Shown here: positions 1 through 64,000 of the stretch, one piece after another
Numbering within the stretch: the stretch's first letter is position 1
How the letters are laid out: the number at the start of each line of letters is the position of its first letter
NCBI RefSeq assembly: GCF_029953285.1
Contig: NZ_JASAOI010000050.1
Location: 62,001-126,000 of the forward strand
Source: Yinghuangia seranimata
GTDB lineage: Bacteria; Actinomycetota; Actinomycetes; Streptomycetales; Streptomycetaceae
Length of the DNA: 64,000 nucleotides
Direction: 5' to 3'
The notes under the pieces: generated by a model
Seen by the model: only the letters and a program-made list of their open reading frames with translations
Told to the model about the DNA's origin: nothing
The model's database searches: none
Made by a program: the position numbers and the translations under genes

Positions 1-1628
1 TTGCCGATGCGCCTTCCGTAGATCTCCACTTCGACGTCCGGCGGCGAGAACGCGAGGGCGTTCTCCACGAGTTCGGCGACGAGGTGGGCGAGTTCGGCGA
101 CGGCCTGGCCGACGACCGCGGTGTCGTCCATGCGTCGCAGCACGACGCGCCGGTAGTCCTCGACCTCGGACAGCGCGGCGCGGACGACGTCGCTCACGTG
201 CATCGGCGCCCGGCTCGGCCGCGGTGCCGGTTCGCCGACGAGGACGAGCAGGCTCTCGGCGTTGCGCCGCATGCGCGTGGCCAGGTGGTCGAGTTCGAAG
301 AGGTTGCCCAGCGCGTTGGGGTCGGTCTCCTCGTGTTCGAGGCGGCTGATGAAGCCGAGCTGACGGCGCACCAGGTTCTGGTTGCGGCGCGCGAGGTTGA
401 CCAGCGAGTCGGTGGTGTTGCGGCGCAGCACGGCCTGTTCGGAGGCCAGTTGCACCGCGGTGTCCTGCACCTTGCCGAACGCCTTGGCCACCGCCCGGAT
501 CTCACGTCCCGCACCGCGCCGCACCGGCACCGCGGCGGGTGGCGCCGGAGCGTGCTCACCGACGCGGAGGCGGGTGATGACCTCGGGCAGCCGGGTGGAC
601 GCGAGCGCCTCCGCCTCGGCGGCCAGGCGCGTGAGCGGCCGGGTGATCGACCGCACCGCGAACGCGGTGAGCACGATCTCGCCGAGCACCAGCAGCACGG
701 CGGCGGCGAGGTAGCCCAGCAGCCGGGTCTCCGCCTGGTCGCGCAGTTCGCCCGCGCGGGCCCGCAGTTCGTCGCCGAGGGACAGCTGGACGGCGCGGAT
801 CGCGTCGATCACGGTGGTCATCGACGCCCACCACGTGGGCGCGTCCAGGCCGGCCAGCGCGCGGCCGTCGGCGGCGCCGAGCGCGGTCTGCTCGATGCGC
901 TGGGCCTGCACCGCCGCAGGTGATCGCAGTGCCGCGTCGGCGCGCTCCTGCTGCGCCGGTGTCGCGCTGCGCTGGAACTGCGCGATCCCGGCCTGCTTTT
1001 CGGCGCGCATTTCGGCGAAGGACTGGTATTCGTCGTTCTTGAAGCGTCCGGCGCTCAGCACGCCGTTGAGGAAGCCGCGGGCCTGCGCGGTGGCCTCTTT
1101 GGCGTCGCCGAGCGCGGACAATGCGGCGGTGCCGCGCAGGAGTTCGCGGTCCCGGGTGCGTTCGGGCGCGGTGCCGGCCCGGATGAGCCCGGCGATGCCG
1201 TCGGTGAAGTAGGCGAAAGTCGTGTCGCGCTGCGCCTCGCCCGCGTCGACCTGGGCACGGGTCCGCGCGAGCCGCGCCCAGTGCTCGCGGGCGTCACGCA
1301 GCGCGGCGGTGTCGCGGTCGCGGGTGGCGGCGGCGAACGCGGCGAGCGCGCGGTCGGTGTCCTGGCGCTGCGCGTCGAGCGGCCCCCGATAGCCGCTCTG
1401 CCCTGCCAACAGGCCGCTGGTCAGGCCGCGTTCGCGCTGCAGCTCGTGGACGGCGCGCTGGACGTCGAGGGCCAGGCCGACATCGGACGCGGTGCGCTCC
1501 GCGTCTCGGTAGGCGCCGAGCTCGCCCGCGCCCAGCACACCGAGCAGGACGAGCACCGCCGACAGCGACACCGCCAGCACGGCGACCAGGCGCCCGCGGA
1601 TCGACGCGGGAAGCAGGTTTTTCCGCAC
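1..1628 (-). CDS. Nitrate/sulfonate-sensing (NIT) domain histidine kinase, CvnA-like, 3' end cut by the window
   Basis: Membrane sensor kinase; about 542 residues are visible and the gene continues beyond base 1. The order seen is a hydrophobic segment (residues about 10-35), a NIT-type sensor region with the family motif ELQRERGLTSGLLAG, a second membrane segment with a HAMP-like linker, a phospho-acceptor region with RLEHEETDP, and the start of the ATPase domain (AELVENALAFSPP, the N box) at the very edge. This layout is that of the conservon kinase CvnA in streptomycetes, whose partners (roadblock, DUF742 and GTPase proteins) would lie to the left, outside the window; that link is inference. 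The start chosen is the GTG at 1626-1628, giving VRKNLLP before the first membrane segment. An in-frame ATG at 1698-1700 would add 24 residues. Neither has a good ribosome site, so the start is uncertain. Confidence 0.85.
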   Translation of the reverse strand, partial: MRKNLLPASIRGRLVAVLAVSLSAVLVLLGVLGAGELGAYRDAERTASDVGLALDVQRAVHELQRERGLTSGLLAGQSGYRGPLDAQRQDTDRALAAFAAATRDRDTAALRDAREHWARLARTRAQVDAGEAQRDTTFAYFTDGIAGLIRAGTAPERTRDRELLRGTAALSALGDAKEATAQARGFLNGVLSAGRFKNDEYQSFAEMRAEKQAGIAQFQRSATPAQQERADAALRSPAAVQAQRIEQTALGAADGRALAGLDAPTWWASMTTVIDAIRAVQLSLGDELRARAGELRDQAETRLLGYLAAAVLLVLGEIVLTAFAVRSITRPLTRLAAEAEALASTRLPEVITRLRVGEHAPAPPAAVPVRRGAGREIRAVAKAFGKVQDTAVQLASEQAVLRRNTTDSLVNLARRNQNLVRRQLGFISRLEHEETDPNALGNLFELDHLATRMRRNAESLLVLVGEPAPRPSRAPMHVSDVVRAALSEVEDYRRVVLRRMDDTAVVGQAVAELAHLVAELVENALAFSPPDVEVEIYGRRIG

Positions 1629-1732
1629 GCCGGGAATGAAATCAGTACAGGTATTGGTGTGACAATCCCGGGTGGGAATATACCGGGGCGGATCGCCCAT
1701 TAATTATTGTGAACCTCGCCGGTCCCGACACC

Positions 1733-1753
1733 GCGAGATTTCCCTTATCTCGC
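1733..1753. terminator. Short hairpin between the NIT kinase and the small membrane gene
   Basis: GCGAGAT and ATCTCGC form a perfect 7-bp stem around a 7-base loop. It lies just downstream of the stop of the 60-residue membrane gene and upstream of the kinase. It could stop transcription or bind a regulator; the stem is weak for a streptomycete terminator. Confidence 0.35.
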
Positions 1754-1777
1754 CGAAACAAAGGGGAAACCCGCACG

Positions 1778-1960
1778 TCACACCCTGGACGAGCGCTCAC
1801 CCCTGATCAGCGCGACAAATCCCACGACGACCAGCGAACCGATCAGCAATTTGACGATGAATCCCAGGAACGTGCCGATCAGCCAGATCAACAGCGCGCC
1901 GGTCATCAGCAGGATGAGGACCGGTACGCCGATACGCAGCCACGCAGGCACGGAACCCAT
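1778..1960 (-). CDS. Small hydrophobic membrane protein of about 60 residues
   Basis: MGSVPAWLRIG is followed by two closely spaced hydrophobic stretches (residues about 8-28 and 30-52) and a basic tail ending GERSSRV. It is a plausible two-pass membrane peptide of the kind streptomycete annotations call 'hydrophobic protein'; no function is known to me. The ATG at 1960 is preferred because GGGG sits 6 bases upstream. An in-frame GTG at 1972 would add four residues. The same stretch is open in another frame, but only this frame gives a coherent membrane protein. It is transcribed toward the NIT kinase. Confidence 0.6.
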   Translation of the reverse strand: MGSVPAWLRIGVPVLILLMTGALLIWLIGTFLGFIVKLLIGSLVVVGFVALIRGERSSRV

Positions 1961-2062
1961 GGCATCCCCCACACGGTCTCAACGGTGGTCACAGCACTCG
2001 TCATCTGCCCGCTACCGGGGACGCGACACGCGGTTTCCGGGTTCCCCCGGAACACGGTCGGC

Positions 2063-2725
2063 TCAGACCGGCCACGCCTCGCGCCGCCACGCCGCGTCCC
2101 AGAACATCCACTCGTACCGCGACGTGGTCACGAAGTGCTCGATGACGCGGGCGCGTTCGGCCGTCCCGAGATCGGCGCCGACCCGGTCGGTCAGCTCCAG
2201 CACCGCGCGCACGGTGGACTGGAACTCCTCGTCCCCGTAGGTGTCGATCCAGCGCTTGTAGAGCGGGTTCGGCGACGACTTCTCGAGCAACGCCTCGCCG
2301 ACCCGGGCGTAGATCCAGTAGCACGGCAGCACCGCGCCCAGGCCCTCCGCGAACGAGCCGCCGTACGCCGCCGCGAGCAGGTAGCTGGTGTAGGCGCGGG
2401 TGGCGGGCAGCACCGGCTCCGCCGCGGCCTCCGCCGCCGAGCTGCCGTAGGCGCTCATGAAGTCGGCGTGCATGGCCTGCTCGGCGGCGATCGCGCCGGC
2501 CGCGTCCGTCGCGAACTGGCGCACGGCCGCCTCGTCGGGGGCCTTGGCGGCGCACACCGCGAGCGCGCGGGCGTAGTCCCGCAGGTAGTGCGAGTCCTGC
2601 ACGACGTAGTGCCGGAACGCCTCGGCGGGCAGCGTCCCGTCGGTCAGGCCCTGGAGGAAGGGGTGCGCGAGGATCTCGGCGTAGACGTCGTCGATCGCCG
2701 ACCACAGTTCGTCACGGAACGCCAC
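2063..2725 (-). CDS. tenA: TenA-family aminopyrimidine aminohydrolase (thiaminase II)
   Basis: 220 residues, the usual TenA length. TenA hydrolyses aminopyrimidine breakdown products of thiamin so that the pyrimidine can be salvaged. The all-helical fold pattern is clear (HPFLQGLTDGTL, YVVQDSHYLRDYARAL). The expected catalytic Cys lies near residue 134 in LPCYW, and a C-terminal Glu is present in RYEWMFWD, matching Cys135 and Glu205 of Bacillus subtilis TenA. The start is the GTG at 2725 (VAFRDELW), preceded by AAAGGGA; a longer open frame upstream runs into the cupin gene and is not used. It is the second gene of a two-gene unit, 67 bases after the cupin. No TPP riboswitch was found upstream, so thiamin control is not evident. 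Confidence 0.9.
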   Translation of the reverse strand: MAFRDELWSAIDDVYAEILAHPFLQGLTDGTLPAEAFRHYVVQDSHYLRDYARALAVCAAKAPDEAAVRQFATDAAGAIAAEQAMHADFMSAYGSSAAEAAAEPVLPATRAYTSYLLAAAYGGSFAEGLGAVLPCYWIYARVGEALLEKSSPNPLYKRWIDTYGDEEFQSTVRAVLELTDRVGADLGTAERARVIEHFVTTSRYEWMFWDAAWRREAWPV

Positions 2726-2792
2726 GGCGTTGTCCCTTTCATCCCGTCCGCAGGTGCGCTTCACCCTAACCCTGTCGAACCCTGCCGGCGGA

Positions 2793-3110
2793 TCACGCCT
2801 CGGGCGGTGAGAAGAAGACCAGCACGCGCAGCGGCTCGGTGATGCGGTGGAAACGGTGCTCCTGGTGAGCGGGCACGAAGACCACGCTGCCGCGCGCGAC
2901 CTCGGTGACCTCTGTACCGACCGTGAGGCCGGCACGGCCGCTGATCACCACGTACACCTCGTCCTGCCCGTGCGGCTTCTGCGTGTCGGTCTCGCCCGGT
3001 TCGAGCGCGTAGAGGCCCATCGAGAAGTACTTCTCGTTGAGGAAGCGCAGGTACGCGCCGCGCTCCTCGGCACGCTCGCGGTCGAGGTCGTCGAGACGGA
3101 ACACCTTCAC
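2793..3110 (-). CDS. Small single-domain cupin protein
   Basis: 105 residues with one cupin beta-barrel. Cupin motif 1 is seen around residues 43-62 (G-x-T-D-T-x-K-x-H-x-x-x-D-E-V-Y, metal ligands His and Glu) and motif 2 near residues 75-92 (GSVVFVPAHQEHRFH). Such proteins bind a metal and can be small dioxygenases, isomerases or ligand sensors; the substrate cannot be told. It is transcribed ahead of tenA with a 67-base gap, so a joint role is possible but unproven. GAAGGAGCAG lies upstream of the ATG at 3110. The gene is divergent from the holin-like gene at 3258. Confidence 0.8.
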   Translation of the reverse strand: MKVFRLDDLDRERAEERGAYLRFLNEKYFSMGLYALEPGETDTQKPHGQDEVYVVISGRAGLTVGTEVTEVARGSVVFVPAHQEHRFHRITEPLRVLVFFSPPEA

Positions 3111-3257
3111 GGGGCGCTGCTCCTTCCACTCGTCCCGGTGCTGCCCCGGGCACTCCGTGCTACCTGTCGGCAGCGAAGATACGACAGATCAGACACAGTC
3201 CGAGGTCACGCCGGTCCACGCCTCCCGCCAGCGTTCCGCACCTGACACGATGCGGGC

Positions 3258-3632
3258 ATGAAGAGCCTCCTCATCAAGCTGCTCGCCAACGCGGCGGCCA
3301 TCTGGATCACGGCCGTGGTCGTCAACGGCGTGAACATCACCGGCGACTCAGCGGGCAACAAGGCCGGCACGGTGGTGCTGGTCGCGCTGATCTTCGGCAC
3401 CGTGAACGTCCTCATCAAGCCGATCGTCAAGCTGTTCTCGCTGCCCCTGTTCCTGCTGACGCTCGGCCTGATCACCTTCGTGATCAACGCGCTGATGCTG
3501 TGGCTGACCTCGTGGATCTCGGGGAAGCTGGATCTGAGCTTCCACGTCGACGGGTTCTGGCCGGCGCTACTGGGGGCGTTCGTCATCTCGATCGTCAGCT
3601 GGCTGCTCAACACGATCCTCGACCGCGACTGA
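3258..3632 (+). CDS. Phage-holin-like family membrane protein (Phage_holin_4_2 type)
   Basis: 124 residues with four hydrophobic segments (about 3-23, 34-52, 60-82 and 99-118) and the family pattern of a Lys-Pro turn between helices (NVLIKPIVKLFSLPLFLLTLG). Despite the family name it is a common chromosomal protein in bacteria with no phage context here; its function is unknown. It starts at an ATG in GCGGGCATG with a weak ribosome site. It is divergent from the cupin-tenA pair and ends 40 bases before parS. Confidence 0.8.
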   Translation: MKSLLIKLLANAAAIWITAVVVNGVNITGDSAGNKAGTVVLVALIFGTVNVLIKPIVKLFSLPLFLLTLGLITFVINALMLWLTSWISGKLDLSFHVDGFWPALLGAFVISIVSWLLNTILDRD

Positions 3633-3672
3633 CCGGCACCGCCGGCGGCGGCACCCAACCACAGGGTCGGAT

Positions 3673-3686
3673 GTTTCACGTGAAAC
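3673..3686. other. parS: parS chromosome-partition site (ParB binding site)
   Basis: The sequence GTTTCACGTGAAAC is a perfect 14-bp palindrome and exactly the parS consensus known for Streptomyces. ParB loads here and spreads along DNA to organise the origin region for segregation into spores. It sits between a holin-like gene and a PLP-enzyme gene, 31 bases upstream of the latter's start. It is the only perfect copy I found by scanning the CACGTG cores in the window. In streptomycetes such sites are scattered around oriC, which fits the other signs that this window is origin-proximal. Confidence 0.93.
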
Positions 3687-3717
3687 CACGGTGGACGGCC
3701 CGCGGCAAGGAGAAGCC

Positions 3718-4851
3718 ATGACCTCGGACGGAACCCGCGCCGTACACGCCGGGCTGCCCCCGGCGCGGCCCGGCGGCTCCTTCGCGGCCGGCCCCGTGTT
3801 CGCCGCGACGTACCACCTCTCGGGCGACCCGAGCGGGCCGTACCAGTACGGCCGGTTCGCCAACCCGACCTGGGTCGGGCTGGAGAACGCCGTCGGCGAG
3901 CTCGAGGAGGCGGCCGGCACCGTGGTGTTCCCGTCCGGCATGGCGGCGATCTCGGCGGTGCTCATCGGGCTGACCGAGCCCGGCGACACCGTGGTGCTGC
4001 CCTCCGACGGCTACCCGGCCACCCGCGGCGTCGGCGCACACCTGGCCGCGCGCGGGGTGACCGTACGACCGTGCCGCACCGACAACGAGGCCCTCGCCGA
4101 GGCCGTCCGCGGCGCGACCCTCGTCCTCCTCGAATCGCCGAGCAACCCCGGCCTCGAGGTGTGCGACCTGGCCCGCGTCGCCGAACTCGCGCACAGCGAA
4201 GGCGCGCTCGTCGCCGTCGACAACACGCTCGCCACGCCGCTCGGCCAGCGCCCCCTCGCGCTCGGCGCGGACATCTCGCTGGCCAGCGGCACCAAGGCGC
4301 TGACCGGGCACAGCGACGTCCTGCTCGGGTACGTGGCCGCCGCGGACCCGGCACTCGCCGAGCGCGTCCGCGCGTGGCGCACCCTGACCGGCGGCGTCCC
4401 CGGGCCGATGGAGGCCTGGCTCGCGCAGCGTTCGCTGGCCACCCTGCAGCTGCGCCTCGAACGCCAGGCGGCCAACGCGCTCGCACTCGCCGAGCTGCTG
4501 GCCGACCGCCCCGGCGTGACCGGGGTCCGGCACCCTGGCCGGCCCGGCGACCCCGCACACGCCGTCGCGGCCGCGCAGATGCGGTACTTCGGCAGCGTCG
4601 TGGCGTTCGTACTGCCCGACCAGGACACCGCGGAGCGCTTCCTCGGCGCGCTGGAGCTGGTCTTCGAGTCCACCAGCTTCGGCGGCGTGCACAGCATGGC
4701 CGAGCGCCGCGGCCGCTGGCCGGGCGACGACATCCCGCCCGGTTTCATCCGTTTCTCGGTCGGCTGCGAGGACACCGCGGACCTGCTCGCCGACGTCGCG
4801 CAGGCCCTCGACAAGACCCTCGGCACGGCGGCCGAGCGCGCCGACGGGTAG
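3718..4851 (+). CDS. Trans-sulfuration PLP enzyme (cystathionine gamma-lyase/synthase family)
   Basis: 377 residues, typical for the Cys/Met metabolism PLP family (fold type I). Visible features are the substrate/phosphate segment YQYGRFANPTW, the FPSGMAAISAV stretch, ESPSNPG, the DNTLATP strand, and SGTKALTGHSD with the PLP Lys at about residue 193. Members interconvert cystathionine, homocysteine, cysteine and acyl-homoserine; the exact reaction cannot be fixed from sequence. The start is the ATG at 3718 with AAGGAG 6 bases upstream. A LysR gene follows in the same direction after 219 bases and may control it. Confidence 0.85.
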   Translation: MTSDGTRAVHAGLPPARPGGSFAAGPVFAATYHLSGDPSGPYQYGRFANPTWVGLENAVGELEEAAGTVVFPSGMAAISAVLIGLTEPGDTVVLPSDGYPATRGVGAHLAARGVTVRPCRTDNEALAEAVRGATLVLLESPSNPGLEVCDLARVAELAHSEGALVAVDNTLATPLGQRPLALGADISLASGTKALTGHSDVLLGYVAAADPALAERVRAWRTLTGGVPGPMEAWLAQRSLATLQLRLERQAANALALAELLADRPGVTGVRHPGRPGDPAHAVAAAQMRYFGSVVAFVLPDQDTAERFLGALELVFESTSFGGVHSMAERRGRWPGDDIPPGFIRFSVGCEDTADLLADVAQALDKTLGTAAERADG

Positions 4852-5070
4852 TCGGCCGGGCGCGGCCGCCCTGAGCGGCGGAGCGCCGGCCGTCACAAGA
4901 TCACGTCAACCCTCGGCGGTTTCCGGTCAATACCCCAGGATCCGGTGCACAACGACTTGTTCGCGCCCTTGGGCGCGTCAAGGATGACAGCGGCCCCTTG
5001 CGGGCCGAAACTGCAACAGGGCACAACGGGGCGGCCCACGGGGCGGGGTCGATCGGTACAGGGGGGGTCA

Positions 5071-5967
5071 GTGGATCTGACGTTGCTGCGCACCTTCCTG
5101 GCGGTCCATCGGGCGGGATCGTTCACCCGTGCCGCGCACCTGCTCGACCTGTCGCAGCCCGCGATCACCGCGCAGATCCGCAGCCTGGAAAAGCAGGTCG
5201 GCCGCCAGCTGTTCGAACGGCTGCCGCGCGGCGTCACCCCGACCACGATCGCCGACGAACTCGCCGCCAAACTCGCCCCGCACCTCGACGCGCTCGAGGA
5301 GATCACCGCACGCGACGTGCTCGGCACCGATCCGTTCCAGCAGACCGTGCACCTGGCCGGCCCGCCGGAGATCACCGGGCGCCGGGTGCTGCCCGCGCTC
5401 GCCGACCTGGTGCGCCGCGGTCTGCGGCTGCGGATCACCCTCGGGCACGGCGACGACCTGCTGGCCGGGCTCGCCGCCGCGCGCCACGACATCGTCGTGT
5501 CCGACGTGCGCCCACGCGGCCGCGGCATCGTCGCCACCCCGCTCGCAGACGAGGAGTACGTGCTCGTCGGCGCTCCCGTGTGGGCCGAACGGCTCCCCCG
5601 CCGCCGGATAGAGGCGGGCGGCCCGGTCGCCCTCGACGGCGCCCCGCTCATCTCCGACAGCGAGGACCAGCCGCTCGTCGAGCGGTACTGGGCCAGCGTG
5701 TTCGACAGCAAGCCCACCGCGCCCGCGGGCGTCGTGGTGCCGGACCTGCGGGCCGTCCTCGACGCGGTGCGCGCCGGCGCCGGCATCGCCGTGCTGCCCC
5801 GCTACCTGTGCGATGACGACCTGGCCGCGGCCTCGATCGTCGCCCTGCTCGAACCCGAGATCCCGCCGCTGAACACGCTGTTCCTCGCGGTACGCACCGG
5901 CGAACTCAGCCGCCCGCACCTCGCACAGCTGCACGGCCGCCTGCTCGCCCGCGCCGCCGACTGGTGA
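5071..5967 (+). CDS. LysR-family transcriptional regulator
   Basis: 298 residues. The N-terminal winged helix-turn-helix is clear (residues 1-60: LRTFLAVHRAGSFTRAA, LSQPAITAQIRSLE, LFERLPRGV), followed by a LysR substrate-binding domain from about residue 90 and the usual C-terminal GAGIAVLPRYL. It starts at the GTG at 5071 behind a run of seven G. Co-oriented with the trans-sulfuration gene. The next gene (Nudix) is convergent, with only 12 bases between the two stops. The effector is unknown. Confidence 0.9.
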   Translation: MDLTLLRTFLAVHRAGSFTRAAHLLDLSQPAITAQIRSLEKQVGRQLFERLPRGVTPTTIADELAAKLAPHLDALEEITARDVLGTDPFQQTVHLAGPPEITGRRVLPALADLVRRGLRLRITLGHGDDLLAGLAAARHDIVVSDVRPRGRGIVATPLADEEYVLVGAPVWAERLPRRRIEAGGPVALDGAPLISDSEDQPLVERYWASVFDSKPTAPAGVVVPDLRAVLDAVRAGAGIAVLPRYLCDDDLAAASIVALLEPEIPPLNTLFLAVRTGELSRPHLAQLHGRLLARAADW

Positions 5968-5979
5968 CCCGGCCCATGG

Positions 5980-6444
5980 CTAGTCCAGGTCCTTGGCGAG
6001 CAGCGTCAGGATGCCCTCGACGTTCGCCGTCAGATAGGCCGCCAGGGTCGCCGGCACCACGTCGACCGTCGCCAGCCCTTCCGGCGTGAACGGCACGCGG
6101 ACCACGGTGTAGGTGCCGTTCGGCTCCTCGACTTCAGGCCCGTGCCGCAGCGACGGGTCGATCGACTCGAGGCGGCACGCGAAGAAGTGCTGCACCTTCA
6201 CACCGCCGCCGGTCTCCGGCACGGTGTCGACGAACGCCGGTACGCACGACGCCAGTTTCGCGCCGAGCTCCTCCAGCACCTCGCGGCGCAGCCCCTCCAC
6301 CACGGTCGTGTCGCCCGGCTCGACGCCGCCGCCGGGCGTGATCCAGTACGGGGTGGCCCCCGGCTTGGTGCGCTTGATCAGGACCAGCCGGTCCTCGTCG
6401 TCGAGCAGGATCGCGCGAGCCGTCCGTTTGACCACTTCCCGCAT
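5980..6444 (-). CDS. Nudix hydrolase
   Basis: 154 residues. The Nudix box runs from about residue 37 (GGGVEPGD) to REVLEELGA and carries the catalytic Glu residues; one extra residue lies between the acidic position and REVLEE compared with the classical spacing. Nudix enzymes hydrolyse nucleoside diphosphates linked to other groups. The substrate cannot be told, but the short single-domain form suits a house-cleaning or NTP pyrophosphatase role. It starts at the ATG at 6444 and reads toward LysR. Confidence 0.88.
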   Translation of the reverse strand: MREVVKRTARAILLDDEDRLVLIKRTKPGATPYWITPGGGVEPGDTTVVEGLRREVLEELGAKLASCVPAFVDTVPETGGGVKVQHFFACRLESIDPSLRHGPEVEEPNGTYTVVRVPFTPEGLATVDVVPATLAAYLTANVEGILTLLAKDLD

Positions 6445-6541
6445 CGTGCACTCCAGAGGGCAGCCGGATTACCTGAAGGGATCATTCCGATCCGCGGCCG
6501 CGTTCATGCGCGCGCTCCGGGACAAGATCCCCGGGGTGGCG

Positions 6542-7216
6542 CTACCCCGCCGCGCCCGGGCCCGGCCGGACCACACCCGACTCGTAGGCGATGACCACGA
6601 GTTGCGCCCGGTCCCGCGCGCCGAGCTTCACCATCGCGCGGCTGACGTGCGTCTTGGCGGTCAGCGGCGACACGAACAGGTGCTCGGCGATCTCGTCGTT
6701 GCTCATCCCCGACGCGACCAGCGCCAGCACCTCGCGCTCGCGGTCGGTGAGCGCGGTCAGCCGGTCCGGCGTGGCGACCTTGGGCTCGGGCTGCGCCAGG
6801 AAGCGGCCCACCAGCGCGCGCGTCGCGCCCGGCGACAGCAGCGACTCGCCCGCCGCGACGGTCTTGATGGCCCGCAGCAGGTCCGCCGGCTCGGTGTCCT
6901 TGACCAGGAAGCCGCTCGCGCCCGCGCGCAGCGCCTCGAAGACGTAGTCGTCGACCTCGAAGGTGGTCAGCACGAGCACCTTCACCCCCGCGAGGTCCTC
7001 GTCGCCGACGATGCGCCGGGTCGCCTCCAGGCCGTCCATCTCGGGCATGCGGATGTCCATCAGCACGACGTCGGCGCGGGTCTCGCGGGCCAGCTTCACC
7101 GCCTCGGCGCCCGTCGCCGCCTCGCCGACGACCTCCAGCTCGGGATCGGAGCCGATGAGCACCTTGAAGCCGGCGCGCACCAGCAGCTGGTCGTCGGCGA
7201 TCAGCACCCGGACCAT
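6542..7216 (-). CDS. NarL/FixJ-family response regulator (system 1)
   Basis: 224 residues: a receiver domain with the acidic pair Asp8-Asp9, phospho-acceptor Asp54 (LMDIRMPEMDG) and the Lys in LVKDTEP, followed by a C-terminal LuxR-type HTH (LTDREREVLALVASGMSNDEIA). It starts at the ATG at 7216 behind GGAAGGA and overlaps the 3' end of the kinase gene by 16 bases, so the two are translationally coupled. Its probable target is the neighbouring MMPL transporter gene, by analogy with similar clusters. Confidence 0.93.
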   Translation of the reverse strand: MVRVLIADDQLLVRAGFKVLIGSDPELEVVGEAATGAEAVKLARETRADVVLMDIRMPEMDGLEATRRIVGDEDLAGVKVLVLTTFEVDDYVFEALRAGASGFLVKDTEPADLLRAIKTVAAGESLLSPGATRALVGRFLAQPEPKVATPDRLTALTDREREVLALVASGMSNDEIAEHLFVSPLTAKTHVSRAMVKLGARDRAQLVVIAYESGVVRPGPGAAG

Positions 7217-8685
7217 GGGATTCCTTCCGTCGGTGAACGGTCTTCCGCGCCGGCCTCGCGCGGCAGCGCGCCCGGCGGTACGGGCAGGCCGTCGGCCGGC
7301 AGCAGCGCCCGCACCGCGAACCCGCGCGGCGCGCTCGGCCCGACCTCGAGGGTCCCGCCGACCGCGGTGGCCCGCTCGCGCATGCCGAGGACGCCGTGCC
7401 CGGTGCCCGAGCCGGCCGCCTCGGACCCGCCGCGGCCGTCGTCGGTGACCTCGACCTCGACGACCTTCGGCCGGTACGCGATCCGCACGGTGGCGCTCGC
7501 GCCGGGCCCGGCGTGCTTGACCGCGTTGGTCAGCGACTCCTGCACGATCCGGTACAGCGCGAGGCCGACCGGCGTGGGCAGCGCCCGCTCGCCGCCGGAC
7601 ACCTCGAGCAGCACCGGCAGCCCCGCGGTGCGGTACGACGTGACCAGCGCGCCGATGCCGTCCGCGCCGGGCGTGGGCTCGGTCGGATGGTCGGTCTCGC
7701 CGTCCTGGCGCAGCACGCCGAGCGTCGTCCGCAGCTCGGCCAGCGCGTCGCGGCTGGCCTCCTTGATGTGCACGAGCGCCTGTCGGGCCTGGCCGACGTC
7801 CTGGTCGATGACGTGCGCCGCGACCCCGGCCTGGATGTTGATCATCGCGATGCTGTGCGCGACGACGTCGTGCAGCTCGCGCGCGATGCGCATGCGCTCC
7901 GCGGTCACCCGGCGGCGCGCCTCCTCCTCGCGGTCGTGGTCGGCCCGGGCGAGCCGGGCCTGCACCTCGGCCCAGTAGGCGCGCTTGGCGCGCACCGCCT
8001 CGCCGACCGCGACGGGCAGGTAGAGCCACACCACGCCCAGGTAGTTCTCCGGGCGCAGGAACGACGAGCCGAGCACCGACAGCCGGATCACGGTGTGCGC
8101 GACGGCGATCGCGGACGCGATCCACAGCGAACGGCGCAGCCGCTCGCGCGACGCCACCGTGTACAGGGCGATCAGGGTCGGCATCAGGATCGAGCCGTCC
8201 CGGCCGTCGGCCGCCAGATAGGCGAGCTGGCCGAGCTCGGTGAGCGCCAGCACCAGCAGCGGGTGCTGGCGGCGGCGCAGCAGCACCAGGCAGGTCAGGA
8301 CCGCGATCGTCAGGTTGAGGGCGTTCGGGTGGCCGCTGACGTTGTGCTTCTGGGTCGGCGCGATGGCCCCGCCGATCACGGCGGCGGTCAGGAACACCAC
8401 GAGCACGATGTCGGACGCCCACGGGTGGCGGCGCAGCGCGCTCCCCCACTGCGACCAGCGCTGCCAGCGCGCGGCGAGGGTCTTGGTGTCGCCGCCCGCC
8501 GCGCTGTCGCACCGCGCGGTGTCGGTCGGCGTCGTGTCGGTCGGCGCGGTGTCGGGGGCCGTGCCGACAGCGCTGTCGACCCGGCGCGAGTCACCATCCG
8601 GAGCGGGCCGCACGTCCGCCCCGGCCCCGACAGGAGACAGGGGGCCCCGCGCGTCGGTGCGTACGGGGCCCTCCTGCTGCTGCAT
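7201..8685 (-). CDS. NarL-type sensor histidine kinase (system 1)
   Basis: 494 residues. The N-terminal 80 residues are a low-complexity Thr/Asp/Pro-rich cytoplasmic stretch, followed by several hydrophobic segments (about 90-230), a HisKA_3 dimerisation region with the phospho-acceptor His near residue 273 (ARELHDVVAHS), and an ATPase domain (N box NAVKHAG; G box DDGRGG near 414). The start is the ATG at 8685 with GAGGAG 6 bases upstream. It lies 42 bases after the MMPL gene, so mmpL, kinase and regulator probably form one operon. The signal is unknown. Confidence 0.92.
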   Translation of the reverse strand: MQQQEGPVRTDARGPLSPVGAGADVRPAPDGDSRRVDSAVGTAPDTAPTDTTPTDTARCDSAAGGDTKTLAARWQRWSQWGSALRRHPWASDIVLVVFLTAAVIGGAIAPTQKHNVSGHPNALNLTIAVLTCLVLLRRRQHPLLVLALTELGQLAYLAADGRDGSILMPTLIALYTVASRERLRRSLWIASAIAVAHTVIRLSVLGSSFLRPENYLGVVWLYLPVAVGEAVRAKRAYWAEVQARLARADHDREEEARRRVTAERMRIARELHDVVAHSIAMINIQAGVAAHVIDQDVGQARQALVHIKEASRDALAELRTTLGVLRQDGETDHPTEPTPGADGIGALVTSYRTAGLPVLLEVSGGERALPTPVGLALYRIVQESLTNAVKHAGPGASATVRIAYRPKVVEVEVTDDGRGGSEAAGSGTGHGVLGMRERATAVGGTLEVGPSAPRGFAVRALLPADGLPVPPGALPREAGAEDRSPTEGIPWSGC

Positions 8686-8727
8686 CACTTCTCCTCAGTG
8701 GTCCTTCGGTCCATCATCCGCCGTGCG

Positions 8728-10938
8728 TCACCGCCCGGCGAGAACCGGCTCGCGGTCCTCGTCGCCGTGCCCGCCGCCGTGCCCGGTCCGCGGGTCGGCG
8801 CCGTGCCCCGGCCACCACGCGCGGTTGCCGATCAGCGCGGTCACCGCCGGGACCAGGAACATCGACATCACGAACGCCGAGATGCAGATGCCGGCCGAGA
8901 CCGCGAAGCCCATCTCGGTCATCATGCTCATGCCGGCGAACATCAGGGAAGCGAACGTCCCGGCAAGGATGACACCCGCAGCGGCGATCGAGGGGCCCGC
9001 GTGCTCGATGGCGAGCGCCGCGGCCTTGCGCGGCTTGTGCCCCTCCTGCGCCTCCTCGCGCAGGCGCGCCACCATCAGGATGTTGTAGTCCGTCCCGATC
9101 GCGACCACGAACATGTAGATCATGATCGGCAGCGAGAACATCACGCCGGCCTTGTCGGCGAGCCCCTGGAAGACCAGCACCGTCGCGCCGAGGGTCGACG
9201 CGTAGCCGAGCACCACCGCGAGCATCAGGTACCAGGGTGCCACGACGCTGCGCAGCAGCAGGCCGAGGATCAGCGCGATCAGCAAGCCGGCCACCGGGAA
9301 GATGACCTTCATGTCGTGGTTGGTCGCGGTGCGCACGTCGGTGAACTGCGCGGTCGCGCCGCCGACGACGACGTCCGTGCCGGCCGGGGCCGTCCGGTCC
9401 GCGGTCGCGCGCAGCGGCTTGATCGCGTCGAGCGCCGCGTTGGTGTACGGGCTCTCCTTGAGGACCAGCTGGATTTCGGCGGACATGCCGTCGCCGCTGT
9501 ACGTGACGTACCGCTTGGGCTCGTCCGGCTTGGAGACCGCCTTGACCGCACCGACGCCGTCCGCCTTGCCCAGGGAGTCGGCGTACGCGTCGACGACCTC
9601 GTGGTCGAGCGGCTGGTCGGTCTTGGACGAGACGTACACCTGCGTCGGGTTGAGCATGCCCGCCGGGAAGCCGGACTGCATGTCCTTCATGGCCTTGGCC
9701 GACTCGGTGTTGCTCGGCAGCTGCCCGATCTGGTCGTAGTCCGCCTTGAAGCCGAGCAGGCCGGACGCGAGCGCGACCATGATCACACCGGAGACCACCG
9801 CGACGGCGACCGGCTTGCGGCCGGTGAGCGCGCCGAGCTTCGCGAACGTGGTGCCCTCGGGCTGCTTCTGCCAGCCCTTCGACGGCCAGAACACCTTCGG
9901 GCCGAGCAGCGACACGACGGCCGGGACCAGGGTGAGGCCGGCGATCGCCATGACGATGACCGCGATGGCGAGGCCGGGGCCCATCGACCGGAAGCTGCCG
10001 AGCGTGGCGAGCAGCATCGCGCCGAACGCGATGACGACCGCGCCGGCCGCCGAAGCGATGGCCTCGCCGACGCGCTCGACCGCGACGATCATGGCCTGCT
10101 TCTTGTCGTCGCCAGCCCGGAGCCGCTCCCGGTACCGGAACAACAGGAAGAGGATGTAGTCGGTGCCGATGCCGAACAGCACCACGATGAGGATGGTCTG
10201 CAAGGACTGCTCGACCTGGAAGTCGAACGCCTTGCCCGCCATCGCGATCACCGCCGGGGCCACCATCGCGACCAGGCCGACCACGACGATCGGCAGGAAC
10301 GCGGCGACCGGGCTGCGGTAGATGAGCAGCAGCAGGACCAGGATCAGCACGATCGTCACGATGCCGACGATCGCCTCGGCCTTCTTGAAGGCGTCCTGGT
10401 TGTCGAGCATCATCGCGGGCCCGCCGGTGTAGCCGGCCTTCAGGTCGGTGCCCTGGAGCAGCGGCTTGGTCTTCTCACGAAGGTCCTTGACCGCGTCGTT
10501 GACCTTGGTGTCCTGAGCGTTGCCCTTGATGGTGACGTTCATCAAGTGGATCTTCTTGTTCTCGGACACCTGCCCGGCGGCCAGCGACGTGATGTCACCG
10601 ACCTTCTGCTGGTCGGCGGGCGCCGTCGTCACCGTGGCGTCGTGCAGCCTGCCGGCGATCTCCCGGACCTTGGCCTCGTCGGCCGGGGTCAGCGGAGCGC
10701 CGTCGGCGCGCTTGAAGATCGTCAGCGCGCTCTGGTCCTTGGACTGCGGGAACTGCTTCTCCGCGAGATCGGCCGCCTGGACGGACTCGTACTTGTCGGG
10801 CAGGAAGCTCGCCGTGTCCTGGTTGGTGATGTCCGACAGCTTCGGGGCGAACGCCACCAGGGCGACCGCGGCCACGAGCCATGCGGCGATGACCTTCCAG
10901 GGATGGTGGACGACGAGCCTTCCGAGTCGTCCGAACAT
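8728..10938 (-). CDS. MMPL/RND-family transporter
   Basis: 736 residues, the short actinobacterial MMPL form. It has a membrane segment at the N-terminus (WKVIAAWLVAAVALVAF), a large extracytoplasmic loop, six membrane helices, a second extracytoplasmic loop and a second block of helices: the duplicated RND plan. MMPL proteins export lipids, siderophores or drugs using the proton gradient; conserved Asp/Tyr pairs are seen in FGIGTDYILFLLFRYRE and AIGTDYNILMVARLRE. The start is the ATG at 10938 preceded by AAGGAG. It is the first gene of a likely operon with two-component system 1, and an inverted repeat lies upstream at 10991-11005. Confidence 0.92.
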   Translation of the reverse strand: MFGRLGRLVVHHPWKVIAAWLVAAVALVAFAPKLSDITNQDTASFLPDKYESVQAADLAEKQFPQSKDQSALTIFKRADGAPLTPADEAKVREIAGRLHDATVTTAPADQQKVGDITSLAAGQVSENKKIHLMNVTIKGNAQDTKVNDAVKDLREKTKPLLQGTDLKAGYTGGPAMMLDNQDAFKKAEAIVGIVTIVLILVLLLLIYRSPVAAFLPIVVVGLVAMVAPAVIAMAGKAFDFQVEQSLQTILIVVLFGIGTDYILFLLFRYRERLRAGDDKKQAMIVAVERVGEAIASAAGAVVIAFGAMLLATLGSFRSMGPGLAIAVIVMAIAGLTLVPAVVSLLGPKVFWPSKGWQKQPEGTTFAKLGALTGRKPVAVAVVSGVIMVALASGLLGFKADYDQIGQLPSNTESAKAMKDMQSGFPAGMLNPTQVYVSSKTDQPLDHEVVDAYADSLGKADGVGAVKAVSKPDEPKRYVTYSGDGMSAEIQLVLKESPYTNAALDAIKPLRATADRTAPAGTDVVVGGATAQFTDVRTATNHDMKVIFPVAGLLIALILGLLLRSVVAPWYLMLAVVLGYASTLGATVLVFQGLADKAGVMFSLPIMIYMFVVAIGTDYNILMVARLREEAQEGHKPRKAAALAIEHAGPSIAAAGVILAGTFASLMFAGMSMMTEMGFAVSAGICISAFVMSMFLVPAVTALIGNRAWWPGHGADPRTGHGGGHGDEDREPVLAGR

Positions 10939-10990
10939 GCTCTCTCTCCTTCGACCGCTGCGGCTGGCAACGTTCGAAGGTAGGGAGATA

Positions 10991-11005
10991 TGTGTGCTAT
11001 ACACA
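10991..11005. promoter_or_regulatory. Inverted repeat upstream of the MMPL gene
   Basis: TGTGT-GCTAT-ACACA: two 5-base arms around 5 bases, in an AT-richer patch 53 bases upstream of the MMPL start. It has the size and place of a repressor or response-regulator site. No sigma promoter could be set around it with confidence. Confidence 0.35.
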
Positions 11006-11139
11006 AACCCAGAACCCGCAGGTCAGAGAAGTTCCACCCGCTGAACGAGGCACCCGCACGCCCCTCGCAGAAGCCGCCCCCGGGGCGTACTACAGCGGGA
11101 GTACGGGCCCCCGGTTCCGTGGTCCCCGCGCCCCCGAGG

Positions 11140-11784
11140 TCAGGCGTTCAGGTACGCCAGCACCGCGAGCACCCGCCGGTTGTCGTCGTCCGACGCGTGG
11201 ACGCCGAGCTTCCCGAAGATGCTCGTCGTGTGCTTGCTGACCGCGCCCTCCGAGACGAAGAGCTGCTTCGCGATCGCCGCGTTCGACCGGCCCTGCGCCA
11301 TCAGCTCCAGCACCTCCCGCTCGCGCTCGGTCAGCTGCGCCAGCGGCGCCTTCTGCGTGTTGTGCGCGAGCAGCTTCGAGATGACCTCGGGGTCCATCGC
11401 GGTGCCGCCGGCCGCGACCCGGTTCACCGCCTCGACGAACTGGCCGGTGTCGAACACCCGGTCCTTCAGCAGGTAGCCGACCCCGCCCGACCCGTCGGCG
11501 AGCAACTCCCGCGCGTACAGCTGCTCGACGTACTGCGACAGCACCAGCACCGGCAGCCCGGGAACACGACGACGGGCCTCCAGCGCCGCCTGGAGGCCCT
11601 CATCGGTGAACGTGGGGGGCAGTCGTACGTCGACGACCGCGACATCGGGTTTGTGCTCGACCAGCGCCTTGAGCAGTTCCGGCCCGTTGTCCACGGCCGC
11701 GACGATGTCGCAGCCGTGGGCTTCGAGCAGGCGGACCAGCCCGTCCCTCAGGAGGGCGAGGTCTTCGGCGAGGACAACTCGCAC
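11140..11784 (-). CDS. NarL/FixJ-family response regulator (system 2)
   Basis: 214 residues: receiver domain with Glu7-Asp8 and phospho-acceptor Asp52 (AVVDVRLPPT), then a LuxR-type HTH (LTEREREVLELMAQGRSNAAIAKQL). The GTG start at 11784 lies inside the 3' end of the kinase gene (37-base overlap), a typical coupled arrangement. The LPPTFTDEGL motif is that of the DesR/LiaR-like actinobacterial regulators paired with HDGAQ-type kinases. Confidence 0.93.
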   Translation of the reverse strand: MRVVLAEDLALLRDGLVRLLEAHGCDIVAAVDNGPELLKALVEHKPDVAVVDVRLPPTFTDEGLQAALEARRRVPGLPVLVLSQYVEQLYARELLADGSGGVGYLLKDRVFDTGQFVEAVNRVAAGGTAMDPEVISKLLAHNTQKAPLAQLTEREREVLELMAQGRSNAAIAKQLFVSEGAVSKHTTSIFGKLGVHASDDDNRRVLAVLAYLNA

Positions 11785-13040
11785 GGCAGCTCCATGGTCA
11801 CCGTCGTCGGGCCGCCCTCGGGGGAGTCGAGGGCGAGTGTCCCGTCGAATGTACCCAGCCGCCGCTCGATGCCGCGAAGTCCCGTGCCCTTGTTGAGCGA
11901 CGCACCGCCGCGGCCGTCGTCGATGACGTCGATGTGCAGGCGCCCGGCCCGGTAGCGCAGGTCGACCCACACGTTGCGGGCGCCGGAGTGCTTGGCCGCG
12001 TTGGTCAGCACCTCCATGACCGCGAAGTACGCCGCAGACTCGACCGGCGCCGGCGGACGACCCGAAAGCGCCACCGTCACCTCGACGTTCAGCGGGCTCT
12101 CCAGCGCGATCGCCCGCACCGCGTCGCCCAGGCCGCGGTCCGCCAGGACCGGCGGGTGGATGCCGCGCACCAGGTCGCGCAGTTCGTGCAGGGCCTTCGC
12201 CGACGCCTCACGGGTCTCGCTCAGCAGCTGCCGCGCCGCCTCGGGGTTGCTCTCCATCAGGCTTTCGGCCGCACCCAGGTTCATCCCCATCGCGACCAGC
12301 CGGGCCTGCGCACCGTCGTGCAAGTCGCGCTCGATGCGCCGCAGTTCGGCGGCCGAGGCGTCGACCGCGGCCGAGCGGGTGTCGGTCAGGTGGGCGACCC
12401 GCAGCAGCATCTCGGCCTTCTTGGTGGGCGCCAGCAGCGAACGCGTGAACAGAGCGTGCGCCTTGAGCATCGCCGGGGCGATCGCGAAGCCGACCACGAC
12501 GTACGCCATACCGAGGAACACCGCCATGACCGCGCGGCTGTCGCTGTCGACCTTGAGGAACGTGTACCAGCCGCTGTCCCCGGCCTCGGTGATCGGCTTC
12601 CACAGGAACGGCTGCAGCATCCCGAACACGCCCTCGGCGATGAACCCGAGCGCCATGATCGCCAGCGCCAGCCCGACCGCCAGGTCGGCGAGCGTCCACA
12701 GCAGGTCACGCCACGTCGCCGGGTCGGTCAGCATCCAGCGCAGACGCTGCACGACACCGGGGATGCCGCTGTCGAAGTGCGGCCGCGGGCGGTACGGCTC
12801 GGCGATGCGGACGCCCGTCCACGCCTCGCTGCGCCGCCGCGCGTGGTTGGCCAGCCCCCGGGTCGCGCTCACCAGCACCGGCACCACCAAAACGCCGATA
12901 CCGATGATCATCAGCGGCAGGAACGTCACCGTCAGGCAGAACAGCACCAGCCCGAGGACCATCGACGGCACCAGCGCGAGCCCGCGCACCGCGTCGACGC
13001 CGCCCGCGCGGATCCGCGCCCCGATCCCCTTGCCGTTCAT
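11748..13040 (-). CDS. HDGAQ-type sensor histidine kinase (system 2)
   Basis: 430 residues. There are hydrophobic pairs near residues 20-65 and 120-210 (an N-terminal 'sensor'-type membrane domain), then ERDLHDGAQARLVAMGMNLG with the phospho-acceptor His at about 238, NAAKHSGA as N box and DDGRGG near 372. Such kinases usually sense cell-envelope state. The start is the ATG at 13040 with GAGGAGG upstream. It is divergent from the DHA2 exporter at 13282, which may be its target. Confidence 0.92.
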   Translation of the reverse strand: MNGKGIGARIRAGGVDAVRGLALVPSMVLGLVLFCLTVTFLPLMIIGIGVLVVPVLVSATRGLANHARRRSEAWTGVRIAEPYRPRPHFDSGIPGVVQRLRWMLTDPATWRDLLWTLADLAVGLALAIMALGFIAEGVFGMLQPFLWKPITEAGDSGWYTFLKVDSDSRAVMAVFLGMAYVVVGFAIAPAMLKAHALFTRSLLAPTKKAEMLLRVAHLTDTRSAAVDASAAELRRIERDLHDGAQARLVAMGMNLGAAESLMESNPEAARQLLSETREASAKALHELRDLVRGIHPPVLADRGLGDAVRAIALESPLNVEVTVALSGRPPAPVESAAYFAVMEVLTNAAKHSGARNVWVDLRYRAGRLHIDVIDDGRGGASLNKGTGLRGIERRLGTFDGTLALDSPEGGPTTVTMELPCELSSPKTSPS

Positions 13041-13190
13041 CGTTCCTCCTCGGCGATGTTGCCCTGACCTCGGGCTTCTTCCTACACCAGAGAGTCTGCC
13101 GAGGCCCCGCTCCGGGGGCACTGGCTCCCGCCCCCGATCCGGGGTGGGCCTGAACCCACCCCTTCCCCCGGGCTGCCCACCCCCACCGCT

Positions 13191-13260
13191 GACTGCCGCT
13201 GACCGCCGCTGACCGAGGTGCGCCGGACACGGTCAGCGCACGGTCGGCACCCGGTCAGCG
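13191..13260. repeat. Cluster of direct and inverted GCTGACC elements between kinase 2 and the MFS gene
   Basis: CGCTGACTG, then CGCTGACCG twice in direct repeat (the last at 13207-13215), then CGGTCAGCG twice in inverse orientation (13230-13238 and 13252-13260), all within 70 bases ending 21 bases before the exporter start. The arrangement of five copies facing one another suggests a multi-site operator, perhaps for response regulator 2. This is inference from the pattern alone. Confidence 0.45.
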
Positions 13261-13281
13261 GCCCCCGGCACAGTCCTTCCC

Positions 13282-14859
13282 ATGACGACGAACACCACAG
13301 CCACCGGGATCTCGAACGGCCGCAAGTGGGGCACGCTGGCGATCGGCTGCCTGGCCGCTCTCATGCTCACCATCGACATGGGGGCGCTGCACCTGGCGAT
13401 CCCCGGGCTGATCAACGACCTCGACCCGAGCTCCACCCAGCTGCTGTGGATCGCGGACGGCTACGGGTTCGCGCTCGCCGGCCTGCTGGTCACCATGGGC
13501 TGGCTCGGCGACCGGATCGGCCGCAAGCGGCTGCTGCTCGCCGGCACGGCGGCGTTCAGCGTCGCGTCGGTCCTCACCGCGTACGCGACGACGCCGGAGA
13601 TGCTGATCGCGGCGCGCGCCCTGCTCGGCGTCGCGGGTGCCACGATCATGCCGTCCACGCTGTCGCTGATCCGCAACGTCTTCACCGACCCGAAGGAGCG
13701 CACCGCCGCGGTCGGCATCTGGAGCGGTGTCAGCGGCGCGGGCGTCGGGCTCGGCCCGATCCTCGGCGGCCTGATGCTCGACCACTTCTGGTGGGGCTCG
13801 GTGTTCCTGGTCAACCTGCCGATCATGGCGGTGCTGTTCGTCGCGGGCCTGATCGTGCTCCCCGAGTCGCGCAACCCCCGCCCGGGCCGCCTGGACGTGC
13901 CGAGCGTCCCGCTGTCGATCGTCGGCATCCTGGGCCTGGTCTACGCCGTCAAGGAGGCCGCGCACGGCGGCGTCGCCCAGAACTCCGTGCTGGTCTCCGC
14001 GCTGATCGGCGCCGTCGCGCTCACGCTGTTCGTCGTCCGCCAGACCCGGGTCGAGGAGCCGCTGATCGACGTCCGGCTGTTCCGTGAGCGGGCGTTCGCC
14101 GGCGCGATCACCGCCAACGCGTTCGCGATGTTCGCGCTCGTCGCCCAGTCGCTGATCTTCGCGCAGTACTTCCAGTTCGTGCTGGGCTGGTCGCCGCTCA
14201 AGTCCGGCCTGGCCGGCCTGCCCGGCGCGGTCGCCGCGATGACCGGCGGCGCGCTCGCCGCGGGACTCATCACCAAGCTCGGCCGCGGCCGCACCATCGG
14301 CCTCGGACTGGCCGTCTCCGCCGCCGGGTTCACGCTCTACACGCTGACCGGCACCGCTTCGAACTACCCCACGCTGGTCGCCGCGATGCTGCCGGTCGGC
14401 TTCGGGATGGGCATGGCGATGACCGTCACCGCCGACATGGTCCTCGCGGCTGTGCCGAAGGAGCGCGCCGGTGCCGCCTCCGCGATCTCCGAGACCGCGA
14501 CCGAACTCGGCGGCGCGCTCGGCATGGCGGTCCTCGGCTCCGTCTTGAACAGCGCCTACCGCGGCAACCTGGAGCTGCCCGCCGGCGTCCCGGCCGAGAG
14601 CGCGGACGGCGCCAAGGACTCGCTCGGCGGCGCGGTCGTCGGCGCGGCGCACCTGCCCGGCGACCTCGCCGGCCGGGTCGTGGACGCGGCGCAGCACGCC
14701 TTCGTCGGCGGCATGCACGTCGCCGCGCTGGTCAGCGCGGGGCTGGCCCTGCTGACCGCGGTGGCCGCGACGTACGCCCTGCGCGGTGTGCCGGCCACCA
14801 TCGAGGAGAACGACGCCGACGAGGCGGACACGGCGCAGGAGGTCGCGCTGGTCGCCTGA
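13282..14859 (+). CDS. DHA2-family (14-TM) MFS drug exporter
   Basis: 525 residues. The QacA/SmvA-like start TIDMGALHLAIPGL has an Asp in TM1, motif A is GDRIGRKRLLLAG, and the antiporter motif C is GAGVGLGPILGG; about 14 hydrophobic segments can be counted. DHA2 pumps exchange protons for cationic drugs, dyes or antibiotics. The ATG at 13282 has no obvious ribosome site, so a very short leader or another start is possible. It is divergent from two-component system 2 and followed by a strong hairpin. Confidence 0.92.
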   Translation: MTTNTTATGISNGRKWGTLAIGCLAALMLTIDMGALHLAIPGLINDLDPSSTQLLWIADGYGFALAGLLVTMGWLGDRIGRKRLLLAGTAAFSVASVLTAYATTPEMLIAARALLGVAGATIMPSTLSLIRNVFTDPKERTAAVGIWSGVSGAGVGLGPILGGLMLDHFWWGSVFLVNLPIMAVLFVAGLIVLPESRNPRPGRLDVPSVPLSIVGILGLVYAVKEAAHGGVAQNSVLVSALIGAVALTLFVVRQTRVEEPLIDVRLFRERAFAGAITANAFAMFALVAQSLIFAQYFQFVLGWSPLKSGLAGLPGAVAAMTGGALAAGLITKLGRGRTIGLGLAVSAAGFTLYTLTGTASNYPTLVAAMLPVGFGMGMAMTVTADMVLAAVPKERAGAASAISETATELGGALGMAVLGSVLNSAYRGNLELPAGVPAESADGAKDSLGGAVVGAAHLPGDLAGRVVDAAQHAFVGGMHVAALVSAGLALLTAVAATYALRGVPATIEENDADEADTAQEVALVA

Positions 14860-14874
14860 CCGGACGAGACACCG

Positions 14875-14904
14875 CGCGGGGCCCGGCTTCGGCCGGGCCC
14901 CGCG
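14875..14904 (+). terminator. Terminator after the DHA2 exporter
   Basis: CGCGGGGCCCGGC and GCCGGGCCCCGCG form a perfect 13-bp GC stem closed by a TTCG-type loop, 15 bases after the MFS stop. It is an intrinsic-type streptomycete terminator without a U tract. Confidence 0.8.
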
Positions 14905-15055
14905 TGCGTTCTGCGGGGTCCCGCGGGCCCGCCACGCGATGGCCGATTACCGCCAGCCGCCACCCACACGATGCCGCAGTCTTGAGGTCAGGTGATCGAC
15001 ACGCCGGGCCCGGCAGACACCCCAACACCCCTCCCCCACAAGGAAAGGCACCACC

Positions 15056-15817
15056 ATGTCTGCTCGCTTCGACGCCAAGGTCGTTCTCGTCACGGGTGGC
15101 ACGTCGGGCATCGGCCTCGCCGTCGCGGAGCGCGTCGCCTCCGAAGGCGCCCGCGTCGTCATCGCCGGACGCCGCAAGGACGTCGGTGAGGAGGTGGTGG
15201 CCAAGCTCCGCGCCCAGGACGCGTGGGCGACGTTCGTCCGCACCGACCTGACCGTCGAAGACGAGGTGGCCGCGCTGGTCGCCGCCACCGTCTCCGAATT
15301 CGGCCGCCTGGACGCCGCGTTCAACAACGTCGGAGGCGTCAACGCCTACGGCGACATCCAGGACGTCGCCACCGAGAGCTGGAACGCCGAACTCGACCAC
15401 AACCTCAACTCGGTGTTCTACAGCCTCAAGCACCAGATCCCCGCGATGCTCGCGAACGGCGGCGGCGCCATCGTCAACAACGCGTCCAACCTGGGCGTCG
15501 TCGGCATGGGCATGGTCGCGCCGTACGTCGCCGCCAAGCACGCCGTCGTCGGCCTGACCCGCGCGACCGCGCTGGAGACCGCCGCGCAGGGCGTCCGCGT
15601 CAACGCCATCACCAGCGGCGGCGTGGACACCCCGCTGTTCCGCGCGTCGATGGGCACCACCGAGGAGGCCGTCGCGCACATCGCGTCGCTCCACCCGATG
15701 GAGCGCATCGCGCAGCCCGAGGAGATCGCCGCGTCCGTCGCGTTCCTGCTCAGCGACGAGGCGTCCTTCATCACCGGCGCCGCACTCGCGATCGACGGCG
15801 GCTTCACCGCCCGCTGA
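15056..15817 (+). CDS. Short-chain dehydrogenase/reductase (SDR)
   Basis: 253 residues, classical SDR. The cofactor motif TGGTSGIG is at 13-20, the NNVGG variant of NNAG follows, and Ser144, Tyr157 and Lys161 (YVAAK) form the catalytic set; the C-terminus is GAALAIDGGFTAR. The GRRKD stretch after beta-2 (Arg-Arg) suggests NADP(H). The substrate is unknown. It starts at the ATG at 15056 with AAGGA upstream. A strong hairpin follows, so it appears to be monocistronic. Confidence 0.92.
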   Translation: MSARFDAKVVLVTGGTSGIGLAVAERVASEGARVVIAGRRKDVGEEVVAKLRAQDAWATFVRTDLTVEDEVAALVAATVSEFGRLDAAFNNVGGVNAYGDIQDVATESWNAELDHNLNSVFYSLKHQIPAMLANGGGAIVNNASNLGVVGMGMVAPYVAAKHAVVGLTRATALETAAQGVRVNAITSGGVDTPLFRASMGTTEEAVAHIASLHPMERIAQPEEIAASVAFLLSDEASFITGAALAIDGGFTAR

Positions 15818-15843
15818 CCCGGCGGGGGGTCTCCGACCTGCTG

Positions 15844-15881
15844 CCCGAAGGGGACTTCCGGGGCGCGAAGTCCCCTTCGGG
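15844..15881 (+). terminator. Terminator after the SDR gene
   Basis: CCCGAAGGGGACTTC and GAAGTCCCCTTCGGG form a perfect 15-bp stem with an 8-base loop, 27 bases after the SDR stop. Confidence 0.85.
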
Positions 15882-16064
15882 CGGTCCCTTTCGGCGGTCA
15901 CTAGTACTCCCGGTCCTAGCCACACCGCTCCGCTCCTCAGCCCAGTGGCACGCCGACAGACTCGTTCCTGTCAGGAAGCGCAGCACGCACCACCGGGCAT
16001 CCGCCCGGACGCCGGCCGCCACCATGCCCCCCCTTGCGGGGGCCACAGGAAAGAGGGTGAACGA

Positions 16065-16880
16065 GTGACCGCCACGCTCGAGACTTACAAGACGGAGACC
16101 GCGACCCTCGCGGTCGCCGGCACCCGCATCCAGGTCCGCACCCAGCCGTCCGCGGGCGCCGCCCGCCCGCTCGTCCTGGTGCACGGCACCGGCGGCGGCT
16201 CGGGCATGTGGGACCCGTTGCTCGGCGGGTTCTCCGACCGCGGGCCGGTCGTGCTGCCGGACCTGTCGGGCAGCGACACCGCCGAGGACGACGGCGGCCC
16301 GCTGACCCTCGACCTGCTCGCCGCACAGGTCGTCGCCGCGATCGAGGCCACCCGCGGCCCGGTCGACCTGCTCGGCTTCTCGCTGGGCGCGGCGGTCGCC
16401 GCCGCGGCCGCCGCCGCCCGCCCCGACCTGGTCGAGAACCTCGTGCTCGTGTCCGGCTGGGCCAGCCCCGACGACGAGTACATCCGCAACATGATGACCG
16501 TCTGGCGCGACCTCGCCGACAAGCCCGAGACGTTCGGCCGGTTCGCGACGTTCACCGCCTTCAGCCGCGACCACCTCAACCGCATCGGCCGCGAAGCCGT
16601 CGAGCAGGCGACGGCGTTCATGCGGCCCACGCCGCCGACGCTGCGTCAGATCGATTTCAACCTCACCTTCGACGCCCGCGCCCACCTGCGCGACATCACC
16701 GCCCGCACGCTCGTCGTCGGCGGCGCGCAGGACGCCACCATCCCGGTCGGCAACCAGCACGACATGCACAAGGCGATCCCCGGCAGCCGCTACGCCGAGT
16801 TCGACACCGGCCACATCGTCGTCTACGAGCGCATGGCCGAGTTCACCCGGCTCGTCCGCGAGTTCCTCGACGGCGAGTAG
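16065..16880 (+). CDS. Alpha/beta-hydrolase fold protein
   Basis: 271 residues. The oxyanion motif is VHGTGGGS, the nucleophile elbow GFSLG has Ser at about residue 106, an acid sits in GGAQDATIP, and the catalytic His is in DTGHIVVYE. It resembles small soluble esterases and C-C hydrolases; the substrate is unknown. The start is the GTG at 16065 behind GAGGGTGA. It follows the SDR but is separated by a terminator. It converges with the ROK gene. Confidence 0.88.
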   Translation: MTATLETYKTETATLAVAGTRIQVRTQPSAGAARPLVLVHGTGGGSGMWDPLLGGFSDRGPVVLPDLSGSDTAEDDGGPLTLDLLAAQVVAAIEATRGPVDLLGFSLGAAVAAAAAAARPDLVENLVLVSGWASPDDEYIRNMMTVWRDLADKPETFGRFATFTAFSRDHLNRIGREAVEQATAFMRPTPPTLRQIDFNLTFDARAHLRDITARTLVVGGAQDATIPVGNQHDMHKAIPGSRYAEFDTGHIVVYERMAEFTRLVREFLDGE

Positions 16881-16977
16881 TCCCGTCGATCCCCTGGCCG
16901 CGGCAGGGAGCACCGTCCCCACGCCGGGTTCCCTGCCGTGCGAAACGGATCGGCCGCGCTCCCCGCAGCCGACCGGA

Positions 16978-17028
16978 CACGTCGTCCTGGCCCCCGCTCC
17001 TGAGCCGGCGGAGGGTCAGGACGACGTG
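16978..17028. terminator. Hairpin between the convergent hydrolase and ROK genes
   Basis: CACGTCGTCCTG and CAGGACGACGTG pair perfectly over 12 bp around a 27-base region that can itself fold. The right arm overlaps the last codons and stop of the ROK gene. It is placed to stop transcription from either side. Confidence 0.55.
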
Positions 17029-18248
17029 AACTCCAGCGGGTTGTCGAACAGCCCCGTGAACGCCAGCTCCGCCGCACCGTGCAGCGGCGCGTCGTCCCCC
17101 AGCACCGCCGTGCGCAGCCGCAGATGCTCGCGGTGCGTGGCCAACGCGGTGCGGTTGATGCGGCTGCGCACCTGCGCCGCCGTCGCCGGGTACACGATCC
17201 GCAGCGTCCCGCCGAACACCACGATCCGCGGGTTCAGCAGGTTCACGAGGTTCGCGACACCGATGCCCAACCAGTCCCCGACCGTGCGCAGCGTCTCCTC
17301 GGCGTCCTTGTCACCGCGCGAGGCCGCGTCGACCGCGGCGTGCACCGCGTCCCGGCCGAGCGTGCCGCCGCGCCCCGGGCCGCGCAGCAGCGCGGCCTCG
17401 CCGATCTCGGTCTCCCAACAGCCGTACGAGCCGCAGGGGCACGGCCTGCCGTCCGGATTCACCACCATGTGCCCGATCTCGGCGGCGCATCCGTCGGCAC
17501 CGGTGAGCGGGCGGCCGCCCGCGATGATGCCGCCACCGATGCCGACGTCGCCGTGGATGTACACCGCGTCGTCGTAGCCGACCGCCGCACCGCGCGTGTG
17601 CTCGCCCAACGCGCCCAGGTCTCCGTCGTTGCCGATGACCACCTCGCGGCCCGCCGCCGCCGACAGGCGCGCGCCGAACGGCTCGGCGCGCCACCCGATG
17701 TTCGGCCCGTACCGCAGCTCGCCGCCGTCCCGCGCGACCATCGCCGGAACCGCCGCCGCGGCCCCCACGCACCGCGCCTCGGGCGCCGCCGCCTCGCTCA
17801 GCGCGGCGGCGAACTCGGCGAGCCGTTCCAGGGTTTCGTCGACGCCGAAAGGCCCCCCGGGACGCTGTATCTCACGGCGGTCCAGGATCGCCCCGCCGAG
17901 CCCGACCCGGGCCGCGACCAGCCGGTCCACGCCGACGCCGAACGCCAGCACGTACACCCGCTGGGAACGTGCCCGCACCACCAGCGACGGCCGGCCCCGG
18001 CCGCCGCCCGGATCCCGAGGCTGCTCCTCCAGCACCAGGCCGGCCTCGGTCAGGTCGGTGGTCAGCGCGCCGATCGTGCTGCGGTTCAGGCCCATGCCGG
18101 CGGTCAGCTGGGCGCGCGAGACCGGTCCGAGGATGTGTACCCGGCGCAGCAGCGCACCCAGGTTCTGTCTGCGGATGTCTTCTTGCGTCGGCGCTGCGCG
18201 CATGCCCTCGCGGTCCCCGTTCCTCTCGGCCGTGTCCCTGGCGTCCAC
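17016..18248 (-). CDS. ROK-family transcriptional repressor, Rok7B7-like
   Basis: 410 residues: a winged HTH (about 22-85, with SRAQLTAGMGLNRSTIGALTTDL) followed by a ROK sugar-kinase-like domain. The ROK zinc motif is complete (GHMVVNPDGRPCPCGSYGCWE, about residues 257-277) and the DxGIGGGI phosphate loop is present. The GTG start at 18248 lies only 6 bases after the stop of the permease gene, so it is coupled to the transporter. In Streptomyces coelicolor, as I recall, the ROK regulator Rok7B7 is next to xylFGH and links xylose uptake to carbon repression and antibiotics; the same arrangement here supports that role. Confidence 0.9.
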   Translation of the reverse strand: MDARDTAERNGDREGMRAAPTQEDIRRQNLGALLRRVHILGPVSRAQLTAGMGLNRSTIGALTTDLTEAGLVLEEQPRDPGGGRGRPSLVVRARSQRVYVLAFGVGVDRLVAARVGLGGAILDRREIQRPGGPFGVDETLERLAEFAAALSEAAAPEARCVGAAAAVPAMVARDGGELRYGPNIGWRAEPFGARLSAAAGREVVIGNDGDLGALGEHTRGAAVGYDDAVYIHGDVGIGGGIIAGGRPLTGADGCAAEIGHMVVNPDGRPCPCGSYGCWETEIGEAALLRGPGRGGTLGRDAVHAAVDAASRGDKDAEETLRTVGDWLGIGVANLVNLLNPRIVVFGGTLRIVYPATAAQVRSRINRTALATHREHLRLRTAVLGDDAPLHGAAELAFTGLFDNPLEFTSS

Positions 18249-18254
18249 CGGAAC

Positions 18255-19511
18255 TCACCGGAGACCGGAGGCCTCGGCCCGCTTCCGCGACAGCGCGTCC
18301 ACGCCGGCAGCCAGGAGCAAAACGGAGCCGGTGACAATATATTTCACGCCGGCGCTGTACCCCATGAGTCCCATGCCGTTGTCGATGACCGCGACCACGG
18401 CGCCGCCGAGCACGGCGTCGAGCACCCGGCCCTTGCCGCCGAACAGGCTCGTGCCGCCGATCACCGCCGCGCCCACCGCGTACAGCAGCACGTTGCTGCC
18501 GCCGGTGTTCGGGTCCACCGAGTTGGCGCGCGACGCGGCGACGATGCCGCCGACCGCGGCCAGCGTCGAGCAGATCACGAACGCCGAGATCCGCACCCGG
18601 TCGACGTTGATACCGGCGCGGCGGGCCGCCTCGCGGTTGCCGCCGACGGCGTACAGGCTGAGGCCGTACGCGGTCCGCCGCAGCACGAACGTGCCCAGCG
18701 CCAGCAGCACCACGATCACCGGCACCACGATGGGCACGCCCTTGAGGGACGCGACCGCCGCATTGCGGCTGCGCTCCAGGTTGAGCGCGTACACGCCGGC
18801 GCCGACCAGCACCGCCAGCGCGCCCACGCGCAACGCGGTCACCGCCGTCGGCGGCGTCGCCAGGCCCCGCTTCGCGCGACTGATCGCACGGGTGAACTGC
18901 ACTGCGGCGTAGCAGCCGACAGCCGCGGCGGCCATCAGCCAGCCCAACCACGGGGTCACGTTCTTGCCCGCGATGGCGAGGATCGTGCTGTCGTGCACGG
19001 AGATGTTCTTGCCGTCCTGCACGATCTTCAGCAGCACTCCCTGGAAGGCCAGGAACGCGCCGAGTGTGACGACGAACGACGGTATGCCGAGCTTGGCCAC
19101 CAAGAAGCCGATACCCAGGCCGATCACGACACCGGTCGCGAGCGCGGCGGCCACCGCCAGGTACCAGGGCACCCCGTGACTGTCCATCAGAACCGCGGCC
19201 ACGGCGGCGCACACGCCGCTGGCGAAGCCCGCGGACAGGTCGATCTCGCCGAGTACGAGTACGAAGATCAGGCCCATCGCGATGATCGTGACGGCGGCGC
19301 CCTGCGTGAACAGGTTCGCGAAGTTGCCGGACGTCAGGAAGCGCGGCCGCATGATCGAGAAGGCCGTGCACAGCGCGGTCAGTCCGAGCAGCGCGGGCAG
19401 CACGCCCATGTCGCCGCCGCGCAGCCGGGCCACGTAATCGCGGAAGTGGTCGACCACCGGCGTCCACGCGGAATCGCGCGCGCCGGTCCCGCTCAGCGCT
19501 CCGGTCGTCAT
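18255..19511 (-). CDS. xylH: Sugar ABC transporter permease, XylH-type
   Basis: 418 residues with about 10 hydrophobic segments and the BPD_transp_2 signature (VLGEIDLSAG near 90-100 and AVGGNREAARRAGI, the EAA-like coupling loop). It is the membrane channel for a monosaccharide, by context probably xylose. The ATG at 19511 overlaps the stop of the ATPase gene (ATGA) with GGAGAACGGCC upstream, so it is tightly coupled. Confidence 0.9.
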   Translation of the reverse strand: MTTGALSGTGARDSAWTPVVDHFRDYVARLRGGDMGVLPALLGLTALCTAFSIMRPRFLTSGNFANLFTQGAAVTIIAMGLIFVLVLGEIDLSAGFASGVCAAVAAVLMDSHGVPWYLAVAAALATGVVIGLGIGFLVAKLGIPSFVVTLGAFLAFQGVLLKIVQDGKNISVHDSTILAIAGKNVTPWLGWLMAAAAVGCYAAVQFTRAISRAKRGLATPPTAVTALRVGALAVLVGAGVYALNLERSRNAAVASLKGVPIVVPVIVVLLALGTFVLRRTAYGLSLYAVGGNREAARRAGINVDRVRISAFVICSTLAAVGGIVAASRANSVDPNTGGSNVLLYAVGAAVIGGTSLFGGKGRVLDAVLGGAVVAVIDNGMGLMGYSAGVKYIVTGSVLLLAAGVDALSRKRAEASGLR

Positions 19512-20380
19512 GGCCGTTCTCCGTTCTTCCACTCGCTCGTGCCGTCGGCGCCCGCGGTGCCGTTCGGTTCGTCCGGGGCCTCGCGGCGCGTCGCCGCGCC
19601 CCGCCCTGTGGTGATCAGCTCGACGACCTGCGAGTGCGTCACGTCGGACGTGCTGACCTGCGCGGTCATCCGTCCGAGGTACAGCACCGCGATGCGGTCC
19701 GCGACCGCGAAGACGTCGTTCATGTTGTGCGAGATGAGCACCACCGCAAGGCCCTTGTCGGCGAGCCTGCGCACGAGTTCGAGGACCTGCGCGGTCTGCG
19801 CGACGCCGAGCGCTGCGGTGGGTTCGTCAAGGACCACGACCTTGCTGTTCCACAGCACGGCCTTGGCGATCGCGACGGTCTGGCGCTGGCCGCCCGACAG
19901 GCTGGCGACCCGCTGGCGCACGGACGTGACCGTGCGCACCGACAGGCTCGCGAGGGTGTCCGCCGCCAACTGCTCCATCGTCACCTCGTCCAGGACGAAG
20001 CGCTTGGTCGTCTCGCGGCCGAGGAACATGTTCTGGACGATGTCGAGGTTGTCGCACAGCGCGAGGTCCTGGTACACGATCTCGACGCCGAGCTCGGCGG
20101 CGGCCCGCGGGCTGTCGACCTTCACCGGTTGGCCCTCGAACAGGTAACTGCCGGAATCCGCGGGGTGGATGCCCCCGATGCACTTCACGAGCGTCGACTT
20201 GCCGGCGCCGTTGTCACCGACGAGTGCGGTGACTTCGCCCGCGCGGACCGTCAGGTCGACGTCGCGCAGCACGTGTACCGGGCCGAAGCTCTTGTTGATA
20301 CCGCGCAGTTCGAGGACCGGCGGGGCATCCGGCGACGCGGACGCGGAGTAACCCTCGGATATCGAGGTGGCTGGGGACAC
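19508..20380 (-). CDS. xylG: Sugar ABC transporter ATP-binding protein, XylG-type (single domain)
   Basis: 290 residues with one ABC domain: Walker A GDNGAGKST, signature ASLSGGQRQT, Walker B VVVLDEPTAALG, and the switch His in LISHNM. Classical E. coli XylG is twice as long with two ABC domains; the single-domain form is common in actinobacteria. The GTG at 20380 is chosen because CAGGAGGG lies 8 bases upstream; the upstream ATG at 20428 has no ribosome site and lies within a hairpin. Confidence 0.9.
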   Translation of the reverse strand: MSPATSISEGYSASASPDAPPVLELRGINKSFGPVHVLRDVDLTVRAGEVTALVGDNGAGKSTLVKCIGGIHPADSGSYLFEGQPVKVDSPRAAAELGVEIVYQDLALCDNLDIVQNMFLGRETTKRFVLDEVTMEQLAADTLASLSVRTVTSVRQRVASLSGGQRQTVAIAKAVLWNSKVVVLDEPTAALGVAQTAQVLELVRRLADKGLAVVLISHNMNDVFAVADRIAVLYLGRMTAQVSTSDVTHSQVVELITTGRGAATRREAPDEPNGTAGADGTSEWKNGERP

Positions 20381-20404
20381 TGCGGACCCTCCTGGCGAGG
20401 TGGC

Positions 20405-20448
20405 CGCCGGCCCGGTGCCGACGATCATCGGACGGCACCGGGCCGGCG
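20405..20448 (-). terminator. Intercistronic hairpin between xylF and xylG
   Basis: Two perfect 16-base arms (20405-20420 and 20433-20448, core CCGGCCCGGTGCCG) enclose a 12-base loop. It follows the binding-protein gene and precedes the ATPase gene. Such hairpins usually stabilise the upstream mRNA or partly terminate, so that more binding protein than transporter is made. Confidence 0.7.
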
Positions 20449-20482
20449 CTGCGAAACGGCTGGAACCACGGGTACGGGTGCG

Positions 20483-21568
20483 TCAGTTGATGCCGGCCTC
20501 GGCGCACTTGGCGGCGAACTCCCCGGCGCACAGCTCCTGCTTGGTGACGTACCCGTCGGTGACCACGTCCTTGACGTTGGCCTTGAATATGCTCTGCGCC
20601 TCCAGGAGCACGGACGGCACGTCGCGGTTGCCGTCGGGGTCGTGCACCTTGTCCGGCGCGGTCGGCGTCTGCTTCTTGGCGAGCGCGATCGCGAGCTTGG
20701 AGAGCGCGTCCGCCTCCTGCTTGATCGGCTTGTAGACCGTCATGCACTGGTCCCCGGCCAAGATGTTCTGCAGGCCCTGCGTCGTGGCGTCCTGCCCGGT
20801 CACCGGGACCTTGCCGTTCAGCTTCTGCTTGCGCAGCGCGGCGATCGCGGCGTTGCCGAGGCCGTCGTTGGCCGCCACGACGCCCGCGATGTCCGGCTTC
20901 TGGACGAGCATCTGCTCGAAGATGGTGCCGGCCTCGGTGTTGTCCCACTTCGGGACGGACTGGTCGGGGCCCTTCACGTACTCGCCCGAGTCGTACTTCG
21001 GCTTGAGCACGCCGTCGTAGCCCTGCTTGAACAGGGCGGCGTTGTTGTCCGTGGGGCCGCCGTTCAGCTCCGCGACGACCGGCTTGGCCGCCTTCATGTC
21101 GGTGAGGCACTTGACCAGGCCCTCGCCGATCCGCTGGCCGACCTTCACGTTGTCGAAGCTCACGTAGTACTGCGCGCCGCCGCCCAGGGTCAGGCGGTCG
21201 TAGTCGATCGTGGCGATGCCCTGGGCCTTGGCCTTGTCCAGGACGGCCTTGCCGGTGCCGCTGTCCAGGTTCACGATCACCAGGACGTCCACACCGTTGG
21301 TGATCATCTGGTCGGCGATGGTCTGGAACTGGGTCTTGTCGTCCTGGGCGTTCTGGATGTCGTAGTCGACGTCCGCCGCCTTGAACGCCTCCGTCAGGTA
21401 CTTCCGGTCCGCGGTCTCCCACCGTGCGGACGACTTGCTGTCCGGGAGGATCACGCCGATCTTCGGCTTCTTGTCGCCTCCGCTGTCGGAGTCGCTCCCG
21501 CACGCGGCGACTCCGACACCGGTGGCGGTGAGGAGGAGGGCCATGGCCAGGGTTCTCTTGCGCGTCAT
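20483..21568 (-). CDS. xylF: Sugar-binding lipoprotein, XylF-type
   Basis: 361 residues. There is an N-terminal signal with lipobox VAAC, so Cys23 is the lipidated residue, then a Peripla_BP_4 fold (KIGVILPDSKSSARWE, VLVIVNLDSGTGK, VVAANDGLGNAAI). It binds the sugar outside the membrane and delivers it to the permease. The start is the ATG at 21568 with AAGGGA upstream. It is the first gene of the operon xylF-xylG-xylH-ROK. Palindromes of the GTTG...CAAC kind lie upstream. Confidence 0.92.
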   Translation of the reverse strand: MTRKRTLAMALLLTATGVGVAACGSDSDSGGDKKPKIGVILPDSKSSARWETADRKYLTEAFKAADVDYDIQNAQDDKTQFQTIADQMITNGVDVLVIVNLDSGTGKAVLDKAKAQGIATIDYDRLTLGGGAQYYVSFDNVKVGQRIGEGLVKCLTDMKAAKPVVAELNGGPTDNNAALFKQGYDGVLKPKYDSGEYVKGPDQSVPKWDNTEAGTIFEQMLVQKPDIAGVVAANDGLGNAAIAALRKQKLNGKVPVTGQDATTQGLQNILAGDQCMTVYKPIKQEADALSKLAIALAKKQTPTAPDKVHDPDGNRDVPSVLLEAQSIFKANVKDVVTDGYVTKQELCAGEFAAKCAEAGIN

Positions 21569-21598
21569 GCAACGTCCCTTCTGGGCCTTGCCGGTTAT

Positions 21599-21613
21599 GT
21601 TGCTGGCGACAAC
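21599..21613. promoter_or_regulatory. Possible ROK operator upstream of xylF
   Basis: GTTGCTGGCGACAAC is an imperfect palindrome of GTTG-N7-CAAC type, 31 bases upstream of the xylF start. Another small one (GTTGCATCAAC) is at 21729-21739. Placement suits a repressor such as the ROK protein encoded in the operon; no known consensus was matched. Confidence 0.35.
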
Positions 21614-21745
21614 GTAATGATGAGATCCCCTCCTCGCTAGCCCCTCGCGCTGCCCAACTCCCTGGTAGCGGAAATAAGTTGCCGGAGCCTGCAATACGAC
21701 CTCGGCGGACCGGATCGCCAACCTTTTAGTTGCATCAACCTCCGC

Positions 21746-21787
21746 TTGAAGTTCGCACTACGAACTTTTATAGTTCGTAATACGAAC
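21746..21787 (+). promoter_or_regulatory. Promoter with two MarR operators upstream of the FAD oxidoreductase gene
   Basis: A -35 like TTGAAG (21746-21751) and a -10 like TATAGT (21769-21774) are 17 bases apart. Operator 1, GTTCGCACTACGAAC (21751-21765), fills the spacer; operator 2, GTTCGTAATACGAAC (21773-21787), a near-perfect palindrome, covers the start point. Centres are 22 bases apart, about two helical turns. The same motif recurs upstream of marR at 23402-23416, so MarR is the likely repressor. Confidence 0.8.
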
Positions 21788-21825
21788 CACTCACCGGTAC
21801 GCCGGTGGATTCCCAGGAGGTACGC

Positions 21826-22917
21826 ATGTCTTCTCCCAAGGTCGCGGTCGTCGGCGGCGGATACGCGGGCGCGGCGGTCGCCAAGGCGCTCGACGCCGAA
21901 ACCGACGTCGTCCTCGTCGAACCCAAGGACGGCTTCGTGCAGGCCGCCGCGTCACTGCGCGCACTGGTCCGGCCCGACTGGGCGCACAACGCCTTCTTCC
22001 CGTACGACCGGCTGCTCCGGCGCGGCACCGTCGTGCACGAACGCGCCGTCTCCGTCGACCCGGACGGCGTCACCCTCGCGTCCGGCACGCGGATCGACGC
22101 CGACTACGTGGTGCTCGCCACCGGCTCCGCCTACCCGTACCCCGCCAAGCCGGCCACCGGCAGCACCGCCGACGCGCTCGCCCAGCTGCACCGCACCCAC
22201 AAGGAACTCGCCAACGCCGAACGGGTCCTGCTGCTGGGCGCCGGGCCGGTCGGGCTCGAACTCGCCGGCGAGATCAAGGCGGTGTGGCCCGACAAGCACG
22301 TCACGGTCGTCGACCGCCGCGGCGAACTGCTGCCCGGCTTCCTCCCGGCCGTACGCGAGGAACTACACCGGCAGCTCGACGACCTCGGCGTCGAACTGCG
22401 CCTGAACACCACGCTGTCCGCGCCGCCCGCCACCGAGCCCGGGCGCGCCGGCGCCTTCACCGTCGACACCGACGGCGGACCGCTCACCGCCGACATCTGG
22501 TTCCGCTGCCACGGCGTCCAGGTCACGAGCGACTACCTCGCCGGCGGACTGGAGGCCGCGCGCACCGCGTCCGGCCAGGTGCGCGTCACTGAACACCTCG
22601 CCGTCGAAGGCCACTCGCACATCTACGCCATCGGCGACCTGACCGACCTCGCCGAGGCCAAGATGGCCGGGTACGCGATGCAGCACGCCGACGTCGTGGC
22701 GCGCAACATCCTCGCCCACGCCGCGGGTTCCGCCCCCGAGGCCACCTACCGCCCCGCGGACGCGCCCATGATCATGCTGCCGCTCGGCACCACCGGCGGC
22801 GTCGGCCAGATCCCCGGCGAGGACGGCCCCATGCCGCTCACCGCCCAGCAGGTCGCCGAATGGAAGGGCGCCGACCTGTTCACCGGACGCTTCGCCGAAC
22901 AGTTCGGCACCGCCTGA
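21826..22917 (+). CDS. FAD-dependent NAD(P)H oxidoreductase (AIF/FSP1-like)
   Basis: 363 residues, pyridine nucleotide-disulfide oxidoreductase fold. The FAD Rossmann motif is VGGGYAGAAVAKAL at the N-terminus, the NAD(P) motif is LLGAGPVGLELAGE near residue 145, and the FAD-contacting AIGDLTD lies near 270. No CxxxxC redox disulfide is seen, so it is of the NADH dehydrogenase/AIF type rather than a disulfide reductase. The start is the ATG at 21826 with AGGAGG 5 bases upstream. It is controlled by two MarR-type operators and converges with marR, the two stops lying 12 bases apart. Confidence 0.9.
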   Translation: MSSPKVAVVGGGYAGAAVAKALDAETDVVLVEPKDGFVQAAASLRALVRPDWAHNAFFPYDRLLRRGTVVHERAVSVDPDGVTLASGTRIDADYVVLATGSAYPYPAKPATGSTADALAQLHRTHKELANAERVLLLGAGPVGLELAGEIKAVWPDKHVTVVDRRGELLPGFLPAVREELHRQLDDLGVELRLNTTLSAPPATEPGRAGAFTVDTDGGPLTADIWFRCHGVQVTSDYLAGGLEAARTASGQVRVTEHLAVEGHSHIYAIGDLTDLAEAKMAGYAMQHADVVARNILAHAAGSAPEATYRPADAPMIMLPLGTTGGVGQIPGEDGPMPLTAQQVAEWKGADLFTGRFAEQFGTA

Positions 22918-22929
22918 CCGTTCGCCCGC

Positions 22930-23388
22930 CTACTCGGCGTCCGCGAACACCACGGGCACCTGGTTCTCGGTGACCACGCGCCCCAGCAGCTCCGCCAGCT
23001 TCGCGCGGTCGGACGCCTTGAGCCCGTCCGCCAGCGCCTCGATCCTGCGGCACGTGTCGGTGTAGAACCGGTCGGCCACCGCGAGGCCCTCGTCCGTCAA
23101 CGCGATCCGCACCGCCCGGCGGTCCACCGGATCCGGCTCACGACGCACCAGGCCCAGCTTGGACGTACGGTCCACCAGCCCGGTCAGGCTCGACTTGGCC
23201 AGCCGCAGCATGCCGCCGAGCTCGCCCATCCCGAACGGCTGGGCCATCAGCACACAGAGCAGCTGGCCCTGCTGCGGCGTGATGCCGTACGCGCGGCTCG
23301 CCTCCGCGTACACCGCGTCCACGAGGAACGACGACCGCACCAGCGCGGTGACGATCCCCATCTCCCCGTCGGAAACATTCCTGGCCAT
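22930..23388 (-). CDS. MarR-family transcriptional repressor
   Basis: 152 residues, winged-helix MarR fold: LGGMLRLAKSSLTGLVDRTSKLGLVRREPDPVDRRAVRIALT is split here as the recognition helix (about 60-78) and wing (about 80-98). A -10-like TAGAAT lies only 6 bases upstream of the ATG, so the transcript may be leaderless, and the operator at 23402-23416 lies just behind that -10, which predicts autorepression. It lies between the FAD oxidoreductase and the LLM gene, both of which have the same operator upstream. Confidence 0.92.
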   Translation of the reverse strand: MARNVSDGEMGIVTALVRSSFLVDAVYAEASRAYGITPQQGQLLCVLMAQPFGMGELGGMLRLAKSSLTGLVDRTSKLGLVRREPDPVDRRAVRIALTDEGLAVADRFYTDTCRRIEALADGLKASDRAKLAELLGRVVTENQVPVVFADAE

Positions 23389-23401
23389 ACCCGCATTCTA
23401 C

Positions 23402-23416
23402 ATTCGCACTACGAAC
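23402..23416. promoter_or_regulatory. MarR operator in the marR/LLM divergent region
   Basis: ATTCGCACTACGAAC matches the operators at 21751-21765 (one base different) and 21773-21787. It is 14 bases upstream of marR and 28 bases upstream of the LLM start, so one bound dimer could block both promoters. Confidence 0.78.
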
Positions 23417-23443
23417 TAACCGAAATACCGGCAAGGAGCACAC

Positions 23444-24358
23444 GTGCAATCCCCCCTCTTCGGATTCGGCGCGAGCACCGCCGTGGACGCCGCCGCCGAC
23501 ACCCTCCGCCTCATCGCCCAGGCCGACCGCGACGGCCTCGACCTGTTCACGGTCTCCGACCACCCCTACTTCGGCGACCGGCTCGACGCCTACGCGCTCG
23601 TCAGCACCGCGCTCGGAGCCACCTCCTCGATCGGCGCCGCCGTCTCCGTCAGCAACCTCCCGACCCGCCCCGCGCCGATGCTCGCCCGCACCATCACCTC
23701 GCTCAGCACGCTCACCGGCGGCCGCGTCGCCCTCGGCCTCGGCGTCGGCGGACTCTGGGACGACATCGCCAGGATGGGCTTTCCCAAGCTCTCCCCCGGC
23801 GCCGCCGTCCGCGCCTTCGAGGAGGCCATCCCCTTGATCCGCGCCCTGTCCGGCGGCGGCGAACCCGTCACCTTCCACGGCGAGTTCCACCACGTCACCG
23901 ACCTCCAGCCGGCCGCGGCACCCGCCGTCCCGATCTGGACCGGCTCCGTCGGCCCCAAGTCCCTCGCCGCCACCGGCCGCCTCGCCGACGGCTGGTTCCC
24001 CGGCCACGCCGCCGACTGGCTCAGCCCCCGCTACCGCGAATCCCGCCCGATCATCGACGAGGCCGCCCACGCCGCCGGCCGCGACCCGCGCGACATCGCC
24101 ACGATCTACAACATCCCGGGCGTCATCACCCCGACCGACCGCCCGAACCCCCGCGACCCCGACGGCACCTGGCGCGGCGGCTCCGTCGCCCAGTGGACCG
24201 ACGCCCTCACCGAAGCCGTCCTCGACCACGACGCCTCGGGCTTCGTCCACTTCACCGTGGGCGGCACCCCGCCCGAAAACGCCGTCGCCGTCTGGTCCAA
24301 CGAAATCGCCCCCGCCGTCCGCGAAGCCGTCACCAAGGCCCGCGCCTCAACCGCCTGA
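23444..24358 (+). CDS. LLM-class flavin-dependent oxidoreductase
   Basis: 304 residues with the luciferase-like TIM-barrel pattern (FTVSDHPYFGDRLDAYALVSTALGAT, GGRVALGLGVGGLWDD, IWTGSVGPKSLAATGRLADGWFP). It may use FMN or F420; the substrate is unknown. The GTG start at 23444 has AAGGAG 6 bases upstream. It is divergent from marR and probably controlled by it together with the FAD oxidoreductase. Confidence 0.9.
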   Translation: MQSPLFGFGASTAVDAAADTLRLIAQADRDGLDLFTVSDHPYFGDRLDAYALVSTALGATSSIGAAVSVSNLPTRPAPMLARTITSLSTLTGGRVALGLGVGGLWDDIARMGFPKLSPGAAVRAFEEAIPLIRALSGGGEPVTFHGEFHHVTDLQPAAAPAVPIWTGSVGPKSLAATGRLADGWFPGHAADWLSPRYRESRPIIDEAAHAAGRDPRDIATIYNIPGVITPTDRPNPRDPDGTWRGGSVAQWTDALTEAVLDHDASGFVHFTVGGTPPENAVAVWSNEIAPAVREAVTKARASTA

Positions 24359-24378
24359 CGGCACCTCGTCTCCCGCGA

Positions 24379-24810
24379 TCACGCCAGGACGGGCTGCGGG
24401 GCGGGCGCTGCCGGAGCGGCCGCGACCTTGCGGGTCTCGCGCAGGAACAGCAGGCCGTTGACCACCATCAGTGTCGCGGTCAGGCAGTGGACGCCGAGGG
24501 CGGTGGCCACGGAGCCGTGGTGGGCCAGCACGTTGGTCATGTCGCCGTACGCGGCGAAGGCCTCCGTCAGAAGCACCCAGCCCAGCGCCCGGCGGTGGCC
24601 CGTCACCAGCAGGACGCCCAGGACCAGGGCCAGGACGACGTCGCGGATCCCCTTGACGACCAGGAAGCCGCCGCCGTCGCCGGACGGCCAGCTCGGCAGG
24701 CCGTAGCCCGGCGCCGTCGTCTCCGGACTCAGGATGTACTCCGTCCCGAACCAGAGGATGAAGAGGATGAAGGTGGCGACCAGGACGGTGTTGATCTTCT
24801 TCAGCGACAC
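24379..24810 (-). CDS. DUF4267 small membrane protein
   Basis: 143 residues with four hydrophobic segments (about 6-24, 48-68, 75-92 and 100-122) and the family feel of DUF4267 (GLPSWPSGDGGGFLVVKGIRD, GVHCLTATLMVVNGL). The function is unknown. The GTG at 24810 has AAGGAG upstream. It lies 40 bases after the DUF1772 gene in the same direction, so the two form an operon under the TetR operators at 25316-25379. Confidence 0.82.
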   Translation of the reverse strand: MSLKKINTVLVATFILFILWFGTEYILSPETTAPGYGLPSWPSGDGGGFLVVKGIRDVVLALVLGVLLVTGHRRALGWVLLTEAFAAYGDMTNVLAHHGSVATALGVHCLTATLMVVNGLLFLRETRKVAAAPAAPAPQPVLA

Positions 24811-24850
24811 TGTTCTTCTCCTTGCGGGTCTTGCCGGGGCAGCGGTGGGA

Positions 24851-25297
24851 TCAGACGAGGGCGGCGACCAGCAGGGTGAACGCGGCGATGATGACGGCGA
24901 CCCGGGCGTAGTGGAAGCGGTTCCAGCGGTCGAGCTGCTCCTTCCAGTCGGCGGGCCGGTTCTCGGGGGTCCAGGTCTTGTTGCGGTTGTTGATCGGGAC
25001 GAGCAGCAGCACCGACATGACCACGCTGACGATCAGCAGGCCGGCCGCGGTGACGACGAGGCCGGTGCCCTGGTGGTGCCATCCGGCGACGGCCCAGATC
25101 GCGCTGAGGATGAGCGAGCCTATGTACCAGAACGGCATCAGGGCGCCGAGCATCCGACCGCCGTGGGCGTGGCCGAGCTGAGCGCTCTCCTCGGGAAGGG
25201 CGTCCAGGATCCGCTTCATGAAGACGGCGACGCAGAACTCCACCCCCACCATCAGGCCGACGACGACGGTGGTGACGACTTCGAGTGTTGCGAGCAT
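24851..25297 (-). CDS. DUF1772 (anthrone-oxygenase-like) membrane protein
   Basis: 148 residues, four hydrophobic helices with the DUF1772 pattern (GLMVGVEFCVAVFMKRIL at the N-terminus, LLLVPINNRNKTW in the middle, and W-x-x-x-H/R near the C-terminal helix). Some fungal and bacterial members help oxidise anthrones, but most are uncharacterised. It starts at the ATG at 25297 behind GGAGGGG. It is the first gene of the pair divergent from tetR. Confidence 0.85.
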   Translation of the reverse strand: MLATLEVVTTVVVGLMVGVEFCVAVFMKRILDALPEESAQLGHAHGGRMLGALMPFWYIGSLILSAIWAVAGWHHQGTGLVVTAAGLLIVSVVMSVLLLVPINNRNKTWTPENRPADWKEQLDRWNRFHYARVAVIIAAFTLLVAALV

Positions 25298-25315
25298 GAT
25301 GACCCCTCCGATGAA

Positions 25316-25328
25316 CTAGCACTGCTAG
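25316..25328. promoter_or_regulatory. TetR operator 1
   Basis: CTAGCACTGCTAG is a perfect 6-bp-arm palindrome 19 bases upstream of the DUF1772 start. It is a near-identical twin of the site at 25367-25379, differing only in the central base. Confidence 0.85.
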
Positions 25329-25366
25329 CTGGCGATGCAACGCTAGTACTACTGCCGCTCGATTGT

Positions 25367-25379
25367 CTAGCAGTGCTAG
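25367..25379. promoter_or_regulatory. TetR operator 2, overlapping the tetR promoter
   Basis: CTAGCAGTGCTAG is a perfect palindrome ending 10 bases before the tetR ATG. A -10-like TAGGAT at 25377-25382 overlaps it and would start transcription at or near the ATG, so the tetR mRNA may be leaderless and self-repressed. Confidence 0.82.
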
Positions 25380-25389
25380 GATTCGAATC

Positions 25390-25968
25390 ATGTCGGTACA
25401 GGAACGCAAAGAACGCGAACGGGCCGAGCGCGAGCGCCTCATCGTGGCGACCGCCCGCGAACTCGCCGAGCAGCAGGGCTGGGACGCGGTCACCACCCGC
25501 CGGCTCGCCGAGCGCATCGAATACAGCCAGCCCGTCCTCTACAGCCACTTCCGCGGCAAGCGCGAGATCATCGGCGCCGTCGCCCTTCAGGGAGCCGCCG
25601 AACTAGCAGTAGCGGTACGGGCCGCGACCTCCGCCGCGGACGGCCCGCGTGCCCGGGTCGCCGCCCTGGCCCGCGCCTACCTCGACTTCGCCGAGCACAA
25701 CCCGGCGGTCTACGACGCCATCTTCCAGCTCGACGGCGGGCTGGCGTACGCGCAGGAGGACACCCCGGCGCCGCTGAAGGACGCCTTCGCCGCGCTGATG
25801 GAAAGCCTGGCCGAGGTCGCCGGGAACGGCATCGACCCGGGCCTGTTCACCGAGCTGTTCTGGGCATCCCTGCACGGCCTCGCCACCCTGACCCGCACGG
25901 GCCGCCTGCTACCCGAGTACGCCGAGCCGAGGGTGGAACTGCTGGTGGACCGGCTCTGCATGGTGTGA
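25390..25968 (+). CDS. TetR-family transcriptional repressor
   Basis: 192 residues. The N-terminal HTH is clear (residues about 15-60: TARELAEQQGWDAVTTRRLAERIEYSQPVLYSHFRGKREII) and is followed by a helical ligand domain of the TetR_C_13/WHG type. The ATG at 25390 is used; a longer frame starts upstream inside the operator and is unlikely. It is divergent from the DUF1772-DUF4267 pair, which it most likely represses through the two CTAGCA-type palindromes. Confidence 0.9.
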   Translation: MSVQERKERERAERERLIVATARELAEQQGWDAVTTRRLAERIEYSQPVLYSHFRGKREIIGAVALQGAAELAVAVRAATSAADGPRARVAALARAYLDFAEHNPAVYDAIFQLDGGLAYAQEDTPAPLKDAFAALMESLAEVAGNGIDPGLFTELFWASLHGLATLTRTGRLLPEYAEPRVELLVDRLCMV

Positions 25969-26042
25969 CACACCACCCGTCGGACACGCCGCCGAGGTCA
26001 TCGTTCCCCGCCCAATCGACAACCGACCGAGCTCCTGCCGTG

Positions 26043-27413
26043 TCAGCCCTGCTGCATGTCCACGAACCGCGAGTAGTGCCCCTGGAACGCCACGGTGATG
26101 GTGGCCGTAGGACCGTTACGGTGCTTGGCCACGATCAAGTCCGCCTCACCGGCACGAGGCGACTCCTTCTCGTACGCGTCCTCGCGATGCAAGAGGATGA
26201 CCATGTCGGCATCCTGTTCGATCGATCCCGACTCGCGAAGGTCCGAGACCATCGGCTTTTTGTCGGTTCGCTGTTCGGGACCACGGTTCAGCTGCGACAG
26301 GGCGATGACCGGGACTTCGAGCTCCTTGGCGAGGAGCTTGAGGTTTCGGGACATCTCGGAGACCTCCTGCTGCCGGCTCTCGGCACGGCGGCTGCCGCCG
26401 CCGGTCATCAGCTGGAGGTAGTCGATGACGACGAGACGAAGGTCGTTGCGCTGCTTGAGCCTTCGGCACTTGGCGCGGATCTCCATCATCGACAGGTTCG
26501 GCGAGTCGTCGATGTAGAGCGGCGCCGCACTCACATCAGGCATGCGACGAGCGAGCCGGGTCCAGTCCTCGTCCGTCATGTTGCCCGACCGCATGTGGTG
26601 GAGCGCCACGCGGGCCTCGGCCGAGAGCAGACGCATCGCGATCTCGTTGCGCCCCATTTCGAGCGAGAAGATCACACTCGGAAGCCCGTGGTGGATCGAA
26701 CACGCCCGCGCGAAGTCGAGTGCCAGGGTGGATTTGCCCATGGCGGGGCGGGCGGCGATGACGATCATTTGGCCGGGGTGGAGGCCGTTGGTGAGGGAGT
26801 CGAGGTCGGTGAAGCCGGTGGGGACGCCGGACATCTGGCCGTTGCGGGAGCCGATGGCCTCGATCTCGTCGAGGGCGCCTTCCATGATGTCGGCGAGGGG
26901 GGCGTAGTCCTCGCTGGTGCGCTGTTCGGTGACGGCGTAGACCTCGGCCTGGGCGCCGTTGACGATTTCGTCGACGTCGCCGTCGGCGGCGTATCCCATC
27001 TGGACGATGCGGGTGCCGGCCTCGACGAGGCGGCGGAGGACGGCCTGTTCGCGGACGATGCGGGCGTAGTACTCGGCGTTGGCCGCGGTGGGGACCGAGG
27101 AGATCAGGGTGTGGAGGTACGGGGCGCCGCCGACGCGGCCGATCTCGCCGCGTTTGGTGAGCTCGGCGGCGACGGTGACGGCGTCGGCGGGCTCGCCGCG
27201 GGCGTAGAGGTCGAGGACGGCGTTGTAGACCATCTCGTGGGCGGGCCGGTAGAAGTCGATCGGCTTGAGGTTCTCGACGACGTCGGCGATCGCGTCCTTG
27301 GAGAGCATCATGCCGCCGAGGACGGACTGCTCGGCCGCGATGTCCTGGGGCGGGGTGCGCTCGAAGCCCTCGCGGCTCGGCGGTGGAGCGTCCTCGTACT
27401 CCGAGACACTCAT
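26043..27413 (-). CDS. dnaB: Replicative DNA helicase DnaB
   Basis: 456 residues. The N-terminal DnaB domain (about 22-125) and the RecA-like helicase domain are present. Walker A (ARPAMGKST) is near residue 224, Walker B is in LRLVVIDYLQLM, and the DnaB motifs ALSQLNR and DLRESGSIEQDADM follow. It unwinds DNA at the replication fork as a hexamer. No intein is present. The start is the ATG at 27413 (MSVSEYED) with GGAAGGA upstream; a frame 10 codons longer exists. The intergenic region upstream holds a DnaA-box cluster. Confidence 0.97.
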   Translation of the reverse strand: MSVSEYEDAPPPSREGFERTPPQDIAAEQSVLGGMMLSKDAIADVVENLKPIDFYRPAHEMVYNAVLDLYARGEPADAVTVAAELTKRGEIGRVGGAPYLHTLISSVPTAANAEYYARIVREQAVLRRLVEAGTRIVQMGYAADGDVDEIVNGAQAEVYAVTEQRTSEDYAPLADIMEGALDEIEAIGSRNGQMSGVPTGFTDLDSLTNGLHPGQMIVIAARPAMGKSTLALDFARACSIHHGLPSVIFSLEMGRNEIAMRLLSAEARVALHHMRSGNMTDEDWTRLARRMPDVSAAPLYIDDSPNLSMMEIRAKCRRLKQRNDLRLVVIDYLQLMTGGGSRRAESRQQEVSEMSRNLKLLAKELEVPVIALSQLNRGPEQRTDKKPMVSDLRESGSIEQDADMVILLHREDAYEKESPRAGEADLIVAKHRNGPTATITVAFQGHYSRFVDMQQG

Positions 27414-27589
27414 GCCGCGCTTCCTTCCTCGACGTCGGGACACGGCGTGCGCCCGGCCCCTCCGGGGCGCCTGATGGGTCCTGCTCTTTCATACGGCAAC
27501 GGGCCGACAAATCGGCCGCACCACGCGTTGTGCAGTCCCTCACCGTACGGGTGGTCCCGGTCTCGACCAACGCGGTCATACACAGGGCC

Positions 27590-27839
27590 TGTGGATAACT
27601 GTGGACAACCTGTGGAGAGGCACCACTCCGGCTGTGCACAACCTGTGCGCGAAGCCCCTCACACAGCCTGTGCACAACCCGCAAAACCGCCTCTGACCTG
27701 CGGTTTCACTATCCACCGGCTGTGCATGTGAAAAACTTCCGGTCCGATCGACCGGCAATCGCCCCACGTATGTGGACAACCACCGCCCGCATCCACAGGT
27801 AATGACCAAATCCCTGTTGTGATCATTACCTGTGGATGA
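27590..27839. other. Cluster of DnaA-box-like motifs upstream of dnaB
   Basis: Two perfect TTGTCCACA boxes read on the minus strand (27600-27608 and 27771-27779). One TTATCCACA box (27590-27598) directly precedes the first. Two one-mismatch boxes TTGTGCACA are at 27633-27641 and 27669-27677, and TCATCCACA is at 27831-27839. Weaker ones are near 27611, 27709 and 27789. All lie in the 418 bases between dnaB and the MATE gene, a stretch without another gene. DnaA could bind here to control dnaB or to titrate DnaA outside oriC. Confidence 0.8.
27790..27838. repeat. Perfect 16-bp inverted repeat at the start of the MATE gene
   Basis: CATCCACAGGTAATGA (27790-27805) and TCATTACCTGTGGATG (27823-27838) are exact reverse complements around a 17-base loop. 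The right arm contains the first candidate GTG start of the MATE gene (27832) and a near DnaA box; the left arm holds its mirror copy. It could be an operator or an RNA hairpin controlling translation start. Confidence 0.8.
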
Positions 27840-29247
27840 CTACCGTGGGCACGTGGCCGTCGTCCCCGAAGCAGCCCGTACCGCTGCCCCCGAAGCAGCC
27901 CCCAGCCCGCCCCGGCAGAGCCGTGGCGGGCCGCGGCGCGCCCAGGACCGGGAGATCCTCAGGCTGGCCGTGCCGGCCTTCTTCGCCCTCGTCGCCGAGC
28001 CGCTGTTCATCCTCGCGGACGCCGCGATCGTCGGGCACCTGGGCACTCCGCAGCTGGCCGGCCTCGGCATCGCCGGCGCCGTGCTCGGCACGCTCGTCAA
28101 CCTGTGCGTGTTCCTGGCGTACGCCACCACCGCGAGCGTCGCCCGCCTCCTCGGCGCCGGCGACCGCCGCGGCGCGCTGCGCCAGGGTGTGGACGGCCTG
28201 TGGCTCGCCGCGCTGATCGGCGCGGGCCTGCTGGCCGTCGGCGTGGTGGCCGCGCCGTGGATCGTCGACGCGTTCGGCGCCAGCGCGACCGCCGCGCCGC
28301 ACGCCACCACCTACCTGCGGATCAGCAGCCTGGGCGTGCCCGCGATGCTGGTCGTGCTCGCCGCCACCGGCGTACTGCGCGGTCTCCAGGACACCCGGAC
28401 CCCGCTCTACGTCGCGGTCGCCGGGTTCGCCTCGAACCTCGTCCTCAACCTCGCGCTGGTCTACGGCGCGGGCCTCGGCATCGCGGGCTCCGCGTGGGGC
28501 ACGGTCATCGCCCAGTGCGCGATGGCCGTCGGATATCTGGTGGTCGTCGTGCGCGGCGCGCGCCGCCATGACGTGCCGCTCGTCCCCGACTTCGGCGGCA
28601 TCCGCCGGTCGGCGACCGCCGGACTCCCGCTGCTGGTCCGCACGGTGAGCCTGCGCGCGATCCTGCTGATCGCCGCGGTCGCCGCGACCCGGATGGGCGA
28701 CACGGAGATCGGCACGCACCAGGTCGCCTGGCAGATCTGGACGTTGACGGCGTTCGCCCTCGACGCCCTCGCGATCGCCGCGCAGGCGATCGTGGGCCGC
28801 GCACTGGGCGCGGGCGACACGGCAGGCGCGCGCGAGGCGACCCGACGCATGCTGCTGTGGAGCGTGTGCACGGGCGTGGTGTTCGCGGTGGTGCTGGTCG
28901 CGGCGCGCCCGCTGTACATCCCGTGGTTCACCGGCGATCCCGAAGTGCGGCACCTGCTGGGCCTGGTGCTGCTCGCCGCCGCCGCGCTGCAGCCGATCGC
29001 GGGTCCGGTGTTCGTGCTGGACGGCGTGCTCATCGGCGCGGGCGACGGCCGGTTCCTGGCGCTGACGATGCCGGTGGTGCTCGCGGTGTTCGCCGGCACC
29101 GTCGCGGCGGTCCTCGGTCTGGGCGGCGGTCTGATCGCGCTGTGGTGGTGCGCGATCGGCGCGTTCATGGCGAGCCGGCTCGTCCTGCTGGGCTGGCGTG
29201 CCCGGGGCGACAAGTGGATGGTGACCGGGGCGACCGTCGCCAAGTAG
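27832..29247 (+). CDS. MATE-family efflux transporter (DinF-like)
   Basis: Up to 471 residues with twelve hydrophobic segments and MATE features (LRLAVPAFFALVAEPLFILADAAIVGHLG split by helices, ATGVLRGLQDTRTPL, and QAIVGRALGAGD in the second half). It exports drugs or metabolites by sodium or proton exchange. The start is uncertain: GTG 27832 lies in the inverted repeat, and GTG 27853 gives 464 residues; neither has a ribosome site, so a leaderless message is possible. From memory, a DinF-type gene next to dnaB is conserved in Streptomyces. It converges with copA. Confidence 0.9.
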   Translation: MDDYRGHVAVVPEAARTAAPEAAPSPPRQSRGGPRRAQDREILRLAVPAFFALVAEPLFILADAAIVGHLGTPQLAGLGIAGAVLGTLVNLCVFLAYATTASVARLLGAGDRRGALRQGVDGLWLAALIGAGLLAVGVVAAPWIVDAFGASATAAPHATTYLRISSLGVPAMLVVLAATGVLRGLQDTRTPLYVAVAGFASNLVLNLALVYGAGLGIAGSAWGTVIAQCAMAVGYLVVVVRGARRHDVPLVPDFGGIRRSATAGLPLLVRTVSLRAILLIAAVAATRMGDTEIGTHQVAWQIWTLTAFALDALAIAAQAIVGRALGAGDTAGAREATRRMLLWSVCTGVVFAVVLVAARPLYIPWFTGDPEVRHLLGLVLLAAAALQPIAGPVFVLDGVLIGAGDGRFLALTMPVVLAVFAGTVAAVLGLGGGLIALWWCAIGAFMASRLVLLGWRARGDKWMVTGATVAK

Positions 29248-29290
29248 CCCTGGAGTGAGCGCGTCCGGCCCGTGAACGCACGTACGGAAA

Positions 29291-29324
29291 GGCCGCCCCG
29301 GGACCCGTTCGTCCCGAGGCGGCC
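29291..29324. terminator. Bidirectional terminator between the MATE gene and copA
   Basis: GGCCGCCCCGGGAC and GTCCCGAGGCGGCC pair over 14 positions with one mismatch around a 6-base loop, midway between two convergent stop codons. Confidence 0.75.
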
Positions 29325-29348
29325 CCACGACCACCGGCCCGAAGGCGG

Positions 29349-31682
29349 CTACTTCGCGTCCACCAGCTCCCGCCGCGGCTCGCCCGCGGCCGCCCCGTCC
29401 AGTTCACCGACCGTGGGCGCGGTGGAGGCGAACCCGCGCAGCCGCAGCGAGTTGCCGACCACGAACACGGACGAGAACGCCATCGCCGCGCCCGCGATCA
29501 TCGGGTTCAGCAGCCCCGCCACCGCCAGCGGGATCGCCGCGACGTTGTAGGCGAAGGCCCAGAACAGGTTGGCCTTGATGGTCCGCAGCGTGGCGCGGGA
29601 CAGCCGGATCGCGTCGACCGCCGCGCCCAGGTCGCCGCGCACCAGCGTCAGGTCGGCGGCCTCGATGGCCGCGTCGGTGCCGGTGCCCATGGCGAGCCCG
29701 AGGTCCGCCGTGGCGAGCGCCGCGGCGTCGTTGACGCCGTCGCCGACCATCGCGACGACCTTGCCGCGCGCCTGCAGTTCGCGGACCGCGTCGACCTTGC
29801 CCGCGGGCAGCACGCCGGCGATGACCTCGTCGATACCGACCTTGGCCGCGACCGACCGTGCCGCGCGCTCGTTGTCGCCGGTCAACAGCACCGGGGTGAG
29901 CCCGAGTTCGCGCAGTGCCGCGACGGCGGCCGCCGAGGTGGGCTTGACGGTGTCGGCGGTGACCAGCACCCCGCGCGCCGCGCCGTCCCAGGCCACGGCG
30001 ACGGCGGTACGTCCGGCCTCCTCGGCCGCGTCGAGCGCCGCGACCAGTTCGTCCGGCAGCGTGAGCGCCCAGTCGGCGAGCAAGGCCGGGCGTCCCGCGA
30101 CGACCGCGTGGCCGTCGACGACGCCTTCCACGCCGAGCCCTTCGCGGTTCGCGAAGCCCTCGACCGCCGACAGTGTGCCGAACCGGTCGGCGGCCGCGGC
30201 GGCGATGGCCTTGGCGATGGGGTGCTCGCTGGCGTTCTCCAACGCGCCCGCGATCCGGAGCAGTTCGTCGGTGTCGCCGCCGTCGACCGGGACGACGTCC
30301 ACGAGCGCCATGCGGCCGGTGGTCACGGTGCCGGTCTTGTCGAGCACGACGGTGTCGACGCGCCGGGTGTTCTCCAGGACCTCGGGGCCCTTGATCAGGA
30401 CGCCCAGCTGCGCGCCGCGCCCCGTGCCGACGAGCAGCGCGACCGGGGTGGCCAGGCCGAGCGCGCACGGGCAGGCGATGACCAGGACGGCGACGGCCGC
30501 GGTGAACGCCGCGGTGGCGCCTTCCCCGGTGCCGAGCCAGAACCCGAGGGTCGCGACGGCGAGTGCGATGACGACGGGGACGAACACGCCCGAGACGCGG
30601 TCGGCCAGCCGCTGCACGGCGGCCTTGCCGGTCTGCGCGTCGGTGATCAGCCGGGCCATCTGCGCGAGCTGGGTGTCCGCGCCGACCTTGGTGGCGCGCA
30701 CGACCAGCCTGCCGCCCGCGTTGATGGTCGCGCCGGTGACGGGGTCGCCGGGCCGCACCTCGACGGGCACGGACTCGCCGGTGAGCATCGACGCGTCGAC
30801 GGCGGAGCTGCCCTCGACGACCACGCCGTCGGTGGCGATCTTCTCGCCGGGCCGCACGACGAAGCGGTCGCCCACGGCCAGCTTGTCGATCGGAACGCGT
30901 TCCTCGCGCCCGTCGGCACGCAGCACCGACACGTCCCGCGCGCCGAGTTCGAGCAGCGCCTTGAGCGCGGCGCCCGCCTTGCGCTTGGAGCGGGCTTCGA
31001 AGTAGCGGCCGGCGAGGATGAACGCGATGACGCCGGACGCGGCCTCGAGGTAGATCTCGGCGTGGCCGCCGCCCGCCGTGAAGCTGAAGGACATGGTCAT
31101 GCCGGGTTCGCCCATGCCGCCGAGGAACAGCGCGTACAGCGACCAGCCGAAGGCGGCGAGCGTGCCGAGCGAGACGAGGGTGTCCATCGTGGCGGTGCCG
31201 TGCCGCAGGTTCTTGGCGGCCGCCTTGTGGAACGGCCAGCCGCCCCACACCACGACCGGCGCGGCGAGCGCGAGCACCAGCCACTGCCAGAAGCGGAACT
31301 GCAGCGGCGGGATCATCGAGAGCGCGATCACCGGCGCGGCGAGTACCGCGCTGTAGAGCAGGCGGTCGCGCAGGGAGCGCAGCTCGCCGTCGCCCCGGGT
31401 GTCGCCCTCGTCCGCGTCGCCGTCGGCGGCCGCGGGTTCGTCGCGTACGGGCGTCGCGGTGTACCCGGCCGCCTCGACCGCCGCGACCAGGTCGGCCGGC
31501 TCGAGCTCGGGCGGGTAGCTGACCGTCGCGGTCTCCAGCGCGAAGTTGACGGTGGCCTGCACGCCGTCGAGCTTGTTGAGCTTGCGCTCGATGCGGTTCG
31601 CGCACGAGGAGCAGGTCATGCCGCCCAGTACCAGGTCGATGCGTGCTGAGGGCGCGGCGGGTGCTGCCTGCGGGGTGCTCAC
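29349..31682 (-). CDS. copA: Copper-transporting P1B-type ATPase CopA
   Basis: 777 residues. An N-terminal heavy-metal domain has GMTCSSC (Cys24, Cys27), an acidic linker is near 90, and eight membrane helices follow. The metal-site CPC is near residue 403, the phosphorylation motif DKTGT near 447, the HP motif is in SEHPIAK, and GDGVND lies in the hinge. It exports Cu(I) from the cytoplasm. The GTG at 31682 is chosen because GAGGAGG lies 5 bases upstream; an ATG at 31700 would place the ribosome site inside the gene. A CsoR-like half-palindrome lies upstream, and copZ lies behind it. Confidence 0.95.
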
Positions 31683-31733
31683 TGGTCCTCCTCGTGCCAT
31701 TGTCGTTCCACTGTCGTCTTCGTGCCGCTCATA

Positions 31734-31748
31734 TATCCCTACGGGGTA
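31734..31748. promoter_or_regulatory. CsoR-like operator upstream of copA
   Basis: TATCCC-TAC-GGGGTA is a near-palindrome (one mismatch) of the copper-repressor type TACCCC-N-GGGGTA, 52 bases upstream of copA. It resembles the perfect site upstream of copZ at 32075-32093. Confidence 0.6.
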
Positions 31749-31781
31749 GGGGTACCCGGGGGGCAGAATCCCGGGTACCCC
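31749..31781 (-). terminator. Terminator after copZ
   Basis: GGGGTACCCGGG and CCCGGGTACCCC form a perfect 12-bp stem with a 9-base loop, directly downstream of the copZ stop. It separates copZ from copA, so copA probably relies on its own promoter and CsoR-like site. Confidence 0.75.
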
Positions 31782-31803
31782 GGTGCGGGACCCGTACGCC
31801 CCG

Positions 31804-32007
31804 TCAGGCGAGCTGGTAGCCCGCCTCGACGACGGCCGCGCGCACCGCTTCCGTGTCGACCTCTCCGGCCGCCGACACCGTCAGCAGGCCGGTGGCCAGC
31901 TCCACCCGGACGTCCTGGACGCCCGGCACCTCGGAGACCTCCTCCTGCACGGAGGAGACGCAGTGGCCGCAGGTCATCCCGGTGACGGTGAAGGTCGCGG
32001 TGCTCAT
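31804..32007 (-). CDS. copZ: Copper chaperone CopZ (HMA domain)
   Basis: 67 residues, one heavy-metal-associated ferredoxin-like fold: GMTCGHC (Cys13, Cys16), then [11 protein letters not shown] and the C-terminal [10 protein letters not shown]. It carries Cu(I) to CopA. The ATG at 32007 has AAAGGGG upstream. It has its own promoter with a perfect CsoR-type operator. Confidence 0.95.
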
Positions 32008-32072
32008 GGCAGTGCCCCTTTCGCGGGTGGTCCCGGGGCCGCGGACACGCCCGCGACCCCTCTGCGATCGAA

Positions 32073-32099
32073 AGTATACCCCTGGGGGGTATAAAGCAA
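32073..32099 (-). promoter_or_regulatory. copZ promoter with CsoR operator
   Basis: On the minus strand a -35-like TTGCTT (32094-32099) and a -10-like TATACT (32073-32078) flank the palindrome TATACCCC-TGG-GGGGTATA (32075-32093). That palindrome is the classical CsoR copper operator; repressor bound there would cover the spacer and be released by Cu(I). No csoR gene is in the window. Confidence 0.85.
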
Positions 32100-32161
32100 G
32101 CCGGAGGCGCCGCGCCTTCCGGCGCCCCTGGCCACACCTGTCACAACGAGCGGGAAAGGCC

Positions 32162-32197
32162 GAAGGCCCGAGGCTCCTGTAGGAGCCTCGGGCCTTC
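32162..32197 (-). terminator. Terminator of the rpsF-ssb-rpsR-rplI operon
   Basis: GAAGGCCCGAGGCTCC and GGAGCCTCGGGCCTTC form a perfect 16-bp stem with loop TGTA, 17 bases after the rplI stop. Confidence 0.9.
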
Positions 32198-32213
32198 TGG
32201 TGTTGCGGTCAGG

Positions 32214-32660
32214 TCAGGCCGAAACGACGTCGAGGTCGAGAGCGGCGGAGACCTCCGGGTGGAGGCGGACCGTGACCCGGTGCGTGCCGAGGGTCTTGAT
32301 CGGCGCACCGAGCTCGACACGGCGCTTGTCCAGGTCCGGGCCACCGGCGGCCTTGATCGCCGAGGCGACGTCGGCGACGGTGACGGAACCGAACAGACGC
32401 CCGCTCTCGCCGGCACGGGTCGCGAGCTTCACCTTGAGACCGGTGAGCTGCGCCTTGACCTCGTTCGCCTGGTCGAGGTTCTTGATCTCGCGGACCTTGC
32501 GGGCGCGGCGGATGGAGGCGACCTCCTTCTCGCCACCGCGGGTCCAACGGATCGCGAAACCACGGGGGATGAGGTAGTTGCGGCCGTAGCCGTCCTTGAC
32601 CTCGACGATCTCGCCGGGCTCGCCGAGCCCGGTGACCTCGTGGGTGAGGATGAGCTTCAT
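32214..32660 (-). CDS. rplI: 50S ribosomal protein L9
   Basis: 148 residues, the standard length. The N-terminal RNA-binding domain contains the L9 signature GxxG-x4-V-x2-G-Y-x2-NYLIPRG-A (residues about 11-37), followed by the long connecting helix and C-terminal domain. It is the last gene of the rpsF operon and is followed by a strong terminator. Confidence 0.98.
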
Positions 32661-32677
32661 ATCAAGTCCACCCTCTC

Positions 32678-32914
32678 TCAGCGCGCCGTGCTGGTGTACG
32701 GCAGCAGCGCCATCTCACGGCTGTTCTTGACGGCCGTGGCGACGTCACGCTGGTGCTGCGTGCAGTTGCCGGTCACGCGACGGGCACGGATCTTGCCGCG
32801 GTCGGAAATGAACTTCCGCAGCAGGTTCGTGTCCTTGTAGTCGACGTAGGAGATCTTCTCCTTGCAGAACACGCAAACCTTCTTCTTAGGCTTGCGCGCA
32901 GGCGGCTTCGCCAT
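32678..32914 (-). CDS. rpsR: 30S ribosomal protein S18 (zinc-binding form)
   Basis: 78 residues. S18 pattern: [27 protein letters not shown] and ARRVTGNC. Cys14, Cys17, Cys51 and His54 are in the positions of a zinc ribbon, marking the C+ form; streptomycetes often carry a second, zinc-free S18 elsewhere. It lies between ssb and rplI, 17 bases upstream of the latter. Confidence 0.97.
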
Positions 32915-32945
32915 TGCTCTTTCTCCAGATCAAGAAGTCTTCGCC

Positions 32946-32981
32946 AAGACGCCGGGCCGTCTCCGGCCCCGAAGGCGTCTT
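32946..32981 (-). terminator. Bulged hairpin between ssb and rpsR
   Basis: AAGACGCC (32946-32953) pairs with GGCGTCTT (32974-32981), with an inner stem GGGCCG/CGGCCC and a 4-base bulge. It overlaps the ssb stop and precedes rpsR. It probably acts as a partial terminator or mRNA-processing element inside the operon. Confidence 0.6.
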
Positions 32982-33561
32982 AGAACGGGGGTTCGTCCGT
33001 GTAACCACCGGGCTGGGGACCCCACCCGCCGCCGCCCTGGTTGCCACCAGGGGACGCCCACGGGTCGTCGGACGGACCGGAGTTGCCCTGCTGCGGCGGA
33101 CCGCCGTAGCCACCCTGGTTGCCGCCCTGCGGGCCGCCGTAACCGCCCCGGTTGCCACCACCCATGCCACCGCCGCCGTACCCGCCGCCGCCTCCGCGGC
33201 CGGCCTTCGTGACCTTGGCGGTCGCGAACTTGAGCGAGGGGCCGATCTCGTCGACCTCAAGCTCGTACGTCGTCCGCTTCTCGCCTTCCTTGGTCTCGTA
33301 CGACCGCTGCTTCAGCCGCCCCTGCACGATGACCTGCATGCCCTTCTGAAGGGACTCGGCCACGTTCTCGGCCGCCTGCCGCCAGATCGAGCAGCGGAGG
33401 AACAGCGCTTCGCCGTCCTTCCACTCGTTCGTCTGCCGGTCGAACGTCCGCGGCGTGGAGGCCACGGTGAAGTTCGCGACGGCCGCGCCGCTGGGGGTGA
33501 AGCGCAACTCGGGGTCGGCGGTCAGATTCCCGACCACGGTGATGACGGTGTCGCCTGCCAT
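32980..33561 (-). CDS. ssb: Single-stranded DNA-binding protein
   Basis: 193 residues: an OB-fold domain (1-115; [39 protein letters not shown]), then a Gly/Gln/Asn-rich linker (about 118-180) and the acidic tip DEPPF that recruits replication and repair proteins. It covers single strands at forks. It lies between rpsF and rpsR, the usual place for the essential ssb of actinobacteria. Confidence 0.97.
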
Positions 33562-33613
33562 GCCTTACCTTCCCCTGCGCCTGATGACGGTGTCGTCGGT
33601 GTCCGCGGTGTGG

Positions 33614-33904
33614 TTACCGCTGGTCGGGACGCAGCACCTTGGTGCGCATGACCGACTCGTTGAGGTTCATCTGGCGGTCGAGCTCCTTGATGACCGCGGG
33701 CTCCGCGGCAAGGTCCACGACGGCGTAGATGCCCTCGGACTTCTTCTTGATCTCGTACGCGAGCCGGCGACGGCCCCACGTGTCGATCTTCTCGACCTTC
33801 CCGCCGCCGTTGCGGACGACGTTCAGGAACTGCTCGAGCAGCGGGGAGACCGCGCGCTCTTCGAGGTCCGGGTCGAGGATGACCATGAGCTCGTAGTTAC
33901 GCAT
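33614..33904 (-). CDS. rpsF: 30S ribosomal protein S6
   Basis: 96 residues, S6 fold: [47 protein letters not shown]. The start MRNYEL (ATG at 33904) is chosen; AGGAGG lies 12 bases upstream, and the longer GTG frame would start within the ribosome site. It is the first gene of the operon rpsF-ssb-rpsR-rplI. Confidence 0.97.
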
Positions 33905-34145
33905 GTAAACACCCACCTCCTATGGACTGGTACGGCCACGGACGATCCGTGACAGGAGGGCTTTGCGTAAGCCGCGGCGACCCGGCCGAGCCTCGGGACG
34001 AGGACGGACACCATGTCGCTGCGGACGGTACAGCGTACCCGGCGGCGCCCTATCTGTTGAAATCGCGACACCCCCGTTGCACCCTGTGGTAGGGAGATCA
34101 CGGACAAATCGTCCGTGCCCCGTGGTCGCCCACCGGAGGTGCGTG

Positions 34146-34463
34146 ATGGCTCAGACGATGCGCCGCGGCCCTATGGCCGCACTGAACCTCTCGAACATCA
34201 ACCGCGTACACGACGACAAATCCCACACCCGGGAGAACACGCTCGCGGGCGTCACCGCCGTGTTCGGCGTGATCGCGATCATCTGCGCGTTCTTCCCGAG
34301 CGTGCACATCCTCGGCTCCTGGGCGGGCCTCGCCGGCGTTTTCGTGGGACTGACCGCCCAGATGCTTTCCGTGACCACCCTTGAGCGCATCGTGATCGTG
34401 ATCTCGGTAGGCATGTCCGCCGTCGGCCTCTTCATCAACATGGCGCACGGCGGCCTCTACTGA
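34146..34463 (+). CDS. Small membrane protein, three hydrophobic segments, unknown function
   Basis: 105 residues with a polar N-terminus (MAQTMRRGPMAALNLSNINRVHDDKSHTREN is the cytoplasmic head, quoted in part: NLSNINRVHDDKSHTREN) followed by three hydrophobic helices (about 33-50, 55-75 and 80-98). The ATG at 34146 has GGAGG 7 bases upstream. It is divergent from rpsF and converges with urtE. I do not recognise a named family, though a small membrane gene at this place seems conserved in streptomycetes. Confidence 0.75.
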   Translation: MAQTMRRGPMAALNLSNINRVHDDKSHTRENTLAGVTAVFGVIAIICAFFPSVHILGSWAGLAGVFVGLTAQMLSVTTLERIVIVISVGMSAVGLFINMAHGGLY

Positions 34464-34481
34464 CGCGGCGGGGTGCGGTGG

Positions 34482-35177
34482 TCACACCGCGAGGAGGCCC
34501 CGCACCCGCTCGTCCCGCAGCTCGGCGCCCGCGCCCTCGTGGACGACGACGCCCGCGTCCAGCACCGTGAACCGGTCCGCGAGACGCATCGCGAAGTCGA
34601 GGTACTGCTCGACCAGCAGCACGGCGAGACCGCGCTCGCGGTGCAGCCTTTCCACGGCGTCCTCGATCTCGGTGACGATCGACGGCTGGATGCCCTCGGT
34701 CGGCTCGTCGAGGATCAGCATGCGCGGGCCGGTCACCAGCGCCCGCGCGATCGCGAGCTGTTGCTGCTGGCCGCCCGACAGGAAGCCGGCACGGCGCTTG
34801 AGCAGCGGCCGCAGCCGCGGGAAGACGTCCAGCGCCTCGTCGACGACGCCGCGGTCCTTGGATCCGCTCGCCTCCCACGTCACGCGCAGGTTCTCGGCGA
34901 CGGTGAGCTGGCCGAACGTCTCGTGGCCCTGCGGTACGTAGCCCATGCCCAGGCGGACGCGCTGGTGGGTCGGGAGCCTGGTGACGTCCCGTCCCTCGAA
35001 CACCACCTTTCCCGCGCGTGTCGGCAGCACCCCCATCACCGCGTTCAACAGGGTCGTCTTGCCGACGCCGTTGCGGCCCATGACGCACACCAGGCCGCCG
35101 TCGGGCACCGCGAGGTCGACGCCGAACAGCACCTGGGCGCGGCCGTACGCGACCTCGAGCCCGGTCACCTCAAGCAC
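34482..35177 (-). CDS. urtE: Urea ABC transporter ATP-binding subunit UrtE
   Basis: 231 residues, LivF-like ABC protein. Walker A is GRNGVGKTT (34-42), the signature is FLSGGQQQQLAIARAL (the multi-Gln form typical of UrtE), Walker B is MLILDEPTEGIQPSI, and the switch His is replaced by Gln in LLVEQYLDF, as usual for this family. The start GTG at 35177 shares one base with the urtD stop (TAGTG), so the genes are translationally coupled. Last gene of the operon. Confidence 0.93.
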   Translation of the reverse strand: MLEVTGLEVAYGRAQVLFGVDLAVPDGGLVCVMGRNGVGKTTLLNAVMGVLPTRAGKVVFEGRDVTRLPTHQRVRLGMGYVPQGHETFGQLTVAENLRVTWEASGSKDRGVVDEALDVFPRLRPLLKRRAGFLSGGQQQQLAIARALVTGPRMLILDEPTEGIQPSIVTEIEDAVERLHRERGLAVLLVEQYLDFAMRLADRFTVLDAGVVVHEGAGAELRDERVRGLLAV

Positions 35178-36001
35178 TACGCGACCCCTTCCCGCTCGCG
35201 TCCGGCGTCGGCGTCGGCCCCGACCGGTTCGGCGGCACGCGTGTCCCGCGACCGCCCGAGATAGACCTCCTGGACGCGCGGGTCCGCCTGCACCGACGCC
35301 ATGTCGCCCTCGGTCAGCACCCGTCCTTCGTGCAGCACCGTCACCGCGGACGCGTACGTGCGCACGAACTCCATGTCGTGCTCGACCACCACCACGGTGT
35401 GCTCGCGGGCGATCTCGACGAGCAGTTCGCCGGTGCGTTCGCGCTCGTCGCGGGACATGCCCGCGACCGGCTCGTCGAGCAGCAGCAGCCGCGGCCGTTG
35501 CGCGAGCAGCATGGCGATCTCCAGCCACTGGCGCTGCCCGTGGGACAGCACTCCGGCCGGGCGTTCCGCCAGCGCGAGCAGCCCGGCGCGGTCGAGCACG
35601 GCCGCGACCTCGTCCGAGCGGCCCTTGCGGCGGCGCAGCAGGGCCGGCAGCCGCATCCGGAAGCTCGCCGCCAGGTCGACGTTCTCCTCGACGGTCAACT
35701 CCTCGAAGACCACCGCGGTCTGGAACGTGCGCCCTACGCCGCGCCGCACGACCTGGTGCTCGCGCAGCCCGTTGAGCGTGCGCCCGGCGAAGTGCACCGT
35801 GCCCTCGGTCGGCCGGGTGAGGCCGGTGACGACGTCGATGAGGGTGGTCTTCCCCGCGCCGTTGGGGCCGATGAGGAAGCGCAGTTCGCCTTCCGCGACC
35901 GTGAGGTCGACGCCGTCGATCGCGCGGAACCCGTCGAAGACCACCGACAGGCCGGTGACACGCAGCAGCGGCTCCCGGCCGCCCGGTACGACGCCGGTCA
36001 T
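35177..36001 (-). CDS. urtD: Urea ABC transporter ATP-binding subunit UrtD
   Basis: 274 residues, LivG-like ABC protein: Walker A GPNGAGKTT (45-53), the signature VLSHGQRQWLEIAMLL (LSHGQ is characteristic of UrtD), Walker B LLLLDEPVAGMS, and the switch His in VVEHDMEF. An Asp/Arg-rich tail follows residue 255. It starts at the ATG at 36001, overlapping the urtC stop (ATGA). Confidence 0.93.
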   Translation of the reverse strand: MTGVVPGGREPLLRVTGLSVVFDGFRAIDGVDLTVAEGELRFLIGPNGAGKTTLIDVVTGLTRPTEGTVHFAGRTLNGLREHQVVRRGVGRTFQTAVVFEELTVEENVDLAASFRMRLPALLRRRKGRSDEVAAVLDRAGLLALAERPAGVLSHGQRQWLEIAMLLAQRPRLLLLDEPVAGMSRDERERTGELLVEIAREHTVVVVEHDMEFVRTYASAVTVLHEGRVLTEGDMASVQADPRVQEVYLGRSRDTRAAEPVGADADAGREREGVA

Positions 36002-37131
36002 GCCGCCGCCCCTTCCTCGACGCGGGCCGGCGGCACCACGGCGGGCGCGGCGCGACCGCGGCGCGCCGCGACGAAGTCGCGCACCTGCCCGGCGACTCCG
36101 ATGACGCCCTTGGGCGCGTACGCCATGACCGCGATGAACAGCGTGCCCTGCAGGTACAGCCAGCCGTTCGCGTAGTGCTCGGAGAACGTGGTCTTGCCGT
36201 AGTTGAGCAGCACCGCGCCCAGGACCGCGCCGGCCAGCGTGTACCGCCCGCCGACCGCGACGGCGAAGACGAACTCCAGGGAGGGCACGACGCCCAGCAG
36301 CGCCGGCGAGATGATCCCGACCACGGGGACGAACAGCGCGCCCGCGATACCGGCCGAGATCGCCGACAGCGTGAACGCGACGGTCTTGACCAGCGCCGGG
36401 TCGTAGCCGAGGAACCGCACGCGGTCCTCGCCGTCCCGCACCGCGACCAGCAGCCGCCCGAACCGGCTCGCCACCACCTGCCGGAACGCGAGGTAGAGCA
36501 GCCCGAGCACGACCGCGACGACCGAGTAGAGCACCCGCTGGTCGTTCTCGTCGGCGAGGTCGAGGCCGAAGAACGAGGTGAAGTTGGTCAGTCCGTTGGT
36601 TCCGCCGGTCAGCCCCTGCTGGCCGACGAGCCAGATGACGAACGCCGCGGCCAGCGCCTGCGTGAGGATCGCGAAGTACGCGCCGCGCACGCGCCGCCCG
36701 AACACCAGGAGTCCGAGCAGGAACGCGGTCACGCCGGGCAGCACGACCACCATCAGGAGCGCGAACCACGGCTGCCGGAACGGCTCCCAGACGGCGGGCA
36801 GCGTCTCGACGCCGCTCCACACCATGAAGTCCGGCAGCTGCCCCGGCCCGGCCTCGGCGAGCTTGAGGTGCATCGCCATGGCGTAGCCGCCGAGGCCGAA
36901 GAACACGCCCTGTCCGAGTGTGAGCATGCCGCCCTTGCCCCACGCGAGTCCGATGCCGAGTGCGGCGATCGCGAAGCACAGGTACTTCGCGAGGAGTTCG
37001 AGCCGGAACGGGGACAACGCGGCGGGCGCGGCGACCAGCAGCAGGAGGGCGACGGCGACGAAGACGACCGGCCCGCGCCACCGGACCGCGGCCGAGGCGA
37101 CGGCGTCCGCCGCCTCGCGCAGCCTCCTCAT
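35998..37131 (-). CDS. urtC: Urea ABC transporter permease UrtC
   Basis: 377 residues, LivM-like permease with about 10 hydrophobic segments. Typical UrtC stretches are ALGIGLAWGKGGMLTLGQGVFFGLGGYAMAMH (seen in parts), TGGTNGLTNFTSFFG, and the coupling loop AVRDGEDRVRFLGYDPALVK. It starts at the ATG at 37131, overlapping the urtB stop by ATGA. Confidence 0.93.
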   Translation of the reverse strand: MRRLREAADAVASAAVRWRGPVVFVAVALLLLVAAPAALSPFRLELLAKYLCFAIAALGIGLAWGKGGMLTLGQGVFFGLGGYAMAMHLKLAEAGPGQLPDFMVWSGVETLPAVWEPFRQPWFALLMVVVLPGVTAFLLGLLVFGRRVRGAYFAILTQALAAAFVIWLVGQQGLTGGTNGLTNFTSFFGLDLADENDQRVLYSVVAVVLGLLYLAFRQVVASRFGRLLVAVRDGEDRVRFLGYDPALVKTVAFTLSAISAGIAGALFVPVVGIISPALLGVVPSLEFVFAVAVGGRYTLAGAVLGAVLLNYGKTTFSEHYANGWLYLQGTLFIAVMAYAPKGVIGVAGQVRDFVAARRGRAAPAVVPPARVEEGAAA

Positions 37132-38006
37132 GTCAGCTTCCGGGAGCGGAGGACGAACAGGCCCTGCGGCCGTATCTGGAGGAATCCGATGATCACGGCG
37201 AAGACCACCACCTTGGCGAGTGAGGCGTCGGACCAGTACTCGACGTAGCTGTTGAGCAGGCCGAGCACGAACGCCGCGAGCACCGCGCCGCGCAACTGGC
37301 CGAGGCCGCCCGCGACGACCACCAGGAACGCGTCGACGATGTAGTAGGTGCCCAGGGCCGGCCCGACCGGGCCGATGAGGGTGAGCCCGACGCCCGCGAC
37401 ACCCGCGAGGCCCGAGCCGATGAAGAACGTGCGCTGGTCGACCCGCGACGTCGCGATGCCGCTGCACGCCGCGAGTTCGCGGTTCTGCATGACCGCCTGC
37501 ATGCGGCGGCCCTGCTTGGTGCGGGCGAGGTAGAACCAGATCGCGACGACGCAGACGACCGCGAGCGCGAGGATGAACATGCGCGCGTACGGCATGCGGA
37601 TGCCGGACCACTCGGCCCCGCCCACGAGCCAGGTCGGCGCCTTGACCTGCACGTTCGGAGCGCCGAACAGGTCGCGTGCGACCTGCTGGAGGATCAGGCT
37701 GACGCCCCACGTCAGCAGCAGGGTGTCGAGCGGCCGCCCGTAGAAGCGGCGGATCAGGGTGCGTTCGAGGACCAGGCCCATGAGTCCGGCCACGAAGAAC
37801 GCGACGGGCAGGGCGACCAGGACGGCCTGCCGGCCGGCCCAGCTCTGCAGCATGTAGGCGGTGTACGCGCCGGCCATGAGGAATTCGCCGTGCGCCATGT
37901 TCACGACGCCCATCTGACCGAAGGTGAAGGTCAGGCCGAGCGCGACGAGCAGGAGTACCGCGCCGATGGAAAGTCCGATCGGCAGTTGGTTCAGGAAGGC
38001 GTTCAC
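37128..38006 (-). CDS. urtB: Urea ABC transporter permease UrtB
   Basis: 292 residues, LivH-like permease with about 8 hydrophobic segments: TFTFGQMGVVNMAHGEFLMAGAY near the N-terminus and the coupling loop MQNRELAACSGIATSRVDQ. It starts at the GTG at 38006 with AAGGGGGG upstream. It lies downstream of a strong hairpin that separates it from urtA. Confidence 0.93.
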   Translation of the reverse strand: MNAFLNQLPIGLSIGAVLLLVALGLTFTFGQMGVVNMAHGEFLMAGAYTAYMLQSWAGRQAVLVALPVAFFVAGLMGLVLERTLIRRFYGRPLDTLLLTWGVSLILQQVARDLFGAPNVQVKAPTWLVGGAEWSGIRMPYARMFILALAVVCVVAIWFYLARTKQGRRMQAVMQNRELAACSGIATSRVDQRTFFIGSGLAGVAGVGLTLIGPVGPALGTYYIVDAFLVVVAGGLGQLRGAVLAAFVLGLLNSYVEYWSDASLAKVVVFAVIIGFLQIRPQGLFVLRSRKLT

Positions 38007-38047
38007 CGTGGCTCCCCCCTTGTGCGTGTGTGCGTCGGGTCGGGTCG

Positions 38048-38089
38048 CGCGGACTCCGCGCCGGGCGGGTGCCGGGCGCGGAGTCCGCG
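38048..38089 (-). terminator. Intercistronic hairpin between urtA and urtB
   Basis: CGCGGACTCCGCGCC (38048-38062) and GGCGCGGAGTCCGCG (38075-38089) form a perfect 15-bp stem around a 12-base loop. It should reduce read-through, so that binding protein exceeds the permease and ATPase subunits. Confidence 0.78.
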
Positions 38090-38133
38090 TGGGGATCGGC
38101 CGCGTCAGTCCGCGGACCGGGCGGGGCCTGCGC

Positions 38134-39378
38134 CTACAACCCCTGCGCCCACGGGTATTCCTTGAGGTACGGGTCCGGCTTGATCGGCCCGGGCGACGCC
38201 CAGACCTCCTTGATCAGGCCGTCGGGCTGCACGACGCCGATACGCGCGGTCTTGTAGACGTGCTGCGTCGCGCCGTCGATGGTGACCTTTCCTTCCGGCG
38301 CGTCGATCGAGACGCCGTCGCACGCCTTCTTCACGTCGTCCGGCTTGAAGCTGTTCGCCTTCTCGACGGCGGCCTTCCACAGGTAGACCGAGTTGTAGCC
38401 GGCCTCCATCGGGTCCGAGGTGACCTTGTCCGCGCCGTACTTCGCCTTGTAGGCCGCGACGAACTCGGTGTTCCTGGGGCCTTCCGTGGTCTGGTAGTAG
38501 TTCCAGGCCACCGGCTGCCCTGCCAGGTAGTCGGCGCCGATTCCGCGGACCTCCTCCTCGGCGATGCTCACCGAGAGGACCGGCATGTCGGCGGCCTTGA
38601 TACCGGTACCGCGCAGTTGCTTGAAGAACGCCACGTTGCTGTCGCCGTTGAGGGTGTTGAAGACGGCGTCGGGCTTGGCGTCGGCGACCTTGTTGATGAC
38701 CGTGCTGTATTCGGTGTGGCCGAGCGGTGTGTACTCCTCGCCGACGATCTGCATTCCGTTGGCTTCGGCGTACTTCTTGATGATCTTGTTGGCGGTGCGC
38801 GGAAAGACGTAGTCGCTGCCCACCAGGAAGATCTTCTTCTTGCCCTGCGCCTTGAGGTAGTCGAGGCCGGGCACGATCTGCTGGTTGGTGGTCGCGCCGG
38901 TGTAGAAGATGTACGGCGAGCTCTCCAGGCCCTCGTACTGCACCGGATAGAACAACAACTGCTTGTTCTTCTCGAAGACCGGCAGCATCGCCTTGCGGCT
39001 CGCGGACGTCCAGCCGCCGAAGGTCACGGCGACCTTGTCGTTCGAGATGAGTTTCTGCGCCTTCTCGGCGAAGGTCGGCCAGTCCGAGGCCCCGTCCTCG
39101 ACGACCGGCTGGATCTTCTTGCCGAGTACTCCGCCTTTCGCGTTGATCTCGTCGATCGCGAGCAGCACGGAGTTCTTCACGGTGACCTCGGATATCGCCA
39201 TCGTGCCACTGAGGGAATGCAGCACGCCGACCTTCACGGTGTCCCCACTGGTATCCGCTCCGGCCGATCCCGTCTTGGCCGTGCTCTTGTCCGAGGCACA
39301 TCCGGTGCCGGCGAGCAGGACCGCGAGGGAAACGGCGGCGAGTCTTGCGGTGCGTCTACCAAGAGATATTTTTCGCAA
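38134..39378 (-). CDS. urtA: Urea ABC transporter substrate-binding lipoprotein UrtA
   Basis: 414 residues. A basic start ([13 protein letters not shown]) and hydrophobic core end in LLAGTGC, with Cys27 as probable lipid anchor. The mature part shows UrtA hallmarks: [31 protein letters not shown] and [17 protein letters not shown], which separate it from LivJ-type amino-acid binders. The start is set at the TTG at 39378 because AAGGAG lies 10 bases upstream; a TTG seven codons further up lacks a ribosome site. A GlnR-like box lies upstream, fitting nitrogen control. First gene of urtABCDE. Confidence 0.93.
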
Positions 39379-39429
39379 CGCTCGGGGCTCCTTTTCCAAG
39401 GGATGACGCCATGAGTGTCGCGACGCGCG

Positions 39430-39456
39430 GTTTCCCGGCTGATTCGCGTTTGTTAA
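39430..39456 (-). promoter_or_regulatory. GlnR-like box upstream of urtA
   Basis: Read on the minus strand: TTAAC, six bases, GAATC, six bases, GAAAC. These are three half-sites at 11-bp steps, close to the GlnR consensus gTnAC-n6-GaAAC with one mismatch in the middle half. It lies 52-78 bases upstream of the urtA start, a suitable place for activation under nitrogen limitation. Confidence 0.6.
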
Positions 39457-39617
39457 CCGCTTATTGCCATACGCGCATGGCTGATTACCGACCGTCCGGC
39501 GTGATGCGGACGCCCGCGCGGAGGGTTCGTATGGGCCGCGCCGCGGCCGGAACGGACACCGAAGGGTGCAACGAAGTACCCTCTGACACGGTCCGAACCG
39601 ATCCGAGGAGCTAGTCG

Positions 39618-40736
39618 ATGACCCTGCGCCTGAGGACGCTCACCCGCGATGAGCACCTCGCCTTCATCAAGGGCAAGCCCTCCGTGAGCTTTCTCCAGTG
39701 CCCCTCGTGGGGCGACGTGAAGAGCGAATGGCGGAGCGAGAGCATCGGCTGGATCGACGAGACGGGGTCGGTCGTCGGCGCCGCCGAGGTGCTGTACCGG
39801 CAGCTCCCCAAGATCAAGCGCTACCTCGCGTACATGCCCGAGGGCCCGGTCATCGACTGGTACGACGGCAACCTCAGCCGCTGGCTCGACCCGATGCTGG
39901 CGCACCTGAAGAGCCAGGGCGCGTTCTCGGTGAAGATGGGCCCGCCGGTGGTGGTCAACCGCTGGGAGTCGGAGACCATCAAGAAGGCCATCGCGGCGAA
40001 GTCGGCGCGCCGGCTGCGCGACCTCACGCCGGACCAGACGGACGAGCGCGCTGCGGACGTCGGCCGCCAGCTGCGCCGGCTCGGCTGGCTGCAGGACGAG
40101 AGCGGCGGCGCCGGCTTCGGCGACGTCCAGCCGCGGTACGTCTTCCAGGTGCCGCTGATGCGCCGCTCGCTCGACGACGTGCACTCCGGCTTCAACCAGC
40201 TGTGGCGCCGCAACATCAAGAAGGCCGCCAAGGCCGGCGTCGAGGTCGTCCAGGGCGGCCGCGAGGACCTGAAGACCTTCCACGAGGTCTACAAGGTCAC
40301 GGCGGTGCGCGACCACTTCACGCCGCGCCCGCTCCCCTACTTCGAGCGCATGTGGGACGTCCTCAACGCGGAGGACCCCGAGCGCATGCGCCTCTACCTC
40401 GCCAAGCACGAGGGCGAGGTGCTCGCTTCGACGACGATGGTGACCGTAGGGGACCACGTCTGGTACTCCTATGGCGCGTCCGCGAACCACAAGCGCGAGG
40501 TCCGGCCGTCGAACGCGATCCAGTGGCGCATGCTGCGGGACGCGTACGCGCTGGGTGCCTCCGTGTACGACCTGCGGGGCATCAGCGACACGCTCGACGA
40601 GAACGACCACCTGTTCGGCCTGATCCAGTTCAAGCTGGGCACCGGCGGGCAGGCCGTGGAGTACCTCGGTGAGTGGGACTTCCCGCTCAACAAGGTGCTG
40701 CACAAGGCCCTCGACCTGTACATGTCGCGCCGCTAG
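39618..40736 (+). CDS. femX: FemX-type peptidoglycan bridge aminoacyltransferase
   Basis: 372 residues, FemABX family with two GNAT-like halves: [21 protein letters not shown] near the N-terminus (seen in parts), a coiled Lys/Arg-rich region [16 protein letters not shown], and [23 protein letters not shown] at the C-terminus. It adds the first residue (glycine in streptomycetes) of the interpeptide bridge to lipid II from aminoacyl-tRNA. The ATG at 39618 has GAGGAG upstream. The racemase-like gene follows 29 bases later, suggesting one operon. Confidence 0.92.
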
Positions 40737-40765
40737 AGCCGCCGGAGCCGGGGAGAGGGCTGCTG

Positions 40766-41797
40766 ATGTCGCTTTCGCTTTACGTCGATGCCGCGCGTTG
40801 GCGCAAGCACATCGACCAGGTCCGCGACGGCTATCCGGGCATCGTTCCCGTGATGAAGGGGAACGGCTACGGGTTCGACAACGTGCGCCTCGCCGAAGAG
40901 GCGTCGCGCATGGGCGTCGACATCGTCGCCGTGGGCACGACGTACGAAGCCGCCCGGCTGAAGGACCACTTCGACGGCCGTGTGATGGTGCTGACGCCGT
41001 ACCTGCGCGGAGAGGACGCGGTGCCGCTGCCCGACCGGGCGATCCGCACCGTCTCCTCCGTGCAGTCGGCGCGCGACCTGGTCGGCAGCCGTGTGGTGAT
41101 CAGCTGTATGACGAGCATGAAGCGCGACGGCGTCACCCCGGAGGACCTGGTGACGCTGCGCGGTTCGCTGGAGGGCGTGCGGCTGGAGGGCTTCTCGGTC
41201 CACCTGCCGCTCGACCACCCGGACGGCCAGGACCCGGTGGCCGAGGTCGCGCAGTGGGTCGAACGGCTCAAGGCCGCACGGCTCCCGGTGCACACGATGT
41301 TCGTCAGCCATGTGCCGGCCGCGGGCCTGGCCGCGCTGCAACAGCAGCACCCCGACACGCGGTTCCGGCCGCGCATCGGCACCGACCTGTGGCTCGGCGA
41401 CCACGACTCGCTGGTCGCCAAGGGCACGGTGCTCGACGTCGTGCCGGTCGCGCGCGGCGAGCGCTTCGGCTACCGGCAGCGCAAGGCGCCGGCCGACGGC
41501 CACCTGCTGGTGGTCAGCGGCGGTACGGCGCACGGCGTCGGCCTGGAGGCGCCCAAGACGGTGCGCGGCGTCATGCCGCGGGCGAAGGGCGTCGCCCGGG
41601 CGGGTCTGGCGACGGTGAACCGGACGCTGTCGCCGTTCTCGTGGGCGGGCAAGCAGCGCTGGTTCGCTGAGCCCCCGCACATGCAGGTCAGCCTGCTGTT
41701 CCTGCCGGGCGAGGTGGAGCCGCCGAAGCCGGGCACCGAGCTGGAGGCCGAACTGCGGCACACGACGACGCACTTCGACCGGGTCGTGCTGCGCTGA
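40766..41797 (+). CDS. Alanine-racemase-like PLP protein
   Basis: 343 residues. The PLP lysine motif is VMKGNGYGFD (Lys near residue 30) instead of the classical KANAYGHG, and the C-terminal half keeps a Tyr in GERFGYRQRK where Alr has its second catalytic residue. It is shorter than true Alr (about 370-390), and the GYADG loop is replaced by VVSGGTAHGV. The job could be an amino-acid racemase or a related PLP function in wall-bridge synthesis, given its coupling to femX. The ATG at 40766 is preceded by GAGAGGG. Confidence 0.82.
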   Translation: MSLSLYVDAARWRKHIDQVRDGYPGIVPVMKGNGYGFDNVRLAEEASRMGVDIVAVGTTYEAARLKDHFDGRVMVLTPYLRGEDAVPLPDRAIRTVSSVQSARDLVGSRVVISCMTSMKRDGVTPEDLVTLRGSLEGVRLEGFSVHLPLDHPDGQDPVAEVAQWVERLKAARLPVHTMFVSHVPAAGLAALQQQHPDTRFRPRIGTDLWLGDHDSLVAKGTVLDVVPVARGERFGYRQRKAPADGHLLVVSGGTAHGVGLEAPKTVRGVMPRAKGVARAGLATVNRTLSPFSWAGKQRWFAEPPHMQVSLLFLPGEVEPPKPGTELEAELRHTTTHFDRVVLR

Positions 41798-41844
41798 GCG
41801 CGGCCCTACCCTGAGGTGACGCCGAGCTTGGGGAAGGGGACGCC

Positions 41845-42363
41845 ATGGGCTTGTACACGCGTGGCCTGCGGAAGCTCGGGCACTACCGGTGGATGGCGCG
41901 CCTGGGCCCGCACCTCGTGCGCGCCGACCGGCGGCTGCAGCAGCGCACCAAGGGGCGGGTCTCGCTCATGGGGCGGGACTTCCACCCGCTGCTGCTGACG
42001 AGCACGGGGCGCCGCTCCGGGCTGCCCCGCGTGTCGCCGCTCATCTATGCGCCGGTCGAAGGCGGATTCGCGCTGGCCGGAACGAACTTCGGGCAGCGGC
42101 ACCACCCGGCGTGGACGGCCAACCTGATCGCCGAGCCCGCCGCGGTGGTGTCGGTCGACGGGCGGGAGACCTCGGTCCGGGCCCGCCTCATCACTGAGGA
42201 CGGGCCCGAACGAGAGCTGGTGTGGGGCGCGTTGCTCAAGGTCTGGCCCGCGTACGACACCTATGCCGCACGCGCGGGGCGGCCGATCCGGGTGTTCCTG
42301 CTGACGCCCGACGCCGCCGGCCCCGCGGCCGACGCGGCGCCGACCGCCGAGCCGGAGGACTAA
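41845..42363 (+). CDS. F420-dependent nitroreductase-family (DDN-like) protein
   Basis: 172 residues, split-barrel flavin/deazaflavin-binding fold. Family marks are LLLTSTGRRSGLPRVSPLIY, a LAGTNFGQRHHPAWTANL stretch and VWGALLKVWPAYDTYAARAGRPIRVF. It is related to mycobacterial Ddn, which uses reduced F420 on quinones. The ATG at 41845 has AAGGGG upstream. Its TAA stop overlaps the stop of the next, convergent gene (shared CTAA at 42360-42363). Confidence 0.9.
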   Translation: MGLYTRGLRKLGHYRWMARLGPHLVRADRRLQQRTKGRVSLMGRDFHPLLLTSTGRRSGLPRVSPLIYAPVEGGFALAGTNFGQRHHPAWTANLIAEPAAVVSVDGRETSVRARLITEDGPERELVWGALLKVWPAYDTYAARAGRPIRVFLLTPDAAGPAADAAPTAEPED

Positions 42364-43595
42364 CCCGCCCAGCGCCCCGCGCCGAACAGCAGGGCGAACA
42401 CCACGGCGAACGGCGCGATCAACGCCAAGTACGCGGTGAACAGTGCCTTGTGACGTAGCGTCAGCCGCGCGAGCACGATCCACAGCGGCCACCACAGCAG
42501 CGTCGCGCGCGGCACCGAGAAGTACGCGCTGGAGACGCCGAGCGACAGCACGGTCAGACCTACGTACGTCGCCTCCGACCAGCGCCGACGGCGCAGCAGG
42601 TACGCCGTCAGCGCCACCCCGACCGCGACCGCGAGCATCTCCCACCGGTACATCCACGTGAACCCGAGGATCGTGCCCGTCCCGGTGCGGCCGGCCAGTC
42701 CCCACGTGTTCCGGAACGCGTCGACCGGCCCGACCAGGTGCCGGTCCCAGCCGGTGATCTGCGCGCTGTTCCACGCCGTCCAGTCGCCGGTGCGCCGGTA
42801 CAGGAAGCACATGTAGACCAGGCCCGGCAGCGCGCCGACGGCCAGCCACGGCGCGTCCCGCCAGCGGCGGCGTCCGTCCGTCGCGGTGAGGAACTCGACG
42901 GCGAGCGCGGCCAGGAGGAACGCGCCGCTGACACGGACGCACAGCGCGCCCGCCGCGAGCAGGCCCGCCCAGTGCCACGCGCCGCGCTTGGCGCACAGCC
43001 AGGAGGCGAGCGCGAGCATGAGGAACAGCGCCTCGGTGTAGCCGGCCGCCAGGAACACCGCCGGCGGCGACAACAGCAGGAGCAGCACGGCGCGTTCGCC
43101 GACGCCCGCCGGGTTCTCCAGCCCGGCGACGCGGGACAGCAGCACCACCGCGACGCCGCCGCAGACGAAGGAGATCAGCAGCCCGGCGACCACCCAGTCG
43201 CCGACCAGCAGGTGCACGGCCTTGAGCGTGTAGGGGAAGCCGGGGAAGAACGCCTCAAGCGGAACGGGCGGGCCGGACTTGGGGTTTCCCTGATAGCCGT
43301 ACTCACCGATGGTGCGGAAGTGCTTGAAGTCCCAGTGGTCCCAGGTGTCGAGGAACCCGGCCGGTCGCGTCGCCCCGTCGGCCGCGAGGATCCATCCGGC
43401 CGAGCCCACGACCAGCATCATCGCCGGGCGGGTGAGCAGCCATAACGCGAGCGCGGCACGGTCCTCGCGGAACTTCCGCGGCACGCGCGGCACGGGGCGC
43501 GGGCGCCGCAGCGCCGCCAGTATCGACGCGGCGTTCCCGGCGGCCCGGCCGCGTCGTGCGGCGGTCGTCACGGGCTCGGCGTCGGTGCTGGTCAC
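42360..43595 (-). CDS. Polytopic mannosyltransferase-like protein (PIG-V type)
   Basis: 411 residues with a cytoplasmic Arg/Pro-rich head (1-45) and about 9-10 hydrophobic segments. The first extracytoplasmic loop has FLDTWDHWDFKHFRTIGEYGY, with the Asp and Trp/His pattern of lipid-linked sugar transferases, and EAFFPGFPYTLK follows as in PIG-V/GPI mannosyltransferase-2 relatives. It probably adds a sugar from polyprenyl-phosphate outside the membrane. The GTG at 43595 has GGAGG upstream. It is transcribed after the GT87 gene. Confidence 0.82.
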   Translation of the reverse strand: MTSTDAEPVTTAARRGRAAGNAASILAALRRPRPVPRVPRKFREDRAALALWLLTRPAMMLVVGSAGWILAADGATRPAGFLDTWDHWDFKHFRTIGEYGYQGNPKSGPPVPLEAFFPGFPYTLKAVHLLVGDWVVAGLLISFVCGGVAVVLLSRVAGLENPAGVGERAVLLLLLSPPAVFLAAGYTEALFLMLALASWLCAKRGAWHWAGLLAAGALCVRVSGAFLLAALAVEFLTATDGRRRWRDAPWLAVGALPGLVYMCFLYRRTGDWTAWNSAQITGWDRHLVGPVDAFRNTWGLAGRTGTGTILGFTWMYRWEMLAVAVGVALTAYLLRRRRWSEATYVGLTVLSLGVSSAYFSVPRATLLWWPLWIVLARLTLRHKALFTAYLALIAPFAVVFALLFGAGRWAG

Positions 43596-43649
43596 GCGCC
43601 CCGGCCTCCAGTCGTGTCGGCGGGACCGGCGACCGCGCGGCGCGGCCCG

Positions 43650-45143
43650 CTACTTGTAGATCTTCCCGGGCAGGTCCTGGGCGCCGCCGGGCCCGAACTC
43701 GTCGTCGTAATCCGGCCCGTAGTACAGGTCGCGGCCGCGCCCCACGGTGAAAACGTCCGGGGCGTCGTCGAGGACACCGCCTGAGGGGTCGTCGCTTCCG
43801 TCGGCGCGCACGGGGTCGTGGTCGGGCCACAGGATGTCGCGCACCACCAGCGCCGCGATGAACAGCAGTCCGATGAGGTGGATCAGGATCGCGACGTGGT
43901 ACGCGTTCTGCGACAGGCCCTTGGCGTGCGGTCCGCCGCTGTACGACTCGATGTAGAGCCACACGCCGAGGAAGTAGATGACCTCGCAGGCCTGCCAGAT
44001 CAGCACGTCGCGCCAGCGCGGCCGGGCGAGCACCACGAGCGGCAGCAGCCACAGCACGTACTGCGGCGAGTAGACCTTGTTGGTGAACAGGAAGGCCGCG
44101 ATGATCAGGTACGCGAGCTGCGCGAACCGCGGCCGGCGCGGCGCGCACAGGGCGAGTGCCGCGATGCCGGCGGCCATCAGGAGCAGCAGGGCCGACACCC
44201 AGGTGTTGAGGGTGTCGATGTCCATGGGCTCGTAGCGCTGCTGGAGGATGAGCCACAAGGAGCCGAAGTCGGCGCCGCGTTCCTGGCTGAACGTGTAGAA
44301 GAGCTTCCAGCCGTCCCACGCGAAGATCATGACGGGCAGGTTGACGACCAGCCACGCGCCGACGGCGGCGCCGCCGGCCTTCCAGAAGTCCTTGAGCCGG
44401 CCCGCCCGCAGGCACAGCAGGAACAACGGTCCCAGAAGGAGCACCGGATACAGCTTCGCCGCGGTCGCGAGGCCGAACAGCACGCCGGCGAGCACGATGT
44501 TGCGGCGCGCCCACGCCATCATCGCGACGGCGGTGATGGCGACGGCGACGAGGTCCCAGTTGATGATCCCGTTGAGGGCGAGGACGGGCGCGGCCGCGAC
44601 CATCGCGGCGTCCCAGGGCCTTCGCCCTGACGTGCGGGCGACCGCGACGACCACGACCACGGCGCAGGCCATCATGATCAGCGCGTTGATCATGACGAAC
44701 CACAGCTGCCGGTCGTGCAGGTCGCCGTTCTCGCCGCCGCCGAACGCGTTCGCGAGCGTCCCGGCGAAGTACATGACGCCGCCGGTGATGACGGGGTACT
44801 CCAGGTACTTCATGCCGGGGTCGCCGGTCTCGTCGAAGTACGGGACGTGCCCCTTGTCGAGCCCGCGCCCGGCGAACAGGTGCGGCATGTCGCTGTAGCA
44901 GGCCTTCGAGTACTGCGACCCGTGGCCGAACCACCCGCCGTCGTAGCAGGGCTTCTTCTGCACCAGGCCGAGCGCGAAGGTCACGACCGCGAGCAGGATC
45001 AGCACGCGCGTGGCGTTCCACCAGGCGGTGCCGCGGCCGAAGCTGATGCGGCGGCCGGCCGGGCCGCCGACCACCTCGCTGCCGGTCCGGATCACCGGGT
45101 CGTCACGCGACGGCAGGACGGGCTCGGGCGCGGTCGGCTTCAT
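43650..45143 (-). CDS. GT87/DUF2029-family polytopic glycosyltransferase
   Basis: 497 residues with about 11 hydrophobic segments. The first outer loop holds Asp/Glu residues (PYFDETGDPGMKYLEYPVITGG), and FGLATAAKLYPVLLLGPLFL is the GT87 hallmark (AKxxP). A soluble acidic tail follows residue 440. GT87 enzymes use polyprenyl-phosphate mannose or arabinose. The ATG at 45143 is used with GAGAGGA upstream. It lies downstream of the PBP gene and a terminator. Confidence 0.88.
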   Translation of the reverse strand: MKPTAPEPVLPSRDDPVIRTGSEVVGGPAGRRISFGRGTAWWNATRVLILLAVVTFALGLVQKKPCYDGGWFGHGSQYSKACYSDMPHLFAGRGLDKGHVPYFDETGDPGMKYLEYPVITGGVMYFAGTLANAFGGGENGDLHDRQLWFVMINALIMMACAVVVVVAVARTSGRRPWDAAMVAAAPVLALNGIINWDLVAVAITAVAMMAWARRNIVLAGVLFGLATAAKLYPVLLLGPLFLLCLRAGRLKDFWKAGGAAVGAWLVVNLPVMIFAWDGWKLFYTFSQERGADFGSLWLILQQRYEPMDIDTLNTWVSALLLLMAAGIAALALCAPRRPRFAQLAYLIIAAFLFTNKVYSPQYVLWLLPLVVLARPRWRDVLIWQACEVIYFLGVWLYIESYSGGPHAKGLSQNAYHVAILIHLIGLLFIAALVVRDILWPDHDPVRADGSDDPSGGVLDDAPDVFTVGRGRDLYYGPDYDDEFGPGGAQDLPGKIYK

Positions 45144-45168
45144 GCCGCCAATCCTCTCGCAGGAAACG

Positions 45169-45201
45169 GCTGTGCCCCGCCGCGACGCGGAGGGGCACAG
45201 C
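45169..45201 (-). terminator. Terminator after the PBP gene
   Basis: GCTGTGCCCC and GGGGCACAGC form a perfect 10-bp stem; an inner CCGC/GCGG pair closes the loop. It lies between the PBP stop (45224) and the start of the GT87 gene (45143). Confidence 0.75.
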
Positions 45202-45223
45202 GATCGTACGGGCGCGGCGCCCG

Positions 45224-47938
45224 TCAGGGTTTCTGTCCGGGCGGGAACAGCACGTTGTTGTTGCCGCCGCCGCCTCCCGGTCCTCCGCCGGTGGGCGGCC
45301 CCGAGGTGGTGGGCCGTCCGGTCGGGAAGAAGGTCGGCAGCCCGGTCCGGGTCCCGGTCGGCGTCGGCGTACCGGAGCCGGTCGGCGCGGTCGCCGTCGT
45401 CTCGGGGACCTGCGTCGGGGTGGTCGGACCGCCGGGCTCGGTCGGCGGCGCGGTGGTCGGCGGCGCCGTGCTGGTGGCGGACGACATCGTGGGCGACGCG
45501 GTCTGCACCGGCGCGGGGTTCTCCGGCTTGACGAAGTCGGCGGCCGGAAGGTCCTTCGTGGCGGCCTTCATGTACGCCGTCCAGATCGCCGTCGGGACGG
45601 CGCCACCGTGCGTCTCGGCCTGGCCGAGCAGGCCCTTGAGGTCGTACCGGGTGTTGTACTGGTCCTGCCGGAACAGGCCGACCGAGGTGGCCAGGTTGGG
45701 CGTGTAGCCGACGAACCACGCCGAGCGGTTCTCGTCGGTGGTGCCGGTCTTGCCGGCCGCGGGGCGGCCGAGTTCCTTGGCCTTCTTGCCGGTGCCGTTC
45801 TGGATGACGCCCTGGAGCATGTCGTTGATGGTGTCGGCGACGTCCTCCGCGTAGACCTGCTTGCTCTCGTGCGCCGGCAGGTCGACCTTCTTGTCGTTCC
45901 TGCGGAGTTCCTTGATGACGTAGGTGTCGACGTGCTTGCCGCGCGCCGCGAACGTCGCGTAGGCGTCCGCCATGTCGAGCGCGGTGGGCGTGCTCGAACC
46001 GAGCGCCATCGATGGCGTGAGGCTCTTGTCGTCGAGCCCGGGGGTCTTCGGGCTCAGCCCCGCGTCGATCGCGGACTGCCGCACCTTGGTGAAGCCGATG
46101 TCCGCGGCCAGCTGCGTGAAGACCGGGTTGAGGGACTGCTCCATGGCCTTTCTGATGCTCAGCTGGCCGTGGTCCTGCCCGTCCTCGTTGGGCACGAGGT
46201 AGACGCCCTTGTTGTCCTTGAACGGCTTGCCGTCGGGCGGCAGCAGCACCGGGATCTTGTTGTTCGCGTTGTACAGGTCCTCGATGGTGATCGGCTTGCC
46301 GTCGAACTTGCCGTCGCGCAGCCCGGCCGCGACCACGAACGGCTTGAACGTCGAGCCGACCTGCACGTCGCGGCGGGTCGCGTCGTTGAACTCCTGCTTG
46401 AGGAAGTCGGGCCCGCCGTACAGCGCGACGACCGCGCCGTCCCCTGGGATCACCGACGCGATCGCGGTGCGCAGGTACTTGTCCGCCTCGCGTTTGTCCG
46501 GCTTGAGCTGCGAGGTCAGCTGCGAGTCGACGGCGGCGACGGCGGCGTCCTGCTTCGCCTTGTCGATCGTCGTGATGATCTTGTAGCCGCCGAGCGCGAG
46601 CTCTTCCTCGGTGAGGATCTTGTTGTTGATCAGGTAGTTGTTGGCGACCTGCATCAGGTAGCCGGCCTGGCCCGCCTTGCTGGCCGAGGGCTGCGGCTTG
46701 ATCGGCATCGGGAACTGCTGCGCGTCCGCCTCGGCCTGGGTCAGCCACTTCATCTCGACCATGCCGTTGAGGATCCACTTCCACCGGCCCTGCACACGGG
46801 CCAGCCGGGTCTCGCTCACCTCGCCGTTGACGAACACGTCGTTGATGCTCGGCGCGTTGAGCAGCGTCGCGATGTAGGCGCCCTCGCCGACCGTCAGCTC
46901 GTTCGAGTTCTTGCCGTAGTACGCCTGCGCGGCGGCCTGGATGCCGTACGAGTTGCGACCGTAGAAGGAGGTGTTCAGGTAGCCGGCGAGGATGTCGTCC
47001 TTGCTCATCTGCCGGTCGACCTTTATGGCGATGAACATCTCCTTGAACTTGCGCTCGAAGGACTGCTCCTGGTTGAGGAACGCGTTCTTCACGTACTGCT
47101 GCGTGATGGTCGAGCCGCCCTGCGTCGGGCCGCCCTTCGCCATCGCGAGCGCGGCGCGCGTCAGACCCTTCGGCGAGACGCCGGAGTCGGAGTAGAACGT
47201 GCGGTTCTCCGCGGCCAGCACGGCGTGCTGCACCGGCTTGGGCACCTGGTCCAGCGTGATGTTCTGGCGGTTGTACTTGCCGGACTGCCCTATCTCGGTG
47301 ACGCCGTCCGCGTAGTAGTAGATGTTCGACTGGATCTGCGTCGCGGCGTTGATGTCGGGCACGTCGACGAGCGAGTAGGCGAGCCCGGCCAGGCCGATCA
47401 GCGAGCCGATGAAGAACAGGAACATCGCCAGGATCTGCTTGATGGACGGCAGCCAGCGCCGCACGCCCTTCTTGCCGTACCTGGGGTAGTCGATGAAGCG
47501 GCGCCTGCCGTTCTTCTTGACCTTCTTGCCGCGCGGGCCGGACGCGTTGCCTTCCGCGCCCTCGCCGTCCCGCCCGGGTCCGCGCCCGCCGGGCCCGTCC
47601 GGTCCGCTGCCGCCGCGGCCCCGCCCGCGTCCACCGCGTCCGCCACCGCCGCCGCCCGTGCCGCCACCGGAACGGGAAGCCTGACGGGCTTCCATCCGGG
47701 TCATGGGCCGGTCGGCGGGTTCGGCTCCCGAGGACGCCGCGCGCCGCGGGGCCGACGGTGCGGCCGACGGGCCCGAAGGCGTGGACGGACCGGAAGGCGC
47801 GGAGGGCGCGGACGGACGCGGCCCGGCCGGCCGCGGCGCGGGCCCCGGTTCGCTCGCCGACGGCATGCTCCCCCGAACATGCGAAGCGCCGCTCCCTTCG
47901 GGACGCGGCTGTGACGACCTGCGACGGTGCTCACTCAT
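45224..47938 (-). CDS. Bifunctional class A penicillin-binding protein
   Basis: 904 residues. The cytoplasmic head (1-165) is rich in Ser/Pro/Gly, one membrane helix lies at about 167-190, and the glycosyltransferase domain (GT51) has AAENRTFYSDSG near 241 and GGSTITQQYVKN. The transpeptidase domain has GSTFKPF (active Ser near 525), SLN near 601 and KTGTT near 726. A Thr/Pro-rich tail ends in GGGGGNNN. It polymerises lipid II and cross-links strands outside the membrane. The start is the ATG at 47938 with GAGGAG 11 bases upstream. It is divergent from padR. Confidence 0.95.
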   Translation of the reverse strand: MSEHRRRSSQPRPEGSGASHVRGSMPSASEPGPAPRPAGPRPSAPSAPSGPSTPSGPSAAPSAPRRAASSGAEPADRPMTRMEARQASRSGGGTGGGGGGRGGRGRGRGGSGPDGPGGRGPGRDGEGAEGNASGPRGKKVKKNGRRRFIDYPRYGKKGVRRWLPSIKQILAMFLFFIGSLIGLAGLAYSLVDVPDINAATQIQSNIYYYADGVTEIGQSGKYNRQNITLDQVPKPVQHAVLAAENRTFYSDSGVSPKGLTRAALAMAKGGPTQGGSTITQQYVKNAFLNQEQSFERKFKEMFIAIKVDRQMSKDDILAGYLNTSFYGRNSYGIQAAAQAYYGKNSNELTVGEGAYIATLLNAPSINDVFVNGEVSETRLARVQGRWKWILNGMVEMKWLTQAEADAQQFPMPIKPQPSASKAGQAGYLMQVANNYLINNKILTEEELALGGYKIITTIDKAKQDAAVAAVDSQLTSQLKPDKREADKYLRTAIASVIPGDGAVVALYGGPDFLKQEFNDATRRDVQVGSTFKPFVVAAGLRDGKFDGKPITIEDLYNANNKIPVLLPPDGKPFKDNKGVYLVPNEDGQDHGQLSIRKAMEQSLNPVFTQLAADIGFTKVRQSAIDAGLSPKTPGLDDKSLTPSMALGSSTPTALDMADAYATFAARGKHVDTYVIKELRRNDKKVDLPAHESKQVYAEDVADTINDMLQGVIQNGTGKKAKELGRPAAGKTGTTDENRSAWFVGYTPNLATSVGLFRQDQYNTRYDLKGLLGQAETHGGAVPTAIWTAYMKAATKDLPAADFVKPENPAPVQTASPTMSSATSTAPPTTAPPTEPGGPTTPTQVPETTATAPTGSGTPTPTGTRTGLPTFFPTGRPTTSGPPTGGGPGGGGGNNNVLFPPGQKP

Positions 47939-48189
47939 GTTTTCGCTGCTCCTCGGCCGCGCGGCGGGGGTGAGCCGCACGGGTCGTGGCTGTCCGATCC
48001 CCAGGACGTCCGGCGACCGCGATCGGTTGCACGGCGGACCAGACTACGCGCGGACGCAACGCCAGAAAGACGGACGGCTTCGGACATACCCGCCCGAGTG
48101 AACCGGCCATGAGCCCGGCCCGCGATCCGTCTCCGGCACACCTCGAATGGCCGCACGTTGTCCGATAAGCAATGCACGCGTAACCCTCC

Positions 48190-48205
48190 TGTGACTTCCG
48201 TCACG
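48190..48205. promoter_or_regulatory. Crp-like site upstream of padR-ino1
   Basis: TGTGA-CTTCCG-TCACG matches the Crp consensus (TGTGA-N6-TCACA) with one mismatch, and also the GTG-N6-GNCAC form I recall for the Streptomyces Crp. It lies about 53 bases upstream of the predicted padR start point. Confidence 0.5.
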
Positions 48206-48215
48206 AGACCCCTTC

Positions 48216-48269
48216 TTGCACGACATGCCGAGTAGACCTATCGTTCCGATGTATCGACTCGATACATCG
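48216..48269 (+). promoter_or_regulatory. padR-ino1 promoter with PadR-type palindrome
   Basis: A -35-like TTGCAC (48216-48221) and a -10-like TATCGT (48239-48244) are 17 bases apart. A palindrome with perfect 11-bp arms follows, CGATGTATCGA (48247-48257) and TCGATACATCG (48259-48269) around a single C; it would cover the start point. It contains the ATGT...ACAT ends typical of PadR operators, so PadR autorepression is likely. The whole gap 47939-48435 between PBP and padR holds no gene. Confidence 0.72.
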
Positions 48270-48435
48270 AGCCGATATGACAGCCGGGATGCACCACGTC
48301 CCACCTCACACCCACCGCCCGTGGGTGGTCGTGGAACGTTGTGGATCCCTCCCGGTCGCAGGGCCGTCGGCGACCGTATCCCACGGTTCCGCTCGGCGCT
48401 CGGCCGGTCGGAACGCCCAGGTTGGAGGGAAGCGG

Positions 48436-49089
48436 ATGAGCAGGCGCGGAGGCGTCCTCGAGTTCGCCACCCTCGGACTGCTGCACGACACGCCCATGCA
48501 CGGGTACGAGCTGCGCAAGCGGCTCAACACCGTGCTCGGCCCGTTCCGCGCCATCGCGTACGGCACCCTCTACCCGTGCCTCAAGTCCCTCCTCGAGCGG
48601 GGCTGGATCACGGAGGAGGAGCCCGAGCAGGTGGCCGCGGCGCTGGCCGGCGGCAAGCGGGCGCGCATCGTGTACAAGCTCACGGCGCAAGGCAAGGAGC
48701 ACTTCCAGGAGCTGCTCTCGGAATCCGGGGCCACCACCTGGGAGGACGAGAACTTCGGGGTGCACTTCGCCTTCTTCAGCCGGACGGACCGCGAGGTGCG
48801 CATGCGCATCCTCGAAGGCCGCCGCAGCAAGCTCGAAGAGCGACTCGAACGAGTCCGCGCTTCGCTGTCGAGCACACGGGAGCGTCTCGACGGCTACACG
48901 CTCGAACTCCAGCGCCACGGCCTGGAGTCGGTGGAGCGCGAGGTGCGCTGGCTGAACGAGCTCATCACCGCCGAACGGCACGCCGGGGACAACCCCGAGC
49001 CGGACGGCGCGGAGAAGAAGAACGACGCCGGGGCCTCCCGGCAGACCAAGCAGGACGCGGCCTCGGACCCGTCCGCAGCAACCAGTTGA
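48436..49089 (+). CDS. PadR-family transcriptional regulator
   Basis: 217 residues: a winged HTH (about 8-90; [43 protein letters not shown]), then a long helical C-terminal part for dimerisation and an acidic, low-complexity tail. The ATG at 48436 has GGAGGGA 6 bases upstream. ino1 starts 48 bases later in the same direction. A padR next to ino1 is, from memory, also conserved in mycobacteria. Confidence 0.92.
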
Positions 49090-49136
49090 GAGCCGTCCTC
49101 GGGCGGTTCTCATTGAGACCACAGGGAGCAACCGGA

Positions 49137-50216
49137 ATGGGTTCGGTTCGCGTAGCCATCGTCGGCGTGGGCAACTGCGCCGCTTCGCTGGTGCAGGGCG
49201 TCGAGTACTACAAGGACGCCGACCCCAACAGCCGCGTACCCGGCCTCATGCACGTGCAGTTCGGCGACTACCACGTGCGTGACGTCAAGTTCGTTGCCGC
49301 GTTCGACGTGGACGCGAAGAAGGTCGGCTTCGACCTGGCGGACGCCATCGGCGCCAGCGAGAACAACACCATCAAGATCTGCGACGTGCCTCCGACCGGC
49401 GTGACCGTTCAGCGCGGCCACACCCTGGACGGTCTCGGCAAGTACTACCTGCAGACCATCGAGGAGTCCCCCGAGGCCGCCGTGGACGTCGTCCAGGTGC
49501 TCAAGGACACCGAGGCGGACGTGCTCGTGTGCTACCTGCCGGTGGGTTCGGAGGCGGCCGCGAAGTTCTACGCCCAGTGCGCGATCGACGCCGGCGTGGC
49601 CTTCGTCAACGCCCTCCCCGTCTTCATCGCGGGCACCAAGGAGTGGGCGGACAAGTTCACCGAGGCCGGTGTGCCGATCGTCGGTGACGACATCAAGTCG
49701 CAGGTCGGCGCGACCATCACGCACCGCGTGCTGGCCAAGCTGTTCGAGGACCGCGGTGTCATCCTCGAGCGCACCATGCAGCTGAACGTCGGCGGCAACA
49801 TGGACTTCATGAACATGCTCGAGCGCGAGCGCCTGGAGTCCAAGAAGATCTCCAAGACGCAGGCGGTCACCTCGCAGGTCAACCGCGACCTGGGTGCCAA
49901 GAACGTGCACATCGGCCCGTCGGACTACGTCGCGTGGCTCGACGACCGCAAGTGGGCGTACGTCCGCCTCGAGGGCCGCGCGTTCGGCGACGTCCCGCTG
50001 AACCTCGAGTACAAGCTCGAGGTCTGGGACTCCCCGAACTCGGCCGGTGTCATCATCGACGCCGTGCGCGCCGCGAAGATCGCCAAGGACCGCGGCATCG
50101 GCGGCCCGATCCTGTCGGCGTCCTCGTACTTCATGAAGTCGCCGCCCGTGCAGTACTTCGACGACGAAGCCCGCAACGCCGTCGAGGCGTTCATCAAGGG
50201 CGAGGTCGAGCGCTGA
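49137..50216 (+). CDS. ino1: myo-Inositol-1-phosphate synthase
   Basis: 359 residues, the short actinobacterial form. The NAD-binding start is [18 protein letters not shown], and the catalytic region holds [14 protein letters not shown] and [12 protein letters not shown]. It converts glucose-6-phosphate to inositol-1-phosphate, needed for phosphatidylinositol and mycothiol. The ATG at 49137 has AGGGAG upstream. It is the second gene after padR. It is followed by the odd G/C homopolymer tract at 50269-50400. Confidence 0.97.
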
Positions 50217-50268
50217 CCCGACCCGCGGAAACGCGGCCGGTCGCCTAGACCCACGCACGATCCGGCGG

Positions 50269-50400
50269 CCCCCCCCCCCGGCGGGTGCGGCGGGGGGCCG
50301 CCCGCGGTGGCCCGCCCCCCGGCTACCGGGGGCGGTCCCCACCCCCCCCCCCCGACGCGGGGGCCCCCCCGCCGGGGGGGGGGGGGGGGCGGGCCGCCGG
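50269..50400. repeat. Extreme G/C homopolymer tract after ino1
   Basis: Runs of 11 C (50269-50279), 12 C (50342-50353), 7 C and 16 G (50374-50389) occur within 132 bases, with almost no A or T. It lies between ino1 and the MFS gene. It may be a strong terminator, a G-quadruplex-forming stretch, or a place where the assembly is wrong; sequence alone cannot decide. Confidence 0.7.
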
Positions 50401-50428
50401 CTTTTCCGCTCCCCGGTACGTTTGCGCC

Positions 50429-51769
50429 GTGTCCCTCGCCCGCGACCTCGCCTCGCTCCTCAAGCTGCGCGACTTCCGCAGACTGTTCGGCACGCGCCTC
50501 ACGTCGCAGCTGTCCGACGGCGTCTTCCAGGTCGCGCTGGCCGGGCACGTGTTCTTCACCCCTGAGAAGCAGACCTCGGCGTCCGACGTGGCGACGGCGT
50601 TCGCGGTGCTGCTGCTCCCGTATTCGCTGGTCGGCCCGTTCACCGGCGTGCTGCTCGACCGGTGGCGCAGGCGGCAGGTGCTGGTGCGCTGCAACCTGCT
50701 GCGCGCGGTGCTCGTCACGCTCACCGCGGGCCTGGTGCTCGCGAACGCCCCGGACGCGGTCTTCTACACCGCCTGCCTCGCCGTGCTGTCCGTGAACCGC
50801 TTCGTGCTGGCCGGGCTGTCCGCCTCACTGCCGCGTGTCGTGCCGGAGGAGCGCCTCGTCGTCGCGAACGCGGTGTCGCCGACGGCAGGGACCGTCGCCG
50901 CGTCGGCGGGCGCGCTCGCGGCCGTCGTGGTGCACCTCTTCCTCTCGGAGGGGTCGACCGCGACCGCGCTGGTCATCCTCATCTCGGCGGTCCTGTACCT
51001 GTGTTCGGCGGCGGTCGCCGCGACGATGGACGTCGACCTGCTGGGCCCCGACCCCGACCGGGTCGTGCCGCGGGTCCGGGACGCGCTGCTGAGCGTCGCG
51101 CGCGGCCTGCGCGACGGCGCCGTCCACGTCTGGGAGCGGCGGGCTCCCGCGCACGCGCTCGCGGCGATCACCGCGATGCGGTTCTGCTTCGGCGTGCTGA
51201 CCGTCATGACGCTGCTGCTGTGCCGCAACTGGTTCAACGACCCGAAGGACACCGACGCCGGGCTCGGCACCCTCGGCCTGACGGTCGGCGTCACCGCCGC
51301 GGGATTCTTCGTCGCCGCGGTCCTCACGCCGATCGTGACGCCGCGGATCGGGGTGCCGCGGTGGATCGTCGTGTGCGCGTTCGTCGGGGCGGTCGCGGAG
51401 CTCGGGTTGGGGCTGCCGTTCCGGCTCGTGCCGATGCTGGCCGCCGGGTTCGTGCTGGGTCTGGTGTCCCAGGGCGCCAAGATCGGCGTCGACACGATCG
51501 TCCAGACCACCGTCGACGACGCGTACCTGGGAAGGGTGTTCTCGCTCTACGACGTGCTCTTCAACGTGGCCTTCGTCGGCGCCGCCGCACTGTCCGCCGT
51601 CGCCCTCCCGGCGAACGGCCGCTCCCCCGCGGTACTGGCCGCCGTCGCGGTCGGCTACGCCGTGACGGGGGCCTGGTACGCGCTGGCGGTGCGCAGGCAC
51701 CCACCGGTCGGAAAGTCATCAAACATCGACTTAGCATCAAGTAGTGCGCAAAGGGACGCGAACCTCTAG
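50429..51769 (+). CDS. MFS transporter
   Basis: 446 residues with 12 hydrophobic segments, motif A-like LLDRWRRRQVLVRCNLLRA and a typical MFS start RDFRRLFGTRLTSQLSDGVFQVAL. It is MFS_1-like; the substrate is unknown. The GTG at 50429 is chosen, because upstream the frame runs into the G/C tract, which does not look like coding sequence. It lies 212 bases after ino1. Confidence 0.88.
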   Translation: MSLARDLASLLKLRDFRRLFGTRLTSQLSDGVFQVALAGHVFFTPEKQTSASDVATAFAVLLLPYSLVGPFTGVLLDRWRRRQVLVRCNLLRAVLVTLTAGLVLANAPDAVFYTACLAVLSVNRFVLAGLSASLPRVVPEERLVVANAVSPTAGTVAASAGALAAVVVHLFLSEGSTATALVILISAVLYLCSAAVAATMDVDLLGPDPDRVVPRVRDALLSVARGLRDGAVHVWERRAPAHALAAITAMRFCFGVLTVMTLLLCRNWFNDPKDTDAGLGTLGLTVGVTAAGFFVAAVLTPIVTPRIGVPRWIVVCAFVGAVAELGLGLPFRLVPMLAAGFVLGLVSQGAKIGVDTIVQTTVDDAYLGRVFSLYDVLFNVAFVGAAALSAVALPANGRSPAVLAAVAVGYAVTGAWYALAVRRHPPVGKSSNIDLASSSAQRDANL

Positions 51770-51844
51770 CCTGCCTCAACGAGCGTTCGCTCAATTCCGT
51801 TCACGCGTCGTTTTGCGCCGACTTATGCCCATCGGAGACCGTCG

Positions 51845-52366
51845 ATGACCAACTACCCGAGTGCGTCCGATCCCGAGCGGGTCCCCTACGTGCCGGCCTG
51901 GTCCGACGGCACGCCGCCGTACGGCCACCAGGCCGTCCCCACCCACGGCGCGCCGGTCGGCGCACCTGTCGGCGCCCCCGTCGGCGCTCCCCTCGGCGCC
52001 CCCGCGCCGCAGCAGCCCGGCCACCGCGCCGCCGCCCCGGCGAAGCGGGAACGCAGCATCCTGCTCAGCCCGCTCGTGCTCGGGCTCAGCGCGCTCCTGC
52101 TCGCCGTCATCGGCGGCGGCGCGTACATGTACGCCAACACCGGCACCGAACGGCCGCTCGCCGAAGGCGACTGCCTCGACCAGCTGTCCGGCACGACGCC
52201 GCACACCGTGCCCTGCGACAGCCCCGAAGGGCGCTACACGATCGTCACGATCGTGAAGGACACCGTCGACACCGGCGTGTGCGCATCGGTTACGGGGGCG
52301 AATGTCCCGTTTGTCGCGGACAACGGCGGGCGACGGGATGTGCTCTGCATCATGACCATCAAGTAA
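51845..52366 (+). CDS. LppU/SCO3897-family membrane protein (copy 1)
   Basis: 173 residues: a Pro/Ala-rich cytoplasmic head with GAPV repeats (35-53), one membrane helix (about 72-95) and a small extracytoplasmic domain with three Cys (CLDQ, PCDS, VLCI region). The pattern of GDC-L near the start and VLC-T/I near the end is shared with the next gene. The ATG at 51845 has GGAGA upstream. The function of the family is unknown. It is followed at 111 bases by a second copy. Confidence 0.8.
   Translation: MTNYPSASDPERVPYVPAWSDGTPPYGHQAVPTHGAPVGAPVGAPVGAPLGAPAPQQPGHRAAAPAKRERSILLSPLVLGLSALLLAVIGGGAYMYANTGTERPLAEGDCLDQLSGTTPHTVPCDSPEGRYTIVTIVKDTVDTGVCASVTGANVPFVADNGGRRDVLCIMTIK
51947..52003 (+). 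repeat. 12-bp tandem coding repeat (GAPV)
   Basis: Four and a half copies of a 12-base unit encode Gly-Ala-Pro-Val/Leu in the head of LppU/SCO3897 copy 1. The copies differ at third codon positions, so the repeat is old rather than newly expanded. Confidence 0.8.
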
Positions 52367-52476
52367 TGCGCCATGGATGAGGGTTTTAGGGGATGCACCG
52401 CGTCCGTCCGACCCTCTAAGGTCTCCAGCGCTTGCCTGTCCCAACCAAGCGCAATGAATAGACGGAGATCTGTCCC

Positions 52477-53097
52477 GTGTCTAACCCCTTTGGAAACGGC
52501 CCCCAGGGTCCGTCCGACCAGCCGCCCTACGGCCAGCAGCCGCAGCAGCCCTACGGCCAGCAGCAGCCGTATGGGCAGCAGCCGTATGGGCAGCAGCCGT
52601 TCCCGCAGCAGCAGCCGTTCCCCGGCCAGCAGCCGTACATGCCCCCGCCGCCGCCCCCGGCACGGAAGCCATGGAAGAAGCTGCTGCGCTTCATAGTTCC
52701 GGCGGTCGTGATCATCATCGCGATCATCGGCTACTTCGCCAGCAAAAGCGGCGACGAGGCGACCAAAGCCGCCGTGGGCGACTGCCTGACCGGCGGCAAT
52801 GGCAAGGTCAACGACATGAAGATCGTCAAGTGCGACGAGTCCAACGCTGCGTTCCGGGTGATCCAGAAGTACGCCGACACGTCCAGCACCTCGAAGTGCG
52901 ACGCGGACGAGGACAAGGGGTCGGTCGCGGCGATCTACTGGACCGGGGCCGGCAAGGGTGTTCTCTGCCTCACGATCACCAAGCACACCCAGCTCGCCGA
53001 CCTGAAGGGCTTCAGCAACGCGTCCGGGGCCGACCAGTCGGACCTCGACGCACTGCGTGACGACCTCGCGAGCAAGGGCATCGCGGGCGTCAAGTAA
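52477..53097 (+). CDS. LppU/SCO3897-family membrane protein (copy 2)
   Basis: 206 residues: a head of PYGQQ-type repeats (about 17-53), a poly-Pro stretch, one membrane helix (about 68-88) and an extracytoplasmic domain with four Cys (GDCLTGG, VKCDES, SKCDAD, VLCLTI). The GTG at 52477 has GGAGA 9 bases upstream. It is homologous to copy 1, but the heads differ. It converges with cca; a 19-bp terminator lies between them. Confidence 0.85.
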   Translation: MSNPFGNGPQGPSDQPPYGQQPQQPYGQQQPYGQQPYGQQPFPQQQPFPGQQPYMPPPPPPARKPWKKLLRFIVPAVVIIIAIIGYFASKSGDEATKAAVGDCLTGGNGKVNDMKIVKCDESNAAFRVIQKYADTSSTSKCDADEDKGSVAAIYWTGAGKGVLCLTITKHTQLADLKGFSNASGADQSDLDALRDDLASKGIAGVK

Positions 53098-53118
53098 GCC
53101 TCGCGGCACCGACGTGCG

Positions 53119-53161
53119 AACGGTTCGGGCCCACCGGATTTCCCGGTGGGCCCGAACCGTT
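53119..53161. terminator. Bidirectional terminator between LppU copy 2 and cca
   Basis: AACGGTTCGGGCCCACCGG and CCGGTGGGCCCGAACCGTT form a perfect 19-bp stem with a 5-base loop. It ends 8 bases before the cca stop and serves both convergent genes. Confidence 0.9.
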
Positions 53162-53168
53162 TCCACGT

Positions 53169-54680
53169 TCACTGCCCCGTCTGGGCCGCCCACCACGTGC
53201 GGAGTTCGGCGACCGCCGTGTCGTGGTCCATCGGGCCGTTCTCCAGGCGGAGTTCGAGCATGTGCTTGTAGGCGCGTCCGACCAGCGGGCCCGGCGGGAC
53301 GTCGAGGATCGTCATGATCTCGTTGCCGTCCAGGTCCGGGCGGATCGCGTCGAGCTCCTCCTGCTCCTGGAGCTTCGCGATGCGGACCTCCAGCGAGTCG
53401 TACGCCCGCGCGAGCGCGGACGCCTTGCGCCGGTTGCGGGTCGTGCAGTCGGAGCGGGTCAGCTTGTGCAGCCGGTCGAGGAGCGGACCGGCGTCCCGCA
53501 CGTAGCGGCGGACCGCGGAGTCGGTCCACTCGCCGGTGCCGTAGCCGTGGAAGCGCAGGTGCAGTTCGACCAGGCGCGTCACGTCGTCCGTGAGGTCCTT
53601 CGGGTACTTCAGGGCCTTCATGCGCTTCTTGGTCATGTGCGCGCCGACCACCTCGTGGTGGTGGAACGACACGCGGCCGTCCTCCTCGAAGCGCCGGGTG
53701 CGCGGCTTGCCGATGTCGTGCAGCAGCGCCGCGAGCCGCAGCACCAGGTCCGGCTCGCCGGGGGTCTCCAGGGCCATGGCCTGCTCGAGCACGGTCAGGG
53801 TGTGCTCGTAGACGTCCTTGTGCCGGTGGTGCTCGTCGAGCTCGAGCCGCAGCGTCGGGAGCTCGGGCAGGACGCGGGCGGCGAGGCCGGTCTCGACGAG
53901 CAGCAGCAGGCCCTTGCGCGGGTTGTCGGCGCAGACGAGCTTGTTGAGCTCGTCGCGCACCCGCTCGGCGGAGACGATGTCGATCCGGTCGGCCATCGCG
54001 GTCATCGCCGCGACGACCTCGGGGGCGACGTCGAAGTCGAGCTGCGCGGCGAAGCGCGCGGCCCGCATCATCCGCAGCGGGTCGTCGCTGAAGGAGTCCT
54101 CGGGCGTGCCGGGGGTGCGGAGCACCCGGTCGGCGAGGTCCTCCAGGCCGCCGTACGGGTCGACGAACGTGGTGCCGGGCAGGTCGACGGCCATCGCGTT
54201 GACCGTGAAGTCGCGGCGCACGAGGTCGTCCTCGATCGAGTCGCCGTAGCTGACCTCGGGCTTGCGCGACGTGCGGTCGTACGCCTCGGAGCGGTAGGTG
54301 GTGACCTCGATCTGGAAGCTCATGCCGCCGGGGGCCTTCTTGCGGCAGCCGATGGTGCCGAAGGCGATCCCGACCTCCCAGACGGCGTCCGCCCACGGCT
54401 TCACGATCGCGAGGACCTGTTCGGGGCGCGCGTCGGTGGTGAAGTCGAGGTCGTTGCCGAGTCGGCCGAGCAGCGCGTCGCGCACCGAGCCGCCGACCAG
54501 GGCCAGGCGGTGCCCGGCCGCCGCGAATCTGCGCGCGAGGTCGTCCGCGACCGGAGCGACCCGGAGCAGTTCGGCGACCGCGCGGCGCTGTACGGCGCTC
54601 AGCCGGTCGGCGGGCGCGACCTGGGGCTCCACCGGAGAGTCCGGCTCGGCAGAGGGTGAGGAGTTGTTCGCGTTCGGCAC
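53169..54680 (-). CDS. cca: CCA tRNA nucleotidyltransferase
   Basis: 503 residues. The N-terminal polymerase-beta head has LVGGSVRDALLG and the metal-binding LDF in GNDLDFTTDARP, and the ERxxxELxK motif is present (AERVRDELNKL). An HD domain with LLHDIGK lies near 320 and a helical C-terminal body follows. It adds or repairs the 3' CCA of tRNAs. The GTG at 54680 (VPNANNSS) is chosen; a TTG at 54689 would add three residues, and neither has a clear ribosome site. It is divergent from the Nudix gene. Confidence 0.95.
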   Translation of the reverse strand: MPNANNSSPSAEPDSPVEPQVAPADRLSAVQRRAVAELLRVAPVADDLARRFAAAGHRLALVGGSVRDALLGRLGNDLDFTTDARPEQVLAIVKPWADAVWEVGIAFGTIGCRKKAPGGMSFQIEVTTYRSEAYDRTSRKPEVSYGDSIEDDLVRRDFTVNAMAVDLPGTTFVDPYGGLEDLADRVLRTPGTPEDSFSDDPLRMMRAARFAAQLDFDVAPEVVAAMTAMADRIDIVSAERVRDELNKLVCADNPRKGLLLLVETGLAARVLPELPTLRLELDEHHRHKDVYEHTLTVLEQAMALETPGEPDLVLRLAALLHDIGKPRTRRFEEDGRVSFHHHEVVGAHMTKKRMKALKYPKDLTDDVTRLVELHLRFHGYGTGEWTDSAVRRYVRDAGPLLDRLHKLTRSDCTTRNRRKASALARAYDSLEVRIAKLQEQEELDAIRPDLDGNEIMTILDVPPGPLVGRAYKHMLELRLENGPMDHDTAVAELRTWWAAQTGQ

Positions 54681-54808
54681 GACGTACAAGGGTACGGGGA
54701 GCGTGCGGGCGGATCGTCACCTTTATCTGAGGGCTTTAGCCGAGTGCCGCTCTGCGATGGGGTGATCTTGGCGCCCATCTCGGCGGCGGCGCGCACTAGG
54801 ATTTCAGG

Positions 54809-55270
54809 ATGCCCTCTGAGACCACCCCGTCGCGGCGGAGGCTCAAGGCGGTCGAGGAGCACTCGGCCGGCGGCCTCGTCGTGGACCGGGACACTCTGCG
54901 GGCCGCACTGATCGCGCGCCGCGATCGCCGCGGCCGGCTGGTGTGGTCGTTGCCGAAAGGGCACATCGAAGACGGTGAGAGCGCGGTGCAGGCCGCGCTC
55001 CGCGAAGTCGAGGAGGAGACCGGCATCGTGGGCCGCGTCCTCGCCCCGCTGGGGGTCATCGACTACTGGTTCACGGCGCCGGACCGCAGGGTCCACAAGA
55101 CCGTCCAGCACTACCTGATGGAGGCGGCCGGCGGCGACCTGTCGGACGACGACATCGAGGTCGAGGCGGTCGCCTGGGTGCCGTTGGGCGCGCTGTCCGC
55201 CCGGTTGGCCTATCCCGACGAGCGTCGGCTCGCGGTGCGGGCCCCCGAGCTGCTGGCGGACACCGCGTGA
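54809..55270 (+). CDS. Nudix hydrolase (MutT-like)
   Basis: 153 residues with a canonical Nudix box ([23 protein letters not shown], about 50-72, seen in parts) preceded by WSLPKG. In this place between cca and murJ, streptomycetes and mycobacteria keep a Nudix protein of this kind, from memory. The substrate is not known for certain. The stop overlaps the GTG start of the DUF6049 gene (GTGA at 55267-55270). Confidence 0.92.
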
Positions 55271-57672
55271 AACGCCCCCTCCGCTCCCGCGCCCTTCTCC
55301 CCGTCGCCCTCCTCCCCCTGCCGGTCCTCGGCATCGTGCTCGCCCTGCTCGCGGGGCTGGTCGCGATCGGCGTGGCGCGGCCCGCGGGAGCGGCGGACAC
55401 CACGCCGGTCCTGGTGGCGCCGACGTCGGTCACGCCTGCCGTGCTCCGGGACAAGAACGGCCCGCCGCTCCAGATCGCCGTCGACGTGATCAACACCACC
55501 GGGCACGACCTCGACGGGGTGACGCTCAACCTGCGGATCGGCCAGCGGCTGACGCTCCGCGACCAGCTGTCCAACGACAAGGCCCCGGACAACCCGGTCA
55601 CCGGGGCGACCACCACGATCGCCAAGGTGCCCGCCGGCGGACGGGTGTCGTACACGTTCTCCGTCGCGGCGGACAAGCTGCCGCTGTCCGACAAGGCCGG
55701 CGGCGTGTACGCGTTCGCCGTGCAGGCGCAGCGCGGCGGCGCCACGGTCGGCTCCGCCCGCGTGCTCGTGCCATGGGTGCCCAAGCTCCAGCCCGACTTC
55801 CCGCGCACCCAGATCGGTGTGCTGTGGCCGCTCATCGACCGGCCGCGCCGCGACGGCACGACGATCGGCGACAACACCCAGACCCCGGTCTTCCAGGACG
55901 ACGGCCTCACCAACGAACTCAGCGGCACCGGTCGCCTAAACACGCTGGTCGGCATCGGCAAGGGACTCGGGAACAAGATCAGCTGGGTCGTCGACCCCGA
56001 CCTCCTCGACGCCGCGGCCGCGATGCGCAACGGCTACCGCGTCGCGCCGGCGCGCCCGCCCGAGACGGTCGACAAGCCCGAGAAGGCCGACAAGGGGAAG
56101 AAGGGCAAGGGCGACGACGACGAAGAGGAGGCCGTCGACGTCGCGACCGCCAAGGCGGCGCCGCGCACCGAGGCGGACACCACGCCCGGAACCGGGTCGC
56201 AGGCCGCCGCCGACTGGCTCAACGCGCTGCGCGCCGCAGTCGGCACGGGGGTCGGCGCGAGCGACGTGGTCGCGCTGCCGTACGCCGACACCGACATCGC
56301 CACGATCGCGCACGCGCTGTCCGGGCCGTCGAAGACCGATCTGAACCGCCAGCTCACGGAGGCCGTCGCACGCGGCGGGCAGCTCACCGCCGAGCTGCTC
56401 GGCCGCCAGCCCACGCAGGTGCGCTCCAACGTGTCGTGGCCGGTCGCGGGGGCCGTCGACGACGAGGTGCTGGCGACCGCGAAGACGGCCGGAAGCAACC
56501 TTGTGGTGGTGTCCGGCGACAGCATGCCGCCGCGCAAGGACCTGAACTACACGTCGTCCACCCGCGCGGAGATCGGCGAGGGCACCAGCGCGCTGGTGAC
56601 CGACCCGCGCGTCGACGCGCTGCTGAACGAGGACGCGAGCGTTCCGGGCAAGCAGGTGCAGCTCCAGCAGGCACTGATCGCCGAGCTGTTCACCATCGCT
56701 ATGGAGGAGCCGAACCGGACGCCGCGCGCGGTGCTGCTGGCGCCGCCCCGGCAGATGAGCGTCGCGACGGCGAAGGTCGTGGAGTCCGCGGTCCGCGAGG
56801 CGACCATGCCGGTCGGTGGCTGGTCGGAGCTGGCGTCCCTGGACACGCTCGCGAAGTCCAAGCTCGGCGAGGAGCGCGTGCTGCGCTCGTACCCGCAGGA
56901 CCTGCGCCGCACGGAGCCGTCGGACCGCTACCTGAAGACCATCCCCCAGTTGCAGCAGTCGGTGGACACGTTCGCCGGCATCCTGAGCAAGCCCGAGCGC
57001 ATCACCGGCCCGTACGACCCGGCGGTGCTGCGGACGCTGTCCACGGTGTGGCGCGGCGAGGGCATGGACGCCGACGTCTACCGGCTCGGCGTCTCGCGCG
57101 GCCTCCGTGTCCTGGAACAGCTGGTGCGTATCGCGCCGAAGACCGGGGTGACGCTGTCCGGCGACAAGGGCACCATCCCGATCACCGTGATCAACGGCCT
57201 CCAACAGGCCATCACGGTGCGGATCGAGGTGACGTCGCGGCAGCCCAACCGGCTGAAGCTGACCGAGCCCGAGGTGACGACGATCCCGGCCGGGCACACG
57301 TCCGCCATCGCGGTGCCCGCGCAGTCGGCCGCGAACGGCAAGGTGCTGGTCGACGTGCGGATGCTCACACCGGACGGCACACACGCGTTCGGCCCCGCAC
57401 AGACGTTCTATGTGAACACCACCAGCATTGACGGCATCACGTTGGGCATCATTGGAGTCATCGCGGGTTTGCTCGCGCTGTTCTCGCTCCGCGCCTACCT
57501 CCGTAGGCGCAGGGCGGGGAAGGCCGGGGGCGGCGACGCCTCCGGTGACGACGGCGCGGAACCCGGCGACGGGGAGGGACCGATGCCCGACGGGGAGCGC
57601 CGGGCGGATGAGGGGGAGGTCACACGGCACACGAGCCGGGACCGGCCGGAGGGCCATCACGCGCCCGCCTGA
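55267..57672 (+). CDS. DUF6049-family membrane-anchored protein
   Basis: 801 residues. A signal peptide (1-43, ending ARPAGA) leads to a large extracytoplasmic part with an early beta domain (about 45-170), a Lys/Asp/Glu-rich insert (about 268-295), and one C-terminal membrane helix at about 722-745 followed by a basic and then low-complexity tail. I know it only as DUF6049, conserved in actinobacteria upstream of murJ; a role in wall synthesis is inference from place. The GTG start overlaps the Nudix stop, so the two are coupled. Confidence 0.85.
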
Positions 57673-57821
57673 TTCCCGTGGCTTGAAGCTTTTAGCCCCT
57701 TATGTGTACATATCAGCGGACACACGGCGCCGGGGGGCCGCCGCCAAGCGCCCCGGATGAGAAAGTGGGCACCTGAAGCCGACCCGACCAGCAACCCGAA
57801 GCGGAAGACGAGGAACCTCCC

Positions 57822-60479
57822 GTGAGCGACCGGCGTGACGAACGGCAGCCGTACGGCGGCGGCCCGGACGACCCGGGCGACGGGCGCGAGCCGTACGAGC
57901 GGCGGCGCCGGGAGGATCGTCACTCCGACCCCTACCTCGGCCAATACGGGCAGCAGTACTCGGACCCGGCGCAGGAGTACGCCCCCTACCCGCCCGCGCA
58001 GCCCGCGCCCGGCGGAGGCGGCGCGGACGCCTGGTTCCGCGACGACGAAGGCGGCGGCGCGGGCCTGGACGGCCTGTTCACCCCCACCCCGCAGGCCCCG
58101 CAGGCGCCCTCGTACGACCAGGGCGGCCAGGGCTACCCGGCGGCCGGCTACGAGCAGCAGGGCCAGCAGGGCTACGGCCAGCAGCAGGGCTACCAGCAGG
58201 GCTACGACCAGGGGTACGCGCAGCAGCACCAGGCCTACGCGCCGCAGGGCTACGCCGGCGACCCGTACGGCGGGCAGCCCCAGCAGCAGCACGGCGGCCA
58301 GGGTTACGACCAGCAGGGCCAGCAGGGTTACGAACAGCAGGGCCAGCAGGGCTACGGCCAGCAGCAGTACGCCCAGGCCGCGGCGCAGGTCCCGCCGCCC
58401 TACACGCCGTCCGCCCCCGCGGCCGGCTACCAGCAGGGCCACCCCGACACGCCCGGCCCGCTCGGCGCCGCCGAGGCCCCCGAAGCACCGCGCCAGGCGT
58501 CGTCGGGCTCGGGAGGATCGGGCGGCTCGGGCCGCTCGGGCGGCGGCTACGGCTCGGGCGGCGGATGGGGCGACTACGACCGCCCCGGCGGCTGGCTCAT
58601 GGACCAGACGCTCACCGGCATCCACCTCGGCCTCACCGGCGAGATCGGCATGCCGACGTACACCGAGGCGTACCAGCGCTACGAGAGCAAGCAGCGCGCG
58701 GAAGCCGCCGCCGCCTCGGTCGGCCTGCTCGAACCCGACGTCGCGCCGCTCCCCGGCCCCTCGCAGTCGCCCGTCTACCGGCTCCCCGGCTCCGGCGCCG
58801 AGGAGCGCATGGCCGGCATCCCGGCCGGCGGCGGGAAGGGCGGCAAGCTCTCCGGGATGATGCGGTCCAGCGCCCTGATGGCGTCGGGCACGATCGTCTC
58901 CCGTATCACGGGCTTCGTCCGCAGCCTGGTCATCGCCGCCGCACTCGGCACCACCGTCTTCGCGAACACGTACAACGTCGCGAACACGATGCCCACGCTG
59001 CTGTACATCCTCATCGGCGGCGGCGCGCTCAACGCCGTCTTCGTGCCGCAGCTCGTGCGCGCCATGCGCAACGACGACGACGGCGGCGAGGCGTACGCCA
59101 ACCGGCTGCTCACGCTGGTGATGACCGGCCTGCTGGCGCTCACCGCGCTCGCGGTCGTCGCCGCACCGTGGCTCATCCGGATAATGGCGAACTCGCTCGC
59201 GAAGCAGGACGCCGAGTTCGAACTCGCGACCACGTTCGCCCGCTACTGCCTGCCCATCATCTTCTTCATGGGCCTGCACGTGATGTTCGGGCAGATCCTC
59301 AACGCCCGCGAGCGCTACGGCCCGATGATGTGGACCCCGGTCCTCAACAACCTTGTCATCATCGCGACGTTCGGCCTGTACATCTGGGTCGCCGGCACGC
59401 AGAACAGCACCGGCATGACCGCCTCCCGCATCACGCCGGACGAGACGCGGCTGCTGGGCATCGGCACGCTGCTCGGCATGATCGTGCAGTCGCTCGCGAT
59501 GATCCCGTACCTGCGGGCGGCGCGCTTCCACTTCCGGCCGCGCTTCGACTGGCGCGGGCACGGCCTGCGCAAGGCCGCCGGACTCGCGAAGTGGACGTTC
59601 CTGTTCGTGCTCGCGAACCAGGCCGGCTACCTCGTCGTCACGCAGCTCGGCAACGCGATCGACAGCGACGCGCAGACCCAGGGCATCAAGTACGGCGTCG
59701 GCTTCACCGCGTACAGCAACGCCCTGCTGGTCTGGCAGTTCCCGCAGGCGGTCATCACCGTCTCCGTCATGGCAGCCCTGCTGCCGCGCATGTCCCGCGC
59801 GGCAGCGGACAGCGACACCACGTCGGTTCGCGACGACATCTCCGCGGGCCTTCGGCTCTCGGCGGTCGCGATCGTGCCGTGCGCCGTGCTGTTCGTCGCG
59901 CTCGGCCGCGACATCGGCGGCCTGCTGTTCGCGCCCGCCGGACAGGACAGCGCGCACTGGATCGGGTACATGCTCATGGCGCTCGGCCTCGGGCTCATCC
60001 CGTTCTCTGCCCAATACGTGCTGCTGCGCGGCTTCTACGTGTACGAGGACACGCGGACGCCGTTCCTCAACACCGTGTGGGTCGCGGCCTGCAACGCCGC
60101 GTTGGCCGGGCTCGCGTACGTCGCGCTGCCCACCAAGTGGGCCGGTGTCGGCATGGCCGGCGCGTACGGTGCCGCGTACCTGATCGGCGTGATGCTCGCC
60201 GGGCGCCGCCTCAAGGCGCGCATCGGAGACCTCGACGGACGCCGCGTCACCCGCACCTACACGCGCCTGATCGTCGCGGCCGGCCTCGGCGGCGCCGCGG
60301 CGTTCGCGGTCGCCCGCGTCTGCACGAACGCGCTCGGCAGCAACTTCGGCGGCTCGCTCGCCGCCGTACTCGCCGGACTCGTGGTCATGTTCGTGGTGTT
60401 CCTCATCGCGGCGAGCCGCATGCGCATCGAGGAACTGTCAGCGATGACCGGAATGGTGAAGGGCCGACTCGGCCGCTGA
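57822..60479 (+). CDS. murJ: Lipid II flippase MurJ with long Gln/Gly/Tyr-rich head
   Basis: 885 residues. The MurJ core starts near residue 346 (MMRSSALMASGTIVSRITGFVRSL in parts) and has about 14 hydrophobic segments; family stretches are TYNVANTMPTLLYILIGGGALNAVFVPQLVRAM and ARYCLPIIFFMGLHVMFGQILNAR, seen in parts. It moves lipid II across the membrane. The first 345 residues are unusual: an Asp/Arg-rich start, then about 120 residues of YGQQ/GYEQQ repeats, a Gly/Ser stretch, and a short ordered segment near 260-320. The GTG at 57822 has GAGGAA upstream. The pseudokinase gene follows. Confidence 0.95.
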   Translation: MSDRRDERQPYGGGPDDPGDGREPYERRRREDRHSDPYLGQYGQQYSDPAQEYAPYPPAQPAPGGGGADAWFRDDEGGGAGLDGLFTPTPQAPQAPSYDQGGQGYPAAGYEQQGQQGYGQQQGYQQGYDQGYAQQHQAYAPQGYAGDPYGGQPQQQHGGQGYDQQGQQGYEQQGQQGYGQQQYAQAAAQVPPPYTPSAPAAGYQQGHPDTPGPLGAAEAPEAPRQASSGSGGSGGSGRSGGGYGSGGGWGDYDRPGGWLMDQTLTGIHLGLTGEIGMPTYTEAYQRYESKQRAEAAAASVGLLEPDVAPLPGPSQSPVYRLPGSGAEERMAGIPAGGGKGGKLSGMMRSSALMASGTIVSRITGFVRSLVIAAALGTTVFANTYNVANTMPTLLYILIGGGALNAVFVPQLVRAMRNDDDGGEAYANRLLTLVMTGLLALTALAVVAAPWLIRIMANSLAKQDAEFELATTFARYCLPIIFFMGLHVMFGQILNARERYGPMMWTPVLNNLVIIATFGLYIWVAGTQNSTGMTASRITPDETRLLGIGTLLGMIVQSLAMIPYLRAARFHFRPRFDWRGHGLRKAAGLAKWTFLFVLANQAGYLVVTQLGNAIDSDAQTQGIKYGVGFTAYSNALLVWQFPQAVITVSVMAALLPRMSRAAADSDTTSVRDDISAGLRLSAVAIVPCAVLFVALGRDIGGLLFAPAGQDSAHWIGYMLMALGLGLIPFSAQYVLLRGFYVYEDTRTPFLNTVWVAACNAALAGLAYVALPTKWAGVGMAGAYGAAYLIGVMLAGRRLKARIGDLDGRRVTRTYTRLIVAAGLGGAAAFAVARVCTNALGSNFGGSLAAVLAGLVVMFVVFLIAASRMRIEELSAMTGMVKGRLGR
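58105..58380 (+). repeat. Coding repeat region in murJ (Gln-Gly-Tyr)
   Basis: Irregular repeats of CAG-CAG-GGC-TAC type encode Gln-Gln-Gly-Tyr units over about 90 residues in the cytoplasmic head of MurJ. Composition is far from the rest of the protein. Confidence 0.8.
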
Positions 60480-60493
60480 CGGAACCTCCTCCC

Positions 60494-60516
60494 CGTCTCA
60501 TGCGTCGGATGAGACG
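60494..60516 (+). terminator. Hairpin after murJ
   Basis: CGTCTCAT and ATGAGACG form an 8-bp stem with a 7-base loop 15 bases after the murJ stop. It may partly terminate before the pseudokinase gene. Confidence 0.5.
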
Positions 60517-60714
60517 ATGGTGGTTCACCGGACACAAGTGGTGAGTACGAGTCGACATCGCGGTCCAACGAGCGGAAATCCGTGGTATGGATCACGATGG
60601 GGCATACGGACGGTGTCCCGAAGCGGAATCGGGTAGTACTGCTCGGGACACGACCAGGGGCGCCCTGCGACCGCTCGTACGATGGGGCGGGGCTACGAGG
60701 AGGGTGAGTACACG

Positions 60715-62622
60715 GTGACGGACCGAACCGCAGGCTCCGTCCACCTGATGGCGGACGATCCTTCCGGCTCCACCACCGTCGACCCCTCCACGAAGGACAA
60801 CGACGCAAAGGCGTCGGACGTCACGGTGGAGACCGTCGCGACGGACTCGGTCACCGACGAACCCACGGGGACACCGGCGGCCGACGCCCCGGACGCCGCG
60901 GAAGCCTCAGGCGAAGTCCCGGACGAGACACGGGCGGACGACGACACCGGCATGCACGCCAAAGCCGAAGAACCCGACGAGCCCACGCAGGCCAAGCCCG
61001 AACCGCGGCCCGATCCCGAGCCCGTACCGCAGGGCCGCTCGGTCGCGGACGTCGAGCGCGGCACGCGCTTCGCCGACCGCTACCGCCTTGAGGACAGGCT
61101 CAGTTCGAACGGCAAGAGCGCCACCTGGCGCGCCGTCGACGAGAAACTCCGGCGTGCCGTCGGCATCCACATCGTCGTGGCCGGCAGCGACCACGCCCGC
61201 AGCGTCATGGCCGCGGCACGCGCCGCCGCGCTGGTGGGCGACCCGCGCTTCGTGCAGGTGCTCGACGCCGCCGAAGAGGACGGCCTGGTCTACGTCGTCA
61301 AGGAGTGGCTGCCCGACGCCGACAACCTCGCGTCGCTGCTCGCCACCAACCCGCTGCCGCCGCACGAGGCGTACGAGATGGTCCGGTCGATCGCCGACGC
61401 CATGGCGGTCGCGCACCGCGCCGGGCTGTCGCACCTGCGCCTGGACCCCGAGAACGTCCTGCGGATGCACACCGGCCAGTACAAGATCGTCGGTCTGTCC
61501 GTCGAAGCGGCCCTCTACGGGCACGACACCACCGACGCGGCGCTCGACGACACCCGGGCGATCGGCTCGCTGCTGTACGCGTGCCTCGCGCGGCGGTGGC
61601 CCGAGGCGGAGCGCTACGGCCTCCCTCGGGCCCCGCGCAACGGCGACCGGCTCCTGACGCCGGGACAGGTCAAGGCGCACGTGCACGGGCCGCTGGAGGC
61701 CGTCGCGATGCGGGCGCTGGGCTACGAGTACAAGCACCAGCCGCCGTTCGAGGCACCGGAGGACGTCGTCGCGGCGATCGCGGCGATACCCACCGTCCTG
61801 CCGCCGGAGCCCGACCCCGTGGTCAGTGCCGCCGGGGCCCAGTTCGACGACGAGTACACCCCGACGGCGGTGCTCTCCCCGAAGGGCCTCGTCGGCGGCC
61901 CCCCGCCCAGCACCCCGACGGGCTTCCACACGGCCCCGCCGCCCGCGCTCGGCGGCGGCTTCGGCCGACTGCTGAAGGTCGTCGTCGCGATCATCGTCCT
62001 GGTGGCGGTGGTTTTGGCGACGTGGCAGATCGCCGCGCACGTGAACAAGAAGGACGAGGCCGCGCCTTCGCCTTCGGCATCGGGCGGGCAGCCTTCGAGC
62101 CCGCAGGCCCCCGCGCCGGTGCCGGCGCCCAACACGCCGCTGGAGATCAAGCGTGGGATCGAGTTCGACCCGCAGGGCGAGGCCAGGGGTGAAACCAACC
62201 CCCGCTTGACGTTCGACGGCAACCCAGACACGACGTGGCGGACCAAGACCTACTCCGACACCCACTTGCAGCCCTACCGCGACGGCGTCGGCATCGTCTA
62301 CGACTTCGGCGCGCCGGTCGACGTCCGCTCGGTGAACGTCGACCTCCTGTTCGGCGATCCCGGCACCACGTTCGAGGTCCGCGCGCTCCCGGCCGGCACA
62401 GCTCTCCCGGACGTCACCAAGAAGGGCACGCAGAACAGCTTCTCCACGGTGCTCGGCACCGGTCAGTCCGGGTCGGGCAAGACCGTCACGGTCACCGCCG
62501 AAAAGCCGGTCAAGTCCCAATACGTGTTGATCTGGTTCACCGATCTGGCCCGGGTGTTCGGCGACAGCAACGGCGGCGTCGGCCTCAAGACCGGCATCAC
62601 CGAGATCCGATTCACCAGCTGA
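60715..62622 (+). CDS. Membrane pseudokinase with extracellular discoidin-like domain (MurJ partner)
   Basis: 635 residues: an acidic disordered head (1-115), a kinase-like domain (about 118-370), a membrane helix (about 419-443), a Ser/Pro linker and an outer beta domain (about 475-635). Kinase residues are lost: no VAIK Lys (AVGIHIVV), the HRD loop reads HLRLDPENV without the catalytic Asp, and DFG is replaced (IVGLSVE). In mycobacteria the MurJ-type protein MviN carries a fused pseudokinase that binds FhaA; here it is a separate protein. The GTG at 60715 has GAGGAGG upstream. Confidence 0.88.
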   Translation: MTDRTAGSVHLMADDPSGSTTVDPSTKDNDAKASDVTVETVATDSVTDEPTGTPAADAPDAAEASGEVPDETRADDDTGMHAKAEEPDEPTQAKPEPRPDPEPVPQGRSVADVERGTRFADRYRLEDRLSSNGKSATWRAVDEKLRRAVGIHIVVAGSDHARSVMAAARAAALVGDPRFVQVLDAAEEDGLVYVVKEWLPDADNLASLLATNPLPPHEAYEMVRSIADAMAVAHRAGLSHLRLDPENVLRMHTGQYKIVGLSVEAALYGHDTTDAALDDTRAIGSLLYACLARRWPEAERYGLPRAPRNGDRLLTPGQVKAHVHGPLEAVAMRALGYEYKHQPPFEAPEDVVAAIAAIPTVLPPEPDPVVSAAGAQFDDEYTPTAVLSPKGLVGGPPPSTPTGFHTAPPPALGGGFGRLLKVVVAIIVLVAVVLATWQIAAHVNKKDEAAPSPSASGGQPSSPQAPAPVPAPNTPLEIKRGIEFDPQGEARGETNPRLTFDGNPDTTWRTKTYSDTHLQPYRDGVGIVYDFGAPVDVRSVNVDLLFGDPGTTFEVRALPAGTALPDVTKKGTQNSFSTVLGTGQSGSGKTVTVTAEKPVKSQYVLIWFTDLARVFGDSNGGVGLKTGITEIRFTS

Positions 62623-62692
62623 TCCCCGTCACGTCGCTACTCCCGCCGTGCCAGGATGACCCCCGGAAAGCCACGGCCGTCGGGGGGTGAGC

Positions 62693-63334
62693 ATGAGCAC
62701 GGAGTCCGCGTACGCCGACGTCGGCGACGCCGATCTGCTCACGCTGCACGCCTCCGGCGACGCCCAGGCGTTCGGCGAGCTGATACGCCGTCACCGCGAC
62801 CGGCTCTGGGCCGTCGCCCTGCGGACGCTCGGCGACCGCGAGGAGGCCGCTGACGCCCTCCAGGACGCCCTCGTGTCGGCCTACCGGGCCGCCGACCGCT
62901 TCGAGGGCCGCTCGGCCGTCACAACGTGGCTGCATCGCATCGTGGTGAACGCCTGCCTGGACCGGGCCCGTCGGAAGGCCTCCCGGCCGGCCGTGCCGTT
63001 GCCGGACGATCTCGACCAGCGGTTGCCCGCCCCCGTCGGCGAGGACCCCGCAGTGCGCGGGGAGACCCGCCGGCAGGTGCTGGCCGCACTGGCGACGCTG
63101 CCGCCGGAACAGCGGGCGGCGCTGGTGCTCGTCGACATGGAGGGCTACTCGGTCGACGAGGCCGCGCGGGTCCTCGAGGTGGCGCCCGGGACGATCAAGA
63201 GCAGGTGCGCCCGCGGCCGGGCCCGGCTCCTGCCCCTCGTGCGGCACATGCGGGAAGGGAACCGAGTCGCCGGGCCGCCCGTCAGACCGACGGACGACGG
63301 GACCGCGCACCAGGACGGAGGTGTGACGCGATGA
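62693..63334 (+). CDS. sigM: ECF sigma factor SigM (SigT-like)
   Basis: 213 residues: sigma region 2 (about 20-85; FGELIRRHRDRLWAVALRTLG, DALQDALVSAYRAADRF) and region 4 (about 120-175; LPPEQRAALVLVDMEGYSVDEAARVLEVAPGTIKSR in parts). The gene position matches sigM of mycobacteria and sigT of S. coelicolor, as I recall. The ATG at 62693 has a run of six G upstream; an in-frame GTG at 62687 is also possible. Its stop overlaps the start of the anti-sigma gene (ATGA), so the pair is coupled. Confidence 0.92.
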   Translation: MSTESAYADVGDADLLTLHASGDAQAFGELIRRHRDRLWAVALRTLGDREEAADALQDALVSAYRAADRFEGRSAVTTWLHRIVVNACLDRARRKASRPAVPLPDDLDQRLPAPVGEDPAVRGETRRQVLAALATLPPEQRAALVLVDMEGYSVDEAARVLEVAPGTIKSRCARGRARLLPLVRHMREGNRVAGPPVRPTDDGTAHQDGGVTR

Positions 63335-64000
63335 CCGCAACGAACCCTGTGGTGGGCCCGGACGGGCACGTGGATGTCGACGTCCTCTCCGACCTCACCG
63401 AAGACCTCCTGGACGACGCCCGGGCCGCCGAGGCGCGTGCGCATCTGGCCGCGTGCGCCGAGTGCCGTGAGACGTACGAGGCGCTGGCCGAGGTCGCGGC
63501 GCTGCTGCGCGGCCAGCCCGACGAGCCCATGCCGGACGACGTGTTCGCGCGGATCGAGGCGGCGCTCGCCGAGGCCGCGGCGGAGGACGCCGGGCCCGAG
63601 GCGCCGCTCGCCACCGTCACACCGCTGCCGTCCGCTCCCTCGGTGCCGCGTCAGCAGTCCGGTCCGCCGCCGCGGCCGAGCGTCGCGCCGGTGGTGCCGC
63701 TCGCGCACCCCGAGCGCCTGGAACCCGTGCGCCCACACCGGCCGCGCCGCCGTGCGGGCCTGCTGCTGGCCGCGGCGGCGGTGGCCGCCATGGCGGTGGG
63801 TGTCGGGGTCATCGCCCGCAACGGCGTCGGGTCCTCGAACGACAAGACCGCGTCCAAGCCCGCGGCAGGCGCCGACCGGTCCGCGGTCAGGACCGAGGGC
63901 GGCGCGGGAGCGGCGGGGGTACCCCCGGCCGCTCCGCAGGCGACGCCCAAGTCCTTGGCCCCCGACGGGACGTTTGCGGTCCCGCCGGCCCCGACGGGCC
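63331..64000 (+). CDS. Zinc-finger anti-sigma factor (RstA/RsmA-like), cut by the right edge
   Basis: About 223 residues are visible. The N-terminal anti-sigma domain has His38-x3-Cys42-x2-Cys45 (HLAACAEC), the ZAS zinc motif that senses redox changes in this family. One membrane helix lies at about 140-162, followed by an outer Ala/Pro-rich part that runs to the window end without a stop. It should hold SigM inactive at the membrane. The ATG start at 63331 overlaps the sigM stop. Confidence 0.92.
   Translation, partial: MTATNPVVGPDGHVDVDVLSDLTEDLLDDARAAEARAHLAACAECRETYEALAEVAALLRGQPDEPMPDDVFARIEAALAEAAAEDAGPEAPLATVTPLPSAPSVPRQQSGPPPRPSVAPVVPLAHPERLEPVRPHRPRRRAGLLLAAAAVAAMAVGVGVIARNGVGSSNDKTASKPAAGADRSAVRTEGGAGAAGVPPAAPQATPKSLAPDGTFAVPPAPTG

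Follow-up and report, generated by a model that had tools for sequence, protein, structure and literature searches.

A phased DnaA-box array upstream of dnaB in Yinghuangia seranimata, probably one copy of a promoter module conserved in Actinomycetes

The dnaB locus and its cluster of DnaA boxes

In the window, i.e. the whole 64-kb stretch of Yinghuangia seranimata DNA analysed here, the gene for the replicative helicase DnaB and a divergent gene for a MATE-family transporter enclose a region rich in DnaA boxes (Table 1). Six boxes with at most one mismatch to TTRTCCACA lie at 27590-27839, all on the minus (dnaB coding) strand, reproducing in number and position the two perfect, one variant and three one-mismatch boxes within 250 bases that a first-pass annotation had reported. 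The boxes at 27771 and 27831 precede, in the dnaB direction, a composite block described below, and the place of the degenerate reverse box TCATACACA is often occupied by TTATCCACA in Streptomyces and relatives. The start of the MATE gene carries an inverted repeat (CATCCACAGGTAATGACCA / TGATCATTACCTGTGGATG, window 27790-27838), which may be a MATE operator or else two weak DnaA boxes that face each other; a related form, GGTAA..TTAC, is present in aligned Streptomyces. A search of the window locus for known RNAs returned only matches far below Rfam gathering scores.

Table 1. Position of genes, DnaA boxes and predicted promoter elements in the window; register values are counted from the composite block.
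Feature	Position	Strand	Remark
dnaB, replicative helicase (Pfam DnaB, DnaB_C)	26043-27413	-	ORF from 27443 (GTG); probable ATG 27411-27413
Putative -10 TACGGT of the dnaB promoter	27542-27547	-	predicted; 17 nt from -35
Putative -35 TTGGTC	27565-27570	-	174 nt from block start; same place in 20/61 block-bearing dnaB loci
Degenerate reverse DnaA box TCATACACA	27576-27584	+	just before -35; +160 from block
DnaA box TTATCCACA	27590-27598	-	+146 in 11-bp register
DnaA box TTGTCCACA (perfect)	27600-27608	-	+136 in register
Weak DnaA box CTCTCCACA	27611-27619	-	two mismatches; +125 in register
DnaA box TTGTGCACA (one-mismatch)	27633-27641	-	+103 in register
DnaA box TTGTGCACA (one-mismatch), second occurrence	27669-27677	-	+67 in register
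Composite block, 62 bp	27683-27744	-	T-rich, palindromic DnaA-box cores, N11, CAGGTCAG; sole match in window
DnaA box TTGTCCACA (perfect)	27771-27779	-	upstream of composite block (-35 relative to block)
DnaA box TCATCCACA (one-mismatch)	27831-27839	-	at MATE gene start, inside inverted repeat
Divergent MATE-family transporter gene (PF01554)	27832-29247	+	Pfam match

Elsewhere in the window, a box with at most one mismatch occurs once, at 11687; when two mismatches are allowed, the 250-base bin from 27551 holds 12 sites, as compared to at most three in bins away from the region. By total number the boxes are unremarkable: scanning the full 64 kb for TTGTCCACA with one mismatch allowed gave 6 matches vs 5.8 in shuffles, and the genome (9,795,748 bp, 113 contigs) contains exact TTRTCCACA 44 times vs 35 times for a reversed control pattern. 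With single boxes near genome background, only their clustering is informative. From 44 sites in 9,795,748 bp, simple arithmetic predicts ~2e-5 triplets of exact boxes within 200 bp per genome, and the dnaB locus has three exact boxes in 190 bp. Compared with background, the boxes show no marked excess in total over shuffles or the reversed control, and their clustering upstream of dnaB is far beyond chance: several 9-mer boxes in a short region, as defines a DnaA-box cluster outside oriC.

The origin itself, situated between dnaA and dnaN (C31:140893-141398, corresponding to L081:14893-15398), contains 16 boxes of at most one mismatch. At ~51 kb from oriC and adjoining dnaB, the cluster is indeed where the first-pass annotation had put it, upstream of the helicase gene and outside oriC, and it shares with the clusters known from Streptomyces coelicolor a location near the origin. 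Six boxes of at most one mismatch were also seen inside the dnaA coding sequence (L081:13181-13540; dnaA frame 12753-14693). The densest set of exact boxes in the genome is a different one, with four exact boxes and one one-mismatch box within ~200 bp (C35:48674-48877, corresponding to L083:2175-2378) and flanks that, judged by eye, resemble purQ and an Lsr2-type gene. This group as an Embleya-type second-chromosome origin was ruled out, the genome having one dnaN. Other groups of exact boxes within ~200 bp are pairs at C10:25129-25166 and C88:23103-23142.

Conservation of the array, its composite block and its register

In 80 named dnaB loci (the best 80 of 573, biased towards close relatives), we scanned the 600 bp that precede the match to DnaB and found 280 boxes of at most one mismatch vs a shuffle mean of 9.45 (maximum 16, 20 rounds), 229 of them on the dnaB strand. 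All 80 loci had at least one box, 74 at least two and 60 at least three. Exact boxes numbered 91, in 55 loci, vs 0.25 in shuffles; the best of 300 permutations of the consensus reached 6 exact matches, and a control stretch taken from 450 nt inside the dnaB match yielded, over the 80 loci, 1 exact and 9 one-mismatch boxes. A functionless cluster, arising by chance or composition, would agree with the background-level box totals of window and genome. Shuffles, permuted consensus and the control within dnaB were grounds for rejecting it, and clustering, conservation, strand bias and the phasing described below are all contrary to it, leaving this reading with virtually no credence.

For a wider view, the analyst picked 60 stretches out of 271 genomes with a DnaB match as a phylum sample. 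The nine stretches of class Actinomycetes in it all had at least two boxes; among the 51 from outside the class, 27 had at least one and 11 at least two. A further class sample, likewise picked by the analyst (40 stretches out of 133 genomes with a DnaB match, spanning 33 families), had at least one box in 38 and at least two in 28 stretches, one of the two box-less stretches being only 318 bp long, and its boxes totalled 103 vs 6.8 expected, with 81 on the dnaB strand. The box counts inside and outside the class mark the array as a feature of class Actinomycetes that is sporadic beyond. Kinship among the 120 upstream regions was such that six pairs share more than half of their 14-mers, with L025/L188 and L053/L196 near-identical. 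The first-pass annotation had turned to relatives for conservation of box number and spacing: boxes are kept across the class and, as detailed below, their precise spacing recurs. Given clustering beyond chance and class-wide conservation, the sequence-level outcomes it had named as speaking against a genuine cluster (density equal to background, no conservation in relatives) do not hold.

Conservation does not follow the neighbouring gene. A divergent MATE gene accompanies dnaB in 50 of the 80 named loci; for the other 30, 22 of them with rplI, MATE was not found in the stretch, and boxes are present in all loci of both groups. A MATE-linked operator was rejected on account of these 30 loci. 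Judged by such neighbourhoods, the box array goes with dnaB rather than with MATE.

In an unbiased k-mer count over the 120 upstream regions, the most enriched 7- and 8-mers were DnaA-box words. CAGGTCA was enriched as well (48/120 regions vs 5.3 expected); another enriched word, AGGATCT, was set aside for its resemblance to the antisense of the MATE coding end. CAGGTCA is part of a composite block with fixed internal spacing, in which a T-rich stretch is followed by TCCACAGSCGGTGGA and then by N11 from GGTGGA to CAGGTCA; the block is palindromic around two DnaA-box cores, and its flanks are not DnaA boxes. An iterated matrix recognised the block in 61 of 121 regions (the window plus the 120), once in the window, and in none of the oriC and other-cluster stretches (L081-L086). 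It went unrecognised in L065 and L080, the two named Mycobacterium loci. In three Streptomycetaceae genomes (G115, G169, G201), weak and partial matches of 20-24 bits were seen near dnaA, by position the oriC region.

A sequence-only model built from 41 dnaB copies was then used to search 138 genomes of the class. At E<=0.01, a block match was obtained in 94 genomes, and 44, including G016 (see below), had none under these strict filters. Matches with E below 1e-4 also numbered 94: 47 genomes contributed 48 that lie upstream of dnaB, 45 genomes contributed 46 at other places, and 17 of the 138 genomes had both kinds. The 48 dnaB-side matches share the strand of dnaB without exception and precede the query start by 214-540 nt. 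Since the block was derived by iteration on dnaB copies, its conservation at dnaB is partly by construction; nothing about the second location entered the model, so the second copies provide an independent check. As two conserved parts of the composite block, CAGGTCA and the T-rich stretch, are distinct from DnaA boxes, dnaB might instead be governed chiefly by a different regulator that recognises the block, with DnaA boxes merely assisting. We consider this highly improbable, as the block is absent or unrecognised in 60 of 121 regions where boxes persist and DnaA boxes are the most enriched words.

Counted from the block, 9-mer boxes (TCCACA cores) recur at 79-80, 91-92, 103, 122-125, 134-137 and 145-148 in dnaB copies, and 9-mer boxes in second copies at 67, 79, 101-103, 124, 134-135 and 146-148. 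The best period was 11.1 bp for dnaB copies (vector strength 0.85; 61 loci, 154 boxes), the vector strength being 0.81 when the 42 loci from families other than Streptomycetaceae were taken alone. For second copies it was 11.2 bp (0.91; 20 loci, 65 boxes). Controls did not exceed 0.35 with random placement and 0.59 with per-locus jitter. The 11-bp register is about one helical turn. We then searched for a sigma70-type promoter pattern (TTGNYN-N16-18-TANNNT). Of 61 dnaB copies, 20 had it at +173/174 (18 from Streptomycetaceae, window included, and two from Cellulomonas) vs 0.3 in shuffles; nearly all second copies (19/20) had it between +164 and +195, vs 0.0 in shuffles. For TTGG, TTGA or TTGC, dnaB copies gave 24 occurrences at +173/174 and 15 a turn closer to the block, at +163/164. 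The boxes are thus directly upstream of dnaB and adjoin its predicted promoter, as would be the case at a DnaA-regulated dnaB promoter. The dnaB gene of S. coelicolor is reported to belong to the HrdB regulon, whose promoters, according to the part of that study considered here, are mostly without a conserved -35 (PMC6344877). As far as sequence goes, composite block, boxes in 11-bp register and the predicted sigma70-type promoter are a single module.

Second copies of the module and a hairpin RNA

Of the 46 second-copy blocks, 20 (L218-L237) were examined in detail. BLAST clustering of the called ORFs identified as neighbours a YgjP-like metallopeptidase in 13/20 and a Zincin_2 protein in 13/20 loci, at least one of them being present in 16/20; Pfam names, which come from seven representatives, also included NUDIX, ABC1, enoyl-CoA hydratase and MoaE. 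At the ygjP locus of five Streptomycetaceae genomes (L238-L242) we observed no composite block and one DnaA box, which shares the strand of ygjP and precedes it by ~185-240 bp; the box is exact in four genomes and has one mismatch in the window's own.

After the predicted promoter, all 20 second loci contain a long hairpin with a GGGGAAG loop (e.g. L232:3229-3352); the search was anchored on GGGGAAG, making loop invariance in these loci partly by construction. Aligning the 20 hairpins revealed 16 of 22 pairs changed on both sides. Pairing was possible in 93.4% of cells vs 79.0% in shuffles (0/500) and 32-47% when slid, with the structure predicted from the same alignment that was used for this comparison. 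Folding z-scores ranged from -0.9 to -5.3 (mononucleotide shuffles). The hairpin as a known Rfam family was rejected, no family reaching gathering in the 15 of 20 second loci scanned and nothing coming near threshold for L232.

With a covariance model and a threshold of E<=0.001, the 138 class genomes split evenly into 69 with a match to the hairpin RNA and 69 without. It was found downstream of the block on the same strand at 43 of 46 second-copy blocks; a few antisense matches reflect hairpin symmetry. Of 27 RNA matches without a block match (below 1e-4), 20 were examined, and 13 of these had at least two DnaA boxes upstream, the loci totalling 41 boxes vs 2.85 expected, 36 of them on the RNA strand. 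DnaA boxes were absent upstream in the other 7 of the 20. The GGGGAAG loop recurred in 19 of these 20 independent RNA loci. Among 20 named genomes, Jiangella aurantiaca alone had the hairpin RNA, preceded by block and boxes (L263, loop near 1563), and the other 19 were without it. None of the 10 Streptomycetaceae genomes had a hairpin match, including that of the window, which carries the dnaB copy of the module. The RNA, missing from half of the class genomes and from 19 of 20 named genomes, is thus patchily distributed. We infer that it is transcribed.

Proposed control of dnaB by DnaA and relation to known systems

Fixed orientation, 11-bp phasing into the predicted promoter and the loci where MATE was not found would point, in the first place, to control of dnaB transcription. 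The cluster is probably the dnaB copy of a conserved DnaA-array promoter, on which DnaA would assemble to control, most likely to activate, transcription of dnaB. We envisage that DnaA would nucleate at the strong boxes and the composite block and that its assembly would spread along one face of the DNA as far as the edge of the -35, where the assembled protein would influence RNA polymerase, activation being the likeliest effect. Helicase supply would thereby track the initiator's level or its ATP state. As the same module precedes a small hairpin RNA in many Actinomycetes, a single DnaA signal would govern both helicase and RNA. DnaA bound to the array would also contribute to titration, which we take to be a by-product.

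Published work on mycobacteria provides support. In the part of the study considered here, DnaA of Mycobacterium tuberculosis binds upstream of dnaB in vitro, this being among its five strongest sites; homologues of these five were bound in M. smegmatis ChIP-seq, and the DnaA I282T variant combined weaker binding upstream of dnaB with under-expression of dnaB (PMC7738170). Since the block was not recognised in the named Mycobacterium loci, the mycobacterial binding data support the boxes, not the block. We infer that the mechanism is the same in the organism of the window. Activation is suggested by the correlation in one mutant, and repression would fit the anatomy, too.

Alternatively, the boxes may soak up DnaA near oriC to delay or limit initiation, their position upstream of dnaB being incidental. 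Besides the ~51 kb that separate the cluster from oriC, the dnaA-dnaB distances worked out for other genomes are 36 kb (G031), 71 kb (G093) and 143 kb (G412); with distances this short, the dnaB site usually replicates early. In addition, clusters of S. coelicolor have been cited as datA-like in the portions considered of two reports (PMC4585315, PMC10950094). Titration alone, however, leaves unexplained the single orientation, the 11-bp register into the promoter and the block. Moreover, in G016, where dnaA is on a different contig and at least ~472 kb separate dnaB from either end of its contig, eight boxes still lie upstream of dnaB, and the second copies stand before another promoter. Titration as the main role therefore seems unlikely to us, and it is compatible with promoter control.

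A site of the datA or DARS kind is recognised by DnaA-ATP hydrolysis or DnaA-ADP reactivation on it, with IHF. The cluster could be such a switch between the ATP and ADP forms of DnaA, with transcription not its main role: it occupies a conserved intergenic place, includes a composite block beyond the boxes and has two chromosomal copies in 17/138 genomes. Both kinds of copy run into promoter-like sequence, however, and the RNA evidently occurs without a site of this type, as 7/20 RNA loci have no DnaA boxes, so that we judge this explanation distinctly improbable.

Extending the promoter-control reading to the class, we tentatively raise the possibility that Actinomycetes carry a phased DnaA-array promoter at two conserved places, through which the initiator might set both helicase supply and the level of an uncatalogued hairpin small RNA, forming a feedback circuit that may replace the DnaA regulators of E. 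coli and B. subtilis. For the coupling of initiation to later steps of replication in actinobacteria, a phased array at the helicase promoter would be a concrete circuit; the second copy, before a covarying RNA, is a candidate DnaA output. In the part of one report considered, many bacteria, including mycobacteria, are described as being without identified homologues of helicase loaders and DnaA regulators, to which DciA was then added (PMC5720831).

Control of dnaB by DnaA as such is already known in mycobacteria and Caulobacter. In the open-licence literature searched, the mycobacterial paper alone paired DnaA with sequence upstream of dnaB, and no title on DnaA-binding sites by ChIP-seq in Streptomyces or on DnaA and small RNAs in actinomycetes pointed to this module; within that literature, we think that the phased module, its spread and its RNA copy are undescribed. 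The mycobacterial region resembles the cluster in being DnaA-bound upstream of dnaB, weaker binding going with lower dnaB expression in the part of the source considered (PMC7738170), but differs in two respects: neither of the named Mycobacterium loci has a recognised block, and a search of the M. intermedium genome returned no hairpin RNA. In Caulobacter crescentus, dnaB likewise has predicted DnaA boxes upstream and is placed in the DnaA regulon (PMC8203912). This lineage is unrelated, however, and the passages considered mention neither a composite block nor a phased array (PMC8203912).

The E. coli loci datA, DARS1 and DARS2 are also conserved intergenic DnaA-box loci with control roles, whereas boxes of the dnaB array mostly run in one direction and in 11-bp register into a predicted promoter. 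The nearest likeness in family and position is with H24, H69 and D78 of S. coelicolor, DnaA-box clusters outside but near oriC in the same family, reportedly titration or replication-control loci; deletion of D78 is said to raise, and extra copies to lower, replication frequency. Cosmid H24, which we take to carry dnaB (SCO3911), would make the H24 cluster the natural counterpart of the one studied here, and from this cosmid content the two may be the same locus. In contrast to these descriptions, the window cluster reads as a promoter module, which would suggest that Streptomyces DnaA-box clusters, interpreted until now as titration sites, can serve as promoters.
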